From Vibrio pelagius (GTDB lineage Bacteria; Pseudomonadota; Gammaproteobacteria; Enterobacterales; Vibrionaceae): DNA of 64,000 nt. Numbering within the stretch: the first letter of the stretch is position 1; each line of letters opens with the position of its first letter. Of the stretch, positions 1 to 64,000 are shown piece by piece. The stretch is taken from assembly GCF_024347575.1 (NCBI RefSeq), contig NZ_AP025503.1, positions 1,736,001 through 1,800,000 of the forward strand, in the 5' to 3' direction. The position numbers and the translations under genes were made by a program. The notes under the pieces were generated by a model. That model had not been told where the DNA came from. It made no database searches and worked only from the letters and a program-made list of their open reading frames with translations.

Positions 1-807
1 GAAGGTCGCCTAGTCCACATTTGGCAAGAACATTACCAATCACTCGAAATAGTGCTAATTCGTCTTCTTAACTCTAATAACCCCCACCCTTTTATTTGCG
101 AGTTGTTTGAAGTCGCAAAACAGACTCCCCCCAAAGGCTCATAGATAACTATCAAGATGGCAAATATAGTCACAACAGAAAGTACGAGGTCTTTCGGCTT
201 TACCAGGCCAAAGTAAATGCTGAAGACCATGTAAGCTTCCCCAACAAGCTGCTCGCTAGCAATTAAAGTTTTTGCGTTTACACTGGAAACAAACGGAAAA
301 CGCATGATAAAAAATCACGCTACACAGACACACAAATCCTAAAGATTATGAAGGAAGTGGAAATAGGCAGAAAGGCCAACTGCATTTCACTGCTTTTCAA
401 ACAGGCTCCACGTTAGATCTAATCCAAAAAGTTTTAACATTATTTAAATCCCCCTCAAATCAGTAGACATGAAACATGTTCACATTTTGAGCTAGTAAGA
501 GCCAGATTGGATTATTGGAAAACTTGGTTAAATATTGATACCAAGAATTGCTATGAATAATTACTCTAAGTGGGAAAGGGGCACTTGCGAGTTACGAAGT
601 GCCACCTGTGAAGGTTCTGGACAAAAGTGAGTTACGAATTTCAGCCGATATTTGGATTGTGGATAACCTCGGCTACTGCAAATCATTTAGAACACCACAA
701 AATAACGCCCAATAGTAAAGTGTTGCTATCGAAGAGCCTACTCAAAGCCTATAAAAAGCACAAAACTGCTACTTTTAGTTTGCGCATCTAAACCGTCCAG
801 CATAATT
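1..807. other. Spacer with no confident gene
   Basis: No convincing gene is visible. A 90-codon minus-strand frame at 33-305 contains one hydrophobic stretch (residues 38-60) but has no visible ribosome binding site and resembles no family I know, so it is not called. A 7-bp perfect stem lies at 580-586/597-603 (GGCACTT...AAGTGCC); its loop contains GCGAGTTACG. The GAGTTACGA motif recurs at about 629-637 and again near 13424-13434. The sequence is AT-rich and looks like decayed accessory DNA. Confidence 0.5.
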
Positions 808-833
808 AGAAAAAAGGCTCCTTTAGGAGCCTT
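808..833 (-). terminator. Rho-independent terminator of the AIPR gene
   Basis: An 8-bp perfect stem (814-821 with 826-833, AAGGCTCC/GGAGCCTT) with a TTTA loop is followed, on the minus strand, by a run of T. It lies about 32 bp past the stop codon of the minus-strand gene ending at 866. Confidence 0.85.
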
Positions 834-865
834 AATCGTTATTAGAAAAGGAATCATCTGATTGA

Positions 866-2590
866 TTATGGAGCTTTGATTGCAGCCTTCAAGCCGTTGT
901 AGAGTTCCGGTTGACTCATACTTACGGCTGAAACTAGAGCGCGAAAAGACGAAATAGCTTTCTCAATGTCTGTTGTGTTTTTTAAACCACCTGCTAACGC
1001 GTCATTCAGATGTATACATAGTGGTAAGGTTGTTTCTACAACAGAACTCCAAGTTTGTTTTGCTTCAGACGGTGACATGTTCCCAAATGCAATTCTAAAC
1101 CTGTTTGGTACTTGTCTACCTAAAAATACCTCAGTACAGGCAGCTATCGCTGATGTGAAGAGGTATATAGAACCACGTTGTCGGAAAAATGCTAAGATGT
1201 CCTCATCAACTTTTGTTAGTGAAGCTTTTGTTGAAATTTGTTGTTTTTTCTCTGTGATCGCTTTTACAAGACTGTATGCGCACACTATATGCGTCGCTTT
1301 CGTATTTTCATTGAAATATTTGGAGTAATATCTGTCGTTAACCCAGATACCTGATTTCTGGTTATAGGCCACAATTGGATCCCCATGAAAAGCTGCCAAC
1401 GCTTGACCCACAGCATATGATGCTAAAAGATTAGGCCGTCTTTTTATCGCGTCACCAGCTCCACCACGCCTTCCTCCTTCGTATTCTGCTTCTGGGATAT
1501 AATTCATTTCATCTTTGAGGCGCTTCTGTATTTTGTCTGTGCTCCTAAAATCCGCAGCTTCAACTTTGTTTTGGCTATTGTTGAACTGGATTATACGTTG
1601 TACAAGGTCTGCATCACCGTTGTCTATTGCAATAAAACGAGCTTGAACCATTGCATGCTTTGAAGGCAACCTCCTCGCACTACCTATTGCGCCAGTCGTT
1701 TGTGCTCCATTTACAATGGATAAACCCTCCAGCATCAATTGGTCATTTTCGTAGGAAAAACCATGAGTCAAAATTGTAAGACCGTTGTTATAAGCCCAAA
1801 AATTTTGTGGGTCGTTATCCGCAGTGTTCTTTATTCCATTATTTATGTTGGAATTGCTCGAACGAGAACCCAAGTAATCACGAATATTCGCAGAGAATAC
1901 TTTCGTTTTATACTTTTTGTATAATCGATATAAATCTTGTAGAGAAATTGCTGTGTTAAATGCTTCCCAATGGGGCCCTTTAACCGTATAGCCATCGTTA
2001 CATTGTATCGTGACTGTTTCGCTTACTAAAATTGGGGTCTGACATTCTTCATACCAGTCAGACAGCATTGTTTGACCAACTTCATAGGCATGGACATCTA
2101 ATTTAGTTTCTGGGAAGGCTGCGTTGAGTGCCGTTATGGCAGTCTGCTGTACAGATACAAGCTCATCATGTACGTTTTGAGACTCGGGCAAGTTATGGAC
2201 ATACCAGATGTAAACCGTCTTTATTTGCTTTTCACTTAAAGCTGTTCGGAAGTTAATAGCTGCTGATTTAATTCGATCCGGTACATCAGCAATGTCACGT
2301 TGGATAAGCCATGCAAGACCTGTATTGAGATCTGACGCCTTATTGGCAGGGGCTGTAGGACGCTCTTTTGTCGAGTAGTAACACTGACAAATTACAGCGT
2401 ATTCGTCTTCGGTATTTATATATACGAGATCTAATTTTTTATCATCATACCCATCAGTAATTGCGTCAGCAGCTATGTTTTGAAGATCGTCTACACCAAA
2501 CTTTAGGGCAAGAGAAAACAGTGCTAGTCCATTATCTCCATATTCAGTTAAATCTGAATTTGACTCGTAAGCATTCTTCCAACTACTCAT
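866..2590 (-). CDS. AIPR family (abortive infection phage resistance) protein
   Basis: A 574-residue cytosolic protein with the layout of AIPR proteins (Pfam AIPR, PF10592): an N-terminal part of about 190 residues with a nuclease-like look (LDLVYINTEDEYAVICQCYY near residue 55), then the conserved core DPQNFWAYNNGLTI, LSIVNGAQTTGAIG and IIQFNNSQNKVEAADFRS. AIPR proteins are associated with phage-defence loci, sometimes as single-gene systems and sometimes with restriction modules; I see no partner here. I start at the ATG at 2590 rather than 66 nt upstream because AAGGGAA lies just before it and the extension is hydrophobic and atypical. It is probably a monocistronic unit ending at the hairpin near 820. 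The role in this host is inferred from family only. Confidence 0.8.
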   Translation of the reverse strand: MSSWKNAYESNSDLTEYGDNGLALFSLALKFGVDDLQNIAADAITDGYDDKKLDLVYINTEDEYAVICQCYYSTKERPTAPANKASDLNTGLAWLIQRDIADVPDRIKSAAINFRTALSEKQIKTVYIWYVHNLPESQNVHDELVSVQQTAITALNAAFPETKLDVHAYEVGQTMLSDWYEECQTPILVSETVTIQCNDGYTVKGPHWEAFNTAISLQDLYRLYKKYKTKVFSANIRDYLGSRSSNSNINNGIKNTADNDPQNFWAYNNGLTILTHGFSYENDQLMLEGLSIVNGAQTTGAIGSARRLPSKHAMVQARFIAIDNGDADLVQRIIQFNNSQNKVEAADFRSTDKIQKRLKDEMNYIPEAEYEGGRRGGAGDAIKRRPNLLASYAVGQALAAFHGDPIVAYNQKSGIWVNDRYYSKYFNENTKATHIVCAYSLVKAITEKKQQISTKASLTKVDEDILAFFRQRGSIYLFTSAIAACTEVFLGRQVPNRFRIAFGNMSPSEAKQTWSSVVETTLPLCIHLNDALAGGLKNTTDIEKAISSFRALVSAVSMSQPELYNGLKAAIKAP

Positions 2591-3084
2591 ATGTTCCCTT
2601 TTAGCTAACTTTAGTTGCACTGCAACCAATGTATGTTGCATTAGTAACAGAATCAACGACGCAATCCAAATAGATGCTTATGACTACATAGCTTTTCAAC
2701 TTGGTGTGAAGACGATCATCTTATTAAAGTGTCCATACGATGGTAGTCCATCGAATTTACCCTCGTAATACATCGCAGGAAGTCACAGCAAACAGCTTTG
2801 CCAATTTGGATAACTTTTCATAGGGCTTTTGCTCGTCAGTAACTTGTGAATGAGTTTTTACCTAAACAGTTTTAGGGCAAAGACGTGTTACTCCTACCAT
2901 CGGTAACACGTCCCTGGACAGAAATGTTTTAGGTATATTACTAAATTAGGACGTAACGGATTAGTACAAGTATGTAAAAGTAACGCCCTGTGAAGGTGTG
3001 CGATGCAGCCACAGACCACCTAAAACACTAAAATCAACGCATACTGAAAATGCCACGCGTAGCGAATCACTCTTAAACAGATCG
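2591..3084. other. Spacer between AIPR and SEC-C genes
   Basis: No coding frame is supported. A perfect 10-bp inverted repeat, GACGTGTTAC/GTAACACGTC, lies at 2882-2891/2903-2912 with an 11-nt loop; neither side has a strong T-run. Its function is unknown: possibly a weak terminator or a cassette end. The rest shows nothing recognisable. Confidence 0.5.
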
Positions 3085-4323
3085 TTAAGGCTCAGTACTT
3101 AAAGGGGATCCGACTGTAATGACGTCACGCAGCTGAGGAAAGTTGTAAGCAGATAAAGGCTTCGTAATGCCATTCGCGTTGGGAGATATATTGGTAGAGA
3201 TATTGTCTCCGAACAATTTCATCAAAATCTTTCTATTGCTCTCACTTTCAGACTCCCACCACTTCGGTGATACAAAGACATTTTCGAAATTTTTGAACAT
3301 GTACTGAATTATTATCGGAACGTAGTCCTCTCGATCTTTATGAAGAAGCGATGACATTACTTTGCAGCATGTTTCATCACTGTTTTCTAACCACGAAAAT
3401 GCGATAATTCCCTTTTCACCGTCATAATAAGACGTAACAGAGAAGTTATCAGTCCTTTTCATAAGATCCATTAAGTCCTGAACAGGGTTCCCATCAAAAT
3501 CAAAGTCTGGATTAGTTCCACCACAGACCATGACAGGAGGAGCTTCGTCGAATGTAAATATTACCGCCCTTGCTGTAGAAAAGTCGTCACTTTCCAAGGC
3601 ACGATCAAAATAACTTTTATGATAGTTAAGGTCTTCAATGGCCGCTCTGTTTCCCAGCTCGTAAAGGAAGTTGTTCATCTGAATATCAAATTGAGCCTCA
3701 ATGTGTTTGCCTTTATCTGTACCATGCCTCAATGTGGAAAGGTCTTGAGCACCTTCTTTAGCGTAGTACTCCCGAGCAAAAGCTCGATATGCAAGTAGAA
3801 AACACTGTTTCTGACTCGCCACAAATGACTCTTTTTCTAAAGGAGCGAAAATCACGTCATCATGATATTTACAAAAGCCATTGAATGTAGATGCATGATT
3901 GATACCGATTTTCTCTAATAAGGGTCTACCTCTATTCTTTCGGATCGCCTCATAACTCATTTTAAGTCCAAGGACATGCCCTGCGTCAGATATTGCTTTC
4001 AAACTGGAAGTCTTGGGGACAGTATGAGCTCGTATAATATTTCCCGCGCAATTCTCATTAAATGAGTCAGGACATGAACACTTTTTACGTGAGTTTACAT
4101 TGTTAAATTCTCTGTTTATTTCCCAATGTTTCATTGGCTCTTGCTTATCACGAAACAAGTGACATTTTTTGTATTTTATCTGAGAACCACACCAACAAGG
4201 GTCATTTCTACCAATCTTTTTATCGTACAAGCTAAACTCCTTCGTGAGCCTTAACGATTTATAGACGGACTTTTTCCGTCCTTGCATTCCGTCTATGTTG
4301 CTGTTATTTATTATGAAACTCAA
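3085..4323 (-). CDS. SEC-C motif protein with additional HNH-like Cys/His pattern
   Basis: A 412-residue protein. A SEC-C zinc motif lies at about residues 38-56 (GRNDPCWCGSQIKYKKCH), the metal-binding tail of SecA that also occurs in many uncharacterised proteins. It is followed by CSCPDSFNENCAG, AHTVPKT and FCKYHDD, a spaced Cys/His pattern reminiscent of HNH-type zinc folds, although I cannot identify a catalytic triad. The remaining ~230 residues are not recognised. The frame starts at TTG (4323); an ATG at 4287 (MQGRKKS) is an alternative. It sits downstream of no obvious operon partner but within 500 bp of the AIPR gene on the same strand, which suggests a defence or accessory role. That role is inference. 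Confidence 0.65.
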   Translation of the reverse strand: MSFIINNSNIDGMQGRKKSVYKSLRLTKEFSLYDKKIGRNDPCWCGSQIKYKKCHLFRDKQEPMKHWEINREFNNVNSRKKCSCPDSFNENCAGNIIRAHTVPKTSSLKAISDAGHVLGLKMSYEAIRKNRGRPLLEKIGINHASTFNGFCKYHDDVIFAPLEKESFVASQKQCFLLAYRAFAREYYAKEGAQDLSTLRHGTDKGKHIEAQFDIQMNNFLYELGNRAAIEDLNYHKSYFDRALESDDFSTARAVIFTFDEAPPVMVCGGTNPDFDFDGNPVQDLMDLMKRTDNFSVTSYYDGEKGIIAFSWLENSDETCCKVMSSLLHKDREDYVPIIIQYMFKNFENVFVSPKWWESESESNRKILMKLFGDNISTNISPNANGITKPLSAYNFPQLRDVITVGSPLSTEP

Positions 4324-4451
4324 CTGGTATCAACCTGTTGTGTGAATCGGCATATAGTTGTAGGGGGGCGAATTACGGAAAGTTCCAAATAAGAGAACAA
4401 ACTACGGATTAGATTAACTTAGTCTATTGGTGTACTGCTCAGGCGTTCCCT

Positions 4452-5104
4452 TTACAGGATATGAGAAGTTTCGGGGCAATTTCGTGCCAGCGTAGCTCTC
4501 GTTAGCACATTGATAGACAAAAAAGAGACAGGGAGAACAAGAGTTGCGGCAACGAAAAAGCTAATCCCATTAATCATTAGTGAGTGAGCTTTGATCTTGC
4601 TCGCGCGATACATGGACACTTGAGAGCAAGCATTAAAGAAACCGGCAAAGAGTCCGGGTACCATTCCCCATTGAAAATGGATATCGTCAGAGATCCCCGA
4701 TTGGATAATCAGTCCCGTAAATGACATGGTAAGTGTCAATATCACTGACAAGGATAACTTCACGCCATAAAGAACACGTTCGATTACAGGAATAAATAGC
4801 GGTCCAGTGCCGAACAACACGGCGAGCTCAATCAGGCTCAGATTCACCAGAGCGGAAAAAAGCAGAATTGTGTAAGCGCGATAAACACAGAGCGACGGCT
4901 GATGACTAAAGTCTCTCTAAACGAAGGAACGGACGCTTTCACCCATAAAGCCACCACAAGCATAATCGCAGCAGGGATGAATAACCTCACGATCAACAAT
5001 ACATTAATGGGAACGATTCCTTCGAGACACTTGGCGACAAAACCACTCAAAGATAGGCACAGTGTCGATAGAATCATTAACAACAAGGGAGACATATTGT
5101 ACAA
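4452..5104 (-). pseudogene. DMT (EamA) transporter, frameshifted and 3'-truncated
   Basis: Two adjacent frames together read as one drug/metabolite transporter. Residues 1-86 begin MYNMSPLLLMILSTLC and run into a run of six T (4856-4861 as A on the plus strand). Adding one T restores continuity into SALVNLSLIELAVLFGTGPLF. The restored protein would be about 217 residues, against about 290 for the family, so roughly 70-80 C-terminal residues are missing and the tail (LARNCPETSHIL) is not EamA-like. It is last in the otnK/otnC operon, 39 bp after otnC, so it may once have served the same substrate. The homopolymer break could be a sequencing error; the missing C-terminus could not. Confidence 0.75.
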
Positions 5105-5143
5105 ATGTCAAAAAAGAGGCGGTATGACACCGCCCCATAGAAG

Positions 5144-5776
5144 TTAAACACCTTTATTTCTGAGTATGGAAATATTTTCCTCTGATAAGTAAGACACACT
5201 GCTCGATTTGAGGAGAAAATAAAGCTTGGCGGTTTCTTCAAGCTCTTCAGAATTATCTACCGCATCTAACAAATCTTTTCCAGTAACCACCGGGCCATGA
5301 TTTGCAAGTAAATAAGCGCGGTGGTACGGCGCGAGTCTTGCCAACTCTTCGCCAATACTCTTATCACCCGGGTTTAAATACTTAACAACCGGCAAACTAC
5401 CGACCCGCATGACAAAGTAAGGAGTGAACGGTCTGATTGCACTATCGCTATTTAAGCCTTCCTGGCATGACAGCGCCGTCAGGTACGTTGAGTGTAAATG
5501 GACTATCGCATTCGCTTCTGGACGATGCTTGTACACTTCAATATGAAATGAAACTTCTTTAGACGGTTTGTCCCCTGAGAGGTGCTCGCCATCCAATGTC
5601 ACAACAGAAAGTCGCTCTGGGTCCAGGCGACCAAACGAAGAGCCTGTAGGTGTCGCCAATATTTTATTCTGGTCTATCTTCACTGAAATATTGCCAGCAC
5701 CACCCGTTGCGTATCCGCGCTCAAACATTGACTTTGCGAGTGCTACGAGTTGTAAACGTTGTTCATGTTCCGTCAT
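5144..5776 (-). CDS. otnC: 3-oxo-tetronate 4-phosphate decarboxylase (class II aldolase family)
   Basis: A 210-residue protein of the class II aldolase/adducin fold. Visible landmarks are the phosphate-binding segment GGAGNISVKI, TPTGSSFGRLDP, the zinc ligand HLHST, the catalytic-region Glu in SKEVSFHIEVY, and LLANHGPVVTGKD. OtnC-type enzymes decarboxylate 3-oxo-tetronate 4-phosphate to dihydroxyacetone phosphate. Its start overlaps the end of otnK by ATGA, so the two are translationally coupled and act in sequence: kinase then decarboxylase. L-fuculose- or ribulose-phosphate aldolase is a possible alternative from the fold alone, but the otnK partner makes OtnC the best call. Confidence 0.85.
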   Translation of the reverse strand: MTEHEQRLQLVALAKSMFERGYATGGAGNISVKIDQNKILATPTGSSFGRLDPERLSVVTLDGEHLSGDKPSKEVSFHIEVYKHRPEANAIVHLHSTYLTALSCQEGLNSDSAIRPFTPYFVMRVGSLPVVKYLNPGDKSIGEELARLAPYHRAYLLANHGPVVTGKDLLDAVDNSEELEETAKLYFLLKSSSVSYLSEENISILRNKGV

Positions 5777-7026
5777 AGTAAAATATCCTGTGCTTCCTTA
5801 AAGAAGTTTTCATTGCCAAAATTGCCTGATTTCAAGGCAAGGTTGATATTGTCGTCTAAACTAGATACCCACGGGACTCCCGGGGCAATCTCCACTCCGA
5901 CCTTAAACTGATTGATCTCTAAGGCCTGAGTCACCGTGCCTGAGGTTTCACCGCCAGCACTGATGAAGTTCTGATAACCTTGCTTATGAAGCCGCACAAC
6001 CAGTTGGTGAAACAATGCCTCGACCTTGTCTGATGCCCCTGCGCCATGACGACACTGAATGTCCCTCAATTCCTCGCTACCAACAGTCGCGTAAATCATC
6101 GGGTAATATCGTTGTCTAGTTTGACTTAGAACCCATTCCTCAATCACATCAGCATAATCTTCATCTTGAACACAGCGGTCGACATCGACTTTATAACTTG
6201 CTGCAAGTTTCTGATAAGTAGCCACTTGTTGATTAGTCATCACAGAGCATGAACCAGACAGCACAACACCTGTATTTTTGCTTTTTGGAGCACGCCAACC
6301 TGTATCTTTCTCTAAAAGATCCCTTCCCTGCAACCCCGCCAAGGCTCCAGCGAGACCAGAGCCGCCAGTCACCAAATGATGATCCTTACAAAGCTGAGCG
6401 ATGACGTCCAAATCGTTGTCATTCAGAGCGTCACTAACGATAAATGTGTACCCTTGCGTAGACAGAGACTCAAGGACAGACGATGCATGTTTTTCACCTT
6501 CCTGTATGCTTTGCCAACTGAGCAACCCCGTCTTTTGACCCGTTTGCAGAGTCATTAAACGCATGAGATTTGAATCAGTCATGGGCGTAATAGGGTGATT
6601 CTTCATCCCAGATTCATTCAAGAGATCTTGATAAACGAACAGATTTCCCTGATAAACGGTTCGCCCGTTTATTGGTAAGGCAGGGCAAAGGATGGTGCTT
6701 TTCACACCTAATCTCTTCATCAATGCTTGTGTGACAGGGCCGATATTACCTTCTGCTGTACTGTCAAATGTCGAACAATATTTAAAGTAGATTTGCTTAC
6801 AGCCCTGATTCAAAAGCCAATCACATGCCTGCAATGACTGTGATATAGCCAATGCTTTATCGCATGAACGTGTTTTCAAACTGACTACAATTGCTTCTGT
6901 TTTAGGAAGCGGCTGACTAATGGCCTCTACTCCCGATACTTGTATAACAGACAAACCACTTTTAACCATGAAACTTGCGGCATCTGTGGCACCAGTAAAA
7001 TCATCGGCAATTAATCCGATTTTCAT
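5773..7026 (-). CDS. otnK: 3-oxo-tetronate kinase (four-carbon acid sugar kinase)
   Basis: A 417-residue protein of the DUF1537 kinase family, which phosphorylates 3-oxo-tetronates in tetronate/threonate/erythronate breakdown. The N-terminus IGLIADDFTGATDAAS is the family hallmark, followed by FKYCSTFDSTAEGNIGP and, near the C-terminus, the nucleotide-binding NFISAGGETSGTVTQAL. The start is set at 7026 because CAGGAGAG lies five bases before this ATG; the six-codon upstream extension lacks support. It is the sixth gene of the minus-strand operon beginning at 11999 and is coupled to otnC by an ATGA overlap. Stereospecificity (L- or D-series) cannot be read from the sequence. Confidence 0.88.
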   Translation of the reverse strand: MKIGLIADDFTGATDAASFMVKSGLSVIQVSGVEAISQPLPKTEAIVVSLKTRSCDKALAISQSLQACDWLLNQGCKQIYFKYCSTFDSTAEGNIGPVTQALMKRLGVKSTILCPALPINGRTVYQGNLFVYQDLLNESGMKNHPITPMTDSNLMRLMTLQTGQKTGLLSWQSIQEGEKHASSVLESLSTQGYTFIVSDALNDNDLDVIAQLCKDHHLVTGGSGLAGALAGLQGRDLLEKDTGWRAPKSKNTGVVLSGSCSVMTNQQVATYQKLAASYKVDVDRCVQDEDYADVIEEWVLSQTRQRYYPMIYATVGSEELRDIQCRHGAGASDKVEALFHQLVVRLHKQGYQNFISAGGETSGTVTQALEINQFKVGVEIAPGVPWVSSLDDNINLALKSGNFGNENFFKEAQDILL

Positions 7027-7092
7027 TGTTCTCTCCTGGTTCATGTTTTGAGTAGTGATAGGCAGTGAGCTACCCCACGGCCTATAAATGCA

Positions 7093-8643
7093 TTACTTAG
7101 TAGCAGGTTCACAATGTGCTGAGGCGGCTTTCTTTGCCTTCGCACGCTTGTATGCTTTTAACCCCATAGAAATAGCCACAGATATAAACATGACAAGAGT
7201 TAAAACAAGAGATATCGGACGCTCAACAAAAATCGATAAACTGCCCTGACTAATAATGAGAGACTGCAAGAAATTACTTTCAGCCATCCCACCTAATACC
7301 AAAGCAAGTACTGTAGCAGCAGGCGAATAGCCATAGACTTTCATTCCAAAGCCAATAATCCCCATAATCAACAACATGGATGTTTCAATAATGCTGTTGT
7401 TCATTGCATATGCGCCAACGACACATAAAATCACAATGACAGGTACGACTAGGCGATAAGGTACATCTAGAAACTTCACGAAGATAGGAATAGCAACAAT
7501 ACTCAAGGCTACCAAGATCATATTGCCCATATACATGCTAGCCACTAATCCCCAAACAAGATCTGGATTAGTATCTATCAACATCGGTCCAGGTTGTAAT
7601 CCCCACATCATTAGAGCACCAAGAAGTACGGCCGTTGCTCCAGAGCCAGGAATCCCTAGTGAAATCAATGGAACCATAGCCCCAGCGGATGCCGCGTTAT
7701 TAGCGGTTTCAGGAGCAACTAAGCCACGCATTTCGCCTTTACCAAATTTCTCTGGTTCTTTAGCGACTTTCTTTTCAACCGAATAAGCAAGAATGGAACC
7801 TATTGTTGCACCTGAACCAGGAAGGACACCCGCAACAAAACCTATCACAGAGCCTCGGAGGAATGTCCATTTTGACTCGATATAGTCTTTTGCTGTTGGC
7901 CAGAAATCTTTTGAACGGAAGCTAAACTCTAGTCTTTCATTTGAACGTTTGTGCTGCCCAGTGTAAATACAATGAAGTAATTCACCAATCCCAAAGAGAC
8001 CAATAGCTACTGGGACAAAATAAATACCTCCAATCAACTCTGGAGAACCAAACGTATACCTTTGAGCGCCACTAACAGAATCAACACCAATGACAGAAAT
8101 GACAAAACCAAACAATGCAGAGATAACACCATTTAATCGATTTTCGCCCATCATCGTCGTCAGAAGCAGCATACCCAACATAATGATGAGAAAATATTCC
8201 GACGGCCCAAACTGGGACGCAAAATCGGCAAGGATCGGTGCGAAGCCACAAATTAATATGACCCCAAGCGTGCCGCCTATAAAAGATGCAATGGCTTGCA
8301 TTACAAGTGCAGGCCCAGCACGCCCATTTTGCGCCAGTGGATAACCATCGAGCGTGGATGCCACGGTAGCCGACTCTCCGGGTGTATTAATCAAAATAGA
8401 GGTAATCGTTCCACCATACATAGAGCCATAATAGATCCCCGATAACATGATAATGGCTGTCGTTGGATCTAAGCCAAAAGTCATTGGAATTAGGATGGCA
8501 ATTCCTGCGGCAGGACCAAATCCAGGAAAGAGTCCAACCACCATACCAACTAAAGCACCGATAAGTAGGAACAATATATTGGTTGTGGTAAATGCTACCG
8601 ATAATCCATAAGAAAGGTTACTGAATAATTCGCTAATAAACAT
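7093..8643 (-). CDS. Tripartite tricarboxylate transporter, large permease (TctA family)
   Basis: A 516-residue inner-membrane protein with about 11-12 hydrophobic segments. Family markers are GALVGMVVGLFPGFGPAAG near residue 30, SGIYYGSMYGGTITSILINTPGE, and the second-half repeat GSVIGFVAGVLPGSGATIG. TctA permeases work with a small TctB subunit and a periplasmic TctC receptor, all three of which are adjacent here, to import carboxylates using the ion gradient. The gene lies between tctB and otnK in the operon, so the likely cargo is the hydroxy acid fed to the dehydrogenase and OtnK. The substrate is inferred from context. Confidence 0.9.
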   Translation of the reverse strand: MFISELFSNLSYGLSVAFTTTNILFLLIGALVGMVVGLFPGFGPAAGIAILIPMTFGLDPTTAIIMLSGIYYGSMYGGTITSILINTPGESATVASTLDGYPLAQNGRAGPALVMQAIASFIGGTLGVILICGFAPILADFASQFGPSEYFLIIMLGMLLLTTMMGENRLNGVISALFGFVISVIGVDSVSGAQRYTFGSPELIGGIYFVPVAIGLFGIGELLHCIYTGQHKRSNERLEFSFRSKDFWPTAKDYIESKWTFLRGSVIGFVAGVLPGSGATIGSILAYSVEKKVAKEPEKFGKGEMRGLVAPETANNAASAGAMVPLISLGIPGSGATAVLLGALMMWGLQPGPMLIDTNPDLVWGLVASMYMGNMILVALSIVAIPIFVKFLDVPYRLVVPVIVILCVVGAYAMNNSIIETSMLLIMGIIGFGMKVYGYSPAATVLALVLGGMAESNFLQSLIISQGSLSIFVERPISLVLTLVMFISVAISMGLKAYKRAKAKKAASAHCEPATK

Positions 8644-8662
8644 AATGATACATCTCCATCGA

Positions 8663-9145
8663 TTAATTGAATGCTCTTAGCAAGCCATCAGGCAACCCTG
8701 CTTGTAACCAAACATCAAAAAGTAGGTAAACCGATGCAGGAAAAACAATCGAATAAACAATATTCTGTAAAATCTTCCCTTGATTGAAAAAACTTAGAAA
8801 AGCTAGACAGAACAAAACCATAGATAAAATTGCACCTAAACTATTCAAGGTAAAAATAAGCAGACTTAAACAAACGACCGCTACCATTGCATCTTTTGCA
8901 TAGTGCGAGTTGTGACCTTTACGCACAATCTCATTTAATTCTCGATCTGCCTTCAGCTTTTGTACAATTTTGAAGTCTTTAACAACATTAATAGAAGTTG
9001 CAATGATTAACATGACACCAATAATTAGCGGGAAATAACCTGGCCCCGGCCTATCACTAATGTCATATAAATCAAGCGTTGCCATTCCATATGCAACGAA
9101 GGCAACAGAAAATACTAGCGTTGCAACAGAAAATAAAAATCGCAT
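8663..9145 (-). CDS. Tripartite tricarboxylate transporter, small subunit (TctB family)
   Basis: A 160-residue membrane protein with four hydrophobic segments and the TctB signature AYGMATLDLYDISDRPGPGYFPLIIGVML. I start at the ATG at 9145, preceded by AGGA at a 6-nt spacing. The 15-codon longer frame has no good ribosome binding site and would place a charged leader before the first membrane segment. It ends 19 bp before tctA and begins about 50 bp after tctC, as is usual for this transporter type. Confidence 0.85.
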   Translation of the reverse strand: MRFLFSVATLVFSVAFVAYGMATLDLYDISDRPGPGYFPLIIGVMLIIATSINVVKDFKIVQKLKADRELNEIVRKGHNSHYAKDAMVAVVCLSLLIFTLNSLGAILSMVLFCLAFLSFFNQGKILQNIVYSIVFPASVYLLFDVWLQAGLPDGLLRAFN

Positions 9146-9195
9146 AATCATTCCTATACAAGCGATAACTCTCGTTACCGCTTTGCCCATAGCTT

Positions 9196-10161
9196 TTACT
9201 TAATAGCACCAATCTGGGTTAGCACTCGTTTAAAATCCGAGTTGGTATGAGCTAGATTTTTTTCAAAGTCATCGCCCCAAACGGTATTTCCAGAAAGACT
9301 GTTCGTTGTTAAATAAGTTTTCCACTCTTCAGTAGCGACTACTTTCTTTAACGTCTCCACCCACCAATTCTGAATATCGGAATGCACACCTTTTGGCATC
9401 ACAACCCCTCTAGGCAAGGCAAACGCAAAATCGTAACCTTGTTCTTTAAAAGTGGGTACATCGATATAAACCGTACTACGTTGCTCTTCTGAGTATGCTA
9501 GAGGGCGGAAGTTACCTGCTTTAATTTGTCCAGACACTTCAGATGGGTTAGCAACAATAGCATCAACACTATGTGATGTAAGAGAAGTAACCATCCCGCC
9601 ACCATCCTGAGATGGTACATAGTCAAATGTAAAACCTGCCTTTTCAGCGAACAAACTAGCGACAACACGCTCAGGTCCAGCTGCTCCAGTTCCGCCCATA
9701 ACTACACGATTTTTCTTAGCATATTCGACAAAGTCTTGTGCTGTTTCAAACTCTGAGTCAGCTCTTACAACCAAAAACATTGCATCCTGAGCCAATAGAC
9801 CGATCGGTGTAAAATCTTCGTACGTCCAACCTGTGTTTGAAATCAACGGCGTGCCTAAAAAGTTTCCGCTGGTTGATGTAAGGTGGTAAGGGTTCCCTTG
9901 TTGCTGCGCAACGTAATTAAAACCAACCGCACCACTACCGCCAGCTAAGTTATCAACACGAATATTTTTAGGGTAGAAATCATATTTCTTCAAAATTTCA
10001 ACAACCGTTCGTGACATAAGATCGTTACCACCGCCGGGACCAAAGGCGATGGTGTAATTCAGACGTTCTTTTGGATAATCCAGATCTTCAGCAAAGCTTG
10101 GTGCCGTTGCCAGAACGGATAGAGTCAATGGCAGAATCGTTAAGCGTTTAAGTAATGACAT
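9196..10161 (-). CDS. Tripartite tricarboxylate transporter substrate-binding protein (TctC/Bug family)
   Basis: A 321-residue periplasmic binding protein. It has a Sec signal peptide (MSLLKRLTILPLTLSVLATAPSFA, with cleavage likely after Ala24), then the Bug-family phosphate/carboxylate loop NYTIAFGPGGGNDLMSRT and the DNLAGGSGAVGFNYVAQ segment. AAGGAATATAAC precedes the ATG, giving a clear start. It is the third gene of the operon, after the racemase-family protein and the dehydrogenase. It delivers the substrate to the TctAB permease. The binding preference cannot be deduced from sequence. Confidence 0.9.
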   Translation of the reverse strand: MSLLKRLTILPLTLSVLATAPSFAEDLDYPKERLNYTIAFGPGGGNDLMSRTVVEILKKYDFYPKNIRVDNLAGGSGAVGFNYVAQQQGNPYHLTSTSGNFLGTPLISNTGWTYEDFTPIGLLAQDAMFLVVRADSEFETAQDFVEYAKKNRVVMGGTGAAGPERVVASLFAEKAGFTFDYVPSQDGGGMVTSLTSHSVDAIVANPSEVSGQIKAGNFRPLAYSEEQRSTVYIDVPTFKEQGYDFAFALPRGVVMPKGVHSDIQNWWVETLKKVVATEEWKTYLTTNSLSGNTVWGDDFEKNLAHTNSDFKRVLTQIGAIK

Positions 10162-10225
10162 GTTATATTCCTTATAATGTAGGGTAAGTCGCTATACTTC
10201 TTTGATGTCCTAAGTCCTTGTTTTT

Positions 10226-11299
10226 TTAGTTTGTCTTGATAATTTCAGCAACAATATTACTGAATGCTTGGCATCCCAGCGAACCACCAAGATCAGGTGT
10301 TCGATAAGATGGATTTTCTAGGGCTGCATCAACCGCAGAGATGATGGCTTGAGACGCAGATACAAAATCAGAGCGTTCATGTTTTTGTCCCATCCAGTCA
10401 ATGAGCATCGCAACCGATAGAATCATCGAAACCGGGTTGGCAATATCTTTCCCTGCAATATCAGGCGCTGAGCCATGTTGAGCCTGAGCACAACAAATTT
10501 CATCATTAGCCATTACTGAGCCTGCAAGCCCGAGGCTTCCGGATAACTCACTAGCAAGATCACTGATGATGTCACCATAGAAGTTGGTCGCAACCAGTAC
10601 ATCAAAGCGCTCCGGGCTACGGACTAAATGCGCGGTGGACGCATCAACCAGTAGATCGTCCAACTCGACTTCTGGGTACTCTTTGGCTACATCACGAACA
10701 GCTTCTAAAAACAGACCATCTGTCATGTGGAAACTGTTCGCTTTGTGAATAGCGGTCACTTTTTTACGGCGGGTCATCGCTAGATCAAACGCTTTACGTG
10801 CAATACGTTCACTACAATGGCGAGTAATTTTACGAATAGACAGAGCCATATCAGGTGAAGGTTTTACTTCGCCCCAACCTTCTGTCATGTTGCGATCTGG
10901 GTAGAAGCCTTCGGTCGCTTCTCGCATGATGACTAAGTCGATAGATTTCCCTTCACTCATGTTGGTAGGAAGAAACGAACGTGAACGAGCTGGACGAACG
11001 TTTGCATAGAGATCCAAACCGATTCTAAAACCAGCAGATACGTTGCGTCCCCCCTGTTCTGGTTTAGGATAATCTGCATGTGACTGTGTACCTAAAATAA
11101 TGCCGTCATACGATTTGGCTTTTTCTAGTACTTCTTGTCGCAACGTTGTTCCATATTTATTCAGGCTTTCAAAGCCAACATGTTCATAGTCTAACGTCAG
11201 ATCTAACCCAAACTTTTGGTCGACTGCGTTAAGCACATTGATAGATGCGTTGACGATTTCTGGGCCGATACCATCCCCTGGTAAAACGATAAATTTCAT
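10226..11299 (-). CDS. Isocitrate/isopropylmalate dehydrogenase family oxidoreductase
   Basis: A 357-residue NAD(P)-dependent beta-decarboxylating-type dehydrogenase. Motifs are FIVLPGDGIGPEIV at the N-terminus, VIMREATEGFYPDRN, the catalytic Lys in TAIHKANSF, and the metal-binding TNFYGDIISDLASELSGSLG. It is too divergent in the substrate loop to be called LeuB, Icd or tartrate/malate dehydrogenase (TtuC/DmlA) from sequence alone. Upstream of OtnK and OtnC it probably produces the 3-oxo acid the kinase needs, a job done by LtnD-type or PdxA2-type enzymes in described tetronate pathways. That use would be a variation on the known route and is inference. Confidence 0.8.
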   Translation of the reverse strand: MKFIVLPGDGIGPEIVNASINVLNAVDQKFGLDLTLDYEHVGFESLNKYGTTLRQEVLEKAKSYDGIILGTQSHADYPKPEQGGRNVSAGFRIGLDLYANVRPARSRSFLPTNMSEGKSIDLVIMREATEGFYPDRNMTEGWGEVKPSPDMALSIRKITRHCSERIARKAFDLAMTRRKKVTAIHKANSFHMTDGLFLEAVRDVAKEYPEVELDDLLVDASTAHLVRSPERFDVLVATNFYGDIISDLASELSGSLGLAGSVMANDEICCAQAQHGSAPDIAGKDIANPVSMILSVAMLIDWMGQKHERSDFVSASQAIISAVDAALENPSYRTPDLGGSLGCQAFSNIVAEIIKTN

Positions 11300-11345
11300 A
11301 GTGTTCCTCTATTCGATCGTGGGTTGTTATTAAAAAAATGGAGCA

Positions 11346-11999
11346 TTAGCCTTCCAGTAAAGATTTCAAATGAAGCACCGCACAGTGCGGGCTAGATAAG
11401 ACTGGCTTTCCTGTTGCTTTTTCCAATTCAGTTTTGGCATACGAAGATGAGAAGTGCGCCAGCATATAGGCAGGCTCATTCGGCAGTGCTTTAGCCGCTT
11501 CAACCACTAATTGGTTGTGCGTACCAACATCTCCATGACTTAGTGCTATGCGTGATTCTGGTACGCAGACACAGGTTAATTCAGCAGCAATACCTTGGGC
11601 TTGGGCCTCTAGGTAGTACTCTCTTTCCATACCTTCCATCGCTGGAGCAAAAGAGCCGATCATAGATATGGGAGATTTCAAGCTTAGGGCCTGCTTAAAC
11701 ATCGCTTCGTTTGGCTTCAGAACAGGAGTTGAGGTTTTCAATGCGACTTGTTCTATTGCGTCACCAAATGCAGAGCACGTGAACATGATTGCATCAGTAC
11801 CTGTTTGCTCGGCCATCTCGGTAAGAGCAGCGATCCGACGATATAACGCTGGTGTAATGTGTTCAGATTTAGCACGTTCAATACTTAACGACTGATCCCA
11901 CAAATGTACCAGCTGAGCTTCAGGCCACAGTTCTACGAAGGCTTTCTTTATCGGCTCAATTGCGATGTCTACAGCGTGAATTAGGGTAATTGTTTTCAT
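11346..11999 (-). CDS. Aspartate/glutamate racemase family protein
   Basis: A 217-residue protein of the Asp/Glu racemase, maleate isomerase and arylmalonate decarboxylase fold. Both lobes keep a cysteine in a matching context: MFTCSAFG at about residue 76 and SSPHCAVLH near the end. Two-cysteine active sites favour racemisation or isomerisation over decarboxylation. It is the first gene of the operon, starting just beside a possible GntR operator at 12007-12019. In this setting it may interconvert stereoisomers of the imported hydroxy acid so that one dehydrogenase can handle both. That is inference; the exact reaction is unknown. Confidence 0.78.
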   Translation of the reverse strand: MKTITLIHAVDIAIEPIKKAFVELWPEAQLVHLWDQSLSIERAKSEHITPALYRRIAALTEMAEQTGTDAIMFTCSAFGDAIEQVALKTSTPVLKPNEAMFKQALSLKSPISMIGSFAPAMEGMEREYYLEAQAQGIAAELTCVCVPESRIALSHGDVGTHNQLVVEAAKALPNEPAYMLAHFSSSYAKTELEKATGKPVLSSPHCAVLHLKSLLEG

Positions 12000-12006
12000 A
12001 TTTCAT

Positions 12007-12019
12007 AATTGTATTTTGT
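12007..12019. promoter_or_regulatory. Candidate GntR operator, racemase side
   Basis: AATTGTATTTTGT lies 8 bp upstream of the racemase-family start codon. Its exact reverse complement occurs once more in the same divergent spacer, at 12269-12281, beside the regulator. A matched pair of sites flanking both starts is a typical arrangement for a GntR-type repressor controlling itself and the divergent operon. The spacer between them (12020-12268) is AT-rich and holds no gene. Confidence 0.5.
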
Positions 12020-12268
12020 AATCACTAAAAACATTCTTATTTTAAACACTAAATTTGTCAACAAGATGTTAAAAACAAAAAACAAACCCTAAATGAACAG
12101 GATACATAGCCAGCAATCAATAATAATTCTTATTTATCAATAATTTAAATCAAAATTTCATGTGACAAACCAATGTGTTAAACCAAAAGAACTGTAAGAT
12201 TGTTTTTTGTAGTTGTTAAATACATCACAATTTCCCCCACAGTTCATATCAACCCATCATTGGCATTC

Positions 12269-12281
12269 ACAAAATACAATT
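12269..12281. promoter_or_regulatory. Candidate GntR operator, regulator side
   Basis: ACAAAATACAATT is the exact inverted copy of the 13-mer at 12007-12019. It lies 45 bp before the preferred regulator start (12326) and 12 bp before the alternative ATG (12293), as expected for autoregulation. No binding evidence is available. Confidence 0.5.
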
Positions 12282-12325
12282 TATGAAGGATAATGATTAG
12301 GACTTGTATAAAAAGAGTGATCTGG

Positions 12326-13246
12326 ATGACTACGTCAACAAAAGATAAAAAGAAGGATTCAGCACTTTTGTTAGCCAACAAAGTGCTTAGCGAAATAGCA
12401 AAAGAAGGCTTAGCTATTGGCACACATGTAAAAGAAGTCGAATTTTCAAATAGACTTAAAGTTTCAAGAACACCAATCAGGAATGCATTTTCGCATTTAG
12501 AAAAAGAGGGTTTTCTAGTAAAGAGGCCTAATCAAGGATATTTTCTCGCAGAATCTGCTGATGCCAAGTCATTGCCAGACTTAGAGATTTTTACCCCAGA
12601 GGCATCACCTCTCAGCCCACTTTGTTACCAGATAGGTCAGGATTATCTAAGTGGAAAGTTGACAAAAAGTTTTACTGAAAATGAATTGATGGCCCGTTAT
12701 GAACACAGTCGGAAGATCATTCAAGAAGCCCTAATTACCATGGAAAAAGAAGGCTGGATGAGCCGCAATCTTGGCTATGGCTGGGAGTTTAACGAGTTTA
12801 TCTCCTCGCCAAAAGCATATGCACAGAGCTACCGATTCCGTCAGTTAATCGAAACACAGGCATTAAGAGAGACTGATTTCTTTGTCAATGCCACTAAAAT
12901 ACAAATGTTACGTATGTCACAAATTGAAATCCTCAATAACAATAACAAACTGGTTTCCGCTGGCGACATGTTTAATGCAGGAGTCTTATTCCATGAAACT
13001 TTAGTCTCAATGTCTGGCAATATTTTTCTGCTTGATTCATTAAAACGAATAAACCGATTACGTCGTTTGATTGAATATAACGTCAATACAAAAAGAGCGA
13101 TCCCTAGGAAAGAATGCGAAGAGCACTTAACGCTATTGACGTTGGTTGAAAATGGTCAGATGGAGGAAGCTGCAGCATTCTTAGAAAAACATTTAGGTCG
13201 TACTGCGGCGGAGAAAGAAAGTATTGCAGCCGAGTTGTTTGGATGA
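12326..13246 (+). CDS. GntR family transcriptional regulator with duplicated DNA-binding region
   Basis: A 306-residue regulator. The first winged helix-turn-helix spans about residues 10-75 (VKEVEFSNRLKVSRTPIRNAF). A second, weaker winged-helix-like segment is at about 115-165 (FTENELMARYEHSRKIIQEAL), followed by an FCD-type all-helical ligand domain (YRFRQLIETQALRE onward). FCD-GntR proteins usually sense organic acids. It is divergent from the racemase-dehydrogenase-Tct-otnKC operon and is the obvious candidate to control it. Start choice is uncertain: ATG 12293 has AAGGA too close, while ATG 12326 has GAG at a reasonable distance and gives a normal N-terminus. Confidence 0.82.
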   Translation: MTTSTKDKKKDSALLLANKVLSEIAKEGLAIGTHVKEVEFSNRLKVSRTPIRNAFSHLEKEGFLVKRPNQGYFLAESADAKSLPDLEIFTPEASPLSPLCYQIGQDYLSGKLTKSFTENELMARYEHSRKIIQEALITMEKEGWMSRNLGYGWEFNEFISSPKAYAQSYRFRQLIETQALRETDFFVNATKIQMLRMSQIEILNNNNKLVSAGDMFNAGVLFHETLVSMSGNIFLLDSLKRINRLRRLIEYNVNTKRAIPRKECEEHLTLLTLVENGQMEEAAAFLEKHLGRTAAEKESIAAELFG

Positions 13247-13412
13247 ATCTATATTTGGACGTTGTTAGGCACATCTTGGCTACCTCCGATAACAACCGCT
13301 ACTTTTTAAACTTCTATGTTTACCTTTTGGTTGTCGCACCTAATTTCGGATAACTTTGGGTAGGGCAAACTCGTATTGAATAGATATAAACAATTTTCAG
13401 CACTGAATCACA

Positions 13413-13601
13413 ATGGGGCAAAGGCGAGTTACGACAGTCACTGAAACGGGAAACGTCTTTGGGCATTTCTGTTTTAGCGAAAAGGCTCATTTAGAAAAGG
13501 ATGAATTATTAAAAGTATGGAAAAGTCACTTACGTGAGTGTGCAGTATCATTGGATCAGGTCACTATAGGAACTTACTTATACCGTAAGCCAAGAACTTA
13601 G
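13413..13601 (+). CDS. Small hypothetical protein
   Basis: A 62-codon frame between the GntR gene and the TRAP operon. It contains no recognisable domain and has no clear ribosome binding site. Its stop codon lies inside the left arm of the long palindrome at 13596-13642. It could be a remnant or a chance frame, so it is listed with low confidence. Confidence 0.2.
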   Translation: MGQRRVTTVTETGNVFGHFCFSEKAHLEKDELLKVWKSHLRECAVSLDQVTIGTYLYRKPRT

Positions 13602-13642
13602 TAAGATTACAGGGTTAACCTAACCCTGTAATCTTACTAAGT
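13596..13642. terminator. Long perfect palindrome between convergent units
   Basis: A 22-bp perfect inverted repeat (13596-13617 and 13621-13642) with a 3-nt loop (ACC), beginning ACTTAGTAAG and mirrored at the far end. It lies 8 bp past the stop of the minus-strand TRAP permease and at the end of the plus-strand region. It would form a very stable hairpin in transcripts of both strands, so bidirectional termination is the simplest explanation, but neither side has a proper T-run and it is unusually long for a terminator. Confidence 0.6.
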
Positions 13643-13649
13643 GGAAATC

Positions 13650-14924
13650 CTACCCAAAAAGAAATTGTGGTAATGCCAGTGTAAGTGATGGAAATACATT
13701 CACTAGCACTAGTACAATGAGCAATGGGGGAACGAAGAACGCTGTATATTTAGCCACGTCAGTGACACTGGTGTTTGATACCCCACTTAGAACATACAAT
13801 ACCGTACCAAATGGCGGAGTGAGGGTGCCGATAATGAGGTTAAGAACGATGATAATGCCCAACTGAACAGGATCCATACCAAAACCTAGCACCATGATTG
13901 GGTAGATGATAGGGACTAACAAATTTATCGCTGCTACGGTTTCCAAGAACAAGCCAACTGTCAGAAGCAGAATGTTCAAAAACAGAAGTACCATCCAAAA
14001 TGAGTCCACACCTCCCAGAACAAATTCAGACATTGTTTGAGGGATCTGCTTTGTCGTTAATATCCAGGCAAACAGCGTGGCAGAAGCAATAATCAACAAA
14101 ACTTGACCGGATGTTTTTGTTGAAACGACAATACATTCAACAAATGATTTGAATGAAAACTCTCCGTAGAAAATAGTTAAGCACAGCGCATAAATACAAG
14201 CGATTGCTGCCGATTCCGTTGGACTGAACGCGCCGGTAAATATCCCTCCAAGAATAATAAAAGGGGTCATTAATGAAGGAAACGCTCTTTTTAAGGCTTC
14301 CCAAATCTCACTTCTACTTGCCCTTCTTTCACTCGGACACTTCAAGCTGTCTGAAAAGACATAAATCATAATCATCAATGACAAAGCCATCATAAGCCCT
14401 GGAACGACACCCGCGGCAAACAATTTCTCAATTGATTGCGACGCAACTATCGCGTAGATGATTATCGACATGCTAGGTGGAATTATCGGACCTATGATAG
14501 ATGATGCAGCAGTTACTCCAATACTAACTTTTTCACCATATCCACTAGAACGCATCGCCTTGATTGTGGTCGCTCCAAGTCCACCCGCATCAGCAACAGC
14601 GGCCCCTGACATGCCAGAAAAAATTACGCTAGAAAAGACATTCACATGTGCAAGACCGCCCTTAATGTGACGAACACAAACAGAGGCAAACTCAAATATT
14701 CGAACAGTTATGCCCCCTGTGTTCATTAAATTCCCAGCTAGGATAAAAAATGGTATTGCGATAAATGTAAACGAATTAACCCCTGAAACCATTCGCTGAA
14801 GTGCGGTAGTTTCCGATAACATTGGATCGATAAGCACGATAGCCAAACTTGCGAAGGTAACACTGAACGCAACCGGCACACCCAATACAACCAAGATCAA
14901 TAAGGTAATGAACCCAATCAACAT
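13650..14924 (-). CDS. TRAP transporter large permease (DctM type)
   Basis: A 424-residue membrane protein with about 12 hydrophobic segments. TRAP DctM signatures are FASLAIVLIDPML, FTFIAIPFFILAGNLMNTGGIT, FSGMSGAAVADAGGLG, IGPIIPPSMSIIIYA and LNLIIGTLTPPFGTVLYV. DctM forms the ion-driven channel of the tripartite TRAP system. Its start overlaps the end of the small subunit by 7 bp. It is the last gene of the DctP-DctQ-DctM operon, which is divergent from the HpsN-like dehydrogenase, so both probably handle the same substrate. Confidence 0.92.
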   Translation of the reverse strand: MLIGFITLLILVVLGVPVAFSVTFASLAIVLIDPMLSETTALQRMVSGVNSFTFIAIPFFILAGNLMNTGGITVRIFEFASVCVRHIKGGLAHVNVFSSVIFSGMSGAAVADAGGLGATTIKAMRSSGYGEKVSIGVTAASSIIGPIIPPSMSIIIYAIVASQSIEKLFAAGVVPGLMMALSLMIMIYVFSDSLKCPSERRASRSEIWEALKRAFPSLMTPFIILGGIFTGAFSPTESAAIACIYALCLTIFYGEFSFKSFVECIVVSTKTSGQVLLIIASATLFAWILTTKQIPQTMSEFVLGGVDSFWMVLLFLNILLLTVGLFLETVAAINLLVPIIYPIMVLGFGMDPVQLGIIIVLNLIIGTLTPPFGTVLYVLSGVSNTSVTDVAKYTAFFVPPLLIVLVLVNVFPSLTLALPQFLFG

Positions 14925-15385
14925 GCGTCTTTTTCCTTATATAAGTTTATCAATGAACTAACAACAATGAGGGCTCCGGTAATCGGCATCACCGCATATA
15001 GGTATGATTGACTTACCTCCAATGATGGGCTTGAGAAAAATCTCATTTTATAAGCAAATTCATACCCATAGTACGTAAGGAACACTCCCACGCTTATCGT
15101 CGAGAGGTAACGAATACCATTTAGTACTAGATAGACTCGGCGATTACCACTCCTTACAACCTTTTTCCACACATTATCAATGGCAATGTGCTGCCCACGA
15201 AGGAAAAGAGAAACTCCTGTCATGAAGGTCACCCACACTAGCAGATAACGACAAAGCTCAATTGCCCACTCCAGAGAAACTTGAAAAACCTCCCTCGCTA
15301 CAATATTCACCGACATAACCATAAACAGTATCAGGAATAAGGAAGCACAAAAGTACTCGTCAAATCTATTTAGTAAATGCATCAT
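14918..15385 (-). CDS. TRAP transporter small permease (DctQ type)
   Basis: A 155-residue protein with four membrane segments and the DctQ features ASLFLILFMVMSVNIVAREVF, EWAIELCRYLLVWVTFMTG and FLRGQHIAID. It pairs with the DctM subunit encoded immediately downstream (7-bp overlap) and begins 17 bp after the DctP gene. MM at the N-terminus leaves the start ambiguous by one codon. Confidence 0.88.
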   Translation of the reverse strand: MMHLLNRFDEYFCASLFLILFMVMSVNIVAREVFQVSLEWAIELCRYLLVWVTFMTGVSLFLRGQHIAIDNVWKKVVRSGNRRVYLVLNGIRYLSTISVGVFLTYYGYEFAYKMRFFSSPSLEVSQSYLYAVMPITGALIVVSSLINLYKEKDAC

Positions 15386-15402
15386 TTACCCTCACTGGCC
15401 AA

Positions 15403-16380
15403 TTAAAGTTGCTGGATAATGGTGTACAAGTCGCCGTACTTCTTCCAATAACCTGCATAATCATCAGACATTGACTTTGTCTTAACTTGGAATGCTTCAC
15501 GATCTGTCTCAGTAATATTCACACCTTGGCTTTTCATGAACGTTAAAGCCTCATTGTCAGCATCAACCACTTTGCGAGCAGTTTCTTGCGCGGAGCGTTC
15601 AAACTCATTTAACACAACCTGACGGTCATCACCACTCAACATAGAAAGAGATGAATCGTTAACTGCAAAGTGAACCGCAGTAATAACATGACCTGTGAGA
15701 CTCAGTTCATTCCCAACTTCATAGAATTTCATTGTCTGTATCGAACCAAGCGGGTTTTCTAAACCATCAACCATATTTTGGCGCATAGCAAGGTACGCCT
15801 CCGTGTAGGGTACTGGTGTCGGCTTGCTTCCCATCGCTTTGGCGTAAGCAACAGTTATAGATTGCTCTGGTACTCGTAATTTAAACGATCCCATATCTTC
15901 AGGAGATTGAACCGGTTTACTACCAATTACATGACGTACACCCCATGAACTAGATCCCAACAAGTGAACATTAAACTGCTCTTTGAAATCATCAAACATC
16001 TGTTTTGCAACGTCACTCGCGAAGAAGCGCATTAGGTGGTCAGTATCTTTGAAGATGTATGGCATCTCGGTAATCACCATCGGCTTAAATACATTTCCCA
16101 ACTGACCCGAACTTATTTCGGCGATGTCGACCCCCCCAGTAATTACCTGCTCTAACAACTCTTGCTCTGATCCTAAAGTGCCATTCGAGAAAATCTCAAT
16201 CTTCACCCGCCCCTGAGTTTCACTATTCACTCTTTCAGCTATCTCTACCGCACTGTCATGCCAAGGATGCGATGAGTCATAGATATGACCTAGCTTAAGA
16301 ACTGTCTGTGCAGCGCTCGTGAATGGAAACGCCAGTATGAGGGTTAAACCCATTGTTTTTATTTTTTTAAGGTGACGCAT
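15403..16380 (-). CDS. TRAP transporter substrate-binding protein (DctP type)
   Basis: A 325-residue periplasmic receptor. It has a signal peptide (MRHLKKIKTMGLTLILAFPFTSAAQ) and a DctP-family body: LKLGHIYDSSHPWHDSAVEIAERV, GGVDIAEISSGQLG, and the carboxylate-binding segment FKLRVPEQSITVAYAKAMGSKPTPVPYTEAYLAMRQNMVDGLENP, which includes the conserved Arg of the RVPE segment. TRAP receptors typically bind organic or sulfonic acids. The divergent HpsN-like gene suggests a sulfonated diol or sulfonate; TRAP systems (HpsKLM) serve dihydroxypropanesulfonate uptake in Ruegeria. The ligand here is inferred only from context. Confidence 0.9.
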   Translation of the reverse strand: MRHLKKIKTMGLTLILAFPFTSAAQTVLKLGHIYDSSHPWHDSAVEIAERVNSETQGRVKIEIFSNGTLGSEQELLEQVITGGVDIAEISSGQLGNVFKPMVITEMPYIFKDTDHLMRFFASDVAKQMFDDFKEQFNVHLLGSSSWGVRHVIGSKPVQSPEDMGSFKLRVPEQSITVAYAKAMGSKPTPVPYTEAYLAMRQNMVDGLENPLGSIQTMKFYEVGNELSLTGHVITAVHFAVNDSSLSMLSGDDRQVVLNEFERSAQETARKVVDADNEALTFMKSQGVNITETDREAFQVKTKSMSDDYAGYWKKYGDLYTIIQQL

Positions 16381-16470
16381 ATCTTCTTCTCCTTGTTAAA
16401 ATTTTCTTTCAAGTCCTAACTTCACATCAGAGCTTCTCGCTGATGGCCGCAAAAGCCAAACTCTCATTCA

Positions 16471-16486
16471 CTGAATACATATTCAG
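16471..16486. promoter_or_regulatory. Candidate LacI-type operator O1
   Basis: CTGAATA-CA-TATTCAG is a perfect 7+2+7 palindrome in the divergent spacer, 91 bp upstream of the DctP start. A near copy lies at 16636-16651. LacI-family regulators bind such even-spaced palindromes, and a LacI-family gene follows hpsN. The remaining spacer (16381-16714) contains no gene. Confidence 0.55.
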
Positions 16487-16635
16487 CGGAACCGATAACT
16501 TAGTAAATAACTTAAATCACAACTGTGATCACCTTCAAATTACAATTAATCAACATTCCTGCAACGATTTTAACTCGATCAGATCACACTTTTGCGAATG
16601 AAAGGTATAATTTTCACTCAACAACTGGTTAATTA

Positions 16636-16651
16636 CTGAATACGTATACAG
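16636..16651. promoter_or_regulatory. Candidate LacI-type operator O2
   Basis: CTGAATA-CG-TATACAG matches the palindrome at 16471-16486 at 14 of 16 positions and lies 63 bp before the preferred hpsN start. Two operators about 165 bp apart, centre to centre, could let one repressor control both divergent units, possibly by looping. Confidence 0.55.
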
Positions 16652-16714
16652 CACGGTGATTTTCATCATTGTGCTTGGTTTAGATATTCAAAAAAGATGA
16701 ACAGGCAGGACAAT

Positions 16715-18007
16715 ATGATCAATTATGTAAAGAATGGCATTGACGTTGAAGTAGCGAAAAATAACGATGAGAGTGTAAGAACTACGGTTGAAAACATTCT
16801 TTCACGAATAGAGAGTGAAGGAGACGCAGTTGTCAAAGAGCTGTCTGAGAAATTCGATAACTGGAGCCCAGAGCAGTTCAGACTGACTGATGAGCAAATT
16901 CAAGCATGTGTAGATGACCTAACCGAGCAAGAAAAAGAAGACATAGAATTTGCACAAGCTCAGGTTCGTCGCTTTGCAGAAATTCAAAAAGACTCCCTAA
17001 AAGATGTCGAAGAAGAAACATTGCCGGGAGTGTTTCTTGGACATAAACACATCCCCGTTAACAGTGCTGGATGCTACATTCCTGGCGGGAAGTATCCACT
17101 AGTCGCGTCTGCGCACATGAGTGTACTTACTGCTAAGGTCGCAGGAGTTAAACGTGTGATTGCGTGCGCCCCCCCTTTCAATGGAAAGCCGAACACTTAC
17201 GTAGTAGCAGCAATGGCAATGGCAGGAGCTGATGAAATATATTGTATGGGCGGGGTTCAAGCCGTGGGTGCGATGGCCATTGGTACAGAAACCATTGATC
17301 CCGTCGACATCATTGTCGGTCCTGGCAACGCCTTTGTAGCGGAGGCCAAACGACAACTCTTTGGTCGCGTAGGTATCGACCTATTTGCTGGCCCAACAGA
17401 GACCGTGGTCATAGCCGATGAAATTGGTTGCGACCCTGAACTTGCAGCTGCGGACTTACTCGGTCAAGCGGAACACGGTTACAACTCTCCGTCTGTATTG
17501 TTAACCAACTCTCAGAAATTTGCAGAGGAAACCATTAAAGAGATTGAGAGGCAACTCAAGATTTTACCGACAGCCGAAGTCGCATCGAAGGCATGGGCGG
17601 ATTATGGTCAAGTTATTGTCTGCGATACCTATGATGAAATGGTACAGGTCGCCGATGAACTTGCTTTTGAACACGTACAAGTAATGACGAAAGATCCGAA
17701 GTATTTCCTAGACAATATGACCAACTTTGGCGCTCTATTCCTAGGCAAAGAGACGAACGTATCTTATGGCGACAAAGTTATTGGTACTAACCACACACTT
17801 CCGACGAATAAAGCAGCTCGTTACACTGGTGGTCTTTGGGTCGGTAAATTCATTAAAACGTGTACATATCAACGTGTGAGCGAAGCAGCCTCATTGAGAA
17901 TTGGAGAATACTGTTCGCGTCTTTGTGCGCTTGAAGGGTTTGCGGGACACAAAGAACAAGCAGATATTCGCGTTCGCCGATATAAGGTAACCGAAGAGCA
18001 AGCGTAG
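16715..18007 (+). CDS. hpsN: Sulfopropanediol 3-dehydrogenase-like (HisD superfamily, HpsN type)
   Basis: A 430-residue NAD-dependent dehydrogenase of the histidinol dehydrogenase superfamily. Conserved catalytic features are present: the E-H pair in FEHVQVM, Gln/His zinc ligands in [24 protein letters not shown], and the late His in EGFAGHKEQ. The C-terminal [12 protein letters not shown]...[14 protein letters not shown] pattern is typical of HpsN and unlike biosynthetic HisD. HpsN oxidises (R)-2,3-dihydroxypropane-1-sulfonate to sulfolactate. Start 16715 has GGCAGGA at a 4-nt spacing, better than ATG 16697. No sulfolactate lyase (SuyAB), HpsO or HpsP gene is in the window, so another hydroxymethyl substrate remains possible. 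Confidence 0.75.
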
Positions 18008-18036
18008 ACGATACATTCAAAACTCGTCTTTACATG

Positions 18037-18059
18037 AGCCTCCCCTAAAAAGGAGGCTT
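18037..18059 (+). terminator. Hairpin after hpsN
   Basis: A 7-bp stem, AGCCTCC/GGAGGCT (18037-18043 with 18052-18058), 30 bp past the hpsN stop. The T-run is short, so termination may be partial and the LacI gene may be partly cotranscribed. Confidence 0.6.
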
Positions 18060-18156
18060 AAATGACTACGGAGTTATCAAATAAGAATGTTGTGCATTGT
18101 TGCTGACTCTGTGCCGCGCTTATACTATTGTAGAGAAAATTAAAAATAGAAAATCA

Positions 18157-19161
18157 ATGATGGAAAGAAATAGGAAAGCAAACTCCAAGGATGTAGCGAA
18201 GCTAGCAGGAGTATCTCAAGCCTCCGTATCTCGAGCTTTCACTCCAGGTAGTCAAATATCCAAAGCTAACAAAGAAAAAATTCTACAGGCAGCTAAACAG
18301 CTTAATTACGTTCCAAATGCAATGGCTCGAGCATTAATCTCCAGTCACTCTAATTGTATTGCCATTGTTCAGCCTATATCTAAGAACCCATACTTCTACG
18401 CCAAAGTACTACAGAAGTTGCTTGAACTTCTACAAGCAGAAAACCAACGTGTTGTTATTTTCAGCCAAGATGATAAAAATGTGGACGAAATCCTACCTCT
18501 AATAGATCAGTATCAGATAGACGGCGTAATTATGGCAAGCGCAACTGTGGATGCAAAACTCATCAATCAGTATGTCAATCGTGGTATCGAGTTTAGTTTT
18601 ATAAATCGTTCTGTTCCCAATGTATATGCAAGCTCAGTATGTACAGATAATTTTCAATCAACAAAAGAACTAATTACCTATCTTGAATCCAAAGGGCACA
18701 AACGATTCGCATGCATAGCTGGCGATAGGAATGCCTCAACAACGATCAGCCGTGTAGAGGGATATCTATCGCAACTATCAGAGCTAGAGCTTAAGAACAT
18801 CGGCGTGATATACGATGACTTTTCAGTGGAAGCAGGTTACCGCGGTTTGTTAGAGCTTATTGAGACTCAACGAGAAAGACCAGACGTAGTGATATGCGGT
18901 AATGACGAACTTGCCATTGGGGCAATCAATGCTATCAAAGAATGTACGGAACTCAACATCCCAAACGATATTGCGGTTACGGGATTTGATGATATCGAGG
19001 CAGCTAAATGGCCTCCATACAGCCTCACCACCGTCGAACAACCGATAGATCAGTTGTGTGAAGTCACTGTGTCGGACCTGCTTGAACGAATTCGAACTCC
19101 AGACAAACAACCTATCAACAAATCTATAAGAGGGACGCTAATTAAACGAGAGTCTGCCTAA
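18157..19161 (+). CDS. LacI family transcriptional regulator
   Basis: A 334-residue repressor. The N-terminal helix-turn-helix and hinge are clear (SKDVAKLAGVSQASVSRAF, then KILQAAKQLNYVPNAMARAL), followed by a periplasmic-binding-protein-like domain with ICGNDELAIGAINAI and DIAVTGFDDIEAAKWPPYSLTTVEQP. I start at 18157 (MMERNRKA); upstream codons add an unrelated leader. The gene lies 149 bp after hpsN, behind a weak hairpin. It is the likely regulator of hpsN and the divergent TRAP operon through the palindromes at 16471 and 16636. The effector is probably the imported sugar-like or sulfonated compound. That is inference. Confidence 0.88.
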   Translation: MMERNRKANSKDVAKLAGVSQASVSRAFTPGSQISKANKEKILQAAKQLNYVPNAMARALISSHSNCIAIVQPISKNPYFYAKVLQKLLELLQAENQRVVIFSQDDKNVDEILPLIDQYQIDGVIMASATVDAKLINQYVNRGIEFSFINRSVPNVYASSVCTDNFQSTKELITYLESKGHKRFACIAGDRNASTTISRVEGYLSQLSELELKNIGVIYDDFSVEAGYRGLLELIETQRERPDVVICGNDELAIGAINAIKECTELNIPNDIAVTGFDDIEAAKWPPYSLTTVEQPIDQLCEVTVSDLLERIRTPDKQPINKSIRGTLIKRESA

Positions 19162-19171
19162 ATCGGGTGAG

Positions 19172-19429
19172 TTATGGGTGTACTAATTCAGACCTGATCT
19201 GACAAATTCTCCCCGAAGCCATTGGGATATAGTGCATATTTCTTGTAGCGGATTGATACAAATCCGCTTCTATGGCTTCCCAAATGTAAAGAATTTTTCT
19301 ACCATTGAAGGGTCGAATGTAGTGCTTACCTTCGATGAATATAGAGTCTCGCAGTGACGAATTAATGTAGTTGGCGCTAAATTTGATACGCTCTGCGAGT
19401 TCTCTAGCCGTTAAGAGGGTTTGGTTCAT
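19172..19429 (-). CDS. Excisionase-like small DNA-binding protein
   Basis: An 85-residue protein. LLTARELAERIKFSANYINSSLRDS resembles the winged-helix start of excisionase/AlpA-type proteins, and EGKHYIRPFNGRKILYIWEAIEADL matches their conserved second half. Such proteins direct excision of integrative elements or act as small regulators. Start 19429 is well supported by AAGGAGG five bases before the ATG. No integrase is present nearby, so it is an orphan remnant or a stand-alone regulator. It is divergent, over about 86 bp, from the broken Cro-like gene at 19516. Confidence 0.6.
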   Translation of the reverse strand: MNQTLLTARELAERIKFSANYINSSLRDSIFIEGKHYIRPFNGRKILYIWEAIEADLYQSATRNMHYIPMASGRICQIRSELVHP

Positions 19430-19515
19430 GCGACCTCCTTCTTGTCCCCTGAAAAGATACATCATTCACTTTAGCTTATTAGCATCCCCTATCAAGATAC
19501 AAATGGTGCATAATT

Positions 19516-19739
19516 TTGACTATCCGTTATAAGCTTAAAGAACTCATTGAATTAAAAGAAAAAATTGAAGGAAAAAAATCTCTCAGGCAGCAATTGCTAG
19601 AGAGATTGGAGTTCAAAGGTCTGCGATATACAAGCTGGTTACAAGCAAGGACTATGTAACAACGACAACTACGTTGAATGCTTTGTGTGCCTATTTTAAC
19701 TGTAAAATTGAAGATATAGTTGAATATGTGCCTGATTAA
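19516..19739 (+). pseudogene. Cro/CI-type helix-turn-helix regulator, frameshifted
   Basis: Read from TTG at 19516, the first frame gives TIRYKLKELIELKEKIEG. After a run of seven A (19572-19578) the sense passes to another frame giving SQAAIAREIGVQRSAIYKL, then LNALCAYFNCKIEDIVEY and a TAA at 19737. With one extra A the whole reads as a 74-residue HTH_26 (Cro/C1-type) protein of normal length. Either it is inactivated or the homopolymer was miscounted. It is divergent from the excisionase-like gene, as in a small phage-like switch. Confidence 0.7.
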
Positions 19740-20027
19740 GTATAACCCGTTAAAAAATAACAGTGGTCAGAGTATGACCCGGTGTGTGTTTGCATCGTAT
19801 GATGCCGCGACTTAAATTGACTGGAATGCACAAAAGTCGCGGGAGGAAGAGTATAGCGATTCTTTTTAATAAGACCCTTATACAGAGCAACCATTTAACT
19901 TAGAGAAATATAGATAACATTTTGCATGATAAAATCACGCTATTAAGCTCCTAACCTAAGTAATGAAGCTCGACACATACTGCATAAAAATCACTCTACA
20001 ACAATAGTTTGTACCTTAATAACTAAC
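19740..20027. other. Spacer with an inverted repeat
   Basis: No gene is supported. A perfect 9-bp inverted repeat, CCGCGACTT/AAGTCGCGG, lies at 19805-19813/19834-19842 with a 20-nt loop; the right arm is followed by a purine-rich stretch rather than T. It may be a remnant of a mobile-element end. Confidence 0.4.
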
Positions 20028-21687
20028 TCAACTTGTGCTTCCAAACTTAGATATCATGCTCTTTAGCTCTCCATTCATTTTCGTCAATTTACAAGTTTCA
20101 TTGGTTAGTTCCGAGCTTGATTCCTTAACTTTTATCAACATATTCTCTATGCCATTGACCTGCTCTTCAATATCAAATGCCAATGCCTCTTGCTTTTGAC
20201 TGGCTAGGGCTGTTTTGCTGCTTGCTGCTTGCTGCTTTTATCTTAGCTACAAGCTCAACAATATTTAATAGACTATTTTGAACATTCTCCGCATTCTCGA
20301 CACTGTTTTTACTTTTGTCGTTTGTAGTCTTCATTGATTGGTACATTTTACGATTACCATCAATTAGAGACTGCATAGCGTGCTCGATTTCTATGGTGCT
20401 AGCCTTAGTCCGGGTAGCTAAATCTCTTACTTCGCCAGCAACAACAGAAAACCCACGCCCATGCTCTCCTGCTCTAGCCGCTTCAATAGCGGCATTAAGT
20501 GCTAATAAGTTGGTTTGATCTGCTATCTCATTAATTACATACAATATATTAACAACATTTTCAGATTCGCTTTTTATCTTTTCAGATATACTCATCGATG
20601 TTTCTACTTCATGGATTAGTTCAGTAATACTACCAGCAGAAACATGGATCAATTTAGACGCTTCCTCTCCTTGATGATCAGCTATTGAAATTAAATCAGA
20701 AGTGCCACTCATATTCTCTGAAACCTCTTTTGAAGATATTGTTATATCTTCTATGTGTACTTTGATCTTGTCGCTTTCAAGTATATAACCATCAATCAAA
20801 ACCTCAATATTCTCTATCTGCGCTTTGTAGTGATCAACCTTGTTACTTAGCTCAGTTGAAAACTCATCTAGGTTATATATCATTAATGAAAGATTGCTTA
20901 TGAATAAATTAAAAGATTCAGCAATACTACCTACTTCATCGTTACTCTTAATGTCAATCCTATACTCTAGATCAGGATTATCAGATGCCAGAGATGAAAA
21001 ATTATCCTTTAGATCAATTAGAGACTTGAGAGTTCTTGACATAATTAAGAAAATGGTAATAGCGACAATAACCGCACATATCATCGTCAAAGCAATTGAA
21101 ATTTTTGTTTTATAGATTAGCTCTTCTCGACGCATAGATGAATATCTCAGTACTGCTTCTTCTATATCGTCGACATATACACCAGTGCTAACAATCCAAT
21201 CGAATTTTTCCACATATTTAGAAAATGCTATTTTCTCGAACTCTTGGTTATGACCAGGCTTATGCCAGTAGAAATAACTAAAACCATCTCCATATAAAGT
21301 AGAATCTATTATATCTTTAACTACAAAATTACCTTTTACATCTTTAAACTCTATAATATCACTACCAACTAATTCTTTGTTATTGCCATTAAAAACACTG
21401 ACTCCGGTCGTATCCACTCCAAAGAAGTAATTGTCACCTTCATATTTTATTGATTCAAGATATTTTCTCACTGTGTTAATGTCACTTTCATTTTCTATAG
21501 AAGATATAGCAACATCTAAAATATCTACTAGCTCTTTCTTTCTTATTTCTATAAGCTCATCCCTATAGCTATCAACAAACTTATCCAAATTATCTTCGGA
21601 AAGATAAAATTCAATCACCATTATAATAGCAGAGACTAATATCAATGATAATGTACTTATACAAACTACTTTACTTTTTATTTTCAT
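20028..21687 (-). pseudogene. Methyl-accepting chemotaxis protein, frameshifted near the C-terminus
   Basis: A membrane chemoreceptor with an N-terminal membrane segment (residues 8-27), an extracellular Cache-type sensor ([31 protein letters not shown]), a second membrane segment at about 196-216, HAMP ([14 protein letters not shown]), and the signalling hairpin tip [37 protein letters not shown]. As read, it stops at 20173 after residue 504. The frame is lost exactly at three copies of a 7-bp repeat (20215-20235). Removing one copy gives [17 protein letters not shown] and an open frame to TGA at 20028, a 550-residue receptor. The signalling tip is upstream of the break, so the short form might still be partly active. 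Cell attachment and kinase control by the intact form are family knowledge. Confidence 0.8.
20215..20235. repeat. Heptanucleotide tandem repeat (TTGCTGC)x3 inside the chemoreceptor gene
   Basis: Three perfect tandem copies of TTGCTGC (plus strand). Since 7 is not a multiple of 3, each gain or loss changes the reading frame. Two copies give the full-length receptor; the three present here truncate it. Confidence 0.85.
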
Positions 21688-22110
21688 ACAAGATCCTATT
21701 AATCATATAGAGTAAAACTAACTTTAGCTAAGCTTATATAGACAATATCAATATAAAACCACATCGAACACAAAAAACAATCAAACAACTTCATAAATGA
21801 AAATATATAGCTTGACAATTAGACTATATGTTTAATATAGCTATAAATAAAAAGAACATGGACTAAAAAACAGTAAATTAACTATTTACTATCTAGTTAT
21901 AGAAATTAAAACAAGAGTGTTGTAAATTCAGCACGCTCCCCAAGAACCTGTTACTAAAAGCCAAAAGCTCTCCGCTTACAGTTAACTATGCGGAGAATGC
22001 ACTATGGTAAATTGCACAACACTGAGATACAAATGGTATAATCTCTTGAAGAGGCTGAAATAGAAAGAAAGCTCACTTTAAACGTGACCCAACACACCCA
22101 TTTGCTCTCG
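21688..22110. other. AT-rich spacer
   Basis: This contains the upstream region of the chemoreceptor and the downstream region of the EAL gene. It is very AT-rich with no coding frame. A 7-bp inverted repeat (TCTCCGC at 21969-21975 with GCGGAGA at 21990-21996) is the only structure noticed; it lacks a T-run. Confidence 0.4.
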
Positions 22111-23751
22111 TCACTCTAAGGCATTCATCTCTAGCCATGCTTGCGGTGAGCAAGGCCTATGCAAGAAATACCCCTGAAGATACGATACGCCAACCTCTGT
22201 TAGTGTCTTAAACATTTCCGACGTCTCTATTCCCTCTGCGACAAGCGTTATGTTGTATGTATTCCCAAATTCGTACAAATGCGCAATGAGTTTTAAACAT
22301 GCTTCACGCCTCATCGCTTCGTTAATTAATACTTTATCTAGTTTGACTTGATACAAAGGAAGTCGGAATAAACTAGTAATCGCGCTCATTCCGGCACCAA
22401 AATCATCGAGTGATAATTTAAAACCATGAGTGTGAAGTACATCGAGAGTCTTTATGATCATCGGATTTTCATCAAGCAAATAGGACTCGGTAACCTCGAG
22501 CACAATACGAGTTGAATCAATACCAAAGCGAGCAACAACCTCACAGACATCCTCGATAAAGCCAGTAGTAAGCAATTGATGCGCCGACACATTTACATTA
22601 ACCAAAGGTCTCACATGGTGCTTAGCATCGAACATGACCAGATATTGGCAAGCGTGCTCTAGAACTAGCAAACCCAATGCATGTATATGCCCTAACCGCT
22701 CGGCGATGGGAATAAATTCTGCGGGTGAAATCGAGCCCAGCTCAGGGTGCTCCCACCGAGCTAACGCCTCAAAACTTATCAGTTCTCCAGTTGATGCTTC
22801 GACAATAGGTTGCAGTGCTATAGTAATTTGGCGCATTTTAACAGCGGATTCTAAAGCGTCATGAATTGCAAAGTATCTATCAATACTGCGCTGCGACTCT
22901 CCAGTGTAGGTAATAGGCGAACTGATAGCTCGGGAATACTCAGACAAGTCAAATATATGCTGCAAAGGAGCTGTGACGCTTAGGGCACAAACTGGGATCG
23001 CACCAAGACCTAATCTACTTGTAAGTATCGAGTTACTCTTGCGAACTTGATGAAATACCGATTCAATTTTGTTCAACAACTGAAGAGACTCCTCTGAGTT
23101 AATTTCTTGCTCCATCGTGACAACAAACACATCCGCACTAATTCGATACAAACCGTACTTCATTTGCAGAACGTCATCTAATGTCGATACAAGTGCCGAG
23201 GAAAGGTGTCCAATTGCTTCATATCCAACTTGCCGTTGAAGCTGTTGCAGTTGAGCTAGACAACATACTAGAACCCAACTTTTCTCATTCAGACTTGGAA
23301 ATTTTTCTAAGAACTTGTGCCGGTTAAACAATCCAGTTTCACTGTCGTGAGTAGCCATATGAGTCAGGTACTGGTTCAGCAATACCTCTTCAGATACATT
23401 TTTATGTGACCCCACCATGGCAAGTCCACCTTGGTATCTTACTCTCACACCAGTCGCTTCAACCCATAGGTAACGTCCAGATATATTTTTAACTCGATAC
23501 CGCGTGGTCACTCGTGCAAACGATAATTCTTGTTGATGACTGTCCACTTCTTGCTGTAACCTTTCCCTATCTTCAGGGTGAACCAACCCTAACCAATCAT
23601 CTAACGTTGAATCTTCCATTAATAGTGGAAACTGCTGGTAGAATGAGTGGTTGTAAAACTGAACCACATTGTCATCACTCATAAACCAAAGCCCTTCGCC
23701 TGCAGTATCAAAAAGGCTGAGCAATACCTTTGGTAAAGTCTGCTTATTCAT
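22111..23751 (-). CDS. PAS / degenerate GGDEF / EAL domain protein (c-di-GMP phosphodiesterase candidate)
   Basis: A 546-residue cytosolic protein. A PAS-PAC sensor covers about residues 10-120 (VVQFYNHSFYQQF, RYLWVEATGVRVRY). A GGDEF-like domain follows at about 130-290, but its active site is replaced by ISADVFVV at residues 204-211, so cyclase activity is unlikely. A complete EAL domain covers 300-545: FEALARWEH, VNVNVSAHQL, LEVTES, LDDFGAG, KLDKVLI, EGIET and YLQGYFLHRP, with all metal- and base-binding residues I can check present. It therefore probably hydrolyses c-di-GMP in response to a PAS signal. No operon partner is evident, and no membrane segment is visible. Confidence 0.88.
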   Translation of the reverse strand: MNKQTLPKVLLSLFDTAGEGLWFMSDDNVVQFYNHSFYQQFPLLMEDSTLDDWLGLVHPEDRERLQQEVDSHQQELSFARVTTRYRVKNISGRYLWVEATGVRVRYQGGLAMVGSHKNVSEEVLLNQYLTHMATHDSETGLFNRHKFLEKFPSLNEKSWVLVCCLAQLQQLQRQVGYEAIGHLSSALVSTLDDVLQMKYGLYRISADVFVVTMEQEINSEESLQLLNKIESVFHQVRKSNSILTSRLGLGAIPVCALSVTAPLQHIFDLSEYSRAISSPITYTGESQRSIDRYFAIHDALESAVKMRQITIALQPIVEASTGELISFEALARWEHPELGSISPAEFIPIAERLGHIHALGLLVLEHACQYLVMFDAKHHVRPLVNVNVSAHQLLTTGFIEDVCEVVARFGIDSTRIVLEVTESYLLDENPMIIKTLDVLHTHGFKLSLDDFGAGMSAITSLFRLPLYQVKLDKVLINEAMRREACLKLIAHLYEFGNTYNITLVAEGIETSEMFKTLTEVGVSYLQGYFLHRPCSPQAWLEMNALE

Positions 23752-24097
23752 ATCATTCCCTATATTGCAAAGTGTGCTCCATCACGCCTCTAAAAATTAC
23801 GCCCCACAATTCAAGTCGACCAAGCTCAGTACTGCTTACGAACAAAATGCGATACAGTCGTTCTAACATCCCAAGAGCTATTCTTTAACTCGCTTATAAA
23901 GATCTCTTTCGGATGAGGATAACAATCAGCTACGACCGAATTTGAACATGAGGTTCAATAAACTAATTCTTTAAGTAATAATATTTTCTAATATTTAGGT
24001 AAACCCACTTAGATATATTCAGAGTTCAATAAATATAGAGAGCTCCCAAATCGTGAACTCTCTATTTAAAAACATAACAGAAAAAAATTTATATTTT
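23752..24097. other. Spacer; weak hairpin after the ABM gene
   Basis: No gene. Near the ABM stop, TAGAGAG (24036-24042) can pair with CTCTCTA (24058-24064), flanked by A/T-rich sequence; this could be a weak terminator for the minus-strand gene at 24098. Confidence 0.4.
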
Positions 24098-24400
24098 CTA
24101 CTTTAATATATCATCACATACTTTTAGTTCTCTTAACACTGAAGAACTAACTAGGTATTTTTTCATTTCTAGCAATGTACTTGGCTGTAAGTCACGAAAT
24201 AACTCTGTAGTCTCAGCCCAAAGATCTCTATCAGGCCATTGAGCGTAAGCTACGTACGTATTCGCCACCCCAGTTGTATGTAGCCTTGAACCAAGGCTTC
24301 CCCTCGTTTGGTACACATACTCTGTATGCTCAATCCAAGCTTCCCTGAATTTTTTATCCGTACCTTCGTCGATCACGAACTCATAGACAACGGTAAACAT
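24098..24400 (-). CDS. Antibiotic biosynthesis monooxygenase (ABM) domain protein
   Basis: A 100-residue single-domain protein with the dimeric alpha/beta-barrel ABM pattern: FTVVYEFVIDEGTDKKFREAW, then GSLGSRLHTTGVANTYVAYAQWPDRDLWAE. ABM proteins include quinone-forming monooxygenases, haem-degrading enzymes and many of unknown role. I see no residues that decide between them. A good ribosome binding site (TAGGAGGTAGT) precedes the ATG. It lies 38 bp downstream of the secreted protein gene and probably shares its transcript. Confidence 0.75.
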   Translation of the reverse strand: MFTVVYEFVIDEGTDKKFREAWIEHTEYVYQTRGSLGSRLHTTGVANTYVAYAQWPDRDLWAETTELFRDLQPSTLLEMKKYLVSSSVLRELKVCDDILK

Positions 24401-24438
24401 ACTACCTCCTAATATACTTTTTGATTCAAATAAGAAAT

Positions 24439-25245
24439 CTAAAATTTTAAGGTTTTATTTAGCAGCACAGGAACATCACTTGTAAAGTCGATCCAAGGGT
24501 TTCCATTTAGCGTTCCTGGCCAACTGATGCTCGGTTCTTCATATCGCATGATAAACTGCTCTGGGCCATGCGCATGAGCCACTACAAGGCCATAATCAGC
24601 ATCGAAAAAGCCACCATGTGATACAAGTCCAGGGTAAGAAATTCGCCAAGCTTTGCTATCCAAATCGACGTAGCCAAGGGTTAGCTTACCAACAACCCCA
24701 TCATCAAGTACAAAAAACCAAGTCCAATGTCCTCCTGAAATAATTGTCATAACCTCATCAATACCCTCACCTTTCTCTGAACTATTTACATGGAGCTTTC
24801 CAAATTTATGCTGGAGATAATGCTTAATGTCTTCTGACATAGACATCATGTCGTAGACCTTTGGGTAAGGGGCTACATCTGGCTCTGAGGTAGACAAGTA
24901 TCCACCTCTATGAACAGCTGGTTTCCTGCCGGCCAATTCAATTTGTTCAAGTAATTGAGCTCGATTCAGTGAAAAAGCTTGAATTAGAAGTTTCTTTTCA
25001 TCTGAATTGAGTTCCTTTCCCTTAGACTTTTCAATAATTGGTTGTACTTTTTTGGGAATACTCACTTGTGTGACTTTGACACCAACGCGCTCTAAGTAAC
25101 TATTGACATTCTTTACTCCTTGAACAGACGATCTCCCGTCACTAAAAGATAGTTCCAGCATACCTTTTGTTTCGGGCGAGCCCGCTAGAGAACTAGTCGA
25201 AAGAATAACTAATGACAATGAAACAATGATTTTTCTAAATAGCAT
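24439..25245 (-). CDS. Secreted protein of unknown function
   Basis: A 268-residue protein with a clear Sec signal peptide (MLFRKIIVSLSLVILSTSSLAGS, cleavage near Ala21-Gly22) and no lipobox. The mature part is not recognised. It contains EVMTIISGGHWTWFFVLDDG and VSHGGFFDADYGLVVAHAHGPEQFIMRYE, rich in His and aromatic residues in the C-terminal half. It is divergent from the DMT exporter gene at 25402 and upstream of the ABM gene. A periplasmic or extracellular location is inferred from the signal peptide. Confidence 0.7.
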   Translation of the reverse strand: MLFRKIIVSLSLVILSTSSLAGSPETKGMLELSFSDGRSSVQGVKNVNSYLERVGVKVTQVSIPKKVQPIIEKSKGKELNSDEKKLLIQAFSLNRAQLLEQIELAGRKPAVHRGGYLSTSEPDVAPYPKVYDMMSMSEDIKHYLQHKFGKLHVNSSEKGEGIDEVMTIISGGHWTWFFVLDDGVVGKLTLGYVDLDSKAWRISYPGLVSHGGFFDADYGLVVAHAHGPEQFIMRYEEPSISWPGTLNGNPWIDFTSDVPVLLNKTLKF

Positions 25246-25401
25246 AATCAGCCTCCAATTTTATTTACATTTCTATCTTAATTCATCATTTCAAAAAAAA
25301 TAATAACACTTTAGTAAACTATCAATTCACTATTTTTATATTGAAATAGATAGATAGCTATCAATAATAACTTAGTAAATTTTTACTTTTAGAGGCTAGC
25401 T

Positions 25402-26277
25402 ATGTTTACATTAATATTTACAACCGCTTTAGCTCCAATTATTTGGGGCACTACTTACTATTTAACTACCGAGTTCCTCCCACCAAACCAACCCTTTTTG
25501 GCATCGGCTATTAGGTGTTTACCTGCTGGGTTAGTACTACTCATTTTATTTCGAGAAAAAGTCGATATGGTAACGCTAAAAAGACTATTCATACTATCAA
25601 TGTTGAATATAGCTCTATTCCAGAGCATGCTTTTTATTTCAGCTTACACTCTGCCAGGAGGTGTCGCCTCCCTAATTACTTCTCTACAACCTGCAATAAT
25701 AATCTTTCTAGCATTTATATTTAAAGGCGAGACTCTTGAGAGCAGAAAAAAACTCATGCTCATAACTGCTTTTATAGGAATGTGCTGTATTTTCTTAACA
25801 CCTCAAACGCAACTAAATACCATAGGCGTTTTAGCAGCGTTTATAGGTGCATTATCTATGTCATTTGGTACATTTTTCTCAAGAGAGTGGCCAACTCAAA
25901 TCAACATTTATGCATTTACAGGCTATCAGTTGACGTTTGGGGGTATTGTTCTACTTTTAGCCTCCCCATTCTTTGATATATACCCCGACAGCGTTGAACT
26001 AAAAAACATATATGGGTATGGATATTTAGTAGTATTTGGTGCAATTATTTCTTATTCATTATGGTTTAATGGAATAAAAAAATTACCCTTAGAAATTGTC
26101 ACCCCATTAGGTTTTTTAAGTCCAATTACAGCAATAATTCTCGGTTGGTTGGCACTAGAACAGTCTATGAGTTTAGCTCAAGGCTTTGGTATATTGTTAG
26201 TCTTAATCTCACTTTATGGACTAGTCTCATCAGGTAAAAATAAACTCAAGATAAACGCTCAACAAGAAAATCAATAA
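25402..26277 (+). CDS. DMT superfamily transporter (EamA type)
   Basis: A 291-residue inner-membrane protein with ten hydrophobic segments in two EamA repeats: TALAPIIWGTTYYLTTEFLPP and PAGLVLLILF in the first half, AFIGALSMSFGTFFSREW onward in the second. Members export amino acids and other small metabolites. Its 3' end overlaps the 3' end of the convergent LysR gene by 32 bp, and it is divergent from the secreted protein gene. Unlike the DMT gene at 4452 it is full length. The substrate cannot be deduced. Confidence 0.85.
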   Translation: MFTLIFTTALAPIIWGTTYYLTTEFLPPNQPFLASAIRCLPAGLVLLILFREKVDMVTLKRLFILSMLNIALFQSMLFISAYTLPGGVASLITSLQPAIIIFLAFIFKGETLESRKKLMLITAFIGMCCIFLTPQTQLNTIGVLAAFIGALSMSFGTFFSREWPTQINIYAFTGYQLTFGGIVLLLASPFFDIYPDSVELKNIYGYGYLVVFGAIISYSLWFNGIKKLPLEIVTPLGFLSPITAIILGWLALEQSMSLAQGFGILLVLISLYGLVSSGKNKLKINAQQENQ

Positions 26278-27130
26278 AACTGCGAACTAATTTTGATTTT
26301 GCTCTACTACTCGGATAAACAGCATATAAATAATGTTCTTCAGGGTACCAATCAGGAAGCACCTCTATTAATTGACCATTTTTTAACATTGACCGAACAT
26401 AGAGCTCTGGAGTTAGAATAATCCCTTTACCGAGCTGGCAGGCTTTTACTAAAGCTAAACTGTTGTTAACCATATAGTGTGAACTTGCCAGCTCAACTTC
26501 TTCCGTTTCATCTCCCCGACTAAATTTCCATTTGTTAACTGTAGCTAAGCTATATATTAGGCATTGGTGGCTCTTGACATCCAATGGGCTCAATATCGGT
26601 GCATGACTTTGAATATACTTAGGGGAGGCACATAAAACACGCTTCAACTTCAATAGCTTTCTTGACCTAAGTGTAGAGTCAGTTAGTGTACCACTACCTC
26701 TAATTGCAACATCTGCTCCTTGAGCGATTAGGTCTTGCTGTTGGTCATCCATGATAACCTCGATCGCCACCGATGGATAAAGCTCAGAGAACTCACATAT
26801 AAGTTCATTCAACAGGACTAAACTTAAAGATAAAGGAGCGCCGATTTTTAACTTTCCTACAATGTGATCTCGATTAAAAAAAAGCGACTGTTCAGCATTT
26901 GAGATAGTGTCTAAAGCCAAACAGACCTCTTTGTAATACTCTAAGCCGGCCTCTGTAACAAACAGTTTTCTAGTCGTACGATTTATCAGTGGAGTATCTA
27001 GAAACACCTCTAACTCATTCATATTTTTCGTCACTGCTGCTTTCGAAAGCTTTAAGTCAGTAGCAGCGGCTTGAAAGCTACCAAGTTCAACTATGCGCCT
27101 AAAGACAGTAAGAGCTCTAACTTTATCCAT
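26246..27130 (-). CDS. LysR family transcriptional regulator
   Basis: A 294-residue regulator. The N-terminal winged helix is clear (MDKVRALTVFRRIVELGSFQAAATDLKLSKAAVTKNMNELE) and is followed by a periplasmic-binding-type effector domain (VGKLKIGAPLSLSLVLLNEL, ALVKACQLGKGIILTPE). It is closest in style to the CrgA/YafC branch. I start at 27130, six codons inside the longest frame, as family N-termini do. It lies 18 bp after the O-methyltransferase on the same strand, so regulator and enzymes form one unit: DsbA-like, methyltransferase, LysR. Confidence 0.87.
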   Translation of the reverse strand: MDKVRALTVFRRIVELGSFQAAATDLKLSKAAVTKNMNELEVFLDTPLINRTTRKLFVTEAGLEYYKEVCLALDTISNAEQSLFFNRDHIVGKLKIGAPLSLSLVLLNELICEFSELYPSVAIEVIMDDQQQDLIAQGADVAIRGSGTLTDSTLRSRKLLKLKRVLCASPKYIQSHAPILSPLDVKSHQCLIYSLATVNKWKFSRGDETEEVELASSHYMVNNSLALVKACQLGKGIILTPELYVRSMLKNGQLIEVLPDWYPEEHYLYAVYPSSRAKSKLVRSFIDFLVERLS

Positions 27131-27148
27131 ACCCACCCCCTTAGTCAT

Positions 27149-27721
27149 TTAATACTTATATACCAAGAACTCTCCTTTACCTACATTTAGCGTGAAAGAA
27201 AGTAGCCTTTTATCTTCTTCCACCATGCAAGTAAATGGCTTAAGCTCCTCCTCATGAGATATCGCATTGTCACAAACCAACAATCCACCACACCTCAAAC
27301 TCGCTATCAAGCTATCGTAGTAATCTGGATACTCCAATCTATTGGCGTCCAAAAATATCATGTCGAACAATTCATTATTGGACTCTAGATAGTTTTGGAC
27401 AGTACCGACAACACTAGTTACTTTATTCTCAAATCCAACTTTTCTTATATGAGACATTGACTCTTTGGCTTTGCTAGACTGCTTTTCGATCGTTATCAAC
27501 TTACCTTTTTCAGGTAAATTTTTGGCCAACCATAATGTAGAATACCCGTTAGATGTACCAATTTCTAAAACTTTACTAGGCTTAATAATACAAACCATCA
27601 TATCGAGAAATACTCCTGTATCTTTAGTTATGTTAAGATATTTATTCTCTTTAACAGTTTCATAGCCATCATTCTCTAAACCTATACGCTCCAAAAGTTC
27701 CATATAACTGTAGAAGTTCAT
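27149..27721 (-). CDS. O-methyltransferase (SAM-dependent, class I)
   Basis: A 190-residue methyltransferase of the catechol/caffeoyl-CoA O-methyltransferase type. The SAM-binding motif I is VLEIGTSNGYSTLWLA, the acidic residue after beta-2 lies in LITIEKQSSKA, and the metal/substrate region is DMIFLDANRLEYPDYYDS followed by CDNAI. The conserved D-x-N metal site supports action on a vicinal hydroxyl, but the acceptor is unknown. Its start overlaps the end of the DsbA-like gene by ATGA. Confidence 0.8.
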   Translation of the reverse strand: MNFYSYMELLERIGLENDGYETVKENKYLNITKDTGVFLDMMVCIIKPSKVLEIGTSNGYSTLWLAKNLPEKGKLITIEKQSSKAKESMSHIRKVGFENKVTSVVGTVQNYLESNNELFDMIFLDANRLEYPDYYDSLIASLRCGGLLVCDNAISHEEELKPFTCMVEEDKRLLSFTLNVGKGEFLVYKY

Positions 27722-28341
27722 AGCACCTCCAAGTCAGATAACATTTTCATTAATACAGGTAATTTAGTCGTCGATCGAATGACATGTTCATTATTTACAA
27801 CCAATGTCGGGATAGACTTCACCCCGTAATTAAATGCCATTAAAGCATCTTTACTTAGTTCGTTATTTACTTGTTCAGAGTTCATCAACTCAATGAAATT
27901 TTTCTCGTCATATTTTTGGCTATTAATGGCTTCTTTTATAACATTTATATCACTTACGTTTTTAGAATCTTGGAGATGAAATCTTTGCAAGGTATCGAAC
28001 ATATCCCAATGAGCCGTTTGTCCACCTAATATTTCAGCAGTCTTAGTCGCTTTCGCGGCCAACATACCATTGGGATAATTGAAACTTGATTCACGCATAC
28101 CATCAATATTAAACCTTTCTGGTTTTCCTTCAAATGCCATGCAGGATTCCCAATGTTGTAATACTTGCTCTTTTGCAGCTTCTAACGAACCCCATCTTGC
28201 GATCATTTCTTGATCGTTTTTTTGCAAGATAAAATTCCTATGAACCACTTCTACATTATATTTCAGGTTCAACTCTCTTAGAATTGGAGATTGTATATAA
28301 CACCACCCACACACTACGTCATGGAAGAATTCAACTTTCAT
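27718..28341 (-). CDS. DsbA family oxidoreductase (FrnE-like)
   Basis: A 207-residue thioredoxin-fold protein with an inserted helical domain. The redox motif is CGWC at residues 11-14 (FFHDVVCGWCYIQSP), and the cis-Pro region is VKSIPTLVVNNEHV. There is no signal peptide, so it is cytosolic, like FrnE-type proteins, which occur both as general disulfide oxidoreductases and in polyketide clusters such as frenolicin. It is the first gene of the unit with the methyltransferase and LysR. The gene is divergent from the nitroreductase across about 145 bp. Confidence 0.82.
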   Translation of the reverse strand: MKVEFFHDVVCGWCYIQSPILRELNLKYNVEVVHRNFILQKNDQEMIARWGSLEAAKEQVLQHWESCMAFEGKPERFNIDGMRESSFNYPNGMLAAKATKTAEILGGQTAHWDMFDTLQRFHLQDSKNVSDINVIKEAINSQKYDEKNFIELMNSEQVNNELSKDALMAFNYGVKSIPTLVVNNEHVIRSTTKLPVLMKMLSDLEVL

Positions 28342-28485
28342 TTATGTTACCTCTCAAAATTAAAACAAAAACACTATATAACAGAAATCTGTATCCATTT
28401 ATGAATTGACAGTTAACTAACAGTGAACAATCTATTTGATATGCTTTAGATGCGGAATAAAGCAACTAACTTACAGGTGAAGAAA

Positions 28486-29100
28486 ATGAAAGACGCACTA
28501 GAATTGATTGTTGATCGTAAGACAACCGGAATATACGATCCAGATGTTGTGATATCAAACTCAGACGTCAAAGAGATTGCCAACTATGCATTTCAAAGCC
28601 CATCAGCTTTCAACTTGCAAAATTGGTATATCCTTGCCGTACACTCTCAATCCGCTAAAGAGAAATTATGTGAAGCAGCATATGGGCAACCGCAGACTAA
28701 AGATGCTGCAGTAACATATGTCGTTTGTGGTGATAGCGAAGGGTATAAAAATTTAGAAAGAATTCTGCAAAGTGATGTCAATGAACAAATCATACCAGAT
28801 TCTATCAAAGACGCATGGGTTGGCATGGCTGCACAAAGCCACGAAAACAGTGAAATACTACGTAGAGACGAAGCGATCCGCTCTGCATCTCTACTAGCAA
28901 TGAGTTTGATTTATGCAGCTGAAGCCAAGGGGTACGATACGGGTAGTGTCGGAGGCTTCGATCCTGAAATGGTTAAGCGCTCATTCAATCTAAGTGATTC
29001 ACTAATCCCAACCATTTTAATTACTGTAGGAAAAGCGGCAGAGGGTAACTGGCAGAAGAAGACCAGAAGACCCACTGAAGAAGTTCTTACAATTGCATAA
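28486..29100 (+). CDS. Nitroreductase family protein (FMN-dependent)
   Basis: A 204-residue protein with the nitroreductase fold: an FMN phosphate-binding start (IVDRKTTGIYDPDVVISN; the usual RRS is replaced by RKT), FQSPSAFNLQNWYILAV for the flavin pocket, and GYDTGSVGGFDPEMVKRSF in the C-terminal half. Such enzymes reduce nitro groups, quinones or enones with NAD(P)H, or oxidise heterocycles in natural product routes. I start at 28486 (MKDALELI), preceded by AGGTGAAGAAA. The kinase-like gene follows 47 bp later and is likely cotranscribed. Confidence 0.83.
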   Translation: MKDALELIVDRKTTGIYDPDVVISNSDVKEIANYAFQSPSAFNLQNWYILAVHSQSAKEKLCEAAYGQPQTKDAAVTYVVCGDSEGYKNLERILQSDVNEQIIPDSIKDAWVGMAAQSHENSEILRRDEAIRSASLLAMSLIYAAEAKGYDTGSVGGFDPEMVKRSFNLSDSLIPTILITVGKAAEGNWQKKTRRPTEEVLTIA

Positions 29101-29147
29101 ACTTTGGGGGATGACTTTTCATCCCCGTTTTGGAAAAGGATATTTAC

Positions 29148-30236
29148 ATGAACACTAGGCAAAAGCAACAAACGGAGTTCGAAGCAAGTGGGGCCAACAT
29201 CGAAGTAGGAACTCCTGAAAACTGTCCTCTAGCTCCTTCAGTCTTAACAAGCATTACCGAAACTTCAGCTTATGTCACAAAATCAATAGATTCAGGCCTG
29301 ACCGCTGAAGTTTATCAACTCACCGTTAATGGTAAAAAATATACTTTAAAGAAAAAGAGAGCTTCGGCACTCGTTTCTAACTTGGATGGCAAATTCTCAT
29401 TTTTGAATGAAGTTCAACGTAGAGCTGATTTTTACAAATTAAAATCCACCCACAATGATGGTGAAGTCTTACCCAACATTGTAGATACGACTTACGCTAA
29501 CTATCGATTGGGTATAATACTATCCCCGTGGATCGAAGGTGAGCCGCTAGAAAATTTAAACAAAGATATTTTTAAGCAAATACTAGAAACCACATCGCTA
29601 TGTGAGCAATACGGGCTAATGGAATGGGACCTTTGCGAAGGTAACATTTTGATTAATAAAGACGGTAAAGTTTTTCTATTCGACTTTGGTTATATGTATC
29701 CTTTTAACCCTCTAGTCGATATAAATAGTAATGGTACGTCTGACCCCATTTTTCATAGCGTTGAACGATTCGAAACCCGATTTTTCTTTGGATGGCTCTT
29801 AGGTAGAGATAATCTAAGTGAAGATGAAAAAATAGCTTTGTTTGCCGACCTAAAATCTGTAGCGATAGATGTCTTTAACAAAAAAATCTCATGGTTGAAT
29901 GCAAATAATGCCTCACCTGAGGTTATTCAACACTTTCAAAATATTGTCAATAAATGGTCTCAAGCTTTGAAAAGCAGTAACGCATTAAAGAAGCTATATA
30001 GAGCTGAATCATTCAGGTCCCATGTTCTAGATATAGAAGACGACTTGCATGGAAAAAGTTGTACAAAAAAAACCTTAGCAAGAATTGATCATGTTTTGGA
30101 CTCAATAGCCAATCACTACGAGTTCTTGAATTCAAACAACTGTCTTTTTTACGAAAACACCGGTAAGTCTCAGCAGAACCTACTCGAAACATACCAAAAT
30201 AAGTATAAGCTTGCACAACAGCATTTGATTATCTAG
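29148..30236 (+). CDS. Protein-kinase-like fold protein
   Basis: A 362-residue cytosolic protein with eukaryotic-type kinase landmarks: a glycine-poor loop (SGLTAEVYQLTVNGKKYTLKKKR) with Lys residues fitting the ATP-binding position, a hinge region LGIILSPWIEGEPL, a catalytic-loop version EWDLCEGNIL (Asp161, Asn166), and DFGYMYPFNP at 179. The HRD histidine is replaced by Trp. It may phosphorylate a small molecule or lipid sugar, or be a pseudokinase. Start 29148 follows AAGGATATTTAC. It is coexpressed with the nitroreductase, an unusual pairing. Confidence 0.65.
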   Translation: MNTRQKQQTEFEASGANIEVGTPENCPLAPSVLTSITETSAYVTKSIDSGLTAEVYQLTVNGKKYTLKKKRASALVSNLDGKFSFLNEVQRRADFYKLKSTHNDGEVLPNIVDTTYANYRLGIILSPWIEGEPLENLNKDIFKQILETTSLCEQYGLMEWDLCEGNILINKDGKVFLFDFGYMYPFNPLVDINSNGTSDPIFHSVERFETRFFFGWLLGRDNLSEDEKIALFADLKSVAIDVFNKKISWLNANNASPEVIQHFQNIVNKWSQALKSSNALKKLYRAESFRSHVLDIEDDLHGKSCTKKTLARIDHVLDSIANHYEFLNSNNCLFYENTGKSQQNLLETYQNKYKLAQQHLII

Positions 30237-30735
30237 CTATACAAGCTTTAAAAACTAGATTTGTATGTAAACATAATCAACAGTTAATCGTTAGTTGTGT
30301 ACATGTAATCTGGAGTCATCCCGTCAAGGGCAACATCAAATTATGATTCATAGACATCCTTTTTGACGCTCTGGATGTCTATAGACAGAGAAACGCTACA
30401 AAAGCCTCAGTGGGTAAATGTTTATAGTCTAATGAGGCTTAATTTTCGTTGTTCACACTTACTTCTTAAATGTAAAGTAAGCGCGTCATACCCCCATTAT
30501 AATCGTCGCAATTTTTGAAGCTATCTGGCCTAAAAGGTCTACACGCATAAATAAACCACCTAAATCACCAAACCCTATCAAACAAAAAATGCTAAAGGTT
30601 AGCCGTCATTCTTAATTATTTTTAGGCGACTTAAACAACCATAGCTAAAAAGCTCTCTAATGCGAACAAAGGACTTACCAGTCTCTACAGCGCGACGTAG
30701 AAACCATAATCACTAATGTAAAGCCCCCTAGCCCA
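30237..30735. other. Spacer with a 10-bp hairpin
   Basis: No gene is visible. A perfect 10-bp inverted repeat (30350-30359 with 30373-30382, ATAGACATCC/GGATGTCTAT) lies 114 bp past the kinase-like gene; there is no T-run on either side. It may slow or end transcripts of that unit. Confidence 0.4.
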
Positions 30736-31370
30736 TCAAGCTTTTTTCTGAAACCTTTGATTAAAAGAACGTCGCTCTGCGGCATCAATAGGTTTACTGG
30801 CCCACTTAGCTTCTAAAAGATAAGTTTCATCTGACATTTCAAAACTGCCATCGATATGTTGCCCATCAACCGAAATGAAGATCTACCGCCCACATCATTG
30901 TCATAAAATATTTTTCGAATACACAGCCTCTAGCTTGCGACTCCAAGCTATTAAGAGTAACTAGCTTGTTTAGATTTCACCAGCTACGTAACTCGTTATA
31001 TTTGACAAGCTTGTTCTCTTTGTTTTTTGGTTAACATTTACAGAGGCCTTTTCTCCTACCTTTTCAATCAACAGATAGAACACAGATTTTACCATATCCA
31101 CTGTATCTTCGTGACCTGAAAGATAACGTATAGCCTCATGGTATCCCATAATGCGAGCAATATTTTTACAACGTCATTGGTATTTGTTTGTCGTAAATGG
31201 CTTTACTGCCACCATCTACGACATAGTTGGGATTGTCGACATTAATACCTAGTTTCTGAATAAAGCATTCTAAGAATGTTCGATTTGAAAAATCAAGGAC
31301 ATATCCAGCCCCCATCTCTAATATTTCATCAAGTAACTTAACATCAACTGACTTTAGTTTTTTTGCACTT
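30736..31370 (-). pseudogene. Degraded restriction-endonuclease-like gene
   Basis: Minus-strand frames read, in order, KKLKSVDVKLLDEILEMGAGYVL and DFSNRTFLECFIQKLGI, NYVVDGGSKA, then after several stops and frame changes LESQARGCVFEKYF, and last DETYLLEAKWASKPIDAAERR ending QRFQKKA and a stop at 30736. The order and spacing match a family of restriction-endonuclease-fold proteins with a C-terminal E-A-K catalytic strand preceded by an IDGSF segment. At least three frame changes and multiple stops separate the blocks, so the gene is dead. It borders the Hxs locus. Confidence 0.7.
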
Positions 31371-31774
31371 CCCTACTGATGACTCTGTAGAAAATTTGAT
31401 TATATCGATGTATCAAATGCTTATTAGACGGTTAAAAGCCACGGTTCCAACCTCCTGTAACGCATTCTTTCTCTTAGATCTTCACCTTTAAGAAAGGCTT
31501 AGTACTCGAATGAGATGTTAGATTGCTCTGTGAGTGAGAATTTCTGGATGTGCTGAATTCGAATAACTTTTAGCATGGCAAACGCACATTAACGAGGTGT
31601 GAATCGTTAAAAGCACTAACTAGAAATGAGGCAATTTCGAGCTTGAGAATGCCACAACTTCAGATTGTGACGTATTGGGAAACACCCGCTAACAATCACC
31701 TTTACATTGTGGAATTAAGAGTTAGAAGCTCTTATCATTTACACTAGGCAAGTAACCCCTATCACAACCTAGCT
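31371..31774. other. Spacer downstream of the Hxs locus
   Basis: Nothing coding is supported. I looked for an integron attC/VCR-like site and a terminator for the Hxs operon and found neither convincingly. Confidence 0.4.
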
Positions 31775-33010
31775 CTACAACACATCCAGAAATGCCAGCA
31801 ACTGACTAAGCTCACTTTCATCCACTCTAATCCAGCGTAGCATGTCACTGCGTCGGTCCAGCGATTCATTATTATCGAAAATCATTTGATCGGAGACTGT
31901 CGGATCCCGATAGTAGAAAATGGGACTGATATGATGCTTAACCACCCCTTTCAATGTAGGAAAAATACCATTATGTCCATATGGAGCCGTTTTAGATACC
32001 GCTACCAATGAAGGCGTTCTAAACGCATATCTATCACTGTTGTCCAGAGTCACCAGTGCTCGACCAAAATCTTGTCCAAACATGTGGGGGCCTTGATTTC
32101 CCTGAGGAACACCAATTGAATGAAACGACATATCACTCATTAAGTCCCCAGAATGACAAGAAGCACAACGCGCCTTACCATAAAAAAGTATGGCACCGCG
32201 TTTTTGCACTTCTGACAATGCAGACGTATCGCCATTTATGTATTGTTCCCAAGCTGAAGGCGTACACTCCTCACTGACCTTCTGCCTTATGAAACTTGCC
32301 AATGCATTACCAACCAAAGGTAACGTCAGGTCTGCCTGAGGTATGTTGGCAGATTCCATTGCGGCCAGCAGCATTCGAACATCAGGATCATTTTTTTCGA
32401 GTAGCCTTTCTTGAATGAAGGTATTTTGAGCAGGCACCTTGTCAGCATAGTATTGTGACTCAACGAGGTCGACATGGCGATTGGTGTTGAATAGTTTACT
32501 GGTGCCGAGAAACTCGTCACGAGCCAACAGTGGTAAAACTGCCGCAACAGCGAGCGCAGAATCAAAGCCCAACGAGCTCCCCTCGCCAACGGGTGAAAAA
32601 ATCTTTCCGTCAATAGCTTGAACCTTACCATCCCAAAAGAACGTATTGAATCGGCTATCACCCCGAGCAAAAAGAGTAAAAGCGTTACGCGGCACAACTG
32701 CGCCATCACTAGCTAACCTCTCCTCACCTTCACCTATCCCTCCAACACCAATCGCTAAAGGTAGTCCATCAGTGAGTGCCTTGTTATCAAGATGGCAATT
32801 AGCACAAGCAGTGTCCTTATCCCCACTCAACACAGGGCGTTCAAAAACCACTTTGCCCACATCTGCCAAATACGAAGGTTCTTTCACCAACGGCTTTGAA
32901 CAAACATTCCCTTCAAGCTCAAACGCTTGAATAGCCACCCTTAATGTCTCATCCAGAGACATGGCGCTAACCTGGAATGACGCAAACATAACAAGAAGCC
33001 AGGCTTTCAC
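31775..33010 (-). CDS. Dihaem MauG-like cytochrome c peroxidase of the Hxs locus
   Basis: A 411-residue periplasmic protein. It has a signal peptide (MKAWLLVMFASFQVSA) and two c-type haem sites, CANCH at 69-73 and CASCH at 282-286, spaced as in the dihaem peroxidase/MauG family. MauG uses high-valent haem iron to complete a protein-derived tryptophylquinone cofactor. A MauG-like protein is a recognised companion of His-Xaa-Ser loci in TIGRFAM-type annotation (from memory). The start is GTG at 33010 with GGGAGAGG upstream, 2 bp after the preceding gene. It probably acts on periplasmic HxsA or its product; this is inference. An ordinary H2O2-detoxifying peroxidase is the alternative. Confidence 0.85.
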   Translation of the reverse strand: MKAWLLVMFASFQVSAMSLDETLRVAIQAFELEGNVCSKPLVKEPSYLADVGKVVFERPVLSGDKDTACANCHLDNKALTDGLPLAIGVGGIGEGEERLASDGAVVPRNAFTLFARGDSRFNTFFWDGKVQAIDGKIFSPVGEGSSLGFDSALAVAAVLPLLARDEFLGTSKLFNTNRHVDLVESQYYADKVPAQNTFIQERLLEKNDPDVRMLLAAMESANIPQADLTLPLVGNALASFIRQKVSEECTPSAWEQYINGDTSALSEVQKRGAILFYGKARCASCHSGDLMSDMSFHSIGVPQGNQGPHMFGQDFGRALVTLDNSDRYAFRTPSLVAVSKTAPYGHNGIFPTLKGVVKHHISPIFYYRDPTVSDQMIFDNNESLDRRSDMLRWIRVDESELSQLLAFLDVL

Positions 33011-33012
33011 AT

Positions 33013-33369
33013 TTACCTCTCCCTAAACCTATGTTGCTCTATCAATGGTTCAATAGAGCGTTGGTGCAGCTCTATTGCCTCCAGTCCAAGGTAACCAAGT
33101 ACAGACTCTGGTACTCGCATTGCAAGCATGATCTTCCGAGTTTTGTCATATTCGTGGCACGCCAATAAATGTACTTTTGCTGTTTGGTTCAATGTGTTTG
33201 ATTCCAATTGCTCAATATACCAAGTCTCATCCATCGCCAGAGAACACTCAGCGGTTTGCTCCATAAACTGATTTTTATAATAGAAGTATGCAAACACGGG
33301 TGAAACCACATAGATTCCTATCCAGGCGATACAACACAGTGAAATAATGAAGTAAAAAAAACGCTTCAT
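33013..33369 (-). CDS. Small membrane-anchored protein of the Hxs locus
   Basis: A 118-residue protein with one N-terminal membrane helix (FFYFIISLCCIAWIGIYVVSPVFAYFYY) and a soluble part, probably periplasmic, containing two Cys (CSLAMDETWY and LLACHEYDKTRK). It resembles the short companion protein annotated in TIGRFAM-type sets as a His-Xaa-Ser system protein (TIGR03982, from memory). Its ATG overlaps the hxsA stop by ATGA, and it ends 2 bp before the dihaem gene. It might position HxsA and the MauG-like enzyme at the membrane; its function is unknown. Confidence 0.75.
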   Translation of the reverse strand: MKRFFYFIISLCCIAWIGIYVVSPVFAYFYYKNQFMEQTAECSLAMDETWYIEQLESNTLNQTAKVHLLACHEYDKTRKIMLAMRVPESVLGYLGLEAIELHQRSIEPLIEQHRFRER

Positions 33370-33899
33370 CGCGCAATAATCCCTAGTGAATTCAATGTCA
33401 CCGTATCAAGGGTTTGCGAAACAGGTATATTGTTGTCCACTCGATAGGCATTTAATGCTTTACGAGTTTGCTTGCCCATAATCCCATCGATGATTCCCTT
33501 GTAGTAACCACTTGTATAGAGTGCGAACTGAACTCGGATGATAAGATCCTTACGTTTTTCTAACTCCTCTACTGTAGATATTGGTGGTTTGGTTGCAGGC
33601 GCTGTATAACTCGGGGTAGAAGGTTGTGTAAGGGGTTGGGATTTTTGCTTTTTAACTGGGGCACTATAGGTCGACCCCGCGGACGACCGATGAGAACTAT
33701 GACTTCTGTGGCTACTGTGGCTCCGATGCGCTGCGATGTATAGAGGAATAGCCTCATTTAGAGGCGCTAACACCACCTTGTCGAGTAACAATTCATCTTT
33801 AACATCGTGCTCCTCCGACGCTGCAGTGCCTGCGTCGGCACCTGAGTTTAAAGCGAAGAAACCTGGTAGTAAGGCCGCTAGATTGAAATTCCTTTTCAT
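33366..33899 (-). CDS. hxsA: His-Xaa-Ser repeat protein HxsA (putative modified substrate)
   Basis: A 177-residue protein. The N-terminal ~22 residues are signal-like (MKRNFNLAALLPGFFALNSG). Five uninterrupted His-x-Ser tripeptides run at residues 58-72 (HRS, HSS, HRS, HSS, HRS), then a Pro/Thr/Ser-rich linker, then a peptidoglycan-binding domain at about 113-175 (VQFALYTSGYYKGIIDGIMG, TRKALNAYR). This is the defining HxsA architecture, and the repeats are the presumed site of modification by the two radical SAM enzymes. Start 33899 has AAGGAG and overlaps the hxsC stop by ATGA; longer frames run through hxsC. The product's chemistry and role are unknown to me. Confidence 0.92.
   Translation of the reverse strand: MKRNFNLAALLPGFFALNSGADAGTAASEEHDVKDELLLDKVVLAPLNEAIPLYIAAHRSHSSHRSHSSHRSSAGSTYSAPVKKQKSQPLTQPSTPSYTAPATKPPISTVEELEKRKDLIIRVQFALYTSGYYKGIIDGIMGKQTRKALNAYRVDNNIPVSQTLDTVTLNSLGIIAR
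33684..33728 (-). repeat. Five tandem His-x-Ser codon triplets in hxsA
   Basis: Codes H58-S72 of HxsA. The repeat is conserved in protein but not in codons: His uses CAT and CAC, Ser uses AGC, AGT, TCT and TCG, Arg uses CGG and AGA. This indicates selection on the amino acid pattern rather than a fresh DNA duplication. Confidence 0.9.
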
Positions 33900-35014
33900 A
33901 TTATTCTCCTTGGTAATGCATGATACTTTCCACGAGACGATGAGAAATAACCTCCACAACTGTCTTTTAACTGACAATCCGAACACTCACTAGGATAGTA
34001 GTTCTTCCAGTCTGATATAGATTTGACAGCGTAGGATCTGATTGACGAAGGTAAATGACAAAGTGGAAAATTAAACAGCGTCGGATTTAACCCGGCAATT
34101 TCAGCAGTCAACAGGCCCTTTATCAGGGCGTCTTCATAGTCTTCTGGAGCACACTCTAGCGCTGACCAGTTTCTTTTAGCCCAACCAGTCGCTTCCAAGT
34201 TCATTATCGACAACTGTACAACACCAGAAAAAACACGAGCAATGTATTCGGCGACTTGTGGTAACTCACTAGCGTTGTGTTGAGTCGGAATGAAGCGCAC
34301 TTCCATCTTAATGCCTGAGTTTCCAGCATTGATCATCCCAACGACCGTTTGTGAAAACGCACCATCTCTTCCAACTAAATGATCATGAGTTCGGCCTCTC
34401 ACCGAATAGAGAGGAATACCAAAGGTGATATCGAGGCGACTAGCCATCAAAGCCAGCTGTCCAGTAAATTCTAAATCTGAAAATGCCCGCCCATTGGTCA
34501 GGACATGTAAACGAGTGTTGGGAGCATGGTCTGAGACAAACTCCAGAAATTTGATAAAAGCATCACCGTACAATAGTGGCTCCCCACCACTAATACCGAC
34601 ATCACCATCAAACCCAAATGCGGCTAGAGCGAGCGCTCCGTATGACAACAACCAGTCATCCCTTTCCTCTCGTGGAGGTTGCGAACAAAATAAGCAAAGG
34701 TTATTGCAGCGCTCGGTTACAAGCAGTGTGTTGTGATTGGCTCTTCGCGACAAAATAACCCGCAACTGTCCAAACTGGTTTATGTTAACCACATCGCCAT
34801 CATCTACAGAATTATGTAATGTCGCATGAGTGATAACACCAACAAAATCGTCACTAGCAGAATTCGGGGGCGCTTGTTGCTCCTTTGCAAGGAAGACCTG
34901 TTCTAAGTAACGACTGTCGCTCGTTCCTTTATCTTTGCGGATTTGATAAAACCCTGGGGTCGAAAATCCGTCTTCTTCCAACGAGAATGTATCGGGTCGA
35001 ATGACGTTACTCAT
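33896..35014 (-). CDS. hxsC: His-Xaa-Ser system radical SAM maturase HxsC
   Basis: A 372-residue radical SAM protein. The 4Fe-4S motif CNNLCLFC is at residues 103-110 (Cys103, 107, 110), followed by the SAM-binding GGEP region (GDVGISGGEPLLYG). Cys residues close to the C-terminus (CSDCQLKDSCGGYFSS) suit an auxiliary cluster. I start at 35014 (MSNVIRPDTF) because AAGGAG precedes it within the hxsB tail; the hxsB and hxsC frames overlap by 8 bp. Together with HxsB it should modify HxsA. The reaction is undetermined. Both maturases being coupled suggests a fixed stoichiometry. Confidence 0.9.
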   Translation of the reverse strand: MSNVIRPDTFSLEEDGFSTPGFYQIRKDKGTSDSRYLEQVFLAKEQQAPPNSASDDFVGVITHATLHNSVDDGDVVNINQFGQLRVILSRRANHNTLLVTERCNNLCLFCSQPPREERDDWLLSYGALALAAFGFDGDVGISGGEPLLYGDAFIKFLEFVSDHAPNTRLHVLTNGRAFSDLEFTGQLALMASRLDITFGIPLYSVRGRTHDHLVGRDGAFSQTVVGMINAGNSGIKMEVRFIPTQHNASELPQVAEYIARVFSGVVQLSIMNLEATGWAKRNWSALECAPEDYEDALIKGLLTAEIAGLNPTLFNFPLCHLPSSIRSYAVKSISDWKNYYPSECSDCQLKDSCGGYFSSSRGKYHALPRRII

Positions 35015-36404
35015 GTAACCACTCCTTAAGCATCTCACCAATGCCGTCTTCTGCGTATAGATGCTTAAGAATTAATGTGAACATTGCTTTGTGATACTGA
35101 CAAAATCGAGAAAGGCTCTTATCGCCAAGTGGCTCTCCAAAAACACTAATGTTTTGACAAGGGTCTGAGCCACAAAACGGTTGGTATGCACAGGAGGCAC
35201 ATCCCGGATGAACAGAAATAAAAGACTGAGACAATATTGATTTGTACAGACTGTTTGACTCGATGACTGGCTCTTGAATGGTTCCAAGTGAAAAATCGAT
35301 ATCGGGGTTGGTCTTTTGAAGCATCCGAGCCTCATCGCTTCCATATATACGACCATCATAATTGAACATGATACAGTTTAGGATTAGGCCGCTCGGGGAT
35401 TTTAGGTCTGCGTATCCACTGTAATCCGCATTAAATATTCTTCTAAGGTGAATCAATGCAGAATGTTCGATGATTCTTTCCCCCGCGAGTCGCTTTCGGT
35501 TTAAGACCTTCAAGAGTTGTTCATAAAAAGCCATGAACGCCTTAATATCGTACGTCTTTGCATTCCCTTTATTGGCAAAACCGTAAGGGCTTATCGGGCG
35601 AACAAACATGTCGGAAAATCCAAGATCACTATGCGCATCGACGATATCTTCAGGCTTTTGCAACAACGCCTCGGTTACGGTGGTAACGGTAGCAACTCTA
35701 TCCGGACCTAACCTACGTCTAATTTTTTCAACGCCTTGTTTCACCAGTTCAAAGGAATTTCCACCCTTTAATACTCGATTGGAGTTATGTGTGAACGCCC
35801 CTCCATCGAGTGAAGTTGAGAAATTAATAGGTTTGTCTTCACTCCATGTCAAAACGTCATCGCTCAGTAGAGAAAGGCTCGTTGCAATTACTATCTCAAA
35901 CTGGTCGACACCCAGGTTAGAAACCGCCTCCTGATAGATCTTTTGAACGAGATCAAACCTTAAAAGAGGCTCGCCCCCCTGAATTTCCAGCTTGTATGGA
36001 GCATTTCCGAGGGAACGGATTCTTTGGAGCAAAAGGGGAATCAAGTCTGGATCTAGATCGTAGTTACTTGCTTTGACAGAGGCTCGGCTCACCTGGCAAT
36101 AATGGCATGTGTGATCACATCTTAGCGTTGGCACAATCATAAATATGGGATTGAAGTTGAGCGCCGACATTAAGCGTTTTGACATACCCGAAGCGAGAGA
36201 GCCAACCGAAGCAGATTTGTATTCGTCATCACAAATAAAGAGCTTTCTTTCAAGCAACTCATCGATAACAGCATCATCGGTGGAGTTTTTATCTATCAGC
36301 GAATTGAGTTCCATTCTGTTCAAGTACGCATGAAACCCGGCCAGATTCGTTAATAACGCAATATCAGAGTCAAGAAACTCGAAGTTAAAAGGCAATACGT
36401 TCAT
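35007..36404 (-). CDS. hxsB: His-Xaa-Ser system radical SAM maturase HxsB
   Basis: A 465-residue radical SAM/SPASM-like protein. The cluster-binding motif CDHTCHYC is at residues 96-103, GGEPLLRFD follows as the SAM site, and the C-terminal Cys-rich region (CIMFNYDG, CASCAYQPFCGSDPC, FCQYH) matches SPASM-type auxiliary clusters, common in peptide-modifying enzymes such as quinohaemoprotein and sactipeptide maturases. The N-terminal ~80 residues may carry a peptide-recognition fold. The start overlaps the hxsD stop by ATGA. HxsB is the larger of the two maturases and probably works on HxsA before or together with HxsC. That order is inference. Confidence 0.92.
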   Translation of the reverse strand: MNVLPFNFEFLDSDIALLTNLAGFHAYLNRMELNSLIDKNSTDDAVIDELLERKLFICDDEYKSASVGSLASGMSKRLMSALNFNPIFMIVPTLRCDHTCHYCQVSRASVKASNYDLDPDLIPLLLQRIRSLGNAPYKLEIQGGEPLLRFDLVQKIYQEAVSNLGVDQFEIVIATSLSLLSDDVLTWSEDKPINFSTSLDGGAFTHNSNRVLKGGNSFELVKQGVEKIRRRLGPDRVATVTTVTEALLQKPEDIVDAHSDLGFSDMFVRPISPYGFANKGNAKTYDIKAFMAFYEQLLKVLNRKRLAGERIIEHSALIHLRRIFNADYSGYADLKSPSGLILNCIMFNYDGRIYGSDEARMLQKTNPDIDFSLGTIQEPVIESNSLYKSILSQSFISVHPGCASCAYQPFCGSDPCQNISVFGEPLGDKSLSRFCQYHKAMFTLILKHLYAEDGIGEMLKEWLHE

Positions 36405-36676
36405 TTCAATAGCTTCTTCTCAACGGAGCTAAGAACAGCTGCGGATATCCCTTCCAAATAACTACTGGTTTTCTCTGATAGTTTTTCTCGAAGAAGATAG
36501 TCATTCAACAGACGTTCGAATTCCAGAATGACACCCTCATCTTGGGAAAAAAAATGAACGGTCCACAGTATGTCTTCATCTGTCAGCTTCCAGGTAGTTA
36601 TAGGAGACATCCAATACAAAGCCTGCCGGACAACCAACTCTGAGAAACTACTTTTTTCTAATTGATGAACTAACAT
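36401..36676 (-). CDS. hxsD: His-Xaa-Ser system protein HxsD
   Basis: A 91-residue small protein at the head of the operon, with the size and position of HxsD. It reads LVVRQALYWMSPITTWKLTDEDILWTVHFF, without a signal peptide, Cys pairs or known catalytic residues, consistent with a small partner such as a peptide-binding chaperone for the radical SAM enzymes; this is inference. I start at 36676 (MLVHQLEKSS) rather than 24 codons upstream because the longer N-terminus is hydrophobic and atypical. It ends in an ATGA overlap with hxsB. Confidence 0.78.
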   Translation of the reverse strand: MLVHQLEKSSFSELVVRQALYWMSPITTWKLTDEDILWTVHFFSQDEGVILEFERLLNDYLLREKLSEKTSSYLEGISAAVLSSVEKKLLK

Positions 36677-37373
36677 GCACACACCTATTAATTGGATGAG
36701 TTCCCACAAAAGACACGTTAAGTGTGTCGCTAAAGGAGAGCATAACAACTATGTAAAGTGTAAATATACCACCATACGCATACTGGTGATTATGATAAGA
36801 GTCGCATTTGAGAAGGTTGTTGGCTATTTAGTTTTGAGGCATAAGTGCATTGGTTTAAGATAATAATTGCAGTGCTTTATGTGAGAAAAGCAACAACTCT
36901 CTACTCATTACCTTACTTCGCCACGGTTTAGATATCTGATTTAAAGTCATCCCCTAGCCTTAAGTTCTAAAGATAGCTCCCAAGATGAAGGTCAAAAACA
37001 CTGTCAACAAAACGCTTGTCGACATTAAGAGCCGCCAATGTTCTGAGCTTATCACCCCATCGAATGAAAACGTATGTCTTTCTGATCCCTTCCTTGACAT
37101 TCCTCATATCCCCTATCCTGTACTTACAACATGTTAATCATTAAAAAATAGGTCAATCTGTCGACGAGACTTTACTGATGGTCTCGGCTCAAAATCATTT
37201 TGGGCACAAATGGGCACAACCGTGCCCAGTCGCGCCCTACAGTATAGGATTCACCAACTAGCCAATGAATAAAGCATACCTATTTATTCATTTTTGTATA
37301 TTGACACAAAGGGCTTAGCAGAGAAGGTCCTGCTTGTTGGCAGTAGATAGAAATCATTAAACTCAAGAAACAA
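36677..37373. other. Spacer upstream of the Hxs operon, island edge next to tRNA-Val
   Basis: It should contain the hxsD promoter. A 46-codon minus-strand frame at 36967-37107 has AGGATAGGGGAT before its ATG but resembles nothing I know. A plus-strand frame ending WAQMGTTVPSRALQYRI...LANE-stop at about 37197-37268 looks like the tail of a lost gene. GGGCACAACCGTGCCC at 37212-37227 is a short palindrome. No integrase is present. Confidence 0.4.
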
Positions 37374-37400
37374 CAAAGCCCCGCATAATGCGAGGCTTTG
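37374..37400 (-). terminator. Terminator after the tRNA-Val pair
   Basis: A 12-bp stem with one mismatch (37374-37385 with 37389-37400) and a 3-nt loop, lying 11 bp past the end of the second tRNA in the minus direction. The sequence next to it is AC-rich rather than a T-run. Confidence 0.65.
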
Positions 37401-37410
37401 TCTTTAAATT

Positions 37411-37487
37411 TGGTGGATCCGGGCGAACTCGAATCGCCGACCCCCGCCATGTCAAGGCGGTACTCTAACCAACTGAGCTACGGATCC
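37411..37487 (-). tRNA. tRNA-Val (anticodon GAC)
   Basis: A 77-nt gene including an encoded CCA. The acceptor stem is GGATCCG, the D-arm is GTAGCTCAGTTGGTTAGAG, the anticodon stem CCGCC/GGCGG has loop TTGACAT (anticodon GAC), and the T-arm contains TTCGAGT. The discriminator is A. It is separated by 36 bp from an almost identical tRNA and they are probably cotranscribed. Confidence 0.95.
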
Positions 37488-37523
37488 AAAATGTTGTTCG
37501 TTGCATTATTATGCAGTAAGGGA

Positions 37524-37600
37524 TGGTGGGTCCGGGCGAACTCGAATCGCCGACCCCTACCATGTCAAGGTAGTACTCTAACCAACTGAGCTACGGACCC
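37524..37600 (-). tRNA. tRNA-Val (anticodon GAC)
   Basis: A 77-nt gene including CCA. It is identical to its neighbour apart from compensatory changes in the acceptor stem (GGGTCCG) and anticodon stem (CTACC/GGTAG). The anticodon loop TTGACAT gives GAC. It is the promoter-proximal copy of the pair. Confidence 0.95.
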
Positions 37601-37751
37601 ATTCCTTAAGAACGAGAGAGATATTAGCGACACAGCCGAAATGGTGCAAGTAGAAATTTACTTTAAATCAACCGTTTGCTCTATATATCGACAAAGCGTC
37701 TTTTTTTTAGACTCTACGAGCTCGTTTTATTGAGTTGGGTCACTAAAATTT

Positions 37752-38414
37752 CTACTCTTCATCACTTTCGAAAACGACGTTGTAGTTTTCAGTGTAGGTG
37801 CAATTGGGTTGGCGGCTACATGTAAAGAAGCGACGACCTTTGTGCTCGCCTTGACTTGCAAGCTTGATGATCATCGGTGAACCACACTTTTTACAAAAGC
37901 GAACTTCTTTAGAAGGCTCAATCAAATCAATGTGCGCAGCCAGTAACCTCTTCAAACGGCTTACTTGATAACTGTGCTTAATTGACGCACCGATCAAAGG
38001 TAAATTCGCCGATTTACACACGTGAATCAGCAACTTTTCACGGTCTACTTTGCCCTTATTCAGTTCCTTACCGTTATCAAGTTCAATAATGACTCGCGGT
38101 TCTAACGTCCTTGGGTCGCAGACAACAAAATCGAAATAGCTACGAGATATCTTATTGTTGGCAATAAACCAATTCTTTTTAGAGTTTGACTTAGCTGGGG
38201 TTAACACGCTAGTCATGCTAACTTTGGCGAAGACAGCGCCGTGATTACCAACTGCAGATTTCAAAGCGTTATAAAAAGCGGCTTGCTGCATGTTCAGTAG
38301 CGCACCTCTCTTTTGGTAAGCATGATCCTTTGTATCATCATGTTTAACCACATATTTTTGTATGAAGTAAAAGAACACAACCAGAAGAATTACAACAATA
38401 AAAATATTCGTCAT
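37752..38414 (-). CDS. DUF2726 domain protein with topoisomerase-type zinc finger
   Basis: A 220-residue protein. One N-terminal membrane helix (IFIVVILLVVFFYFIQKYVV) is followed by a DUF2726 domain, a PD-(D/E)XK nuclease-like fold, at about residues 38-160 (YFDFVVCDPRTLEPRVIIELDNGKELNKGKVDREKLL). A C4 zinc finger of the topoisomerase I C-terminal type covers 172-205 (CKKCGSPMIIKLASQGEHKG, then FFTCSRQPNCTY). The D...E-x-D pattern could be a nuclease site. Membrane anchoring with a nucleic-acid-binding tail is typical for this family, whose function is unknown. Confidence 0.8.
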   Translation of the reverse strand: MTNIFIVVILLVVFFYFIQKYVVKHDDTKDHAYQKRGALLNMQQAAFYNALKSAVGNHGAVFAKVSMTSVLTPAKSNSKKNWFIANNKISRSYFDFVVCDPRTLEPRVIIELDNGKELNKGKVDREKLLIHVCKSANLPLIGASIKHSYQVSRLKRLLAAHIDLIEPSKEVRFCKKCGSPMIIKLASQGEHKGRRFFTCSRQPNCTYTENYNVVFESDEE

Positions 38415-38686
38415 TTTGCCATTGCTTAACTATGAACTAGAAACGTTAGCGTATGTATAAAAACCTTCGTAGGCAAGTAAAAGCCTCAAAGATATCACTA
38501 TATAGCTAGCCACATACGTCGGTTCAGCAACAATTGTCGTTCAGATTTTGGGAAATTTAGACGATTCAGAGCATTTTCTTGATTTAACTCAGACAATGGC
38601 GCGTCAAGTTGGCGTTATATTGAATTTCCTGTTCCTACAGACCACTATTTCGCAAGAAAAAGTGATCATCATAGTGAGAGTTAAAA

Positions 38687-39793
38687 ATGACTAAAGTTAA
38701 TGAGCAACGTCTGGTTGAGCACTTTTGCGATCTAGTAAAAATTGACAGCGAATCACGTAACGAAAAAGCGATAGCAGAGGCACTAGCAGAGCAATTAGGT
38801 GAGCTTGGTTTCACCGTTCACAAACTGCCTGTACCAGAAGAAGTCTCGAACGGTTTCAATATCTACGCACGCCTAGAGGGTTCACTGGAAGGTAGCACTG
38901 TATTTAGCTGTCATATGGATACCGTAACGCCGGGAATTGGTATCGAGCCGATTATCGAAGACGGCATCATTCGTTCCAAAGGCAATACCATCTTAGGTGG
39001 TGACGACAAATCAGGCATCGCTGCGATCATGGAAGCAGTACGTTGTATTAAGGCCGAAGGTCTCGAGCACCAAACTATTGAGATTGCGTTTACCGTTTAT
39101 GAAGAAGGTGGCCTGTTTGGTTCGTTGAACTTTGATATGTCTTTCATCCAATCAGACAACGCTATTGTACTGGATACTGGCGGCCCTATCGGTACTATCG
39201 TTAATGCTGCACCAGGCCAGCAAAAAATTGTGGCTAAAATCAAAGGTCGTCCTGCCCACGCAGGTCTAGCACCAGAAGAAGGCATTAGTGCGATTCAAGT
39301 TGCGGCTGACGCTATCACTAAGATGAACTTGCTGCGTATCGATGAAGAGACCACAGCTAACGTAGGTATTGTTGAGGGCGGACAAGCGACGAACATCGTA
39401 ATGCCTGAACTAAAAGTTGTTGCTGAAGCACGCTCATTGAATGGTGATAAATTGACTAACCAAGTCAACCACATGATCTCGACTTTTGAAGAGAGTGCTA
39501 GGCAGTTTGGTGCTGAAGTGGAAATCGAATCAACTCGCGCATACGACGCCTTTGTTATTGCCGATGATCACCCGCACATCCTGTCAATTAAATCAGCATT
39601 CGAAAAGTTAGGCGTTACTGCTGCAACCAAAGGTACTGGTGGTGGTAGTGATGCAAACAACTTTAACGCGAAAGGTTTAACCACCGTTAATCTGTCAACA
39701 GGTATGGCGAAAGTACATACAACTGAAGAGTACATCGCAGTTAAAGATATGGTTGCAATCACTGAGTTTGTTGTTACCTACGTAACACAGTAG
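38687..39793 (+). CDS. Peptidase T-like aminopeptidase (M20/M42 family)
   Basis: A 368-residue zinc aminopeptidase. Metal-site motifs are FSCHMDTVTPG (first His and Asp), ILGGDDKSGIAAIMEA (bridging Asp), YEEGGLFGS (catalytic Glu and metal Glu), VLDTGG (Asp), and THTTEE-like KVHTTEEYI (final His). A dimerisation domain lies in the middle (GRPAHAGLAPEEGISA). It matches the PepT-like group distinct from true PepT. It is a single-gene unit with an AGAG-rich leader and a terminator at 39826-39851. It probably acts in cytosolic peptide turnover. Confidence 0.88.
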   Translation: MTKVNEQRLVEHFCDLVKIDSESRNEKAIAEALAEQLGELGFTVHKLPVPEEVSNGFNIYARLEGSLEGSTVFSCHMDTVTPGIGIEPIIEDGIIRSKGNTILGGDDKSGIAAIMEAVRCIKAEGLEHQTIEIAFTVYEEGGLFGSLNFDMSFIQSDNAIVLDTGGPIGTIVNAAPGQQKIVAKIKGRPAHAGLAPEEGISAIQVAADAITKMNLLRIDEETTANVGIVEGGQATNIVMPELKVVAEARSLNGDKLTNQVNHMISTFEESARQFGAEVEIESTRAYDAFVIADDHPHILSIKSAFEKLGVTAATKGTGGGSDANNFNAKGLTTVNLSTGMAKVHTTEEYIAVKDMVAITEFVVTYVTQ

Positions 39794-39825
39794 CCCAGAA
39801 TTGTTTAAAGGACCGAAAAGTCGGA

Positions 39826-39856
39826 AAAGCCAAGCGTTACAGCTTGGCTTTGTTGT
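39826..39856 (+). terminator. Terminator of the PepT-like gene
   Basis: A 10-bp perfect stem, AAAGCCAAGC/GCTTGGCTTT (39826-39835 with 39842-39851), followed by GTTGTTT. It may work in both directions, as the A-rich left flank faces the convergent gene at 39890. Confidence 0.85.
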
Positions 39857-39889
39857 TTCAATGGAGCTTCGCGAATCTACAGCAATAGC

Positions 39890-40312
39890 TTAGAACCCTC
39901 GCCTTTTCCAAAATTGACCTTCATCTTTCGCAACTAAATCAAAGGTCTTGTCAGCTATCACTCTCCCCTTAAGCTCGACGGTCATTCTCCATTTACCAAT
40001 CTTATTGTCGATAGGCGCCCAAATCGTATCACCGAGATAAAAGTCCCAGTCATTGCTTCCGACATACTCTTCACCATCGAATGGCTCAAGCACTTCTCCT
40101 TTGTCGGTGGTGATATTGGGGTGATAGATGCAGTATCGGATCTTTTCACCTTTGGCCTTTTTGATGTTGATGATATACCCAAACTCTACATCGATTTCTG
40201 CTTCGACTCGATGAGTGAACTCCTGAATCTTAGGTAGATCTTTAGATTTTGAATCCCAAGTCGAGTAGATACCATAGGAAGTCATATCCACGACAACAGA
40301 ACGTTTTGCCAT
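39890..40312 (-). CDS. DUF3859 domain protein
   Basis: A 140-residue beta-rich cytosolic protein of the DUF3859 family: VDMTSYGIYSTWDSKSKDLP, FTHRVEAEIDVEFGYIINI, FYLGDTIWAPIDNKIGKWRM and ending GQFWKRRGF. No catalytic residues are recognisable, and the family function is unknown. It is convergent with the PepT-like gene and lies on the same strand as the P-loop gene 90 bp upstream. Confidence 0.8.
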   Translation of the reverse strand: MAKRSVVVDMTSYGIYSTWDSKSKDLPKIQEFTHRVEAEIDVEFGYIINIKKAKGEKIRYCIYHPNITTDKGEVLEPFDGEEYVGSNDWDFYLGDTIWAPIDNKIGKWRMTVELKGRVIADKTFDLVAKDEGQFWKRRGF

Positions 40313-40402
40313 TGTTCAATTAACCTTTAACTGTTTTCTTCATTTGTCTTCATACAAAAAGACACTTTGGGTCATCGAGTTCGTTCGATGGTAAAGATTT
40401 TA

Positions 40403-40783
40403 TTACTCTTGCCAATCTTTCTTCATGCGTGCAACCACTGACTCAGGCACTTCGTGGATATTGCCATACTGTTCACGGCACACCTCAATAACCAGTTCAG
40501 CACCATGTTTGCGTGCCATGTTTCGATACGCTTTCATCTCCCATCGCTTAACGAACGTGTTCGAAACCACCACATCGAGCCCTTGTTTTAGGGCATCCTC
40601 CGCACGTTTTTGGCACCACTCGTGTGCTTTGGGTAGTAAAGCCGGATCAAAGCAGTAATCACCATCACGACTTACAAAGTACATATCGGCTTCTACATGG
40701 AAGGCATCAAGAGATTTTGCTTTTGTCGACTTACCCGAACCAGGTAAGCCTCGAATTAAGATAAGTTTCAAACTTTTGCTCAA
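40403..40783 (-). CDS. Small P-loop ATPase/kinase
   Basis: A 126-residue protein beginning KLILIRGLPGSGKSTKAK, a Walker A loop, followed by FHVEADMYFV and DVVVSNTFVKRWEMKAYRNMA, the layout of small nucleoside- or polynucleotide-kinase-like proteins of the AAA_33/NEDD4BP2 type. It lacks the extra domains of zeta toxins. A role in RNA or nucleotide phosphorylation is possible; the sequence does not decide it. Confidence 0.78.
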   Translation of the reverse strand: MSKSLKLILIRGLPGSGKSTKAKSLDAFHVEADMYFVSRDGDYCFDPALLPKAHEWCQKRAEDALKQGLDVVVSNTFVKRWEMKAYRNMARKHGAELVIEVCREQYGNIHEVPESVVARMKKDWQE

Positions 40784-41013
40784 CGGCTATCAAAATAATA
40801 GAAAACAGGATGTTAACGCATCTGAGTTCAGAATCATAAACCTAGATCACCAAGAATCGGTTCGCGCAGAAAAGGCACCCTTGGTGCATTCACCTGCTCC
40901 AACATAGTTTCCGTCGCTACATAGGTGAAGTGAATACTTAGCAAGCTCAATAACGAAATATATACAAAGGTGCGTTTTGTATGTCGACAAGCGTCACAAT
41001 ATATTATAGATTT

Positions 41014-41037
41014 AGAAGTATAGACGTCTAAATATCT
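41014..41037 (+). promoter_or_regulatory. Tandem Met boxes (MetJ operator)
   Basis: Three adjacent 8-mers, AGAAGTAT, AGACGTCT and AAATATCT. The central one is the exact MetJ consensus AGACGTCT and the flanking ones match partly. Position 18-41 bp before the metA start is right for repression by MetJ-SAM. Confidence 0.85.
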
Positions 41038-41054
41038 AGCTTAGGGAGAAAGCT

Positions 41055-41996
41055 GTGCCTATTCGCATTCCAGACCAATTGCCAGCGAGCGATGTACTTC
41101 GTCAAGAAAACATCTTTGTTATGCCGCTATCAAGAGCATCGACACAGGAAATTCGTCCACTTCGAGTCTTGATCCTCAACCTAATGCCAAAGAAGATTGA
41201 AACCGAAACTCAATTTTTACGCCTACTTTCGAATAGCCCACTGCAAGTGGATGTAGAGCTCTTGCGCATTGACGACAGGCCAAGCAAAAACACACCGACT
41301 GAACACCTTGATAACTTTTATCGTCAATTTGAGATGGTAAAAAATCGTAACTTTGATGGACTGATCATCACAGGCGCACCACTAGGTTTGGTTCAGTTTG
41401 AAGATGTGATCTACTGGGACCACCTAAAAACCATCATGGAGTGGGCTAATAAACACGTAACCTCGACCCTTTATGTTTGTTGGGCGGCGCAGGCAGGTTT
41501 AAAACTGCTTTATGATTTACCAAAACGAACTCGCAAAGAGAAGCTATCTGGAGTTTATCACCATGAAATTCATAACCCCTATCACCCGATACTACGAGGC
41601 TTTGACGACACCTTCTTAGCACCACATTCTCGTTATGCAGACTTCTCACCAGAATACTTATCAGACCATACGGATCTCGATATTCTGGCGACATCTGACA
41701 TCGCAGGTGTCTACTTAGCGGCCACCAAAGACAAGCGAAATGTGTTCGTTACTGGGCATCCAGAATACGACGCTCATACACTTCACAATGAATACGTTAG
41801 AGACCTTGGCGAAGGGATGGAGCCGGTTATTCCGATCAACTACTATCCTAACAACAACCCGGATAACAAGCCTATTGCGAGCTGGCGCAGTCACGGACAC
41901 CTTCTATTTTCAAACTGGCTAAACTATTGCGTTTATCAACAAACGCCATACGATCTGGATCATTTCAGCGAAGAAAACTTCACCAAAGACGACTGA
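41055..41996 (+). CDS. metA: Homoserine O-succinyltransferase
   Basis: A 313-residue enzyme that acylates homoserine in the first committed step of methionine synthesis. The catalytic cysteine lies in [12 protein letters not shown], the His and Glu partners in [25 protein letters not shown] has Gly at the position that separates succinyl- from acetyl-transferring homologues (Glu in Bacillus), favouring succinyl-CoA. The start is GTG at 41055 with AGGGAGA. MetJ boxes lie directly upstream and a terminator follows at 42037. Confidence 0.95.
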
Positions 41997-42036
41997 TTTA
42001 TCTTGGCTGTGTTTTCATACTGGCACATTGATTCGA

Positions 42037-42082
42037 GCCGTTTGTCACCACTCTATTTTTAGTCAGTAACAAACGGCCTTTT
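42037..42082 (+). terminator. Terminator of metA
   Basis: A 9-bp stem GCCGTTTGT/ACAAACGGC (42037-42045 with 42069-42077) followed by CTTTTT. Confidence 0.8.
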
Positions 42083-42172
42083 TATGGTGAGTGGATCGCA
42101 TTACCTCGCCTTTTTACCAATCAGCGGCTCGAGTTCTCCTATGATGTTTTAGTATTTAAAAGGAGCCTTTCA

Positions 42173-42907
42173 ATGCCTTCACTCAAGCTAGCTAACCTAT
42201 CCTCTTTCCTAGTTTTATTTGCGCTTACCGGCTGTGTATCAGTGACCGAAGGTGAGTCAAAAAAAGTTGAAGCCAATCCAATCGCAATGTCCGAGTCTAG
42301 AATCGCTCTTGGCCTAGGTTACATGGAACAAGAGAATATGGTTAGAGCACGAGAGAATCTCGAACTGGCAATTCAACATGCTCCGAGCTATTACCGCGCT
42401 CGTCTCTCGATGGCGCATTACTATGAAAAAGTAGGCGAAGTCGATGAAGCAATGAAAGAATATAAGAGCGCACTGCGACTGGATTCGAACAACGGTAACG
42501 TTCTTAACAACTACGGTACTTTTCTGTGTAAACAAGGTAACTACGACCAAGCCGACCGCTACTTCAATAAAGCCATTGACCAGCCTTTCTATTATCTGGT
42601 TTCGGCAAGCTATGAGAACGCAGGGTTTTGCGCGCTAAAGTCAGGTGATAGGGAACAGGCCAAATACTACTTCACTCGCGCTCTTGACCATGAGCCCAAC
42701 CGCATCAAGTCGACGCTCCAACTAGCAAAAATTGAGGTGTCACAACGAGAGTTTCGAGATGCAAGATTACGCTTGTTTAAGTTCCACCAGCGTTATGGAT
42801 ATCAAATCCCCTCTTTGCAGATCTTAGTGGAGCTGGAATCAAAAGCAGGTAACCACGCGTTGCGTGATAAATACCAATCGATGCTTGATGAGATGAAAGT
42901 TTCCTAA
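42173..42907 (+). CDS. PilW/PilF-like TPR lipoprotein
   Basis: A 244-residue lipoprotein: a signal peptide with lipobox LTGC (Cys at 21), then about five TPR units (ALGLGYMEQENMVRARENLELAIQ, ARLSMAHYYEKVGEVDEAMKEYKSAL, NNYGTFLCKQGNYDQADRYFNKAI, GDREQAKYYFTRALDHEP). This is the architecture of PilW/PilF, the pilotin that assembles the type IV pilus secretin PilQ. The usual pilW sits beside rlmN and ispG, but here the gene is alone after metA, so it may be a paralogue with another partner. It ends at a terminator at 42925. Confidence 0.82.
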   Translation: MPSLKLANLSSFLVLFALTGCVSVTEGESKKVEANPIAMSESRIALGLGYMEQENMVRARENLELAIQHAPSYYRARLSMAHYYEKVGEVDEAMKEYKSALRLDSNNGNVLNNYGTFLCKQGNYDQADRYFNKAIDQPFYYLVSASYENAGFCALKSGDREQAKYYFTRALDHEPNRIKSTLQLAKIEVSQREFRDARLRLFKFHQRYGYQIPSLQILVELESKAGNHALRDKYQSMLDEMKVS

Positions 42908-42924
42908 AAAGCGATATCTATTAA

Positions 42925-42960
42925 AAAGCCGATGATTGAGTCTCATCAACCATCGGCTTT
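42925..42960. terminator. Bidirectional terminator between the PilW-like gene and rlmF
   Basis: A 10-bp stem AAAGCCGATG/CATCGGCTTT (42925-42934 with 42951-42960), A-rich on the left and T-rich on the right, between convergent genes. Confidence 0.8.
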
Positions 42961-43016
42961 AATCCTTCAATCAGCTACAGCTAAAACATAACCTACTATT
43001 CAATGAGTTCAGCGAG

Positions 43017-44183
43017 TTACTTCAGTGAAATCCAAGTCTGACGCTGCGGCTTATCCATAAAGCTCCAGGCGACAAAACGACTGATTTTTTGTCCTTGCGC
43101 CATCTCAACAACTTTAACCTCTTTCGCATTAAGCTTAGCCAGTTGATCCTTTAATACGGAGACGTTTTCTTTCTTAGAAATCAAAGTGGTGAACCATAGA
43201 ACTTGCATAGCAAACTCCAAGCTCTCCTTGGCTAAACCAGTGACGAATTTAGCTTCACCGCCAGGACACCATAGCTCCGCTTTTTGACCGCCAAAGTTAA
43301 GATCCGGTTTACTTTGCTTATTCGCCATTGCACTCGGACGCGAAACCTTTTTATCGAATTTGCCCTGCTTTTTTGCACGATTCGCTGCAAGGTTATCTAA
43401 TTTTCGCTGAGTCCCTTTCTGTGCTTCTTCTAGAGAACTGTGGAATGGTGGGTTACACGTTGTGACATCGTAACGTTCATTATCCTTAATGATCCCTTTA
43501 AAGAAGGCAGCCGAATCGTGTTGTAATCGACAATGAATCTTATCTTTCAAGTTGCGGTTACTTTCAGCAATGAAGTTTGCCGCTTTCACTGAGACAGGGT
43601 CCACGTCACTTGCGTTGTAACGCCACCCGTACTCAGTCGTTCCAATGATTGGGTAGATACAGTTTGCTCCTACGCCAATATCAAGGGCTTTAACCTTGTC
43701 ATGTGAATACGGCTTACCCTGACTCTCACTATTAAGTAGGTCGGCAACTCGATGAATGTAATCAGCTCGCCCCGGGATCGGTGGACACAAGTACCCCGCA
43801 GGAATATCCCAGTGTTGAACACCATAGTGGTGGGCTAGCAAAGCTTTATTTAATAACTTTACAGAGAGTGGATCAGAAAAGTTAATCGTTGAATCACCAA
43901 CAGGATTTTTCACCAAGTGGTCTTGTAGTTCAGGCAGAGCTTTCACCAAAGCACTAAAGTCATACCGCCCTCGGTGTTGATTTCGTGGATGCAAGCCGCT
44001 TTTGACCTGTGGTTTCTTTACCGTAGTTTGACCAGATCTCTTTATAACTTTGCTTTGCTTGCTAGACGTAGAGCCTTTCTTTGACGAAACAGGCTTTTGC
44101 CCCTTAGACATCTTAGCTGATGTATTTTTTCTATCATTTCGACTTTTCGAGGCAAAATTGCGTTTAGATTTTTGATTCATCAT
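43017..44183 (-). CDS. rlmF: 23S rRNA (adenine1618-N6)-methyltransferase
   Basis: A 388-residue enzyme that methylates A1618 of 23S rRNA. The first ~70 residues are Lys/Ser-rich and probably bind RNA. The core starts at [14 protein letters not shown], the SAM site is [14 protein letters not shown], the N6-adenine methyltransferase motif is NPPF ([10 protein letters not shown]), and [15 protein letters not shown] is family-typical. It directly abuts the YgjP-like gene (stop then ATG), so the two share a transcript. Confidence 0.93.
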
Positions 44184-44681
44184 TTATTTCTTTAGGTCTA
44201 AATAGATCATAAACAGACGAGCATCCAATTCTAACTGGTGATACTCAGGCTCCATATGACAACATAGCTGATAAAAGGCTTTATCGTGCTCTTTCTCTTT
44301 GATATGAGCGAGTTCATGAATCACGAGCATTCTTAAAAGTGGCTCTGGTGCATTCTTAAACACGCTGGCGATACGAATTTCGTTCTTAGATTTGATTTTA
44401 CCGCCATGGTTCTTAGCCACATATGAATGCAGACCCAATGCGTTGTTGATGAGGTGGATTTTACTGTCGTACACCACTTTACTGATTGGTGGCGTTTTCT
44501 TCATGTAACGGTTTTTGATCGCTATCGCATAATCAAACAGCGCTTTCTCGCTCTTGATGGTATGGTTTTCCGGATAGCGCGACTCGAACCATTTCACCAA
44601 TCGACCGGACTCAACCATTTGAGTCACAGGATCAATAATGTGTTGCGGGTAACCTTGAATGTAACGTAGTGATGGATGCAT
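44184..44681 (-). CDS. YgjP-like M48-type metallopeptidase domain protein
   Basis: A 165-residue cytosolic protein of the YgjP family with the zinc-protease motif VIHELAHIKEKEHDKAFY (HExxH plus a downstream His). I start at 44681 (MHPSLRYIQG), with AAGGTG seven bases upstream, not at the 13-codon longer frame. Its actual peptidase activity is unproven. It is cotranscribed with rlmF. Confidence 0.82.
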   Translation of the reverse strand: MHPSLRYIQGYPQHIIDPVTQMVESGRLVKWFESRYPENHTIKSEKALFDYAIAIKNRYMKKTPPISKVVYDSKIHLINNALGLHSYVAKNHGGKIKSKNEIRIASVFKNAPEPLLRMLVIHELAHIKEKEHDKAFYQLCCHMEPEYHQLELDARLFMIYLDLKK

Positions 44682-44808
44682 TAAGCTACACCTTAAATGA
44701 GCTCTTAAGAGAGGGCACAAACCAAAGCGGTATAGTGTAACTGATCACACTTTTCTAATCACCTTAGATTCGATACACTTTGCTTAGAACCATTAAGAGA
44801 GAACCGAA

Positions 44809-45045
44809 ATGAAACGTGTTGTATTGTACGTAGCGGATAAATGTCCTCATTGCAAAGATGCTCAACGCTACCTAGATTCAAAGAACATCACCTACCGCCT
44901 GACCAACGCAAAAATGCAGCGTGGCCGCAAAGAGCTACAAGCAATGGGTGCTCGCTCAATACCAGTACTTAAAATTGGTGATCAAATTATGGTGGGATGG
45001 AATCAGAAAAACTTCGACAAGATGTATAACGCCAACTACAACTAA
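44809..45045 (+). CDS. Glutaredoxin family protein
   Basis: A 78-residue thioredoxin-fold protein with CPHC at residues 12-15 (VADKCPHCKDAQRYLD) and the cis-Pro segment ARSIPVLKIGDQIMVGWNQKNF. It is the length of a minimal glutaredoxin. It probably reduces disulfides or glutathionylated proteins in the cytosol. It is divergent from the YgjP-like gene and ends at a hairpin at about 45080. Confidence 0.88.
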   Translation: MKRVVLYVADKCPHCKDAQRYLDSKNITYRLTNAKMQRGRKELQAMGARSIPVLKIGDQIMVGWNQKNFDKMYNANYN

Positions 45046-45078
45046 TACTCAGTCGGTCTAAATTACGCTATAAATTAA

Positions 45079-45103
45079 GCCCGTATAATGCGGGTTTATT
45101 TAT
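45079..45103 (+). terminator. Terminator of the glutaredoxin-like gene
   Basis: AAGCCCGTATAATGCGGGTTT forms a short GC stem (CCCG/CGGG) with a 7-nt loop and flanking A and T runs. Confidence 0.65.
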
Positions 45104-45142
45104 ACCCGTAACAAAAATAAATATAAAAATGGTACGATGAAA

Positions 45143-45268
45143 TCAACCTTTAATTTTAAAGACAGCATTACATTTAACGCATTTGTATTTCGCTTTGATC
45201 CCCAGAATTTTATCAAATAAATTTCTGTGTACTCTTACAACTTGCTGTTCTTTACATTTACATTTCAT
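45143..45268 (-). CDS. 41-residue zinc-ribbon-like small protein
   Basis: A 41-residue frame: MKCKCKEQQVVRVHRNLFDK then ILGIKAKYKCVKCNAVFKIKG. The two CxC/CxxC pairs (Cys3, Cys5 and Cys31, Cys34) around a basic middle form a zinc-ribbon pattern seen in many small proteins that often bind nucleic acids. The ribosome binding site is weak. The coding pattern is credible because the Cys spacing and the R-x-x-x-D-K-I-L-G-I-K-A-K-Y core resemble known small ribbon proteins (from memory). It stands alone between the glutaredoxin and LysR genes. Confidence 0.55.
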   Translation of the reverse strand: MKCKCKEQQVVRVHRNLFDKILGIKAKYKCVKCNAVFKIKG

Positions 45269-45511
45269 AATATCAGAATGGGAAACCGTCAATAATCTGA
45301 ATTATACGTAACCATTATTTAAAGTAAAATTAATTTACATTTAATCGTAAAAAATCAAGAGTTACTCGATAAAATCGCGAGTATTGACCACACTAATAAT
45401 GTGACCTTTAGCCAATAATACTCAGAAAGACAGAGTTTTATGATCATTACTCTCAAGACACTCACTTTTGTAAAGTGGCGATAGCGACTATTTATTGACG
45501 CTCACCATCTC

Positions 45512-46384
45512 CTAAACATACTGCTTAACGAATTCAATGAATGTTCTATCTGCTTTCGATAAATATCCTTCTTTTCGCCAAGCTAACGATAAATTGAGCT
45601 TGACTGGTTCACTAAATGGAATACCCACAACATCCGATTCATACTCTGTCACCAAACTTAATAAAGCGGTTATTGCAAATTCCTGTTTTACAATTGACAG
45701 AATCATAGGTAATAGATTCGTTTCAAAGGCAATACTCATGTCAAGATTATGCTTAACACACATTTGGTCTATAAAATCCCGATGAAAGTATCCCGATTTA
45801 AACATGATCAAGTCTTGCTCAAAGAACTGCTCAAAGGTCAGGCTTTTTTGTGTCGCGAATGGGTGATCTTTACCGACAACAGCCAACATTTCTGAAGCTA
45901 GCAGGTGGTCTGTTTCTAAATCTTCGGGCACCTTCTCATGATTTATCACACCGATATCGAGATCGCCATTAAGGAGCATTTCTCTAATTGATGCAGTACC
46001 AGCATCTATCAGAGTGATCTTGAGGTTTGGGTACCGGCTTTTAAACGCCATAACGACTCTTGGAAAAAAGTAGCTTCCCATCATGCTTGGAGCACCTAAC
46101 CGCACCTCCCCTTTTTCCAAGCCCTTGAGCTCATTCATCGCTAGTTGCGCATCTTCAAACTGCTGTCCGATGCGTTTGGCGTGCTCATAAAGCACCTTCC
46201 CTTCCTCCGTTAAACTCACCTTCTTATCCCCGCGTCGGAATAGCGTGAGTTCAAGGGCTTGTTCAAGCTTTTTTATCGAAATACTTAGGGCAGGTTGTGC
46301 AATGTGAAGCGACTTGGCGGCTTGCGTAAAGTTGCCAGAATCGGCAACCGCTAAGAAGTGACGGAGTGATTTGGATTCAAGCAT
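45512..46384 (-). CDS. LysR family transcriptional regulator
   Basis: A 290-residue regulator: an N-terminal helix-turn-helix (LESKSLRHFLAVADSGNFTQAAKSLHIAQPALSISIKKLE) and an effector domain (EVRLGAPSMMGSYFFPRVVMAF). It is divergent from the MFS transporter gene across about 110 bp, the usual setup for a LysR activator of a neighbouring exporter. The ligand is unknown. Confidence 0.9.
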   Translation of the reverse strand: MLESKSLRHFLAVADSGNFTQAAKSLHIAQPALSISIKKLEQALELTLFRRGDKKVSLTEEGKVLYEHAKRIGQQFEDAQLAMNELKGLEKGEVRLGAPSMMGSYFFPRVVMAFKSRYPNLKITLIDAGTASIREMLLNGDLDIGVINHEKVPEDLETDHLLASEMLAVVGKDHPFATQKSLTFEQFFEQDLIMFKSGYFHRDFIDQMCVKHNLDMSIAFETNLLPMILSIVKQEFAITALLSLVTEYESDVVGIPFSEPVKLNLSLAWRKEGYLSKADRTFIEFVKQYV

Positions 46385-46493
46385 GGTGATATAAAAAATA
46401 TATTGAGGTTATATGTTTAATATATTTCTTTTATCCTTGATGAGTTGTTACTTTGTTCACAAGTCAGTAAATAAATAACACAAGGCTCACTTC

Positions 46494-47699
46494 ATGTTTG
46501 ACGCAGGCACGCCACAATACAAAAACATCACCCGTTCATTGGCGATTGGCTCGTTTATTATTTTTTGTAACCTCTATGTGTTTCAACCCATTCTTCCGCA
46601 TATGGCTGAAGTATTTTCAGTTAGCGAGACCCAAGTAAACTGGTTGTTTGCGGCTACCACATTGGGTTTATCACTCAGCCTCGTCCCGTGGGCAATCGCA
46701 TCTGAGAGCTTTGGCCGGAAACCTATCATTCTCCTGAGTTTGTTTTTAATCCCGCTTGTTGGCACTTCCATGCTATTTACATCCACTCTGTGGCAACTGG
46801 TTGCGGCTCGAGCAATCATGGGAGTTGCGGTTGCTGCCTTTGCTGGCGTTGCCGTTGCGTACATGGTTGAAGAGCTAACACCAAAAGCATTCGCCATCGC
46901 TATTGGCGGTTACATCGCAGCCAACTCTTTAGGAGGGATTTTTGGTCGTGTTTTAGGTGGACTCATTACTGATTACTTTGATTGGCATGCTGCCGTTATA
47001 TTCTTTGTTGTAGGTTCCTTTATCGGTGCTGTTTACATCTCTTGGAAGCTGCCTAACCAACATGGATTTAAACCACAGAAAGGGCTGTTCTTTCACCACA
47101 ACCGCGCGGTGATCACCCACCTTAAAAACCCTACACTTTGGACAGCAATGCTAATTGGTGGTGCTAACTTTGCCCTATTCGTCAACTTATATTCTGTAAT
47201 GGGCTTTAGGCTTGTTGCGGCTCCTCACTCACTTGCGGTCAGCTTAGCATCACTGATCTTTCTGTGTTATTTAGCAGGCACCTTTAGCTCTAAATTTTCC
47301 AGCCGCTGGACACAAAAGTTTGACCCACTCAAAGGAATTGCCCTTGGTGTAAGTATCAGTTTACTTGGTATGCTTGTTTCAGCGCTCGAACAGATTCCGT
47401 TCATGATTGTAGGTTTACTGCTGATAAGTTTTGGCGCTTTCTTTGCCCATACGCTGGCTTACGCTTGGGTGAGTCAAAAGGCGACAAAGGCAAAAGCGAC
47501 GGCAACCGCACTTTACCTCGTTCACTACTATATTGGTGGTAGTCTAGGCGGATTCTTGCTGCTGTATTGCTGGCAACATTTTGGTTGGAACGGTGTTATG
47601 GCGGGAGGTTCGTTGTTATACGGCTTGATCTTCATCTGGCTCTATCAACTGCACCATCATCGCGCAACCAAACCTGCGATGACTCAAGCTCAAGCCTGA
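46494..47699 (+). CDS. MFS transporter
   Basis: A 401-residue inner-membrane protein with 12 predicted membrane segments. The loop 2-3 motif is ASESFGRKPIILLS and the drug-exporter-type motif is GVAVAAFAGVAVAYMVEEL. It resembles the YnfM/arabinose-efflux-like group. It lies divergent from a LysR regulator that probably controls it. The substrate is unknown. Confidence 0.88.
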   Translation: MFDAGTPQYKNITRSLAIGSFIIFCNLYVFQPILPHMAEVFSVSETQVNWLFAATTLGLSLSLVPWAIASESFGRKPIILLSLFLIPLVGTSMLFTSTLWQLVAARAIMGVAVAAFAGVAVAYMVEELTPKAFAIAIGGYIAANSLGGIFGRVLGGLITDYFDWHAAVIFFVVGSFIGAVYISWKLPNQHGFKPQKGLFFHHNRAVITHLKNPTLWTAMLIGGANFALFVNLYSVMGFRLVAAPHSLAVSLASLIFLCYLAGTFSSKFSSRWTQKFDPLKGIALGVSISLLGMLVSALEQIPFMIVGLLLISFGAFFAHTLAYAWVSQKATKAKATATALYLVHYYIGGSLGGFLLLYCWQHFGWNGVMAGGSLLYGLIFIWLYQLHHHRATKPAMTQAQA

Positions 47700-47809
47700 C
47701 AAGCACTCCATTGAGCATTTGAAACAGCGGATTATCTCGGTAACCGCAAATTAGGGTTTTGATTACGACCGATTTTGTTATGCTACGCAAAAATTATTCG
47801 GAGCAAGTC

Positions 47810-48382
47810 ATGTCAAACCCACCCTCGAACGATCTTCAGGTTATTCACGACCAAGTTCAACAATGGCTAAATGATGTTGTAATTGGACTAAACCTATGTC
47901 CTTTTGCAGCCAAACCACAGCGTAACAAGCAGATTAAGATCTTCGTTAGTGAAGCAACAACTGAAGAGATGTTGTTGGAAGACATTATGGCGCACTTTGT
48001 GGAACTCGATAACACGTCGCCTCAGGAGCTGGAGACAACGCTGGTTGTTGTTCCAAACATGCTTCAAGATTTCTTTGACTACAACATGTTTATCGATTGG
48101 ATCGAGGCGCTTATTAAGCAGCAAGATTGGGAAGGCATCTACCAAGTGGCGACGTTTCACCCTGATTACTGCTTCGGTGGCGCAGATCCAGAAGACGATG
48201 AGAACCTGACCAACCGTTCACCTTATCCTGTTTATCACTTGATTCGCGAAGAGAGCATGGAAAAAGTGCTGAAGCACTACCCGAACCCAGAAGCGATTCC
48301 AGATACCAATATCGCTCGTGTGGAATCTTTGACGCCCGAAGAACGACGCAAACTCTTCCCTTATTTGTTTGGTGCTAGCTAG
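47810..48382 (+). CDS. DUF1415 family protein
   Basis: A 190-residue cytosolic protein of the DUF1415 family: VQQWLNDVVIGLNLCPFAAKP at the N-terminus, TTLVVVPNMLQDFFDYNMFID, and WEGIYQVATFHPDYCFGG near the middle, ending RKLFPYLFG. The conserved Cys and His residues hint at a metal or redox role, unproven. I start at 47810 with CGGAGCAAG upstream. Confidence 0.85.
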   Translation: MSNPPSNDLQVIHDQVQQWLNDVVIGLNLCPFAAKPQRNKQIKIFVSEATTEEMLLEDIMAHFVELDNTSPQELETTLVVVPNMLQDFFDYNMFIDWIEALIKQQDWEGIYQVATFHPDYCFGGADPEDDENLTNRSPYPVYHLIREESMEKVLKHYPNPEAIPDTNIARVESLTPEERRKLFPYLFGAS

Positions 48383-48409
48383 TACAAACTTTCTGTGAAG
48401 TCATCCTAT

Positions 48410-48447
48410 ATGGGCAGGCCAAAAATTGTGTCCCGCCCATTTTTTTA
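48410..48447 (+). terminator. Terminator after the DUF1415 gene
   Basis: ATGGGC (48410-48415) pairs with GCCCAT (48435-48440), followed by seven T. Confidence 0.7.
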
Positions 48448-48608
48448 GAGAGATACAGACACTCATCAGCGATCAATCTCAATCACAGACCAATCTCAAT
48501 CACAGACGTTGGCACAAAGAATTCATTTCCGACCGCTTATCTTGTGAATAGCGCCAAACTTCGAGCTTTGCTAAAATGCTCACCTACCAAAGACAAATGG
48601 ATAGGAAT

Positions 48609-49184
48609 ATGACCCTTTCTCAACTAAACCAAACCATCTTCGATCACCTGTACCGCGACATCAAAGAGTTCCGTAGCACTTTTGATCTTCCTGTTGCTGC
48701 ACCAGAAACTATGGACGACAAAGGTGACACTCTTCACACCTCTTTAGCGATCGAAGAGCTGACTGAACTTGCAGAAGCCGATTCAAAAATTGAGCAAGCC
48801 GACGCAATTGTCGACAGCGTCTATGTGCTGATGGGGCGTTTAGTCCACATGGGGCAAGACAAAGTTGAAGACAACTTAGCGATCAGCTACCTAATTGACT
48901 TGTTGCTTAATGTTGCGAAGAATCGCGCTATCGACTTCCTACCATGCTGGGACGAAGTACACTCAAGCAACATGAGCAAAGTGTGCCGCAACGAGAAAGA
49001 GTACGCAGAAACTGAAGCGTTCTACGCCAAGCAAAACATCAAACTGATGGCTGTACAGAAAGGTGATTACATCATCGCGAAATGTGCAGAAGATTTCGTG
49101 TCAGAAGAGAAAACCATTCGCCAAGGAAAAGTGCTTAAGTCGGTTTACTACCGCCCAGCAGATCTTGCGCCGCTAACGGTTTAA
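48609..49184 (+). CDS. Nucleotide pyrophosphohydrolase-like protein (MazG/PRA-PH fold)
   Basis: A 191-residue protein. The N-terminal half matches the all-alpha NTP pyrophosphatase fold: LHTSLAIEELTELAEADSKIEQADAIVDSVYVLMGRLV contains the E-x-x-E and later E-x-x-D metal ligands. NRAIDFLPCWDEVHSSNMSK resembles the phage and bacterial HAD/MazG-like group. It probably hydrolyses a nucleoside triphosphate. Start 48609 has TAGGAAT upstream. It ends at a strong bidirectional terminator. Confidence 0.8.
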   Translation: MTLSQLNQTIFDHLYRDIKEFRSTFDLPVAAPETMDDKGDTLHTSLAIEELTELAEADSKIEQADAIVDSVYVLMGRLVHMGQDKVEDNLAISYLIDLLLNVAKNRAIDFLPCWDEVHSSNMSKVCRNEKEYAETEAFYAKQNIKLMAVQKGDYIIAKCAEDFVSEEKTIRQGKVLKSVYYRPADLAPLTV

Positions 49185-49232
49185 AACCATCTTCTTATGC
49201 GGGAATTAAAAAGCTCCTCATACGTGGGATTA

Positions 49233-49263
49233 AAAAAGCGTCTCAAATTCTGAGGCGCTTTTT
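49233..49263. terminator. Bidirectional terminator
   Basis: A 13-bp stem with A5/T5 ends, AAAAAGCGTCTCA/TGAGGCGCTTTTT (49233-49245 with 49251-49263; one G-T type mismatch), between convergent genes. Confidence 0.9.
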
Positions 49264-49296
49264 GTTGATTTCTACAGACCAAGGTGGCTGACTAAG

Positions 49297-49791
49297 TTAG
49301 CTTGGTTGGATTCTCGCCATGTGGTAAGCCGCCACATATTCGCCATCACGAAATGCAAACGCCGCAGACTCCCCTTCAATCTGAAAACCAAACTTCTTAT
49401 AGAGGTTGATGGCCTGCTCGTTGTCTGTGTAAACCGTCAGTTCAAGACGCTTAATATTGATCCAGTTATCACAAAGGTCGACCGCAGTCTGCAATAACGC
49501 ACTACCCACACCTTTGCCCGTAAAGCTATCTTTAACACCCATACCCAACGAGGCAACGTGTCGACGTCTTGGGTTAACACAAACCTCTAAACCAAGATTG
49601 CCAATCACTTCACCTTGATACAGCGCGACGTAAGAATAGACATGCTCTGGAACATGGGTGAGACGCTTCTCCCAGAGATCGAGCGAAGGGTGTGGGAGCT
49701 GTAAGGTACCGCGAAACGCGTTTGGGCACTCATAGATCTCTTTAACACTTCTGGCATCACTCGGTTCTGTGCGTCTTACTTGTATTTCCAT
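49297..49791 (-). CDS. GNAT family N-acetyltransferase (YhhY-like)
   Basis: A 164-residue acetyltransferase. The acetyl-CoA site is VKDSFTGKGVGSALLQTAVD, followed by RLELTVYTDNEQAINLYKKFGF. Its overall sequence is close to YhhY of E. coli, which acetylates amino acids. AAGGAAATGAAA precedes the ATG. It is monocistronic and convergent with the MazG-like gene. Confidence 0.85.
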   Translation of the reverse strand: MEIQVRRTEPSDARSVKEIYECPNAFRGTLQLPHPSLDLWEKRLTHVPEHVYSYVALYQGEVIGNLGLEVCVNPRRRHVASLGMGVKDSFTGKGVGSALLQTAVDLCDNWINIKRLELTVYTDNEQAINLYKKFGFQIEGESAAFAFRDGEYVAAYHMARIQPS

Positions 49792-50032
49792 TTCATTTCC
49801 TTCTTAGTTCATGTTGTTGTATCACTCTAATTCCTGTTCCTTTCACAGTAACAAAACAGCGTTAAATAACAACAGAGCAGAAAAAAATAATGAAATTAAC
49901 AAGTTACATAGTAAAAGAAGCTAAATAATATTTCGACTTAAGGCGACAAGCCATTAGTGGTCAGGTTTAGCCCTCAATCGAGGCTCCGGGAAGACACGAC
50001 TACACGTACCTAAGACTCAGGCTGTGAATCAT

Positions 50033-50791
50033 TTATTCAAAAAGTAGATAGGTGGCGTCGTCTACCGTAATACTTTTAATTCGAGTATTAAAGACCTGCT
50101 CAAGCCGTTCTGGAACCATCACTTTTTCAGCTGAGCCAACGATTTGCAACACTCCTTTATCAAGCAGAAGTACTTGGTCGGCATGTCTTAAGGTACGATT
50201 CAAATCATGGTTCGCCATCAAGACTGAGATCCCCTGCTTAGCAACATGGTCTATCAGCTTGTAGAGTAAAGCTTCTTGACCGATGTCCAGCGGTGCAGCA
50301 GGTTCGTCCAAAATCAGTAACTTTGAATAGGGATTTAACGACGGCCAAATTTGCAGACACATACCCGCCAAACGCACACGTTGCCACTCCCCACCAGAAA
50401 GGGTCTGTATTGAACGGTGCAGCTTATCGCTTATCTCGAGCATCTCGCTAACCTCTGTCAGAACCTCTGACACGATTGCGCTGTTTAGATTGACTGAGCT
50501 TGGCAATGACAAAGCAAGAAACTGGAACACCTCAAGATTAAATGCTGGTCGCGCGCTCTGACTTAGATAAGCACGCTGTAGAGAGAGGTCTTGCAATGAA
50601 AAACTCGAGAGGGTTCTATCAGCCCACATCACTTCACCAGCATAACCCTCTCCAATACCGGAGATCGCCTCGAGCAAGGTACTCTTGCCGCTGCCGTTTG
50701 GCCCGATAACATGAGCAACCTGCCCCGGTTTCAGGTTGAATGAGAGTGGCAATAACCTTGAGCCTACGCTTAGACTTTTAATTTGAATCAT
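50033..50791 (-). CDS. btuD: Vitamin B12 ABC transporter ATP-binding protein
   Basis: A 252-residue ABC ATPase: Walker [16 protein letters not shown]-loop at AYLSQSARP, signature [12 protein letters not shown], Walker [13 protein letters not shown], and H-loop MANHDLNRT. It overlaps btuC by 14 bp. The short length and BtuC partner identify it as BtuD. The cobTSUC cluster nearby fits a corrinoid-salvaging lifestyle. Confidence 0.9.
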
Positions 50792-51773
50792 GATTTTTCA
50801 CCAACATCCAAATAAAGATTGGCGCGCCAATCGTGGTTGTCATAACACCCAGCGGCAGTTCAGCAGAATCCAGCAGTGTACGAGCGCAGATATCGGCAAA
50901 CACCAACAGTGCTGCGCCTGATACCGCAGACAATGGCAGCAGATATCGGTTATCAGTACCGATTGCCAAGCGCAATAGATGTGGCACTACTAAGCCCACA
51001 AAGCTGATCACCCCTCCAAGAGCAACAGCACAACCGACAAGTATTGAGACGGCGAAAATCAAACGCCAACGCAGCGCTGGAACGTTAATCCCTAATTGAG
51101 CAGCGTGCACTTCCCCAATCATCAATTTATCAAGCTTGCTGCCCTGCAAACACAGCCAGGTGATGACGGGAATCATAACTAGAGTCAGTGTATGTTGATA
51201 CCAAGCGACACCGCCTAAACTGCCCATCAGCCAGTACATCAATTGGCGAAGGCTTAGGTCATCACTAAAATAGAATGCCCAAGTGACCATCGCCCCAGAC
51301 AAAATGCCGAGAGCAACGCCAATCAACAAGAGTTTTGCTGTGGTCAAACGCATCGCTCTCACCATGCCCACCAGCAGGAGTGTAAAACAGAGCGAGCCAA
51401 TCACGGCTGCGATCATAAACAGTTCGGGCGTTGGAGCGAAGGGTAAGAAAAACAGAACAACGACCATTGCGAGGCTGGCGCCACCGGAAATTCCGAGTAC
51501 ACCGGGCTCGGCTAACACATTTCCTAACAAGACTTGTAAGCTTGCACCAGAGACAGCGAGCGCAGCCCCTATTGCAATCGCAGCAAGCAAGCGTGGAAGT
51601 CGTAAATCGACAAGTAACTTTTCTTCAAGTGGAGAGAGTGCATTCAACGGAGAGATAAAAAGGTCGCCGACCATTAAATAGAGGCCGCTAAGAACAATCA
51701 ACGCTGTAAGCATTAGATAGATGGCACGAGTCCAGCGTCGCTGTTTTTGTTGAATAAGGTGTTGGAAATCCAT
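50778..51773 (-). CDS. btuC: Vitamin B12 ABC transporter permease
   Basis: A 331-residue FecCD-family permease with about ten membrane segments: [45 protein letters not shown], and [29 protein letters not shown]. The family also covers iron-siderophore systems; assignment to B12 rests on overall BtuC likeness and the neighbourhood. No btuF is adjacent. Confidence 0.88.
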
Positions 51774-51825
51774 ATCAAGCTACTTTAACTAAGTTGGCGT
51801 AACCTTACCTGTATCCCCAAATAAA

Positions 51826-51857
51826 CACAAGGTTCGCCATAACGTGCGAACCTTGTG
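51826..51857 (-). terminator. Terminator of astE
   Basis: A 12-bp perfect stem, CACAAGGTTCGC/GCGAACCTTGTG (51826-51837 with 51846-51857); on the minus strand it is followed by TTTATTT. Confidence 0.85.
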
Positions 51858-51891
51858 ATATCAATCGTTTGAGATGAATTACTGGTGTTGA

Positions 51892-52920
51892 TTAATCGTA
51901 GACCAGTTGGCCATGATCAAATCGCGTTTCCACTTCACACACCATCAGCGCAGCACGTTGTCCAATAGCAATATTGCGATTGGGGAACACCACCGCTTCG
52001 TTCTCATTTTTAGCCATCAGCGGTTTATCACCGTCATGGCCAAACACTTCACCATGTTTAAATGCGGTGAAGTTCTCGACAGAATCCGAGAACATAAAAT
52101 CAAAATCTTCATGCAGACGAACGATAGTACGGCTGACACGATAAGTAATGGTTTTCTTTGGAAGATGCTCTGGTTCTGTTTCAGCGATAAGATTGCGCAT
52201 CGCCAAATCAAATGCCGTTAGCCTTTCAAGTTGGTTCTCACCAATGCGTGCAACCTGCCCAAGCTCCATAGTTAGTGCTTGTGCACCAAAGTTCTCCGCA
52301 CTGTACCAGCTGAATGTACTGGTTGGAGAGTTCGAGAGTAACAAAGCCTCTACGTGCCCACTATTAATAAAATCAATGAGTTCTTTACTTCGAACGGGAT
52401 GACGAACTTTAGGACTCACGGCAAATGAATAGTGCTTCGATAGACGAATTGCACAGTGAAGGTCTAAATGCCAGCGCGTCTCAGGTTGAGTATCTCTATA
52501 AAACTCAGTAACTAAGTGTTTTAATTGCTTCGCAATCTTGCTTTCGCGGTTTACTTCATACGCTTTATCGTCAAAAAGACGGTTCATGTTTACATCAAGA
52601 AAACGGGTATGAGCATTAGTCGCTTCTGGGTGAGCGATAATAAACAAACAGCGAGCTTTTACTGATTGGAAACCTGTTTCAATGTCTTCAATAATCTTAT
52701 CAACCAATTCCATTGGTGCGGTTTCATCACCATGAACGCCGGTTGAAAAAATGATGTTCTTGGTCTGTTGATCGTAATCCGCTGGAATCACTTCAAAGAC
52801 ACCACGTTGATGAACTTTTAGCTGTACTCCATTACCTAGTACGGTTTGTCCTGCAAGCACTTCTTGTTCAAGATCTAGGCTGTCCAAAAGAAATGATTGG
52901 CGAAAGAGAGATTTCGTCAT
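51892..52920 (-). CDS. astE: Succinylglutamate desuccinylase
   Basis: A 342-residue zinc enzyme of the AspA/AstE family, which releases glutamate and succinate in the last step of the arginine succinyltransferase pathway. Zinc ligands are in STGVHGDETAP (His, Glu) and HLDLHCAI (second His), and the catalytic Glu region is ALTMELGQV. No other ast gene is nearby, so astE is separate from the ast operon here. It is monocistronic, with a terminator at 51826. Confidence 0.9.
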   Translation of the reverse strand: MTKSLFRQSFLLDSLDLEQEVLAGQTVLGNGVQLKVHQRGVFEVIPADYDQQTKNIIFSTGVHGDETAPMELVDKIIEDIETGFQSVKARCLFIIAHPEATNAHTRFLDVNMNRLFDDKAYEVNRESKIAKQLKHLVTEFYRDTQPETRWHLDLHCAIRLSKHYSFAVSPKVRHPVRSKELIDFINSGHVEALLLSNSPTSTFSWYSAENFGAQALTMELGQVARIGENQLERLTAFDLAMRNLIAETEPEHLPKKTITYRVSRTIVRLHEDFDFMFSDSVENFTAFKHGEVFGHDGDKPLMAKNENEAVVFPNRNIAIGQRAALMVCEVETRFDHGQLVYD

Positions 52921-53105
52921 GCGCTACTCCTTAATTGCACGGCCGTATGTTAATAAATTGTACAAAGAAATTGTGTTGCTAGGATCGCACTTATCAACAG
53001 AAACTCCGTTGTCACTCACAAATACTGCCCATAAATCGTTGTATTGGCCCTGTTCACAGCAGGGAGAATCAAACCTTGCGAGGTTTTTAAGCTATATCAA
53101 TCAGA

Positions 53106-53135
53106 TAAGAGCCGTGTAAACTACCACAGCTCTTA
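53106..53135 (-). terminator. Weak terminator of pepF
   Basis: An 11-bp stem with one mismatch (TAAGAGCCGTG with CACAGCTCTTA) 26 bp past the pepF stop; no strong T-run. Confidence 0.5.
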
Positions 53136-53160
53136 TTGAGTATGAACCTATTAAGACCAA

Positions 53161-54957
53161 TTAATTTTCCTGATTGAGCAGTCTTTCAAATTCGTCGATT
53201 TGGGCAGAGACCATATCGATACTCTGTTGCCAGAATTCCGCTTCAGTGAGATCCATACCTAAGTGCTTCGCCACCACATCTTCAGCCATCATGCTGCCTG
53301 TATCTCTAAGAAGAGCAACGTAGTCACTGTAAAAGTGTTCACCTTTCACTTCACGCTGTGCATATACGCCCTTACTGAATAGGTAACCGAACAGGTATGG
53401 ATAGTTGTAGAAACTGACTTGCGAGATACTAAAGTGCAGTTTACTTGCCCAAAAGTATGGATCAGCCTCACTCATGGCGTCGCCGTACCACGCTTTCCAT
53501 GTTTTCTCCATTAAATCACACAGCTGCTTAGCGGTAAGCTCGCCTTTTTCACGCTGTTCATAGAACGCTTTTTCAAACTCAAATCGTACTGGAATATTGA
53601 TCATCAATACCAAGGATGAAGAGAGCTCTTCCCACAGCATTTCTAGCTTCTCATCACGCGTTTCTGCTTGTTTTAGCAAGTAGTCACGAACAATGTTTTC
53701 CGCAAAGATTGAAGCAGTTTCCGCCAACGTCATCGGGTAACGAGTTTGACACAGTGGCATGTCACGCATAACCCAGTTATGGAAGGCATGACCAAGCTCA
53801 TGAGCAAGCGTCATCAGATCAGAACGACTGCCACTCCAAGTCATGAAGACCAGTGGCGAACGTGTCGCGGCGAATTTAGTGCAGTAAGCTCCCAAGCGTT
53901 TGTTTGGCGCTGGCGCTGCATCAATCCAACCGTTTTCAACCATAAGATCAACAAACTGTGCCATTTCTGGATTCACTTCAGCAAAAGCCGTTTTGATGAC
54001 ATCGATCGCTTCATCAAATGGGTAAACCTTAGATTGTGCATCACCAAGCGGTGGCATCGCAGCAAGATGATTCCACGGTTTCATCTCATCCAAACCATGT
54101 ACTTTCGCCATCAGCAATCCCGCTTTTTGGCCTACCGAACGATTAGCTTTTGCCGTCGCCATCATGGTGTCGAGTGTTTCAGGTACAATACGGCTGCCAT
54201 GCAGACTTGGCGCTAAGAAGTGCACATCACAGATCTTGGAGCGTTTTTTGTTTTCAGTTAAGCGCCAGCCTGCCAATGCGTTAAGAATGGAAGCGAACGA
54301 TTCTTGATGCGTCGCCATTGCTTGTTGAACAGCGCGCCAAGCAGGTTCTTGTTTTTCAAACTCGCTGCCATAAAGAAGGCTTGCTGCTTGTGAGAAGCCA
54401 AGCACTTCCTCTTCGCCTTCGAGCTGCAGAGACAGTTTTAATGAACCCGTTAAGTTGTCGTATAAACGACCCCACGCATCACGACCATCAACTTCCATTG
54501 CCGCAAGCAGTTGCTCTTCAGCAACGCTTAAACGAGTTGCCGCGAGCTTACGAGAACTCTCGATAGCAAAGCCTTGGCCTGCGACATCTGGGCTGGCATG
54601 GTCTAGTACTTTTGTAATAAATTCCACGTCAGCGTGAATTAAAGTGTCTTCATATGGACTAAAAGCTTGAGACATTTCAGAGTTGAGTTTTGCCACTCGA
54701 CCCAAAAGCTGCTTCGCTTCGGTATGCGTGGCATCCACTGACGCATGGCAATTTGCGAAGGTATGAATGGTTCCTAGCAGCGTGCCTGCCGCTTCTGAGG
54801 TTTGAATCGCATTCTGCATCGCGATCACGGTATCGCGCTTTTCAACATGAAGATAAAGCAGTTCGATACACTGCTCGATCAATTCAATATCTTGATCAAT
54901 TTTTGAATCGTCTAATCCACGATATGCAATGCTCAAATCCCAACTTGGCGTTGTCAT
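53161..54957 (-). CDS. pepF: M3 family oligoendopeptidase F
   Basis: A 598-residue cytosolic zinc oligopeptidase, the normal length for the family. The active site is LAHELGHAFHNWVM (HExxH), followed by ETASIFAENIVRD, which supplies the third ligand Glu. It clears short peptides. I start at 54957 (MTTPSWDLSIAYRGLD) because AAGGACAG lies upstream and the 22-codon longer form is atypical. It is separated from the cob cluster by a terminator at 55006-55031. Confidence 0.92.
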   Translation of the reverse strand: MTTPSWDLSIAYRGLDDSKIDQDIELIEQCIELLYLHVEKRDTVIAMQNAIQTSEAAGTLLGTIHTFANCHASVDATHTEAKQLLGRVAKLNSEMSQAFSPYEDTLIHADVEFITKVLDHASPDVAGQGFAIESSRKLAATRLSVAEEQLLAAMEVDGRDAWGRLYDNLTGSLKLSLQLEGEEEVLGFSQAASLLYGSEFEKQEPAWRAVQQAMATHQESFASILNALAGWRLTENKKRSKICDVHFLAPSLHGSRIVPETLDTMMATAKANRSVGQKAGLLMAKVHGLDEMKPWNHLAAMPPLGDAQSKVYPFDEAIDVIKTAFAEVNPEMAQFVDLMVENGWIDAAPAPNKRLGAYCTKFAATRSPLVFMTWSGSRSDLMTLAHELGHAFHNWVMRDMPLCQTRYPMTLAETASIFAENIVRDYLLKQAETRDEKLEMLWEELSSSLVLMINIPVRFEFEKAFYEQREKGELTAKQLCDLMEKTWKAWYGDAMSEADPYFWASKLHFSISQVSFYNYPYLFGYLFSKGVYAQREVKGEHFYSDYVALLRDTGSMMAEDVVAKHLGMDLTEAEFWQQSIDMVSAQIDEFERLLNQEN

Positions 54958-55005
54958 GAGTTCTGTCCTTATTCTGTGCGATGTTACATCGATAAATTGG
55001 TATAT

Positions 55006-55031
55006 TAAAAAACCAGCTCTCACTGGCTGGT
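55006..55031 (-). terminator. Terminator of the cob cluster
   Basis: A 6-bp stem ACCAGC/GCTGGT (55012-55017 with 55026-55031) followed on the minus strand by six T, directly after the cobC stop. Confidence 0.75.
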
Positions 55032-55033
55032 GC

Positions 55034-55657
55034 TTAAGGCGTCAATAATGGCTGCCCTATCACCTTCACACTGATATAGTTATTGTCTGTTTGTGTGATT
55101 TGAATGTGTGTCAGAGACGCATTGCCAATGGCAAGGTTGGAGTAAAGCGTTGGCTTCTTCCAATCAATATCCAAACAGTGCGCCAAAATCATTCGAATGA
55201 CGCCACCATGCGTAACCAATAATGTATTGTCATTGGTGTAACTAATAAGTTGCGACCAACCTTGAATTACTCGTTGATGGAATGCCTGTAAACTTTCCGC
55301 TCCAGCAAGTTGGTTATTTGCTGGATCTTGCCAGAACGACTCTAAACTCTCCCATTGCCCGCTTAGAAGGTCGAAAGGCACGCCATCTACATCACCGAAA
55401 TTCATCTCTTGCAGCTCGTCGATGCTCTGCAAAGGTATTGATTTGGCTTGCGCCGCTCTCTCTGCCAAATCATAACAACGGCGCAGTGGTGATGTTGCTA
55501 CTGCATCAAATTTAATCGAAAGTGCTGTTATTGCTGCGCAAATCTCATCTTGGAGTGACGCGTCAACGAGCACGTCTGTCTTGCCATTGAGTGCAGCCTC
55601 TCCAAGTACTTTGCCATGACGAACGAGGTAAATATGTTTGGTACGTATCTTGTTCAA
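55034..55657 (-). CDS. cobC: Alpha-ribazole phosphatase / adenosylcobalamin phosphatase
   Basis: A 207-residue histidine phosphatase: the catalytic YLVRHGKVLG, then TSPLRRCYDLAERAAQ, EMNFGDVDG and LLVTHGGVIRMIL. It removes the 5'-phosphate in nucleotide loop assembly. It is the last gene of cobT-cobS-cobU-cobC, 10 bp after cobU, and is followed by a terminator. Confidence 0.88.
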   Translation of the reverse strand: MNKIRTKHIYLVRHGKVLGEAALNGKTDVLVDASLQDEICAAITALSIKFDAVATSPLRRCYDLAERAAQAKSIPLQSIDELQEMNFGDVDGVPFDLLSGQWESLESFWQDPANNQLAGAESLQAFHQRVIQGWSQLISYTNDNTLLVTHGGVIRMILAHCLDIDWKKPTLYSNLAIGNASLTHIQITQTDNNYISVKVIGQPLLTP

Positions 55658-55667
55658 TATGAGCCCG

Positions 55668-56222
55668 TTAGCCTTCGTTTTTTAGAACCATAGGTAACCC
55701 TGCTGCAATGAAAGTGACCCGCTTCACCACTTTCGCTAAGGCTTGGTTCATTCTGCCAGCATTGTCTACAAATAAACGAGACACTTGCCCCATAGGAACA
55801 ACACCAAGCCCCACTTCATTCGAAACCAAAATGATAGTTGCAGGACTCGCTTCAACGGCATCGACTAACTCTTCTATCCAACTTTCGACTTGCGCGTTCG
55901 TCGCTTGCTCACCAAGCTGAAAAATCACATTGTTGAGCCAAAGTGTTAAGCAATCTACCAAAACCACATCTGATGCATTTAAATCACGCAGTGTTTTTGC
56001 AAGCTCAAGTGGTACTTCATGTTCTTGCCAACGTGCATCGCGTCGTTGTTGGTGATGAAGAATACGAGCCTCCATCTCTGCATCAAAACTGGTTGCAGTT
56101 GCTATGTAGTGCAGTTGAAGCCCTTCGTTGCTAGATTTCTCAATGGCTTGTTTTTCAGCGAAGCTCGACTTTCCTGAGCGTGCTCCACCAAGAATTAAAT
56201 GCGTAGATTTTTGATGGTTCAT
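55668..56222 (-). CDS. cobU: Adenosylcobinamide kinase / guanylyltransferase
   Basis: A 184-residue bifunctional enzyme. The P-loop GGARSGKSSFAE lies at about 13-24, the guanylylated His is in ILHHQQRRDARWQEHE, and VLVDCLTLWLNN is the Walker B region. It phosphorylates adenosylcobinamide and attaches GMP. It starts 9 bp after cobS. Confidence 0.92.
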   Translation of the reverse strand: MNHQKSTHLILGGARSGKSSFAEKQAIEKSSNEGLQLHYIATATSFDAEMEARILHHQQRRDARWQEHEVPLELAKTLRDLNASDVVLVDCLTLWLNNVIFQLGEQATNAQVESWIEELVDAVEASPATIILVSNEVGLGVVPMGQVSRLFVDNAGRMNQALAKVVKRVTFIAAGLPMVLKNEG

Positions 56223-56231
56223 GATTCGTGT

Positions 56232-57041
56232 TTACCCAATAAGCCCATTATAAAACGCAGCGATAAACAGTAAGTAAGTTGAAAGTTCGACCAGTTGCTG
56301 CGCGGCACCTAAGCAGTCTCCAGTAAAGCCACCAATACGAAGCGTTAACCAACGTTTAAGCAGTGTACGAACGGTATAACCAATGACCAACAACAAAGCG
56401 CTAAATTCAATACCAAACCATAAGCTCGGTATTAATCCAATGGTAATCAAAAATAGAGTTTCAGAGCGTGTCTGCTTATTGGCTAATGGCTTACTCTTGC
56501 TGGTATCGGGATCGCTTACATAAGGCATGTCATAAATCAGCGATGCGGCGATCGCTCGACTAAATGCGTAGCTAGAAACCAATATCATGAAAAGATCCGC
56601 GGTACTTGTTTGCCCAATGAGTTCACTCAGAAACACCCATTTACCCAATAGCGCCATGATCAAGGCAGAGGCACCATAAGTCCCAATACGACTGTCTTTC
56701 ATAATGGTTAGGCGTCGCTCAAGGGTCATGCCTCCACCAATACCATCGGCCATATCTGTCAGGCCATCTTCGTGGAATGCACCTGTCAGCATTAAGCTGA
56801 ATACCATCATAAGGATTAATGCGACGTCAGTAGGTAAGAACAAACTTAGCAAAACATAAACGCTGGCACACAGTAGACCGAGCATAATGCCGACCATTGA
56901 AAAATATCGCCCAGCTCGATTCATACGCTCTTCGGAATAAGGCGTATCGTGTGGCACCGGTAGACGAGAGAAGAAGCCCAACGCCAACAAAAACAGTTGC
57001 CACTGATATTTAAAGCCGCTGTTTGTCTCAGACTGGTCCAT
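56232..57041 (-). CDS. cobS: Adenosylcobinamide-GDP ribazoletransferase (cobalamin synthase)
   Basis: A 269-residue inner-membrane protein with about six hydrophobic segments. FSRLPVPHD, the Asp-rich GAFHEDGLTDMADGIGGG and RRLTIMKDSRIGTYGA are CobS signatures. It joins the activated corrinoid to alpha-ribazole. It starts exactly at the end of cobT (shared base at 57041). Confidence 0.93.
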   Translation of the reverse strand: MDQSETNSGFKYQWQLFLLALGFFSRLPVPHDTPYSEERMNRAGRYFSMVGIMLGLLCASVYVLLSLFLPTDVALILMMVFSLMLTGAFHEDGLTDMADGIGGGMTLERRLTIMKDSRIGTYGASALIMALLGKWVFLSELIGQTSTADLFMILVSSYAFSRAIAASLIYDMPYVSDPDTSKSKPLANKQTRSETLFLITIGLIPSLWFGIEFSALLLVIGYTVRTLLKRWLTLRIGGFTGDCLGAAQQLVELSTYLLFIAAFYNGLIG

Positions 57042-58087
57042 TACACCGTCACTCCAGCACTTTCAAAGCTTGCCATGTTGTTGTAAAACTCAGCGGCGGC
57101 CTTAATCAAAGGCAGTGCCAATGCAGCACCCGTGCCCTCACCCAACCTGAGTCCCAAGTCCAACATAGGGTCGGCATCTAACTCTCTCAACACATATTGA
57201 TGCGCGTGTTCTTGAGATTTGTGTGCAAACAGCATGTAATCGCGACATCTTGGTTCAATTAAGTTCGCTACATATGCCGCCACCGAAACAATAAAACCAT
57301 CAACTAAAATCGGTGTTTGCGCCTTTGCTGCGCCGATAAATCCACCAACCATTTGTACAATTTCAAATCCGCCCACTTCAGCAAGTACTTGCTCTACGTT
57401 TTTTCCTTTACAGCGTTCAACACCGTTGGCAACCACTTGCTGCTTTCGCTTAAGTTGTTCGTCATCTATTCCAGTACCAAGGCCAACACACTCTTTTGCA
57501 TCTAACCCCGTTAAGGCGCTCAGTATTGCCGAAGCACTGCTGGTATTACCAATACCCATTTCACCAAACATAACGAGATTGCAGCCGTGCGCAATTTTAC
57601 TTTCAATCAAAGACTGACCATAGCCGATCCCTTTCTCGACTTGCTCAAGTGACATCGCTGCTTGCTGATTAAAATTGTGAGTGCCGTTACCCAATCTTTG
57701 AGCGACCAATAACTCGGTATGACTACCCGAAATATCACTGGTATCTATGGCTTGTAAAATACCTGCGTCCACAACGGTTAAGTCAATATCGTTTAACCGA
57801 CAGAAACAGTTGATCGCGGCGCCACCATGAACAAAGTTCAATACCATTTGCTGAGTCACGGCACTTGGGGCAATACTCACCCCTTCATCCGCAACTCCGT
57901 GATCACCAGCAAAAACAAACATTGAAGGCTTGGTGATTTGAATGTTCTCAATCGGTGTTTGACTTTGCTGGCTTTGAATAAGCGCCAGTTGAAAAGCGGT
58001 CTTCTCTAAAAGGCCAAGGGCGCCCAATGGTTTGGTTTTTTGATCGATTCGATTTTGTATAAACGCAGAGTGTTGAGTATCTAGCAT
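57041..58087 (-). CDS. cobT: Nicotinate-nucleotide-dimethylbenzimidazole phosphoribosyltransferase
   Basis: A 348-residue enzyme that makes alpha-ribazole 5'-phosphate. Landmarks are [63 protein letters not shown] and the catalytic Glu in [13 protein letters not shown]. It heads the lower-ligand cluster. The corrin-ring pathway genes are absent from the window, so corrinoid salvage is the visible role. Two near-identical 20-bp repeats lie upstream. Confidence 0.94.
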
Positions 58088-58157
58088 GAAGATGACTTAC
58101 CAATGTGATGATTTGAGACTTTTAATCGTTAAATGACGTTTTTTGCTGAGAGCGCAG

Positions 58158-58197
58158 TAGTTTCTTACGTAGAAAAATAGTTTCTTACATAGAAAAA
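58158..58197. repeat. Two tandem 20-bp repeats upstream of cobT
   Basis: TAGTTTCTTACGTAGAAAAA at 58158-58177 is followed directly by a copy differing at one base (G to A) at 58178-58197. Each unit holds an imperfect palindrome (TTTCT...AGAAA). They lie 71-110 bp before the cobT start and could be regulator sites; no regulator is known. Confidence 0.6.
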
Positions 58198-58198
58198 T

Positions 58199-58230
58199 CA
58201 GAAAGCTAAGCCCATCGTTGGCTCAGCTTT
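58199..58230 (-). terminator. Terminator of the flavin reductase gene
   Basis: GAAAGCTAAGCCC/GGCTCAGCTTTC forms a 12-bp stem with one mismatch, just downstream of the minus-strand stop at 58234. Confidence 0.75.
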
Positions 58231-58233
58231 CGA

Positions 58234-58845
58234 TTATTTTGGTCGTGCTACCGAAAAAACATTAGAGAGAGTTGCGTATTCACCGCCACCAAGACGTGAC
58301 AACGGGTTTAACGCTAAAGCATCTATTTTCAATCGCTCACTGGTTTGATCGATAATCTCTTCAGCAATGTACACCGCTTCAACCTTTGCAAACACTAAGC
58401 TTTGGGGAACCTCTCCTACTTCTTTAACTTCAAAAAGCGTGCACCCAAACGCCACAGAGCAAGACTTAACTCGAGGCAAAGAGAAGCCTTCAAACTCGAC
58501 CAACTCTATATCGTTCGCTTGTATTTCCGAATGATCATGATCCAGTGTTGCAGCTGTAGAGGTCATCACCTCCGCAGAGGATTCAGACGCGATATGAATA
58601 ACTAACTTACCGGTTTCTATCGCATTTTTTGCAGTGTCTTTGATTTCACCTGTCGGCTTTTTACCCACAGAAAGCATCAACAATGGAGGCTGGCTCGATA
58701 CTGGAGTGAAGTAGGAAAATGGAGCAAGATTAAATACATCACCACTTGATTTGGTCAGCGCCCACGCTATGGGACGAGGGACAACTGTTTGAGTCATCAG
58801 GTGGTAGATTTCATTTGCAGAGAGAGAATCGAACTGGAGGTTCAT
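58234..58845 (-). CDS. Flavin reductase family protein
   Basis: A 203-residue protein of the flavin reductase-like (DIM6/NTAB) family that binds FMN: VVPRPIAWALTKSSGDVFNLAPFSYFTPVSSQPPLLMLSVG covers the flavin site and FSLPRVKSCSVAFGCTLFEV the sheet behind it. It may act as a flavin:NAD(P)H reductase or a flavoprotein oxygenase. I start at 58845 with AAGGAAG upstream. It is monocistronic between the cob cluster and tcyP. Confidence 0.85.
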   Translation of the reverse strand: MNLQFDSLSANEIYHLMTQTVVPRPIAWALTKSSGDVFNLAPFSYFTPVSSQPPLLMLSVGKKPTGEIKDTAKNAIETGKLVIHIASESSAEVMTSTAATLDHDHSEIQANDIELVEFEGFSLPRVKSCSVAFGCTLFEVKEVGEVPQSLVFAKVEAVYIAEEIIDQTSERLKIDALALNPLSRLGGGEYATLSNVFSVARPK

Positions 58846-58875
58846 CGCGCTTCCTTGGCTGTGACAAAGTAACAA

Positions 58876-59258
58876 TCAGTGTACTTGCTATCGTCTGATC
58901 TATCTATCGATAACTCGCCTTTCAAACTGCGATTGTTGTTGGATTGAACAAAATTCGCTCGAGTTAGAGTCGACTGCCGATGCGATGCTGTTTAGATTAT
59001 TCGACAACAATTCAAAAAAATGTCCAAATCTTTCTCCGAGTGAGGTGTTCAATTTTTTGTCGAAATATCGTTAGATTGATGCCAGAACCATCACTCTGTT
59101 GAATATGCGAACAACTGTTCTTTTGGATATGACTAATTGTTCTATCAAATTACTTTTCCTTATTTTACGTTTTGTTACAGAACGTTATTTTAGCTAGCTG
59201 TGCTCACGCCTATACCCCTAGGCTCTTATTGTTCTGAAGTAATTCATAAGGAAATTCA
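58876..59258. other. Divergent promoter region of flavin reductase and tcyP
   Basis: No gene is visible. The tcyP promoter should lie here; ATAAGGAAATTCA supplies the tcyP ribosome binding site. No riboswitch or operator was recognised. Confidence 0.4.
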
Positions 59259-60632
59259 ATGTCACTCCCTGCTATCGCTGCCTTGGCGGTATTCACTGGT
59301 ATTCTATTTTTTCTCTACGGGCAGCAGAAAAAAGAACACACACTTTCCCGCTTAGTGCTGCTTGGTCTTGTCTTTGGTAGTGGTTTTGGTCTTGCTCTAC
59401 AACTGCTATTTGGCGAAGGCAACCCAATCATCAAAGAGACATTGGACTGGGTCAACATCGTTGGCCGTGGTTACGTTGGTTTACTCAAAATGGTGATCAT
59501 GCCACTGGTGCTTGTTTCCATGATCGCAGCGGTTGTGAAACTTGAGAAAGGCGGCTCCCTAGGAAAGATTTCAGGCATCACCATTTCAATCTTATTGGCG
59601 ACGACCGCAATCTCAGCAATCATCGGTATCATGGTAACGCAGGCATTTGGTCTGACTGCAGAGGGGCTTACAGAAGGTGCTCGTGAAACAGCACGTCTAG
59701 CAGCACTTGAAACTCGCGCAGACCGTGTCTCTGACCTGACTATCCCTCAAATGCTGGTTAGCTTTATTCCGACTAACCCATTTGCAGACCTAACTGGTGC
59801 TCGCTCTACTTCTATTATTGCCGTTGTTATTTTTGGTGTATTAACCGGTATTGCAGCACGTAAAGTGATGGCAGAAAAAGAAGAACTAGAGTCTCCGATT
59901 CGCACTTTTGTGGAAGCGGCTCAATCTATCGTTATGCGCCTAGTTAAGATGATCATGGCTCTAACGCCATACGGCATCGCTGCACTAATGGCGAAAGTTG
60001 TCGCAACATCAAGTGCTTCCGACATTCTTAGCCTACTCGGTTTCATCGTTGCTTCTTACGTGGCAATTTTACTGATGTTTGTGGTTCACGGCGTATTAGT
60101 TTCATTTTTTGGTGTGAACCCGAAAGAATACTTCAAGAAGATCTGGCCAGTACTGACCTTTGCATTCACATCGCGCAGTTCTGCAGCAACGATTCCTCTT
60201 AACGTTGAAGCACAAATCACTAAGCTCAATGTGCCACCAGCGATTGCAAACTTATCTGCGTCATTCGGTGCAACAATCGGTCAAAATGGCTGTGCGGGTA
60301 TCTACCCTGCAATGCTAGCGGTAATGGTTGCGCCAACCATGGGTATCAATCCAATGGACATCAACTTCATCTTATCGCTGATCGCTATCATTACAGTAAG
60401 CTCATTTGGTATTGCTGGCGTAGGTGGCGGTGCAACGTTTGCAGCGTTAATCGTACTGCCTGCTATGGGGTTACCTGTGACTATCGCAGCACTGCTTATC
60501 TCTATCGAACCGCTTATCGATATGGCTCGTACTGCGCTAAACGTATCGGGTTCAATGACTGCAGGTACTATCACGAGTCGTATTTTGGGCAACAAAGAAG
60601 AGAAGAACGATCTTCAACAAGCTCAAGCATAA
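59259..60632 (+). CDS. tcyP: L-cystine transporter (sodium:dicarboxylate symporter family)
   Basis: A 457-residue inner-membrane symporter closely resembling E. coli YdjN/TcyP along its length: VNIVGRGYVGLLKMVIMPLVLVSMI, LTAEGLTEGARETARL, SFIPTNPFADLTGA, TFAFTSRSSAATIPLNVEAQ, IGQNGCAGIYPAMLAVMVAPT and PLIDMARTALNVSGSMTAGT. It imports cystine. Monocistronic, with a terminator at 60687. Confidence 0.93.
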   Translation: MSLPAIAALAVFTGILFFLYGQQKKEHTLSRLVLLGLVFGSGFGLALQLLFGEGNPIIKETLDWVNIVGRGYVGLLKMVIMPLVLVSMIAAVVKLEKGGSLGKISGITISILLATTAISAIIGIMVTQAFGLTAEGLTEGARETARLAALETRADRVSDLTIPQMLVSFIPTNPFADLTGARSTSIIAVVIFGVLTGIAARKVMAEKEELESPIRTFVEAAQSIVMRLVKMIMALTPYGIAALMAKVVATSSASDILSLLGFIVASYVAILLMFVVHGVLVSFFGVNPKEYFKKIWPVLTFAFTSRSSAATIPLNVEAQITKLNVPPAIANLSASFGATIGQNGCAGIYPAMLAVMVAPTMGINPMDINFILSLIAIITVSSFGIAGVGGGATFAALIVLPAMGLPVTIAALLISIEPLIDMARTALNVSGSMTAGTITSRILGNKEEKNDLQQAQA

Positions 60633-60686
60633 CGTGCTAGTAAGCGTCGACTCAAGGCGAGCAACGTATACTCATTTAAGCTAAAG

Positions 60687-60715
60687 AAAACCGATGCGCT
60701 TGCATCGGTTTTTGT
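60687..60715. terminator. Terminator of tcyP, possibly bidirectional
   Basis: An 11-bp stem AAAACCGATGC/GCATCGGTTTT (60687-60697 with 60702-60712) followed by TGTTT; it lies between convergent genes. Confidence 0.88.
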
Positions 60716-60731
60716 TTCTTGCGTAAGAATA

Positions 60732-61127
60732 TTAAAGCTGAAGATCAGAGATACTTGACTGAGCAAGCAATTCATCTTCTTCCTCGCTCAAGCCACTGAT
60801 ACCAATAGCTCCAATAATACGGCCAGAGGAAACAATAGGTACGCCACCTTTAAAGCCAGTGATATTCGAGTCATTCCAATAACCCATATCTTTGCCTGTC
60901 GCACGCGCCCACTCACCTAAGTTACCACTTGGTTGACGATCACGCGCCGACGTATACGCTTTGCTTTTTGCGAGCAAACCAGCCTGGACACTAACGTCGT
61001 CCATTTTAGCGAATGCGATCAATTCACCGTGCGTATCACAAACAGCAACGGCAATTTGCTGCTGATTCTGAGCTGCTATTTCAATCGCCGTCGCAACCGC
61101 TTGTTGAGCTTTATTTAAAGTCAGCAT
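60732..61127 (-). CDS. GlcG/HbpS family haem-binding-like protein
   Basis: A 131-residue single-domain protein: ISVAVCDTHGELIAFAKMDD, LLAKSKAYTSARDRQPSG and GGVPIVSSGRIIGAIGISG match the GlcG/HbpS fold found in glycolate-oxidase operons and haem-binding sensors. It lies 10 bp after the aldo/keto reductase and is probably cotranscribed. The ligand is unknown. Confidence 0.8.
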   Translation of the reverse strand: MLTLNKAQQAVATAIEIAAQNQQQIAVAVCDTHGELIAFAKMDDVSVQAGLLAKSKAYTSARDRQPSGNLGEWARATGKDMGYWNDSNITGFKGGVPIVSSGRIIGAIGISGLSEEEDELLAQSSISDLQL

Positions 61128-61137
61128 GATTATTTAC

Positions 61138-62112
61138 CTATGGTAGTGCTTGACCACGAGAGTAAACAAATAAGTTGTACCACTCTTCGCGAGTTAACTT
61201 AATCTGAGTCGCAGCAGCACTTGCGCGAATTCGGTCGAGATTAGTTGTGCCGATCACAGGTTGAATACCGGCTGGGTGGCGTAGAAGAAACGCTAATACA
61301 ATCGCTTCGCTCGTCACACCGTATTTCTCAGAAAGTTGTTGAACGTATTTCGAAGTCGCTCGTACACTTTCGTCCTCTGAATTTAAACCCTGCTCAGAGA
61401 AGCGTCCTTGTGCCAAACAACCCCATGCTTGAAGTTGCACGCCATGAGCTCGGCAGTACTCTAGTGTGCCCGGAGCCCAATCAGACTCATTCAACCCTTG
61501 AGAATTAACTAGAACAACATCGTTAAGCCAATCCAGTTTCGCTAGGCTCATTTCCATCTGGTTAACCACTAAAGGTTGGTCAAGAGCAGATTGCAGATAC
61601 TCAATCTGATGACCACTCATGTTAGACACACCAAAATGTTCGACCTTACCCGCTGCATGCAGGTCTTGAAGCGTACGAGCTAACTCATCAAGCTCCATCA
61701 ATGGATCAGGGCGGTGTAATAAGAGTACGTCTAGCTTCTCCGTATTTAAGCGTTCAAGAATGCCTTCCACAGAGCTCTGCACCCATTGCGCAGAGAAATC
61801 ATAGCGTCCAACATTACCTTCGCCTTGAAAACGAATGCCACATTTCGATTGCAGAAACATTTGATCGCGCAATTCAGGCTGGCTCTTTAGTACTTGGCCA
61901 AAGGCCTGCTCTGCTTTAGAAAATGTATAAATGTCTGCATGATCAAAAAGATTGATACCTGAAGCCATTGCCGTTTCGATAATACCTTGTGTTTGGTAAA
62001 CATCATCTTGAGAAACAGGGTTGTCGTTCCAACCACCGCCTAGCCCCATACAGCCGTAAGCAATCTCACTGACGTTGGTTAAATGTTTTGATAAAGGAAG
62101 TACGTTTTTCAT
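61138..62112 (-). CDS. Aldo/keto reductase (YdhF-like)
   Basis: A 324-residue NADPH-dependent reductase with the catalytic tetrad Asp (LFDHADIYTFSKAE), Tyr, Lys (MFLQSKCGIR) and His (VLLLHRPDPLM). The C-terminal nucleotide-binding part is AFLLRHPAGIQPVIGTTNLDRIR. It is divergent from the LysR gene at 62232, which likely controls it and the GlcG-like gene. Confidence 0.9.
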   Translation of the reverse strand: MKNVLPLSKHLTNVSEIAYGCMGLGGGWNDNPVSQDDVYQTQGIIETAMASGINLFDHADIYTFSKAEQAFGQVLKSQPELRDQMFLQSKCGIRFQGEGNVGRYDFSAQWVQSSVEGILERLNTEKLDVLLLHRPDPLMELDELARTLQDLHAAGKVEHFGVSNMSGHQIEYLQSALDQPLVVNQMEMSLAKLDWLNDVVLVNSQGLNESDWAPGTLEYCRAHGVQLQAWGCLAQGRFSEQGLNSEDESVRATSKYVQQLSEKYGVTSEAIVLAFLLRHPAGIQPVIGTTNLDRIRASAAATQIKLTREEWYNLFVYSRGQALP

Positions 62113-62231
62113 TGTTCATTCTCGTATTCATGAAATCAGCCTCAATCATATTGTTCTACAAGAAAAACAGAATAGCCTGAATCCGAAATAATTGTTCGTT
62201 ATAATGAACAAATGAAAACTGGAGATAAGAT

Positions 62232-63140
62232 ATGAATGAGCACAAACGAATAGAAAGGTTGATGTTGTTTGTTGAGCTTGCTCAACAGCTCAACTTCACC
62301 AAAGCAGCAGAACAACTGGGGATTTCAAAAAGTTACTTGTCGGAACAGATAAAACGTTTAGAAAGCGACTTAGAGTGTCCGTTGTTAGTCCGGACCACAC
62401 GCAGTGTTCGACTCACGCTTCAAGGTGAACGAGCACTTGCTCAAGGATTGGTAATTCGATCTCAAGTCCTCGACCTAGAGCGAAGCGTGTCGGATGAACA
62501 TGAAGCGATTAAAGGGGTTTTAAGGATCACAGCACCAAAAATGTTCACAGAGATCTTTCTGTCTGATCTGTGCCAACGCTTCCAAGCGATCTATCCAGAC
62601 ATCTATTTCGAAATTAATAGCAGCTACACGACCTATGACCTCAATCGTGAAGATATCGACATTGCGTTTCGAGCGACCAATACTCCACCAGAGAATATGG
62701 TGGCTAAAAAGTTATTTTCGTATCAACATGACCTCGTTGCGGCGCCAAGCTATCTAGAAAAGTGTGGTGAACCTAAGTCACTCGACGATCTGCAAGATCA
62801 TCAGTGTCTTGCGACCCTACACCAACATGAATGGCCATTTAACAGTGGTAGCGTGCATGTATCTGGCTGGTTATCAAGCAACGAGAACCACCTTTTAAAA
62901 CAGCAAGCTGTACACGGCAGCGGTATAATCCGTATCGCGAGTTATTACGTTGCTGAAGAGGTAAAGCAAGGTCGTTTAACACCACTGCTTACCCATGAAT
63001 GCATCGCTAATGGGAATTCCATCTACCTGTTTTATCCTCAAATGGTCTACCCAGCTAGAAAACACAAAGCGTTTGTGCAATTCGTTCAAGACTACTTCAA
63101 AGAGCTTCAACTCAAAAACTCATTCTCTATTCATCAATAA
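62232..63140 (+). CDS. LysR family transcriptional regulator
   Basis: A 302-residue regulator: the helix-turn-helix is LMLFVELAQQLNFTKAAEQLGISKSYLSEQIKRLE, followed by an effector domain (LRITAPKMFTEIFLSDLC, DLNREDIDIAFRA). It is divergent across about 120 bp from the aldo/keto reductase-GlcG unit. CTGGAGATAAGAT supplies the ribosome binding site. Confidence 0.9.
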   Translation: MNEHKRIERLMLFVELAQQLNFTKAAEQLGISKSYLSEQIKRLESDLECPLLVRTTRSVRLTLQGERALAQGLVIRSQVLDLERSVSDEHEAIKGVLRITAPKMFTEIFLSDLCQRFQAIYPDIYFEINSSYTTYDLNREDIDIAFRATNTPPENMVAKKLFSYQHDLVAAPSYLEKCGEPKSLDDLQDHQCLATLHQHEWPFNSGSVHVSGWLSSNENHLLKQQAVHGSGIIRIASYYVAEEVKQGRLTPLLTHECIANGNSIYLFYPQMVYPARKHKAFVQFVQDYFKELQLKNSFSIHQ

Positions 63141-63385
63141 CTGATACCGATTTACCAAAAACATACACCAAAACAGGCAACACAATTTGTTACCTTTTCA
63201 TACAGGTTCAAGTGATCGTCTTTCGCGCCGTATCCGAATAACCTTAACATTGTCGGTGTATGTTTATACGCTTTGGCATACATATCGCTCATTTAGAAAA
63301 TGACTTAAAAATGCCATCAAATCGAAACATGAATTTGCGTTACTGAAAATGCCCATTGAGACAATGAGTACAATCAGGAGGATGT

Positions 63386-63574
63386 ATGAAATACTGCCCG
63401 TTCTGCTCGACCGAATTAATCGAAAGACACCATGCACAGGTGTGCCCACGAAATGAGATCGGTGAATGCCGCTTTGATGGCTATGAACATTACGAACAAC
63501 GTATGTTGGCCGACCTTTCGCCAGACAACCTTGATGCGAATAGCAACGTCTATCGTCGAATCCCAGAAAGGTGA
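63386..63574 (+). CDS. Small CxxC protein of unknown function
   Basis: A 62-residue protein with a very strong ribosome binding site (AGGAGGATGT before the ATG). CPFC at residues 4-7, then HHAQVCPRNEIGEC, gives up to four Cys in a zinc-binding pattern; the acidic tail (MLADLSPDNLDANSN) is not recognised. It stands alone before the BCCT transporter terminator. Confidence 0.6.
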   Translation: MKYCPFCSTELIERHHAQVCPRNEIGECRFDGYEHYEQRMLADLSPDNLDANSNVYRRIPER

Positions 63575-63612
63575 TCCACTTCTGACGCTCTTCGAATTAC
63601 GATTCATAAAAA

Positions 63613-63636
63613 ACGCCCTTGCAAAAACAAGGGCGT
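63613..63636 (-). terminator. Terminator of the BCCT transporter gene
   Basis: A 9-bp perfect stem ACGCCCTTG/CAAGGGCGT (63613-63621 with 63628-63636); on the minus strand it is followed by six T. Confidence 0.88.
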
Positions 63637-63663
63637 AAAGTCATTACCTAAGTTCACAACACG

Positions 63664-64000
63664 TTATTGTTTCGCGGTATCAGTCGCCACTTTTGGTTGT
63701 TCAACTTCAGTCATAAGACCTTTAATCAGGCTTACACAACCTAGTATTAGGATGATGGTAAACGGCAATGCAGCGATGATTGTAATTGATTGCAGTGCTT
63801 GAATAGATTGCGTGCCACCAATCCACAGCATAACCATTGCAATTGCACCTGAAATGATTGCCCAGACAACTTTTTGGCGAACAGGCACTTCTAACTTACC
63901 GCCTGCAGTCATACCATCGATAACGATAGAACCAGAGTCCAGAGTGGTCACGAAGAATACAATAATAAGCGCAACCGCAATCACAGATAGAATGTTACCT
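63664..64000 (-). CDS. BCCT family transporter, C-terminal part (runs off window)
   Basis: Only about 112 C-terminal residues are present; the gene continues past the right edge. FFVTTLDSGSIVIDGMTAGGKLEVPVRQKVVW matches the conserved late part of betaine/carnitine/choline transporters, and two further membrane segments follow. BCCT carriers take up compatible solutes such as glycine betaine, often for osmoprotection in marine bacteria. The substrate cannot be told from this fragment. Confidence 0.85.
   Translation of the reverse strand, partial: GNILSVIAVALIIVFFVTTLDSGSIVIDGMTAGGKLEVPVRQKVVWAIISGAIAMVMLWIGGTQSIQALQSITIIAALPFTIILILGCVSLIKGLMTEVEQPKVATDTAKQ

Follow-up and report, generated by a model that had tools for sequence, protein, structure and literature searches.

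A complete Hxs locus in Vibrio pelagius, with a possible cyclophane chemistry and a peroxidase-type role suggested for its dihaem protein

A 64,000-nucleotide stretch of Vibrio pelagius DNA, hereafter the window, carries a complete, canonical member of the Hxs system, a predicted system that is already catalogued. Comparison with its relatives points to HxsA as a wall-held protein modified by HxsB, HxsC and HxsD, to which a peroxidase-type dihaem module is an optional addition; taken as a whole, we give this explanation slightly less than an even chance. The features concerned are the following.

36401..36676, minus strand: hxsD, 91 aa; TIGR03976; predicted beta-alpha-beta-beta-long-alpha (ferredoxin-like)
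35007..36404, minus strand: hxsB, 465 aa; radical SAM/SPASM-type maturase
33896..35014, minus strand: hxsC, 372 aa; second radical SAM maturase; TIGR03977, 392.1 bits against a cut-off of 267.9
33366..33899, minus strand: hxsA, 177 aa substrate protein; TIGR03979, 226.2 bits against a cut-off of 121.65
33684..33728, minus strand: HxS core of hxsA, residues 58-72 (HRSHSSHRSHSSHRS), the presumed modification site; coordinates computed from start 33899
33013..33369, minus strand: gene for the TIGR03982 protein, 118 aa; 187.8 bits against a cut-off of 40
31775..33010, minus strand: gene for the TIGR03981 dihaem (CCP_MauG) enzyme, 411 aa; 644.8 bits against 340; PF03150
31693..37204, no strand assigned: whole transferable hxs segment, its edges set where strong homology with relatives stops
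37411..37600, minus strand: two tRNA-Val(GAC) genes (ARAGORN), at the border of conserved and variable chromosome

The ORF coordinates bear out the block of six minus-strand genes described in the earlier note, together with its types of junction, which from hxsD to the dihaem gene are a 4-bp ATGA overlap, an 8-bp overlap, two 4-bp overlaps and a 2-bp gap. The note erred in having the radical SAM pair flank hxsA, as hxsB and hxsC are both upstream of hxsA in the order D-B-C-A. Its assignment to the Hxs family, for which it had proposed a profile check, stood: all six genes of 31775-36676 exceed the curated NCBIfam cut-offs (E values from 3.2e-16 to 5.4e-194), that is, the four core proteins HxsA, HxsB, HxsC and HxsD and both accessory members of the set, TIGR03982 and TIGR03981. 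The locus shares with the NCBIfam Hxs system (TIGR03976-03979, TIGR03981 and TIGR03982) all six models and the HxS repeat, and its gene content shows no difference. Genome annotation has used the Hxs models for more than a decade. No report of an Hxs product was found in the literature searched; a passage of PMC9062424 attributes HxsB and HxsC to Haft and Basu. Six further Vibrio genomes show this order of six genes, one of them with the genes split over two contigs. Because all genes are over their family cut-offs and the order recurs, the locus is more than a chance arrangement.

We read 28 hxs carriers (8 Vibrio, 7 plasmid, 1 phage and 4 other class genomes, and 8 viral contigs), and 19 of them had neither a dihaem nor a TIGR03982 gene in the stretch read. 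HxsB matches 322 Klebsiella plasmid records, and the Klebsiella-type locus is present in 153 of 5426 E. coli genomes. Sub-cut-off TIGR03981 matches were rejected as further Hxs systems, since none of the ten such loci examined as long stretches (L085, L086 and L091-L098, L096 spanning only 12.8 kb) has an HxsB or HxsC match within that stretch.

HxsA consists of a hydrophobic N terminus, as judged by eye, the HxS run, a Pro/Ser-rich linker and a C-terminal peptidoglycan-binding domain (PF01471 at residues 119-172, 26.8 bits against a cut-off of 23). The two ends of the protein make its export plausible. The run of the window protein has five tandem units, at residues 58-72. Conservation was assessed in the window protein and 115 relatives, picked for three consecutive HxS units and a start; of 120 HxsA sequences, five did not pass this selection, including a full-length one whose run contains an LRS unit. 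The HxS run was the best conserved part, with a mean major-residue frequency of 0.89 over residues 58-74 (n = 116), against 0.33-0.54 in four other regions.

The run is alike in eight systems with and nine systems without the dihaem gene, and because of this likeness the core modification probably needs only HxsB, HxsC and HxsD. By eye, no HxsA residue was seen to track the dihaem gene among these 17 systems, a comparison that leaves out the split G031 copy, G948, G125 (no HxsA found) and the eight viral contigs. Among the HxsA open frames used, several (including those of L014-L016, L048, L080, L089, L090, L100 and L104) begin upstream of the likely start codon, and that of L088 was chosen by eye. 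The 15-mer formed by residues 58-72 of the window protein occurs in 5/8 dihaem-bearing and 4/9 dihaem-less systems; two of the four dihaem-less ones are a Klebsiella plasmid, L048, and a Leptospira phage, L047. None of the 120 HxsA sequences listed contains it exactly, and the shared 15-mer was dropped as proof of a common product. The X of HxS is mostly Arg or Ser, and chance could yield a repeat of the same order; the argument therefore rests on the likeness of the runs, not on the exact string.

The CX3CX2C motifs noted earlier at HxsB 96-103 and HxsC 103-110 were confirmed and are invariant in 18/18 HxsB and 19/19 HxsC compared. Both proteins keep three plus four Cys residues: in HxsB, the radical SAM Cys are at 96/100/103 and the auxiliary ones at 402/405/411/435, and in HxsC they are at 103/107/110 and 319/344/347/353, respectively. 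The top non-self model of HxsB is that of PapB, a ranthipeptide (thioether) maturase, at 69.1 against a cut-off of 340. The N-terminal segment of HxsB has no Pfam match; the model folds it as beta3-alpha3, with residues 46-68 below a pLDDT of 50, and the alignment with CteB begins at residue 5. This segment is perhaps a peptide-recognition (RRE-like) domain. HxsD was rejected as a stand-alone PqqD-like recognition protein, as its AF2 model (pLDDT 93.7) has a beta-alpha-beta-beta-alpha, ferredoxin-like fold that looks unlike a winged helix. No peptide-recognition fold was among the structure matches listed for HxsD, an absence that excludes nothing.

HxsA is very probably modified. HxsB and HxsC, aided by HxsD, would act on each His-Xaa-Ser unit in the cytoplasm, and the modified HxsA would then be exported and anchored to the cell wall by its C-terminal domain. 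The likeliest single chemistry would be a C-C bond between the His ring and the beta carbon of the Ser two residues on, creating a run of three-residue cyclophanes, an identity of the modification that we propose tentatively. The HxS spacing, i/i+2, is that of known radical SAM three-residue cyclophanes. Excerpts of PMC11002830 describe triceptides, in which radical SAM enzymes link residues i and i+2, including Phe-Ser, His-Ala and His-Arg. The Hxs system shares with the triceptide enzymes (XncB, OscB, MscB, HaaB and YhhB) an aromatic residue i with a partner at i+2 and a SPASM-type radical SAM enzyme, but it has two radical SAM enzymes plus HxsD and a large, wall-binding substrate. Moreover, HxsB is not a member of the cyclophane-forming models, whose cut-offs it misses by far (YhhB, 45.6 against 445 bits; GrrM/OscB, 38.6 against 310; AmcB, 32.3 against 425). 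Its top non-self model, that of the thioether maturase PapB, and its best structure matches, CteB and anSME (the latter a Ser/Cys oxidase), also speak against cyclophanes. Thioether cross-links in HxsA were considered unlikely, as Cys occurs anywhere in the protein in only 4/115 HxsA.

The dihaem protein has CXXCH motifs at 69 and 282, and His360 is the predicted distal ligand of its C-terminal haem. In all eight aligned Hxs dihaem proteins, a His occupies the column of MauG Tyr294, the distal ligand of the six-coordinate haem, whereas the rows of MauG- and MbnH-model matches have Tyr in 18/19 cases and Met in the other. Those rows comprise ten MauG-model matches, none over the cut-off (0/200 genomes), and nine MbnH-model matches, three of them over; two rows, L136 and L146, are one protein. 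The dihaem protein of L016, left out of the alignment, has the same VVKHH motif. None of the PDB alignments examined covers MauG Tyr294, and the ligand column comes from sequence alignment only. With MauG, BthA and MbnH, the Hxs proteins share the CCP_MauG domain, the two CXXCH motifs and the Trp93, Pro107 and Glu113 columns (kept in 8/8), but they have Ala at the Gln103 column (8/8) and a stretch from the WDG motif to the Pro-Glu pair that is longer by 18-20 residues, with the Pro-to-Glu spacing of 6 kept. Parts of PMC6405878 describe loss of the near-infrared bis-Fe(IV) feature in BthA Y463H, and reportedly also in MauG Y294H, while BthA Y463H still reduces peroxide given an external donor. 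Since the Hxs proteins have His at the Tyr-ligand column, a change that abolishes the near-infrared bis-Fe(IV) feature in BthA, a peroxidase-type role would be likelier than MauG-type maturation, and we put the chance of such a role at even. The gamma subunit of hydrazine synthase is also a dihaem protein related to MauG and bCcP, one of its haems being bis-His (PMC12607021), but the window protein matches its NCBIfam model at just 19.9 against 625 bits. The TIGR03982 protein has a hydrophobic N terminus, by eye a membrane anchor, and conserves Cys42 and Cys71 in 29/29 sequences and Trp50 in 27/29; this Trp could be an oxidation target. Together with the TIGR03982 membrane protein, the dihaem enzyme would form an optional periplasmic module, and it is likelier to be a peroxidase-type partner than to make the core modification.

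The hxs genes of the window lie in a segment of approximately 5.5 kb, which recurs with about 95% identity at three further Vibrio sites whose flanks are unrelated (95.1% in L014, 94.9% in L016, from 37122, and 95.8% in L080); beyond it, no other window match was found in these three at E 1e-8. Its upstream edge is near-identical among relatives. Several of the segment ends have a dispersed palindromic repeat nearby. To the right of the tRNA-Val genes, the chromosome is matched in 61/61 Vibrio, partly in some; to their left, the other 60 Vibrio yielded no long match, and synteny ends at these genes in three relatives. Integration at a tRNA-Val gene was rejected, as no attachment repeat was found in the window, where the tRNA-Val 3' end has no extra copy besides the two tRNA genes. 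In two more Vibrio, L015 and L084, type I-F3 CRISPR-associated Tn7-like transposons host hxs, with tnsC on one side and the tniQ-cas or CRISPR part on the other; no tns, cas or CRISPR transposon genes were found among the neighbors scanned around the window copy. PMC12150760 lists the genes of one I-F3a element.

HxsB and HxsC are unlikely to oxidize the Ser of each HxS in a formylglycine-like manner, or to epimerize residues, instead of cross-linking: Ser oxidation alone would not need His58, His67 and His70, yet 116/116 HxsA keep them in a set picked for HxS units, and the sulfatase-maturase model scores only 44.8 against a cut-off of 349.45. The earlier note had HxsA exported and then finished by the dihaem enzyme, of which export is plausible and finishing is unsupported. 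Oxidation to the final form of an exported HxsA pre-modified by HxsB and HxsC would parallel the finishing of TTQ by MauG and the oxidation of a Trp by MbnH. It would fit the position of the dihaem and TIGR03982 genes directly downstream of hxsA in seven Vibrio genomes and two Rhodobacterales plasmids (all nine systems seen to have them), the presence of hxsB and hxsC in 6/6 Vibrio genomes with an above-cut-off TIGR03981 (on the other contig in G031), and the conservation of the three MauG columns and of the TIGR03982 Trp. We nonetheless doubt it, as dihaem-less systems carry a like HxS run and the His and Ala columns depart from MauG. The dihaem protein also scores far below the cut-offs of MauG (TIGR03791, 107.5 against 443.85 bits) and MbnH (TIGR04039, 97.5 against 362.85). 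Furthermore, Trp is found in or after the run in only 1/8 HxsA of dihaem-bearing systems and 7/115 overall; unlike the MauG substrate with its Trp pair, the neighboring HxsA of the window has no Trp, and the TIGR03982 protein has the single Trp50.

A different emphasis would make the HxS run mainly a wall-anchored tag for copper or a similar metal; the modifications would tune its binding site, and the dihaem enzyme would serve as its redox partner. The dense, periodic His residues of a presumed exported protein speak for such a tag, as does noursin, a His-cross-linked RiPP that binds copper through its cross-link according to excerpts of PMC10206099; we consider it improbable as the main function. 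Carriage on plasmids, phage records, viral contigs, the 5.5-kb mobile segment and two CRISPR-associated transposons would suit an interbacterial or anti-phage weapon or defense borne as mobile cargo. This seems quite unlikely, as the six gene families include no toxin, immunity protein or protease. PADLOC gave just weak viperin-type radical SAM matches (best E value, 7.2e-7), and an identity as anti-phage defense was rejected on these grounds.

The Hxs system is known, and the interest of this locus lies in its testable chemistry. New here are an HxS run that looks alike whether or not the haem enzyme is present, the i/i+2 spacing, the His ligand column and the mobile segment. As a more speculative and rather doubtful extension, a tandem array of His-Ser cyclophanes on the wall, a bis-His dihaem peroxidase and the small membrane protein might make up a periplasmic redox or metal-handling machine in Vibrio and Rhodobacterales, spread on transposons, plasmids and phages. 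A complete Vibrio copy and its comparison with relatives sharpen the vague Hxs label with regard to the chemistry, the haem ligand and the effect of the dihaem gene on HxsA: they suggest a possible chemistry for the modification, and they cast doubt on the usual guess for the haem enzyme.

A block of six tightly packed genes, which is real, occupies the minus strand of the window at 31775-36676, in the order hxsD-hxsB-hxsC-hxsA-TIGR03982-dihaem. The earlier note had recognized these genes and assigned them to the Hxs family, and both statements hold, since each gene product exceeded the curated cut-off of its own NCBIfam model. In particular, the model search placed HxsB and HxsC above Hxs cut-offs rather than in unrelated radical SAM families. 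The two radical SAM genes do not flank hxsA as had been described, however; both are adjacent and lie upstream of it. The window holds a complete and canonical copy of a system that is known yet unsolved.

Products of the hxs block, window 31775-36676 (score in bits/model cut-off)
HxsD, minus strand, 59.5/50
HxsB, minus strand, 576.6/370
HxsC, minus strand, 392.1/267.9
HxsA, minus strand, 226.2/121.65
TIGR03982 protein, minus strand, 187.8/40
MauG-like TIGR03981 protein, minus strand, 644.8/340

A kinase-like protein with weak matches to the Pkinase/ABC1 and PD-T4-6 defence models is encoded at 29130-30236; the stretch around it has no long match among 60 other Vibrio.

The segment at 31693-37204 is 95.1% identical to a locus of V. 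tasmaniensis (L014), 94.9% to one of V. splendidus (L016) and 95.8% to one of another Vibrio (L080). These three loci (8.9 to 19 kb) contained no further match to the window at E 1e-8. The four copies share one short sequence at their upstream edge, shorter by one base in the window. In the window the segment adjoins two tRNA-Val genes that divide conserved from variable chromosome; this tandem pair (37411-37600) marks a boundary of this kind in three relatives. A short, dispersed, palindromic intergenic repeat was also found (window 31627-31680, L014:1580-1641, L016:1470-1530, L080:8996-9036); in all of these but L016 it lies at or close to an end of the mobile hxs segment.

Of 227 Vibrio species genomes, eight had an HxsB above cut-off, that of the window among them, and seven of the eight have the six-gene form. 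TIGR03981 exceeded its cut-off in 6/196 Vibrio genomes, the seventh six-gene genome (G977) having come from a later HxsB sample; it did so in 1/398 of the phylum, the window's own, and HxsC in 5/369 genomes of the class. One six-gene copy, that of G031, is split over two contigs, with hxsA cut near the HxS run (L082:10258-10626 and L083:58-294), by either a real break or an assembly gap. The eighth Vibrio genome, G948, shows hxsDBCA over the 19.5 kb read, with neither the dihaem gene nor TIGR03982; this locus (L164:8266-11810), whose HxsB is more distant, is a dihaem-independent case of the L033 type. HxsB matched 424 of 72,556 plasmid records (322 from Klebsiella; 335 predicted conjugative) and 2 of 50,697 phage records, and a relative is encoded on eight viral contigs, where no dihaem or TIGR03982 gene was present in the stretch examined. 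The Klebsiella-type locus had a match in 153 of 5426 E. coli genomes, always chromosomal, and 139 of these matches cover at least 80% of it.

In V. tetraodonis and in Vibrio G802, all six genes sit together inside an element, flanked by tnsC at one end of the block and by the tniQ-cas or CRISPR part at the other.

The hxs block in putative I-F3 transposons of two Vibrio species
L015:3613-17395 (V. tetraodonis)
L079
L148
L084:2060-18484 (Vibrio G802)

One side of the block carries genes for a TnsA-like protein, a Mu-type transposase and a TniB-like ATPase, the other those for TniQ and a Csy2-containing Cas8/5. Csy3 and Csy4 were shown by model in L084 only, and CRISPR-like repeats with 60-base spacing are present in L084 and L079. 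Judging by its genes, the element around hxs in L015 and L084 looks like a type I-F3 CRISPR-associated Tn7-like transposon. Three papers about transposons of this type (PMC8649781, PMC12452197, PMC12150760) use neither "His-Xaa-Ser" nor "radical SAM" in their main text; both terms occur in two papers among those searched. In Aeromonas salmonicida plasmid 4 (L102:11331-15347), genes for a TnsA-like protein and a TniB-like ATPase also follow closely downstream of hxsDBCA.

The dihaem and TIGR03982 genes co-occur directly 3' of hxsA in the seven Vibrio and in one plasmid each of Tritonibacter and Thioclava. They are preceded by hxsB-hxsC-hxsA in the former plasmid and by hxsC-hxsA, with a short hxsB-like frame present, in the latter; hxsD was identified in neither. 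Next to hxs, the two genes were neither annotated nor matched in the Klebsiella, Aeromonas, Nostoc, Rhizobium and Roseomonas plasmids or the Leptospira phage read. The Klebsiella plasmid (L048, the single one read of the 322 records) has hxsDBCA only. The phage (L047, KF114877.1) has the order hxsA-hxsD-hxsB-hxsC, and its HxsA, of just 99 residues, terminates shortly past the HxS run.

That run comprises 4 to 7 units, with X mostly Arg or Ser. The window's 15-mer, HRSHSSHRSHSSHRS, is present in 5/8 dihaem-bearing and 4/9 dihaem-less systems; the Klebsiella plasmid and the Leptospira phage are two of these four. The exact string occurs in none of the 120 listed HxsA (of 249 found), and the argument therefore leans on likeness of the run. 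Among 116 HxsA (the window's and 115 of those listed), the mean major-residue frequency is 0.89 in the run, against 0.39, 0.33, 0.39 and 0.54 at residues 1-20, 21-50, 75-110 and 115-177. As the 115 were selected for three consecutive HxS units and a start codon, a choice that excluded three fragments, a piece lacking its start residue and a full-length protein whose run contains an LRS unit, this invariance is somewhat overstated. We read the run as one conserved substrate of HxsB, HxsC and HxsD that would not need the dihaem enzyme.

The weak link of the earlier note is its proposal that the dihaem enzyme finishes HxsA, as the HxS run is alike with and without the gene and the Tyr294 ligand of MauG is, by sequence alignment, replaced. 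In an alignment of eight Hxs dihaem proteins with 19 rows of MauG- or MbnH-model hits, the columns of MauG Trp93, Pro107 and Glu113 are kept in all eight, across 18-20 extra residues. The Gln103 column is Ala and the Tyr294 column His in 8/8, whereas the latter is Tyr in 18 and Met in one of the 19 rows. Six CCP_MauG relatives with no hxs genes in the examined DNA around them (L085, L086, L091, L092, L094, L097) have His (5/6) or Ser (1/6) there, and the change is therefore not unique to Hxs. BthA Y463H is described as a variant that still reduces peroxide but has lost the near-infrared feature, a loss also reported for MauG Y294H (PMC6405878), and the related gamma subunit of hydrazine synthase is described with one bis-His haem (PMC12607021). 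On account of the His column, as aligned from sequence rather than structure, these mutants and the gamma subunit, we expect the Hxs enzyme to be bis-His and peroxidase-type. Counting against a peroxidase-type enzyme are the fixed position of its gene behind hxsA and a TIGR03982 Trp, conserved in 27/29, that could be oxidised.

As to the HxsB/HxsC chemistry, radical SAM enzymes are described that link residues i and i+2 (Phe-Ser by MscB, His-Ala by HaaB, His-Arg by YhhB; PMC11002830). This cyclophane spacing fits the H-x-S repeat, whose His and Ser are both highly conserved, and HxsA has almost no Cys available for thioethers. HxsB nevertheless scores far under the cut-offs of the models for cyclophane formation, and among sequence models other than its own it matches that of a ranthipeptide (thioether) maturase best. 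We tentatively rank cyclophanes, a possible rather than a probable product, above Ser oxidation or epimerisation as what HxsB and HxsC may make of the HxS run.
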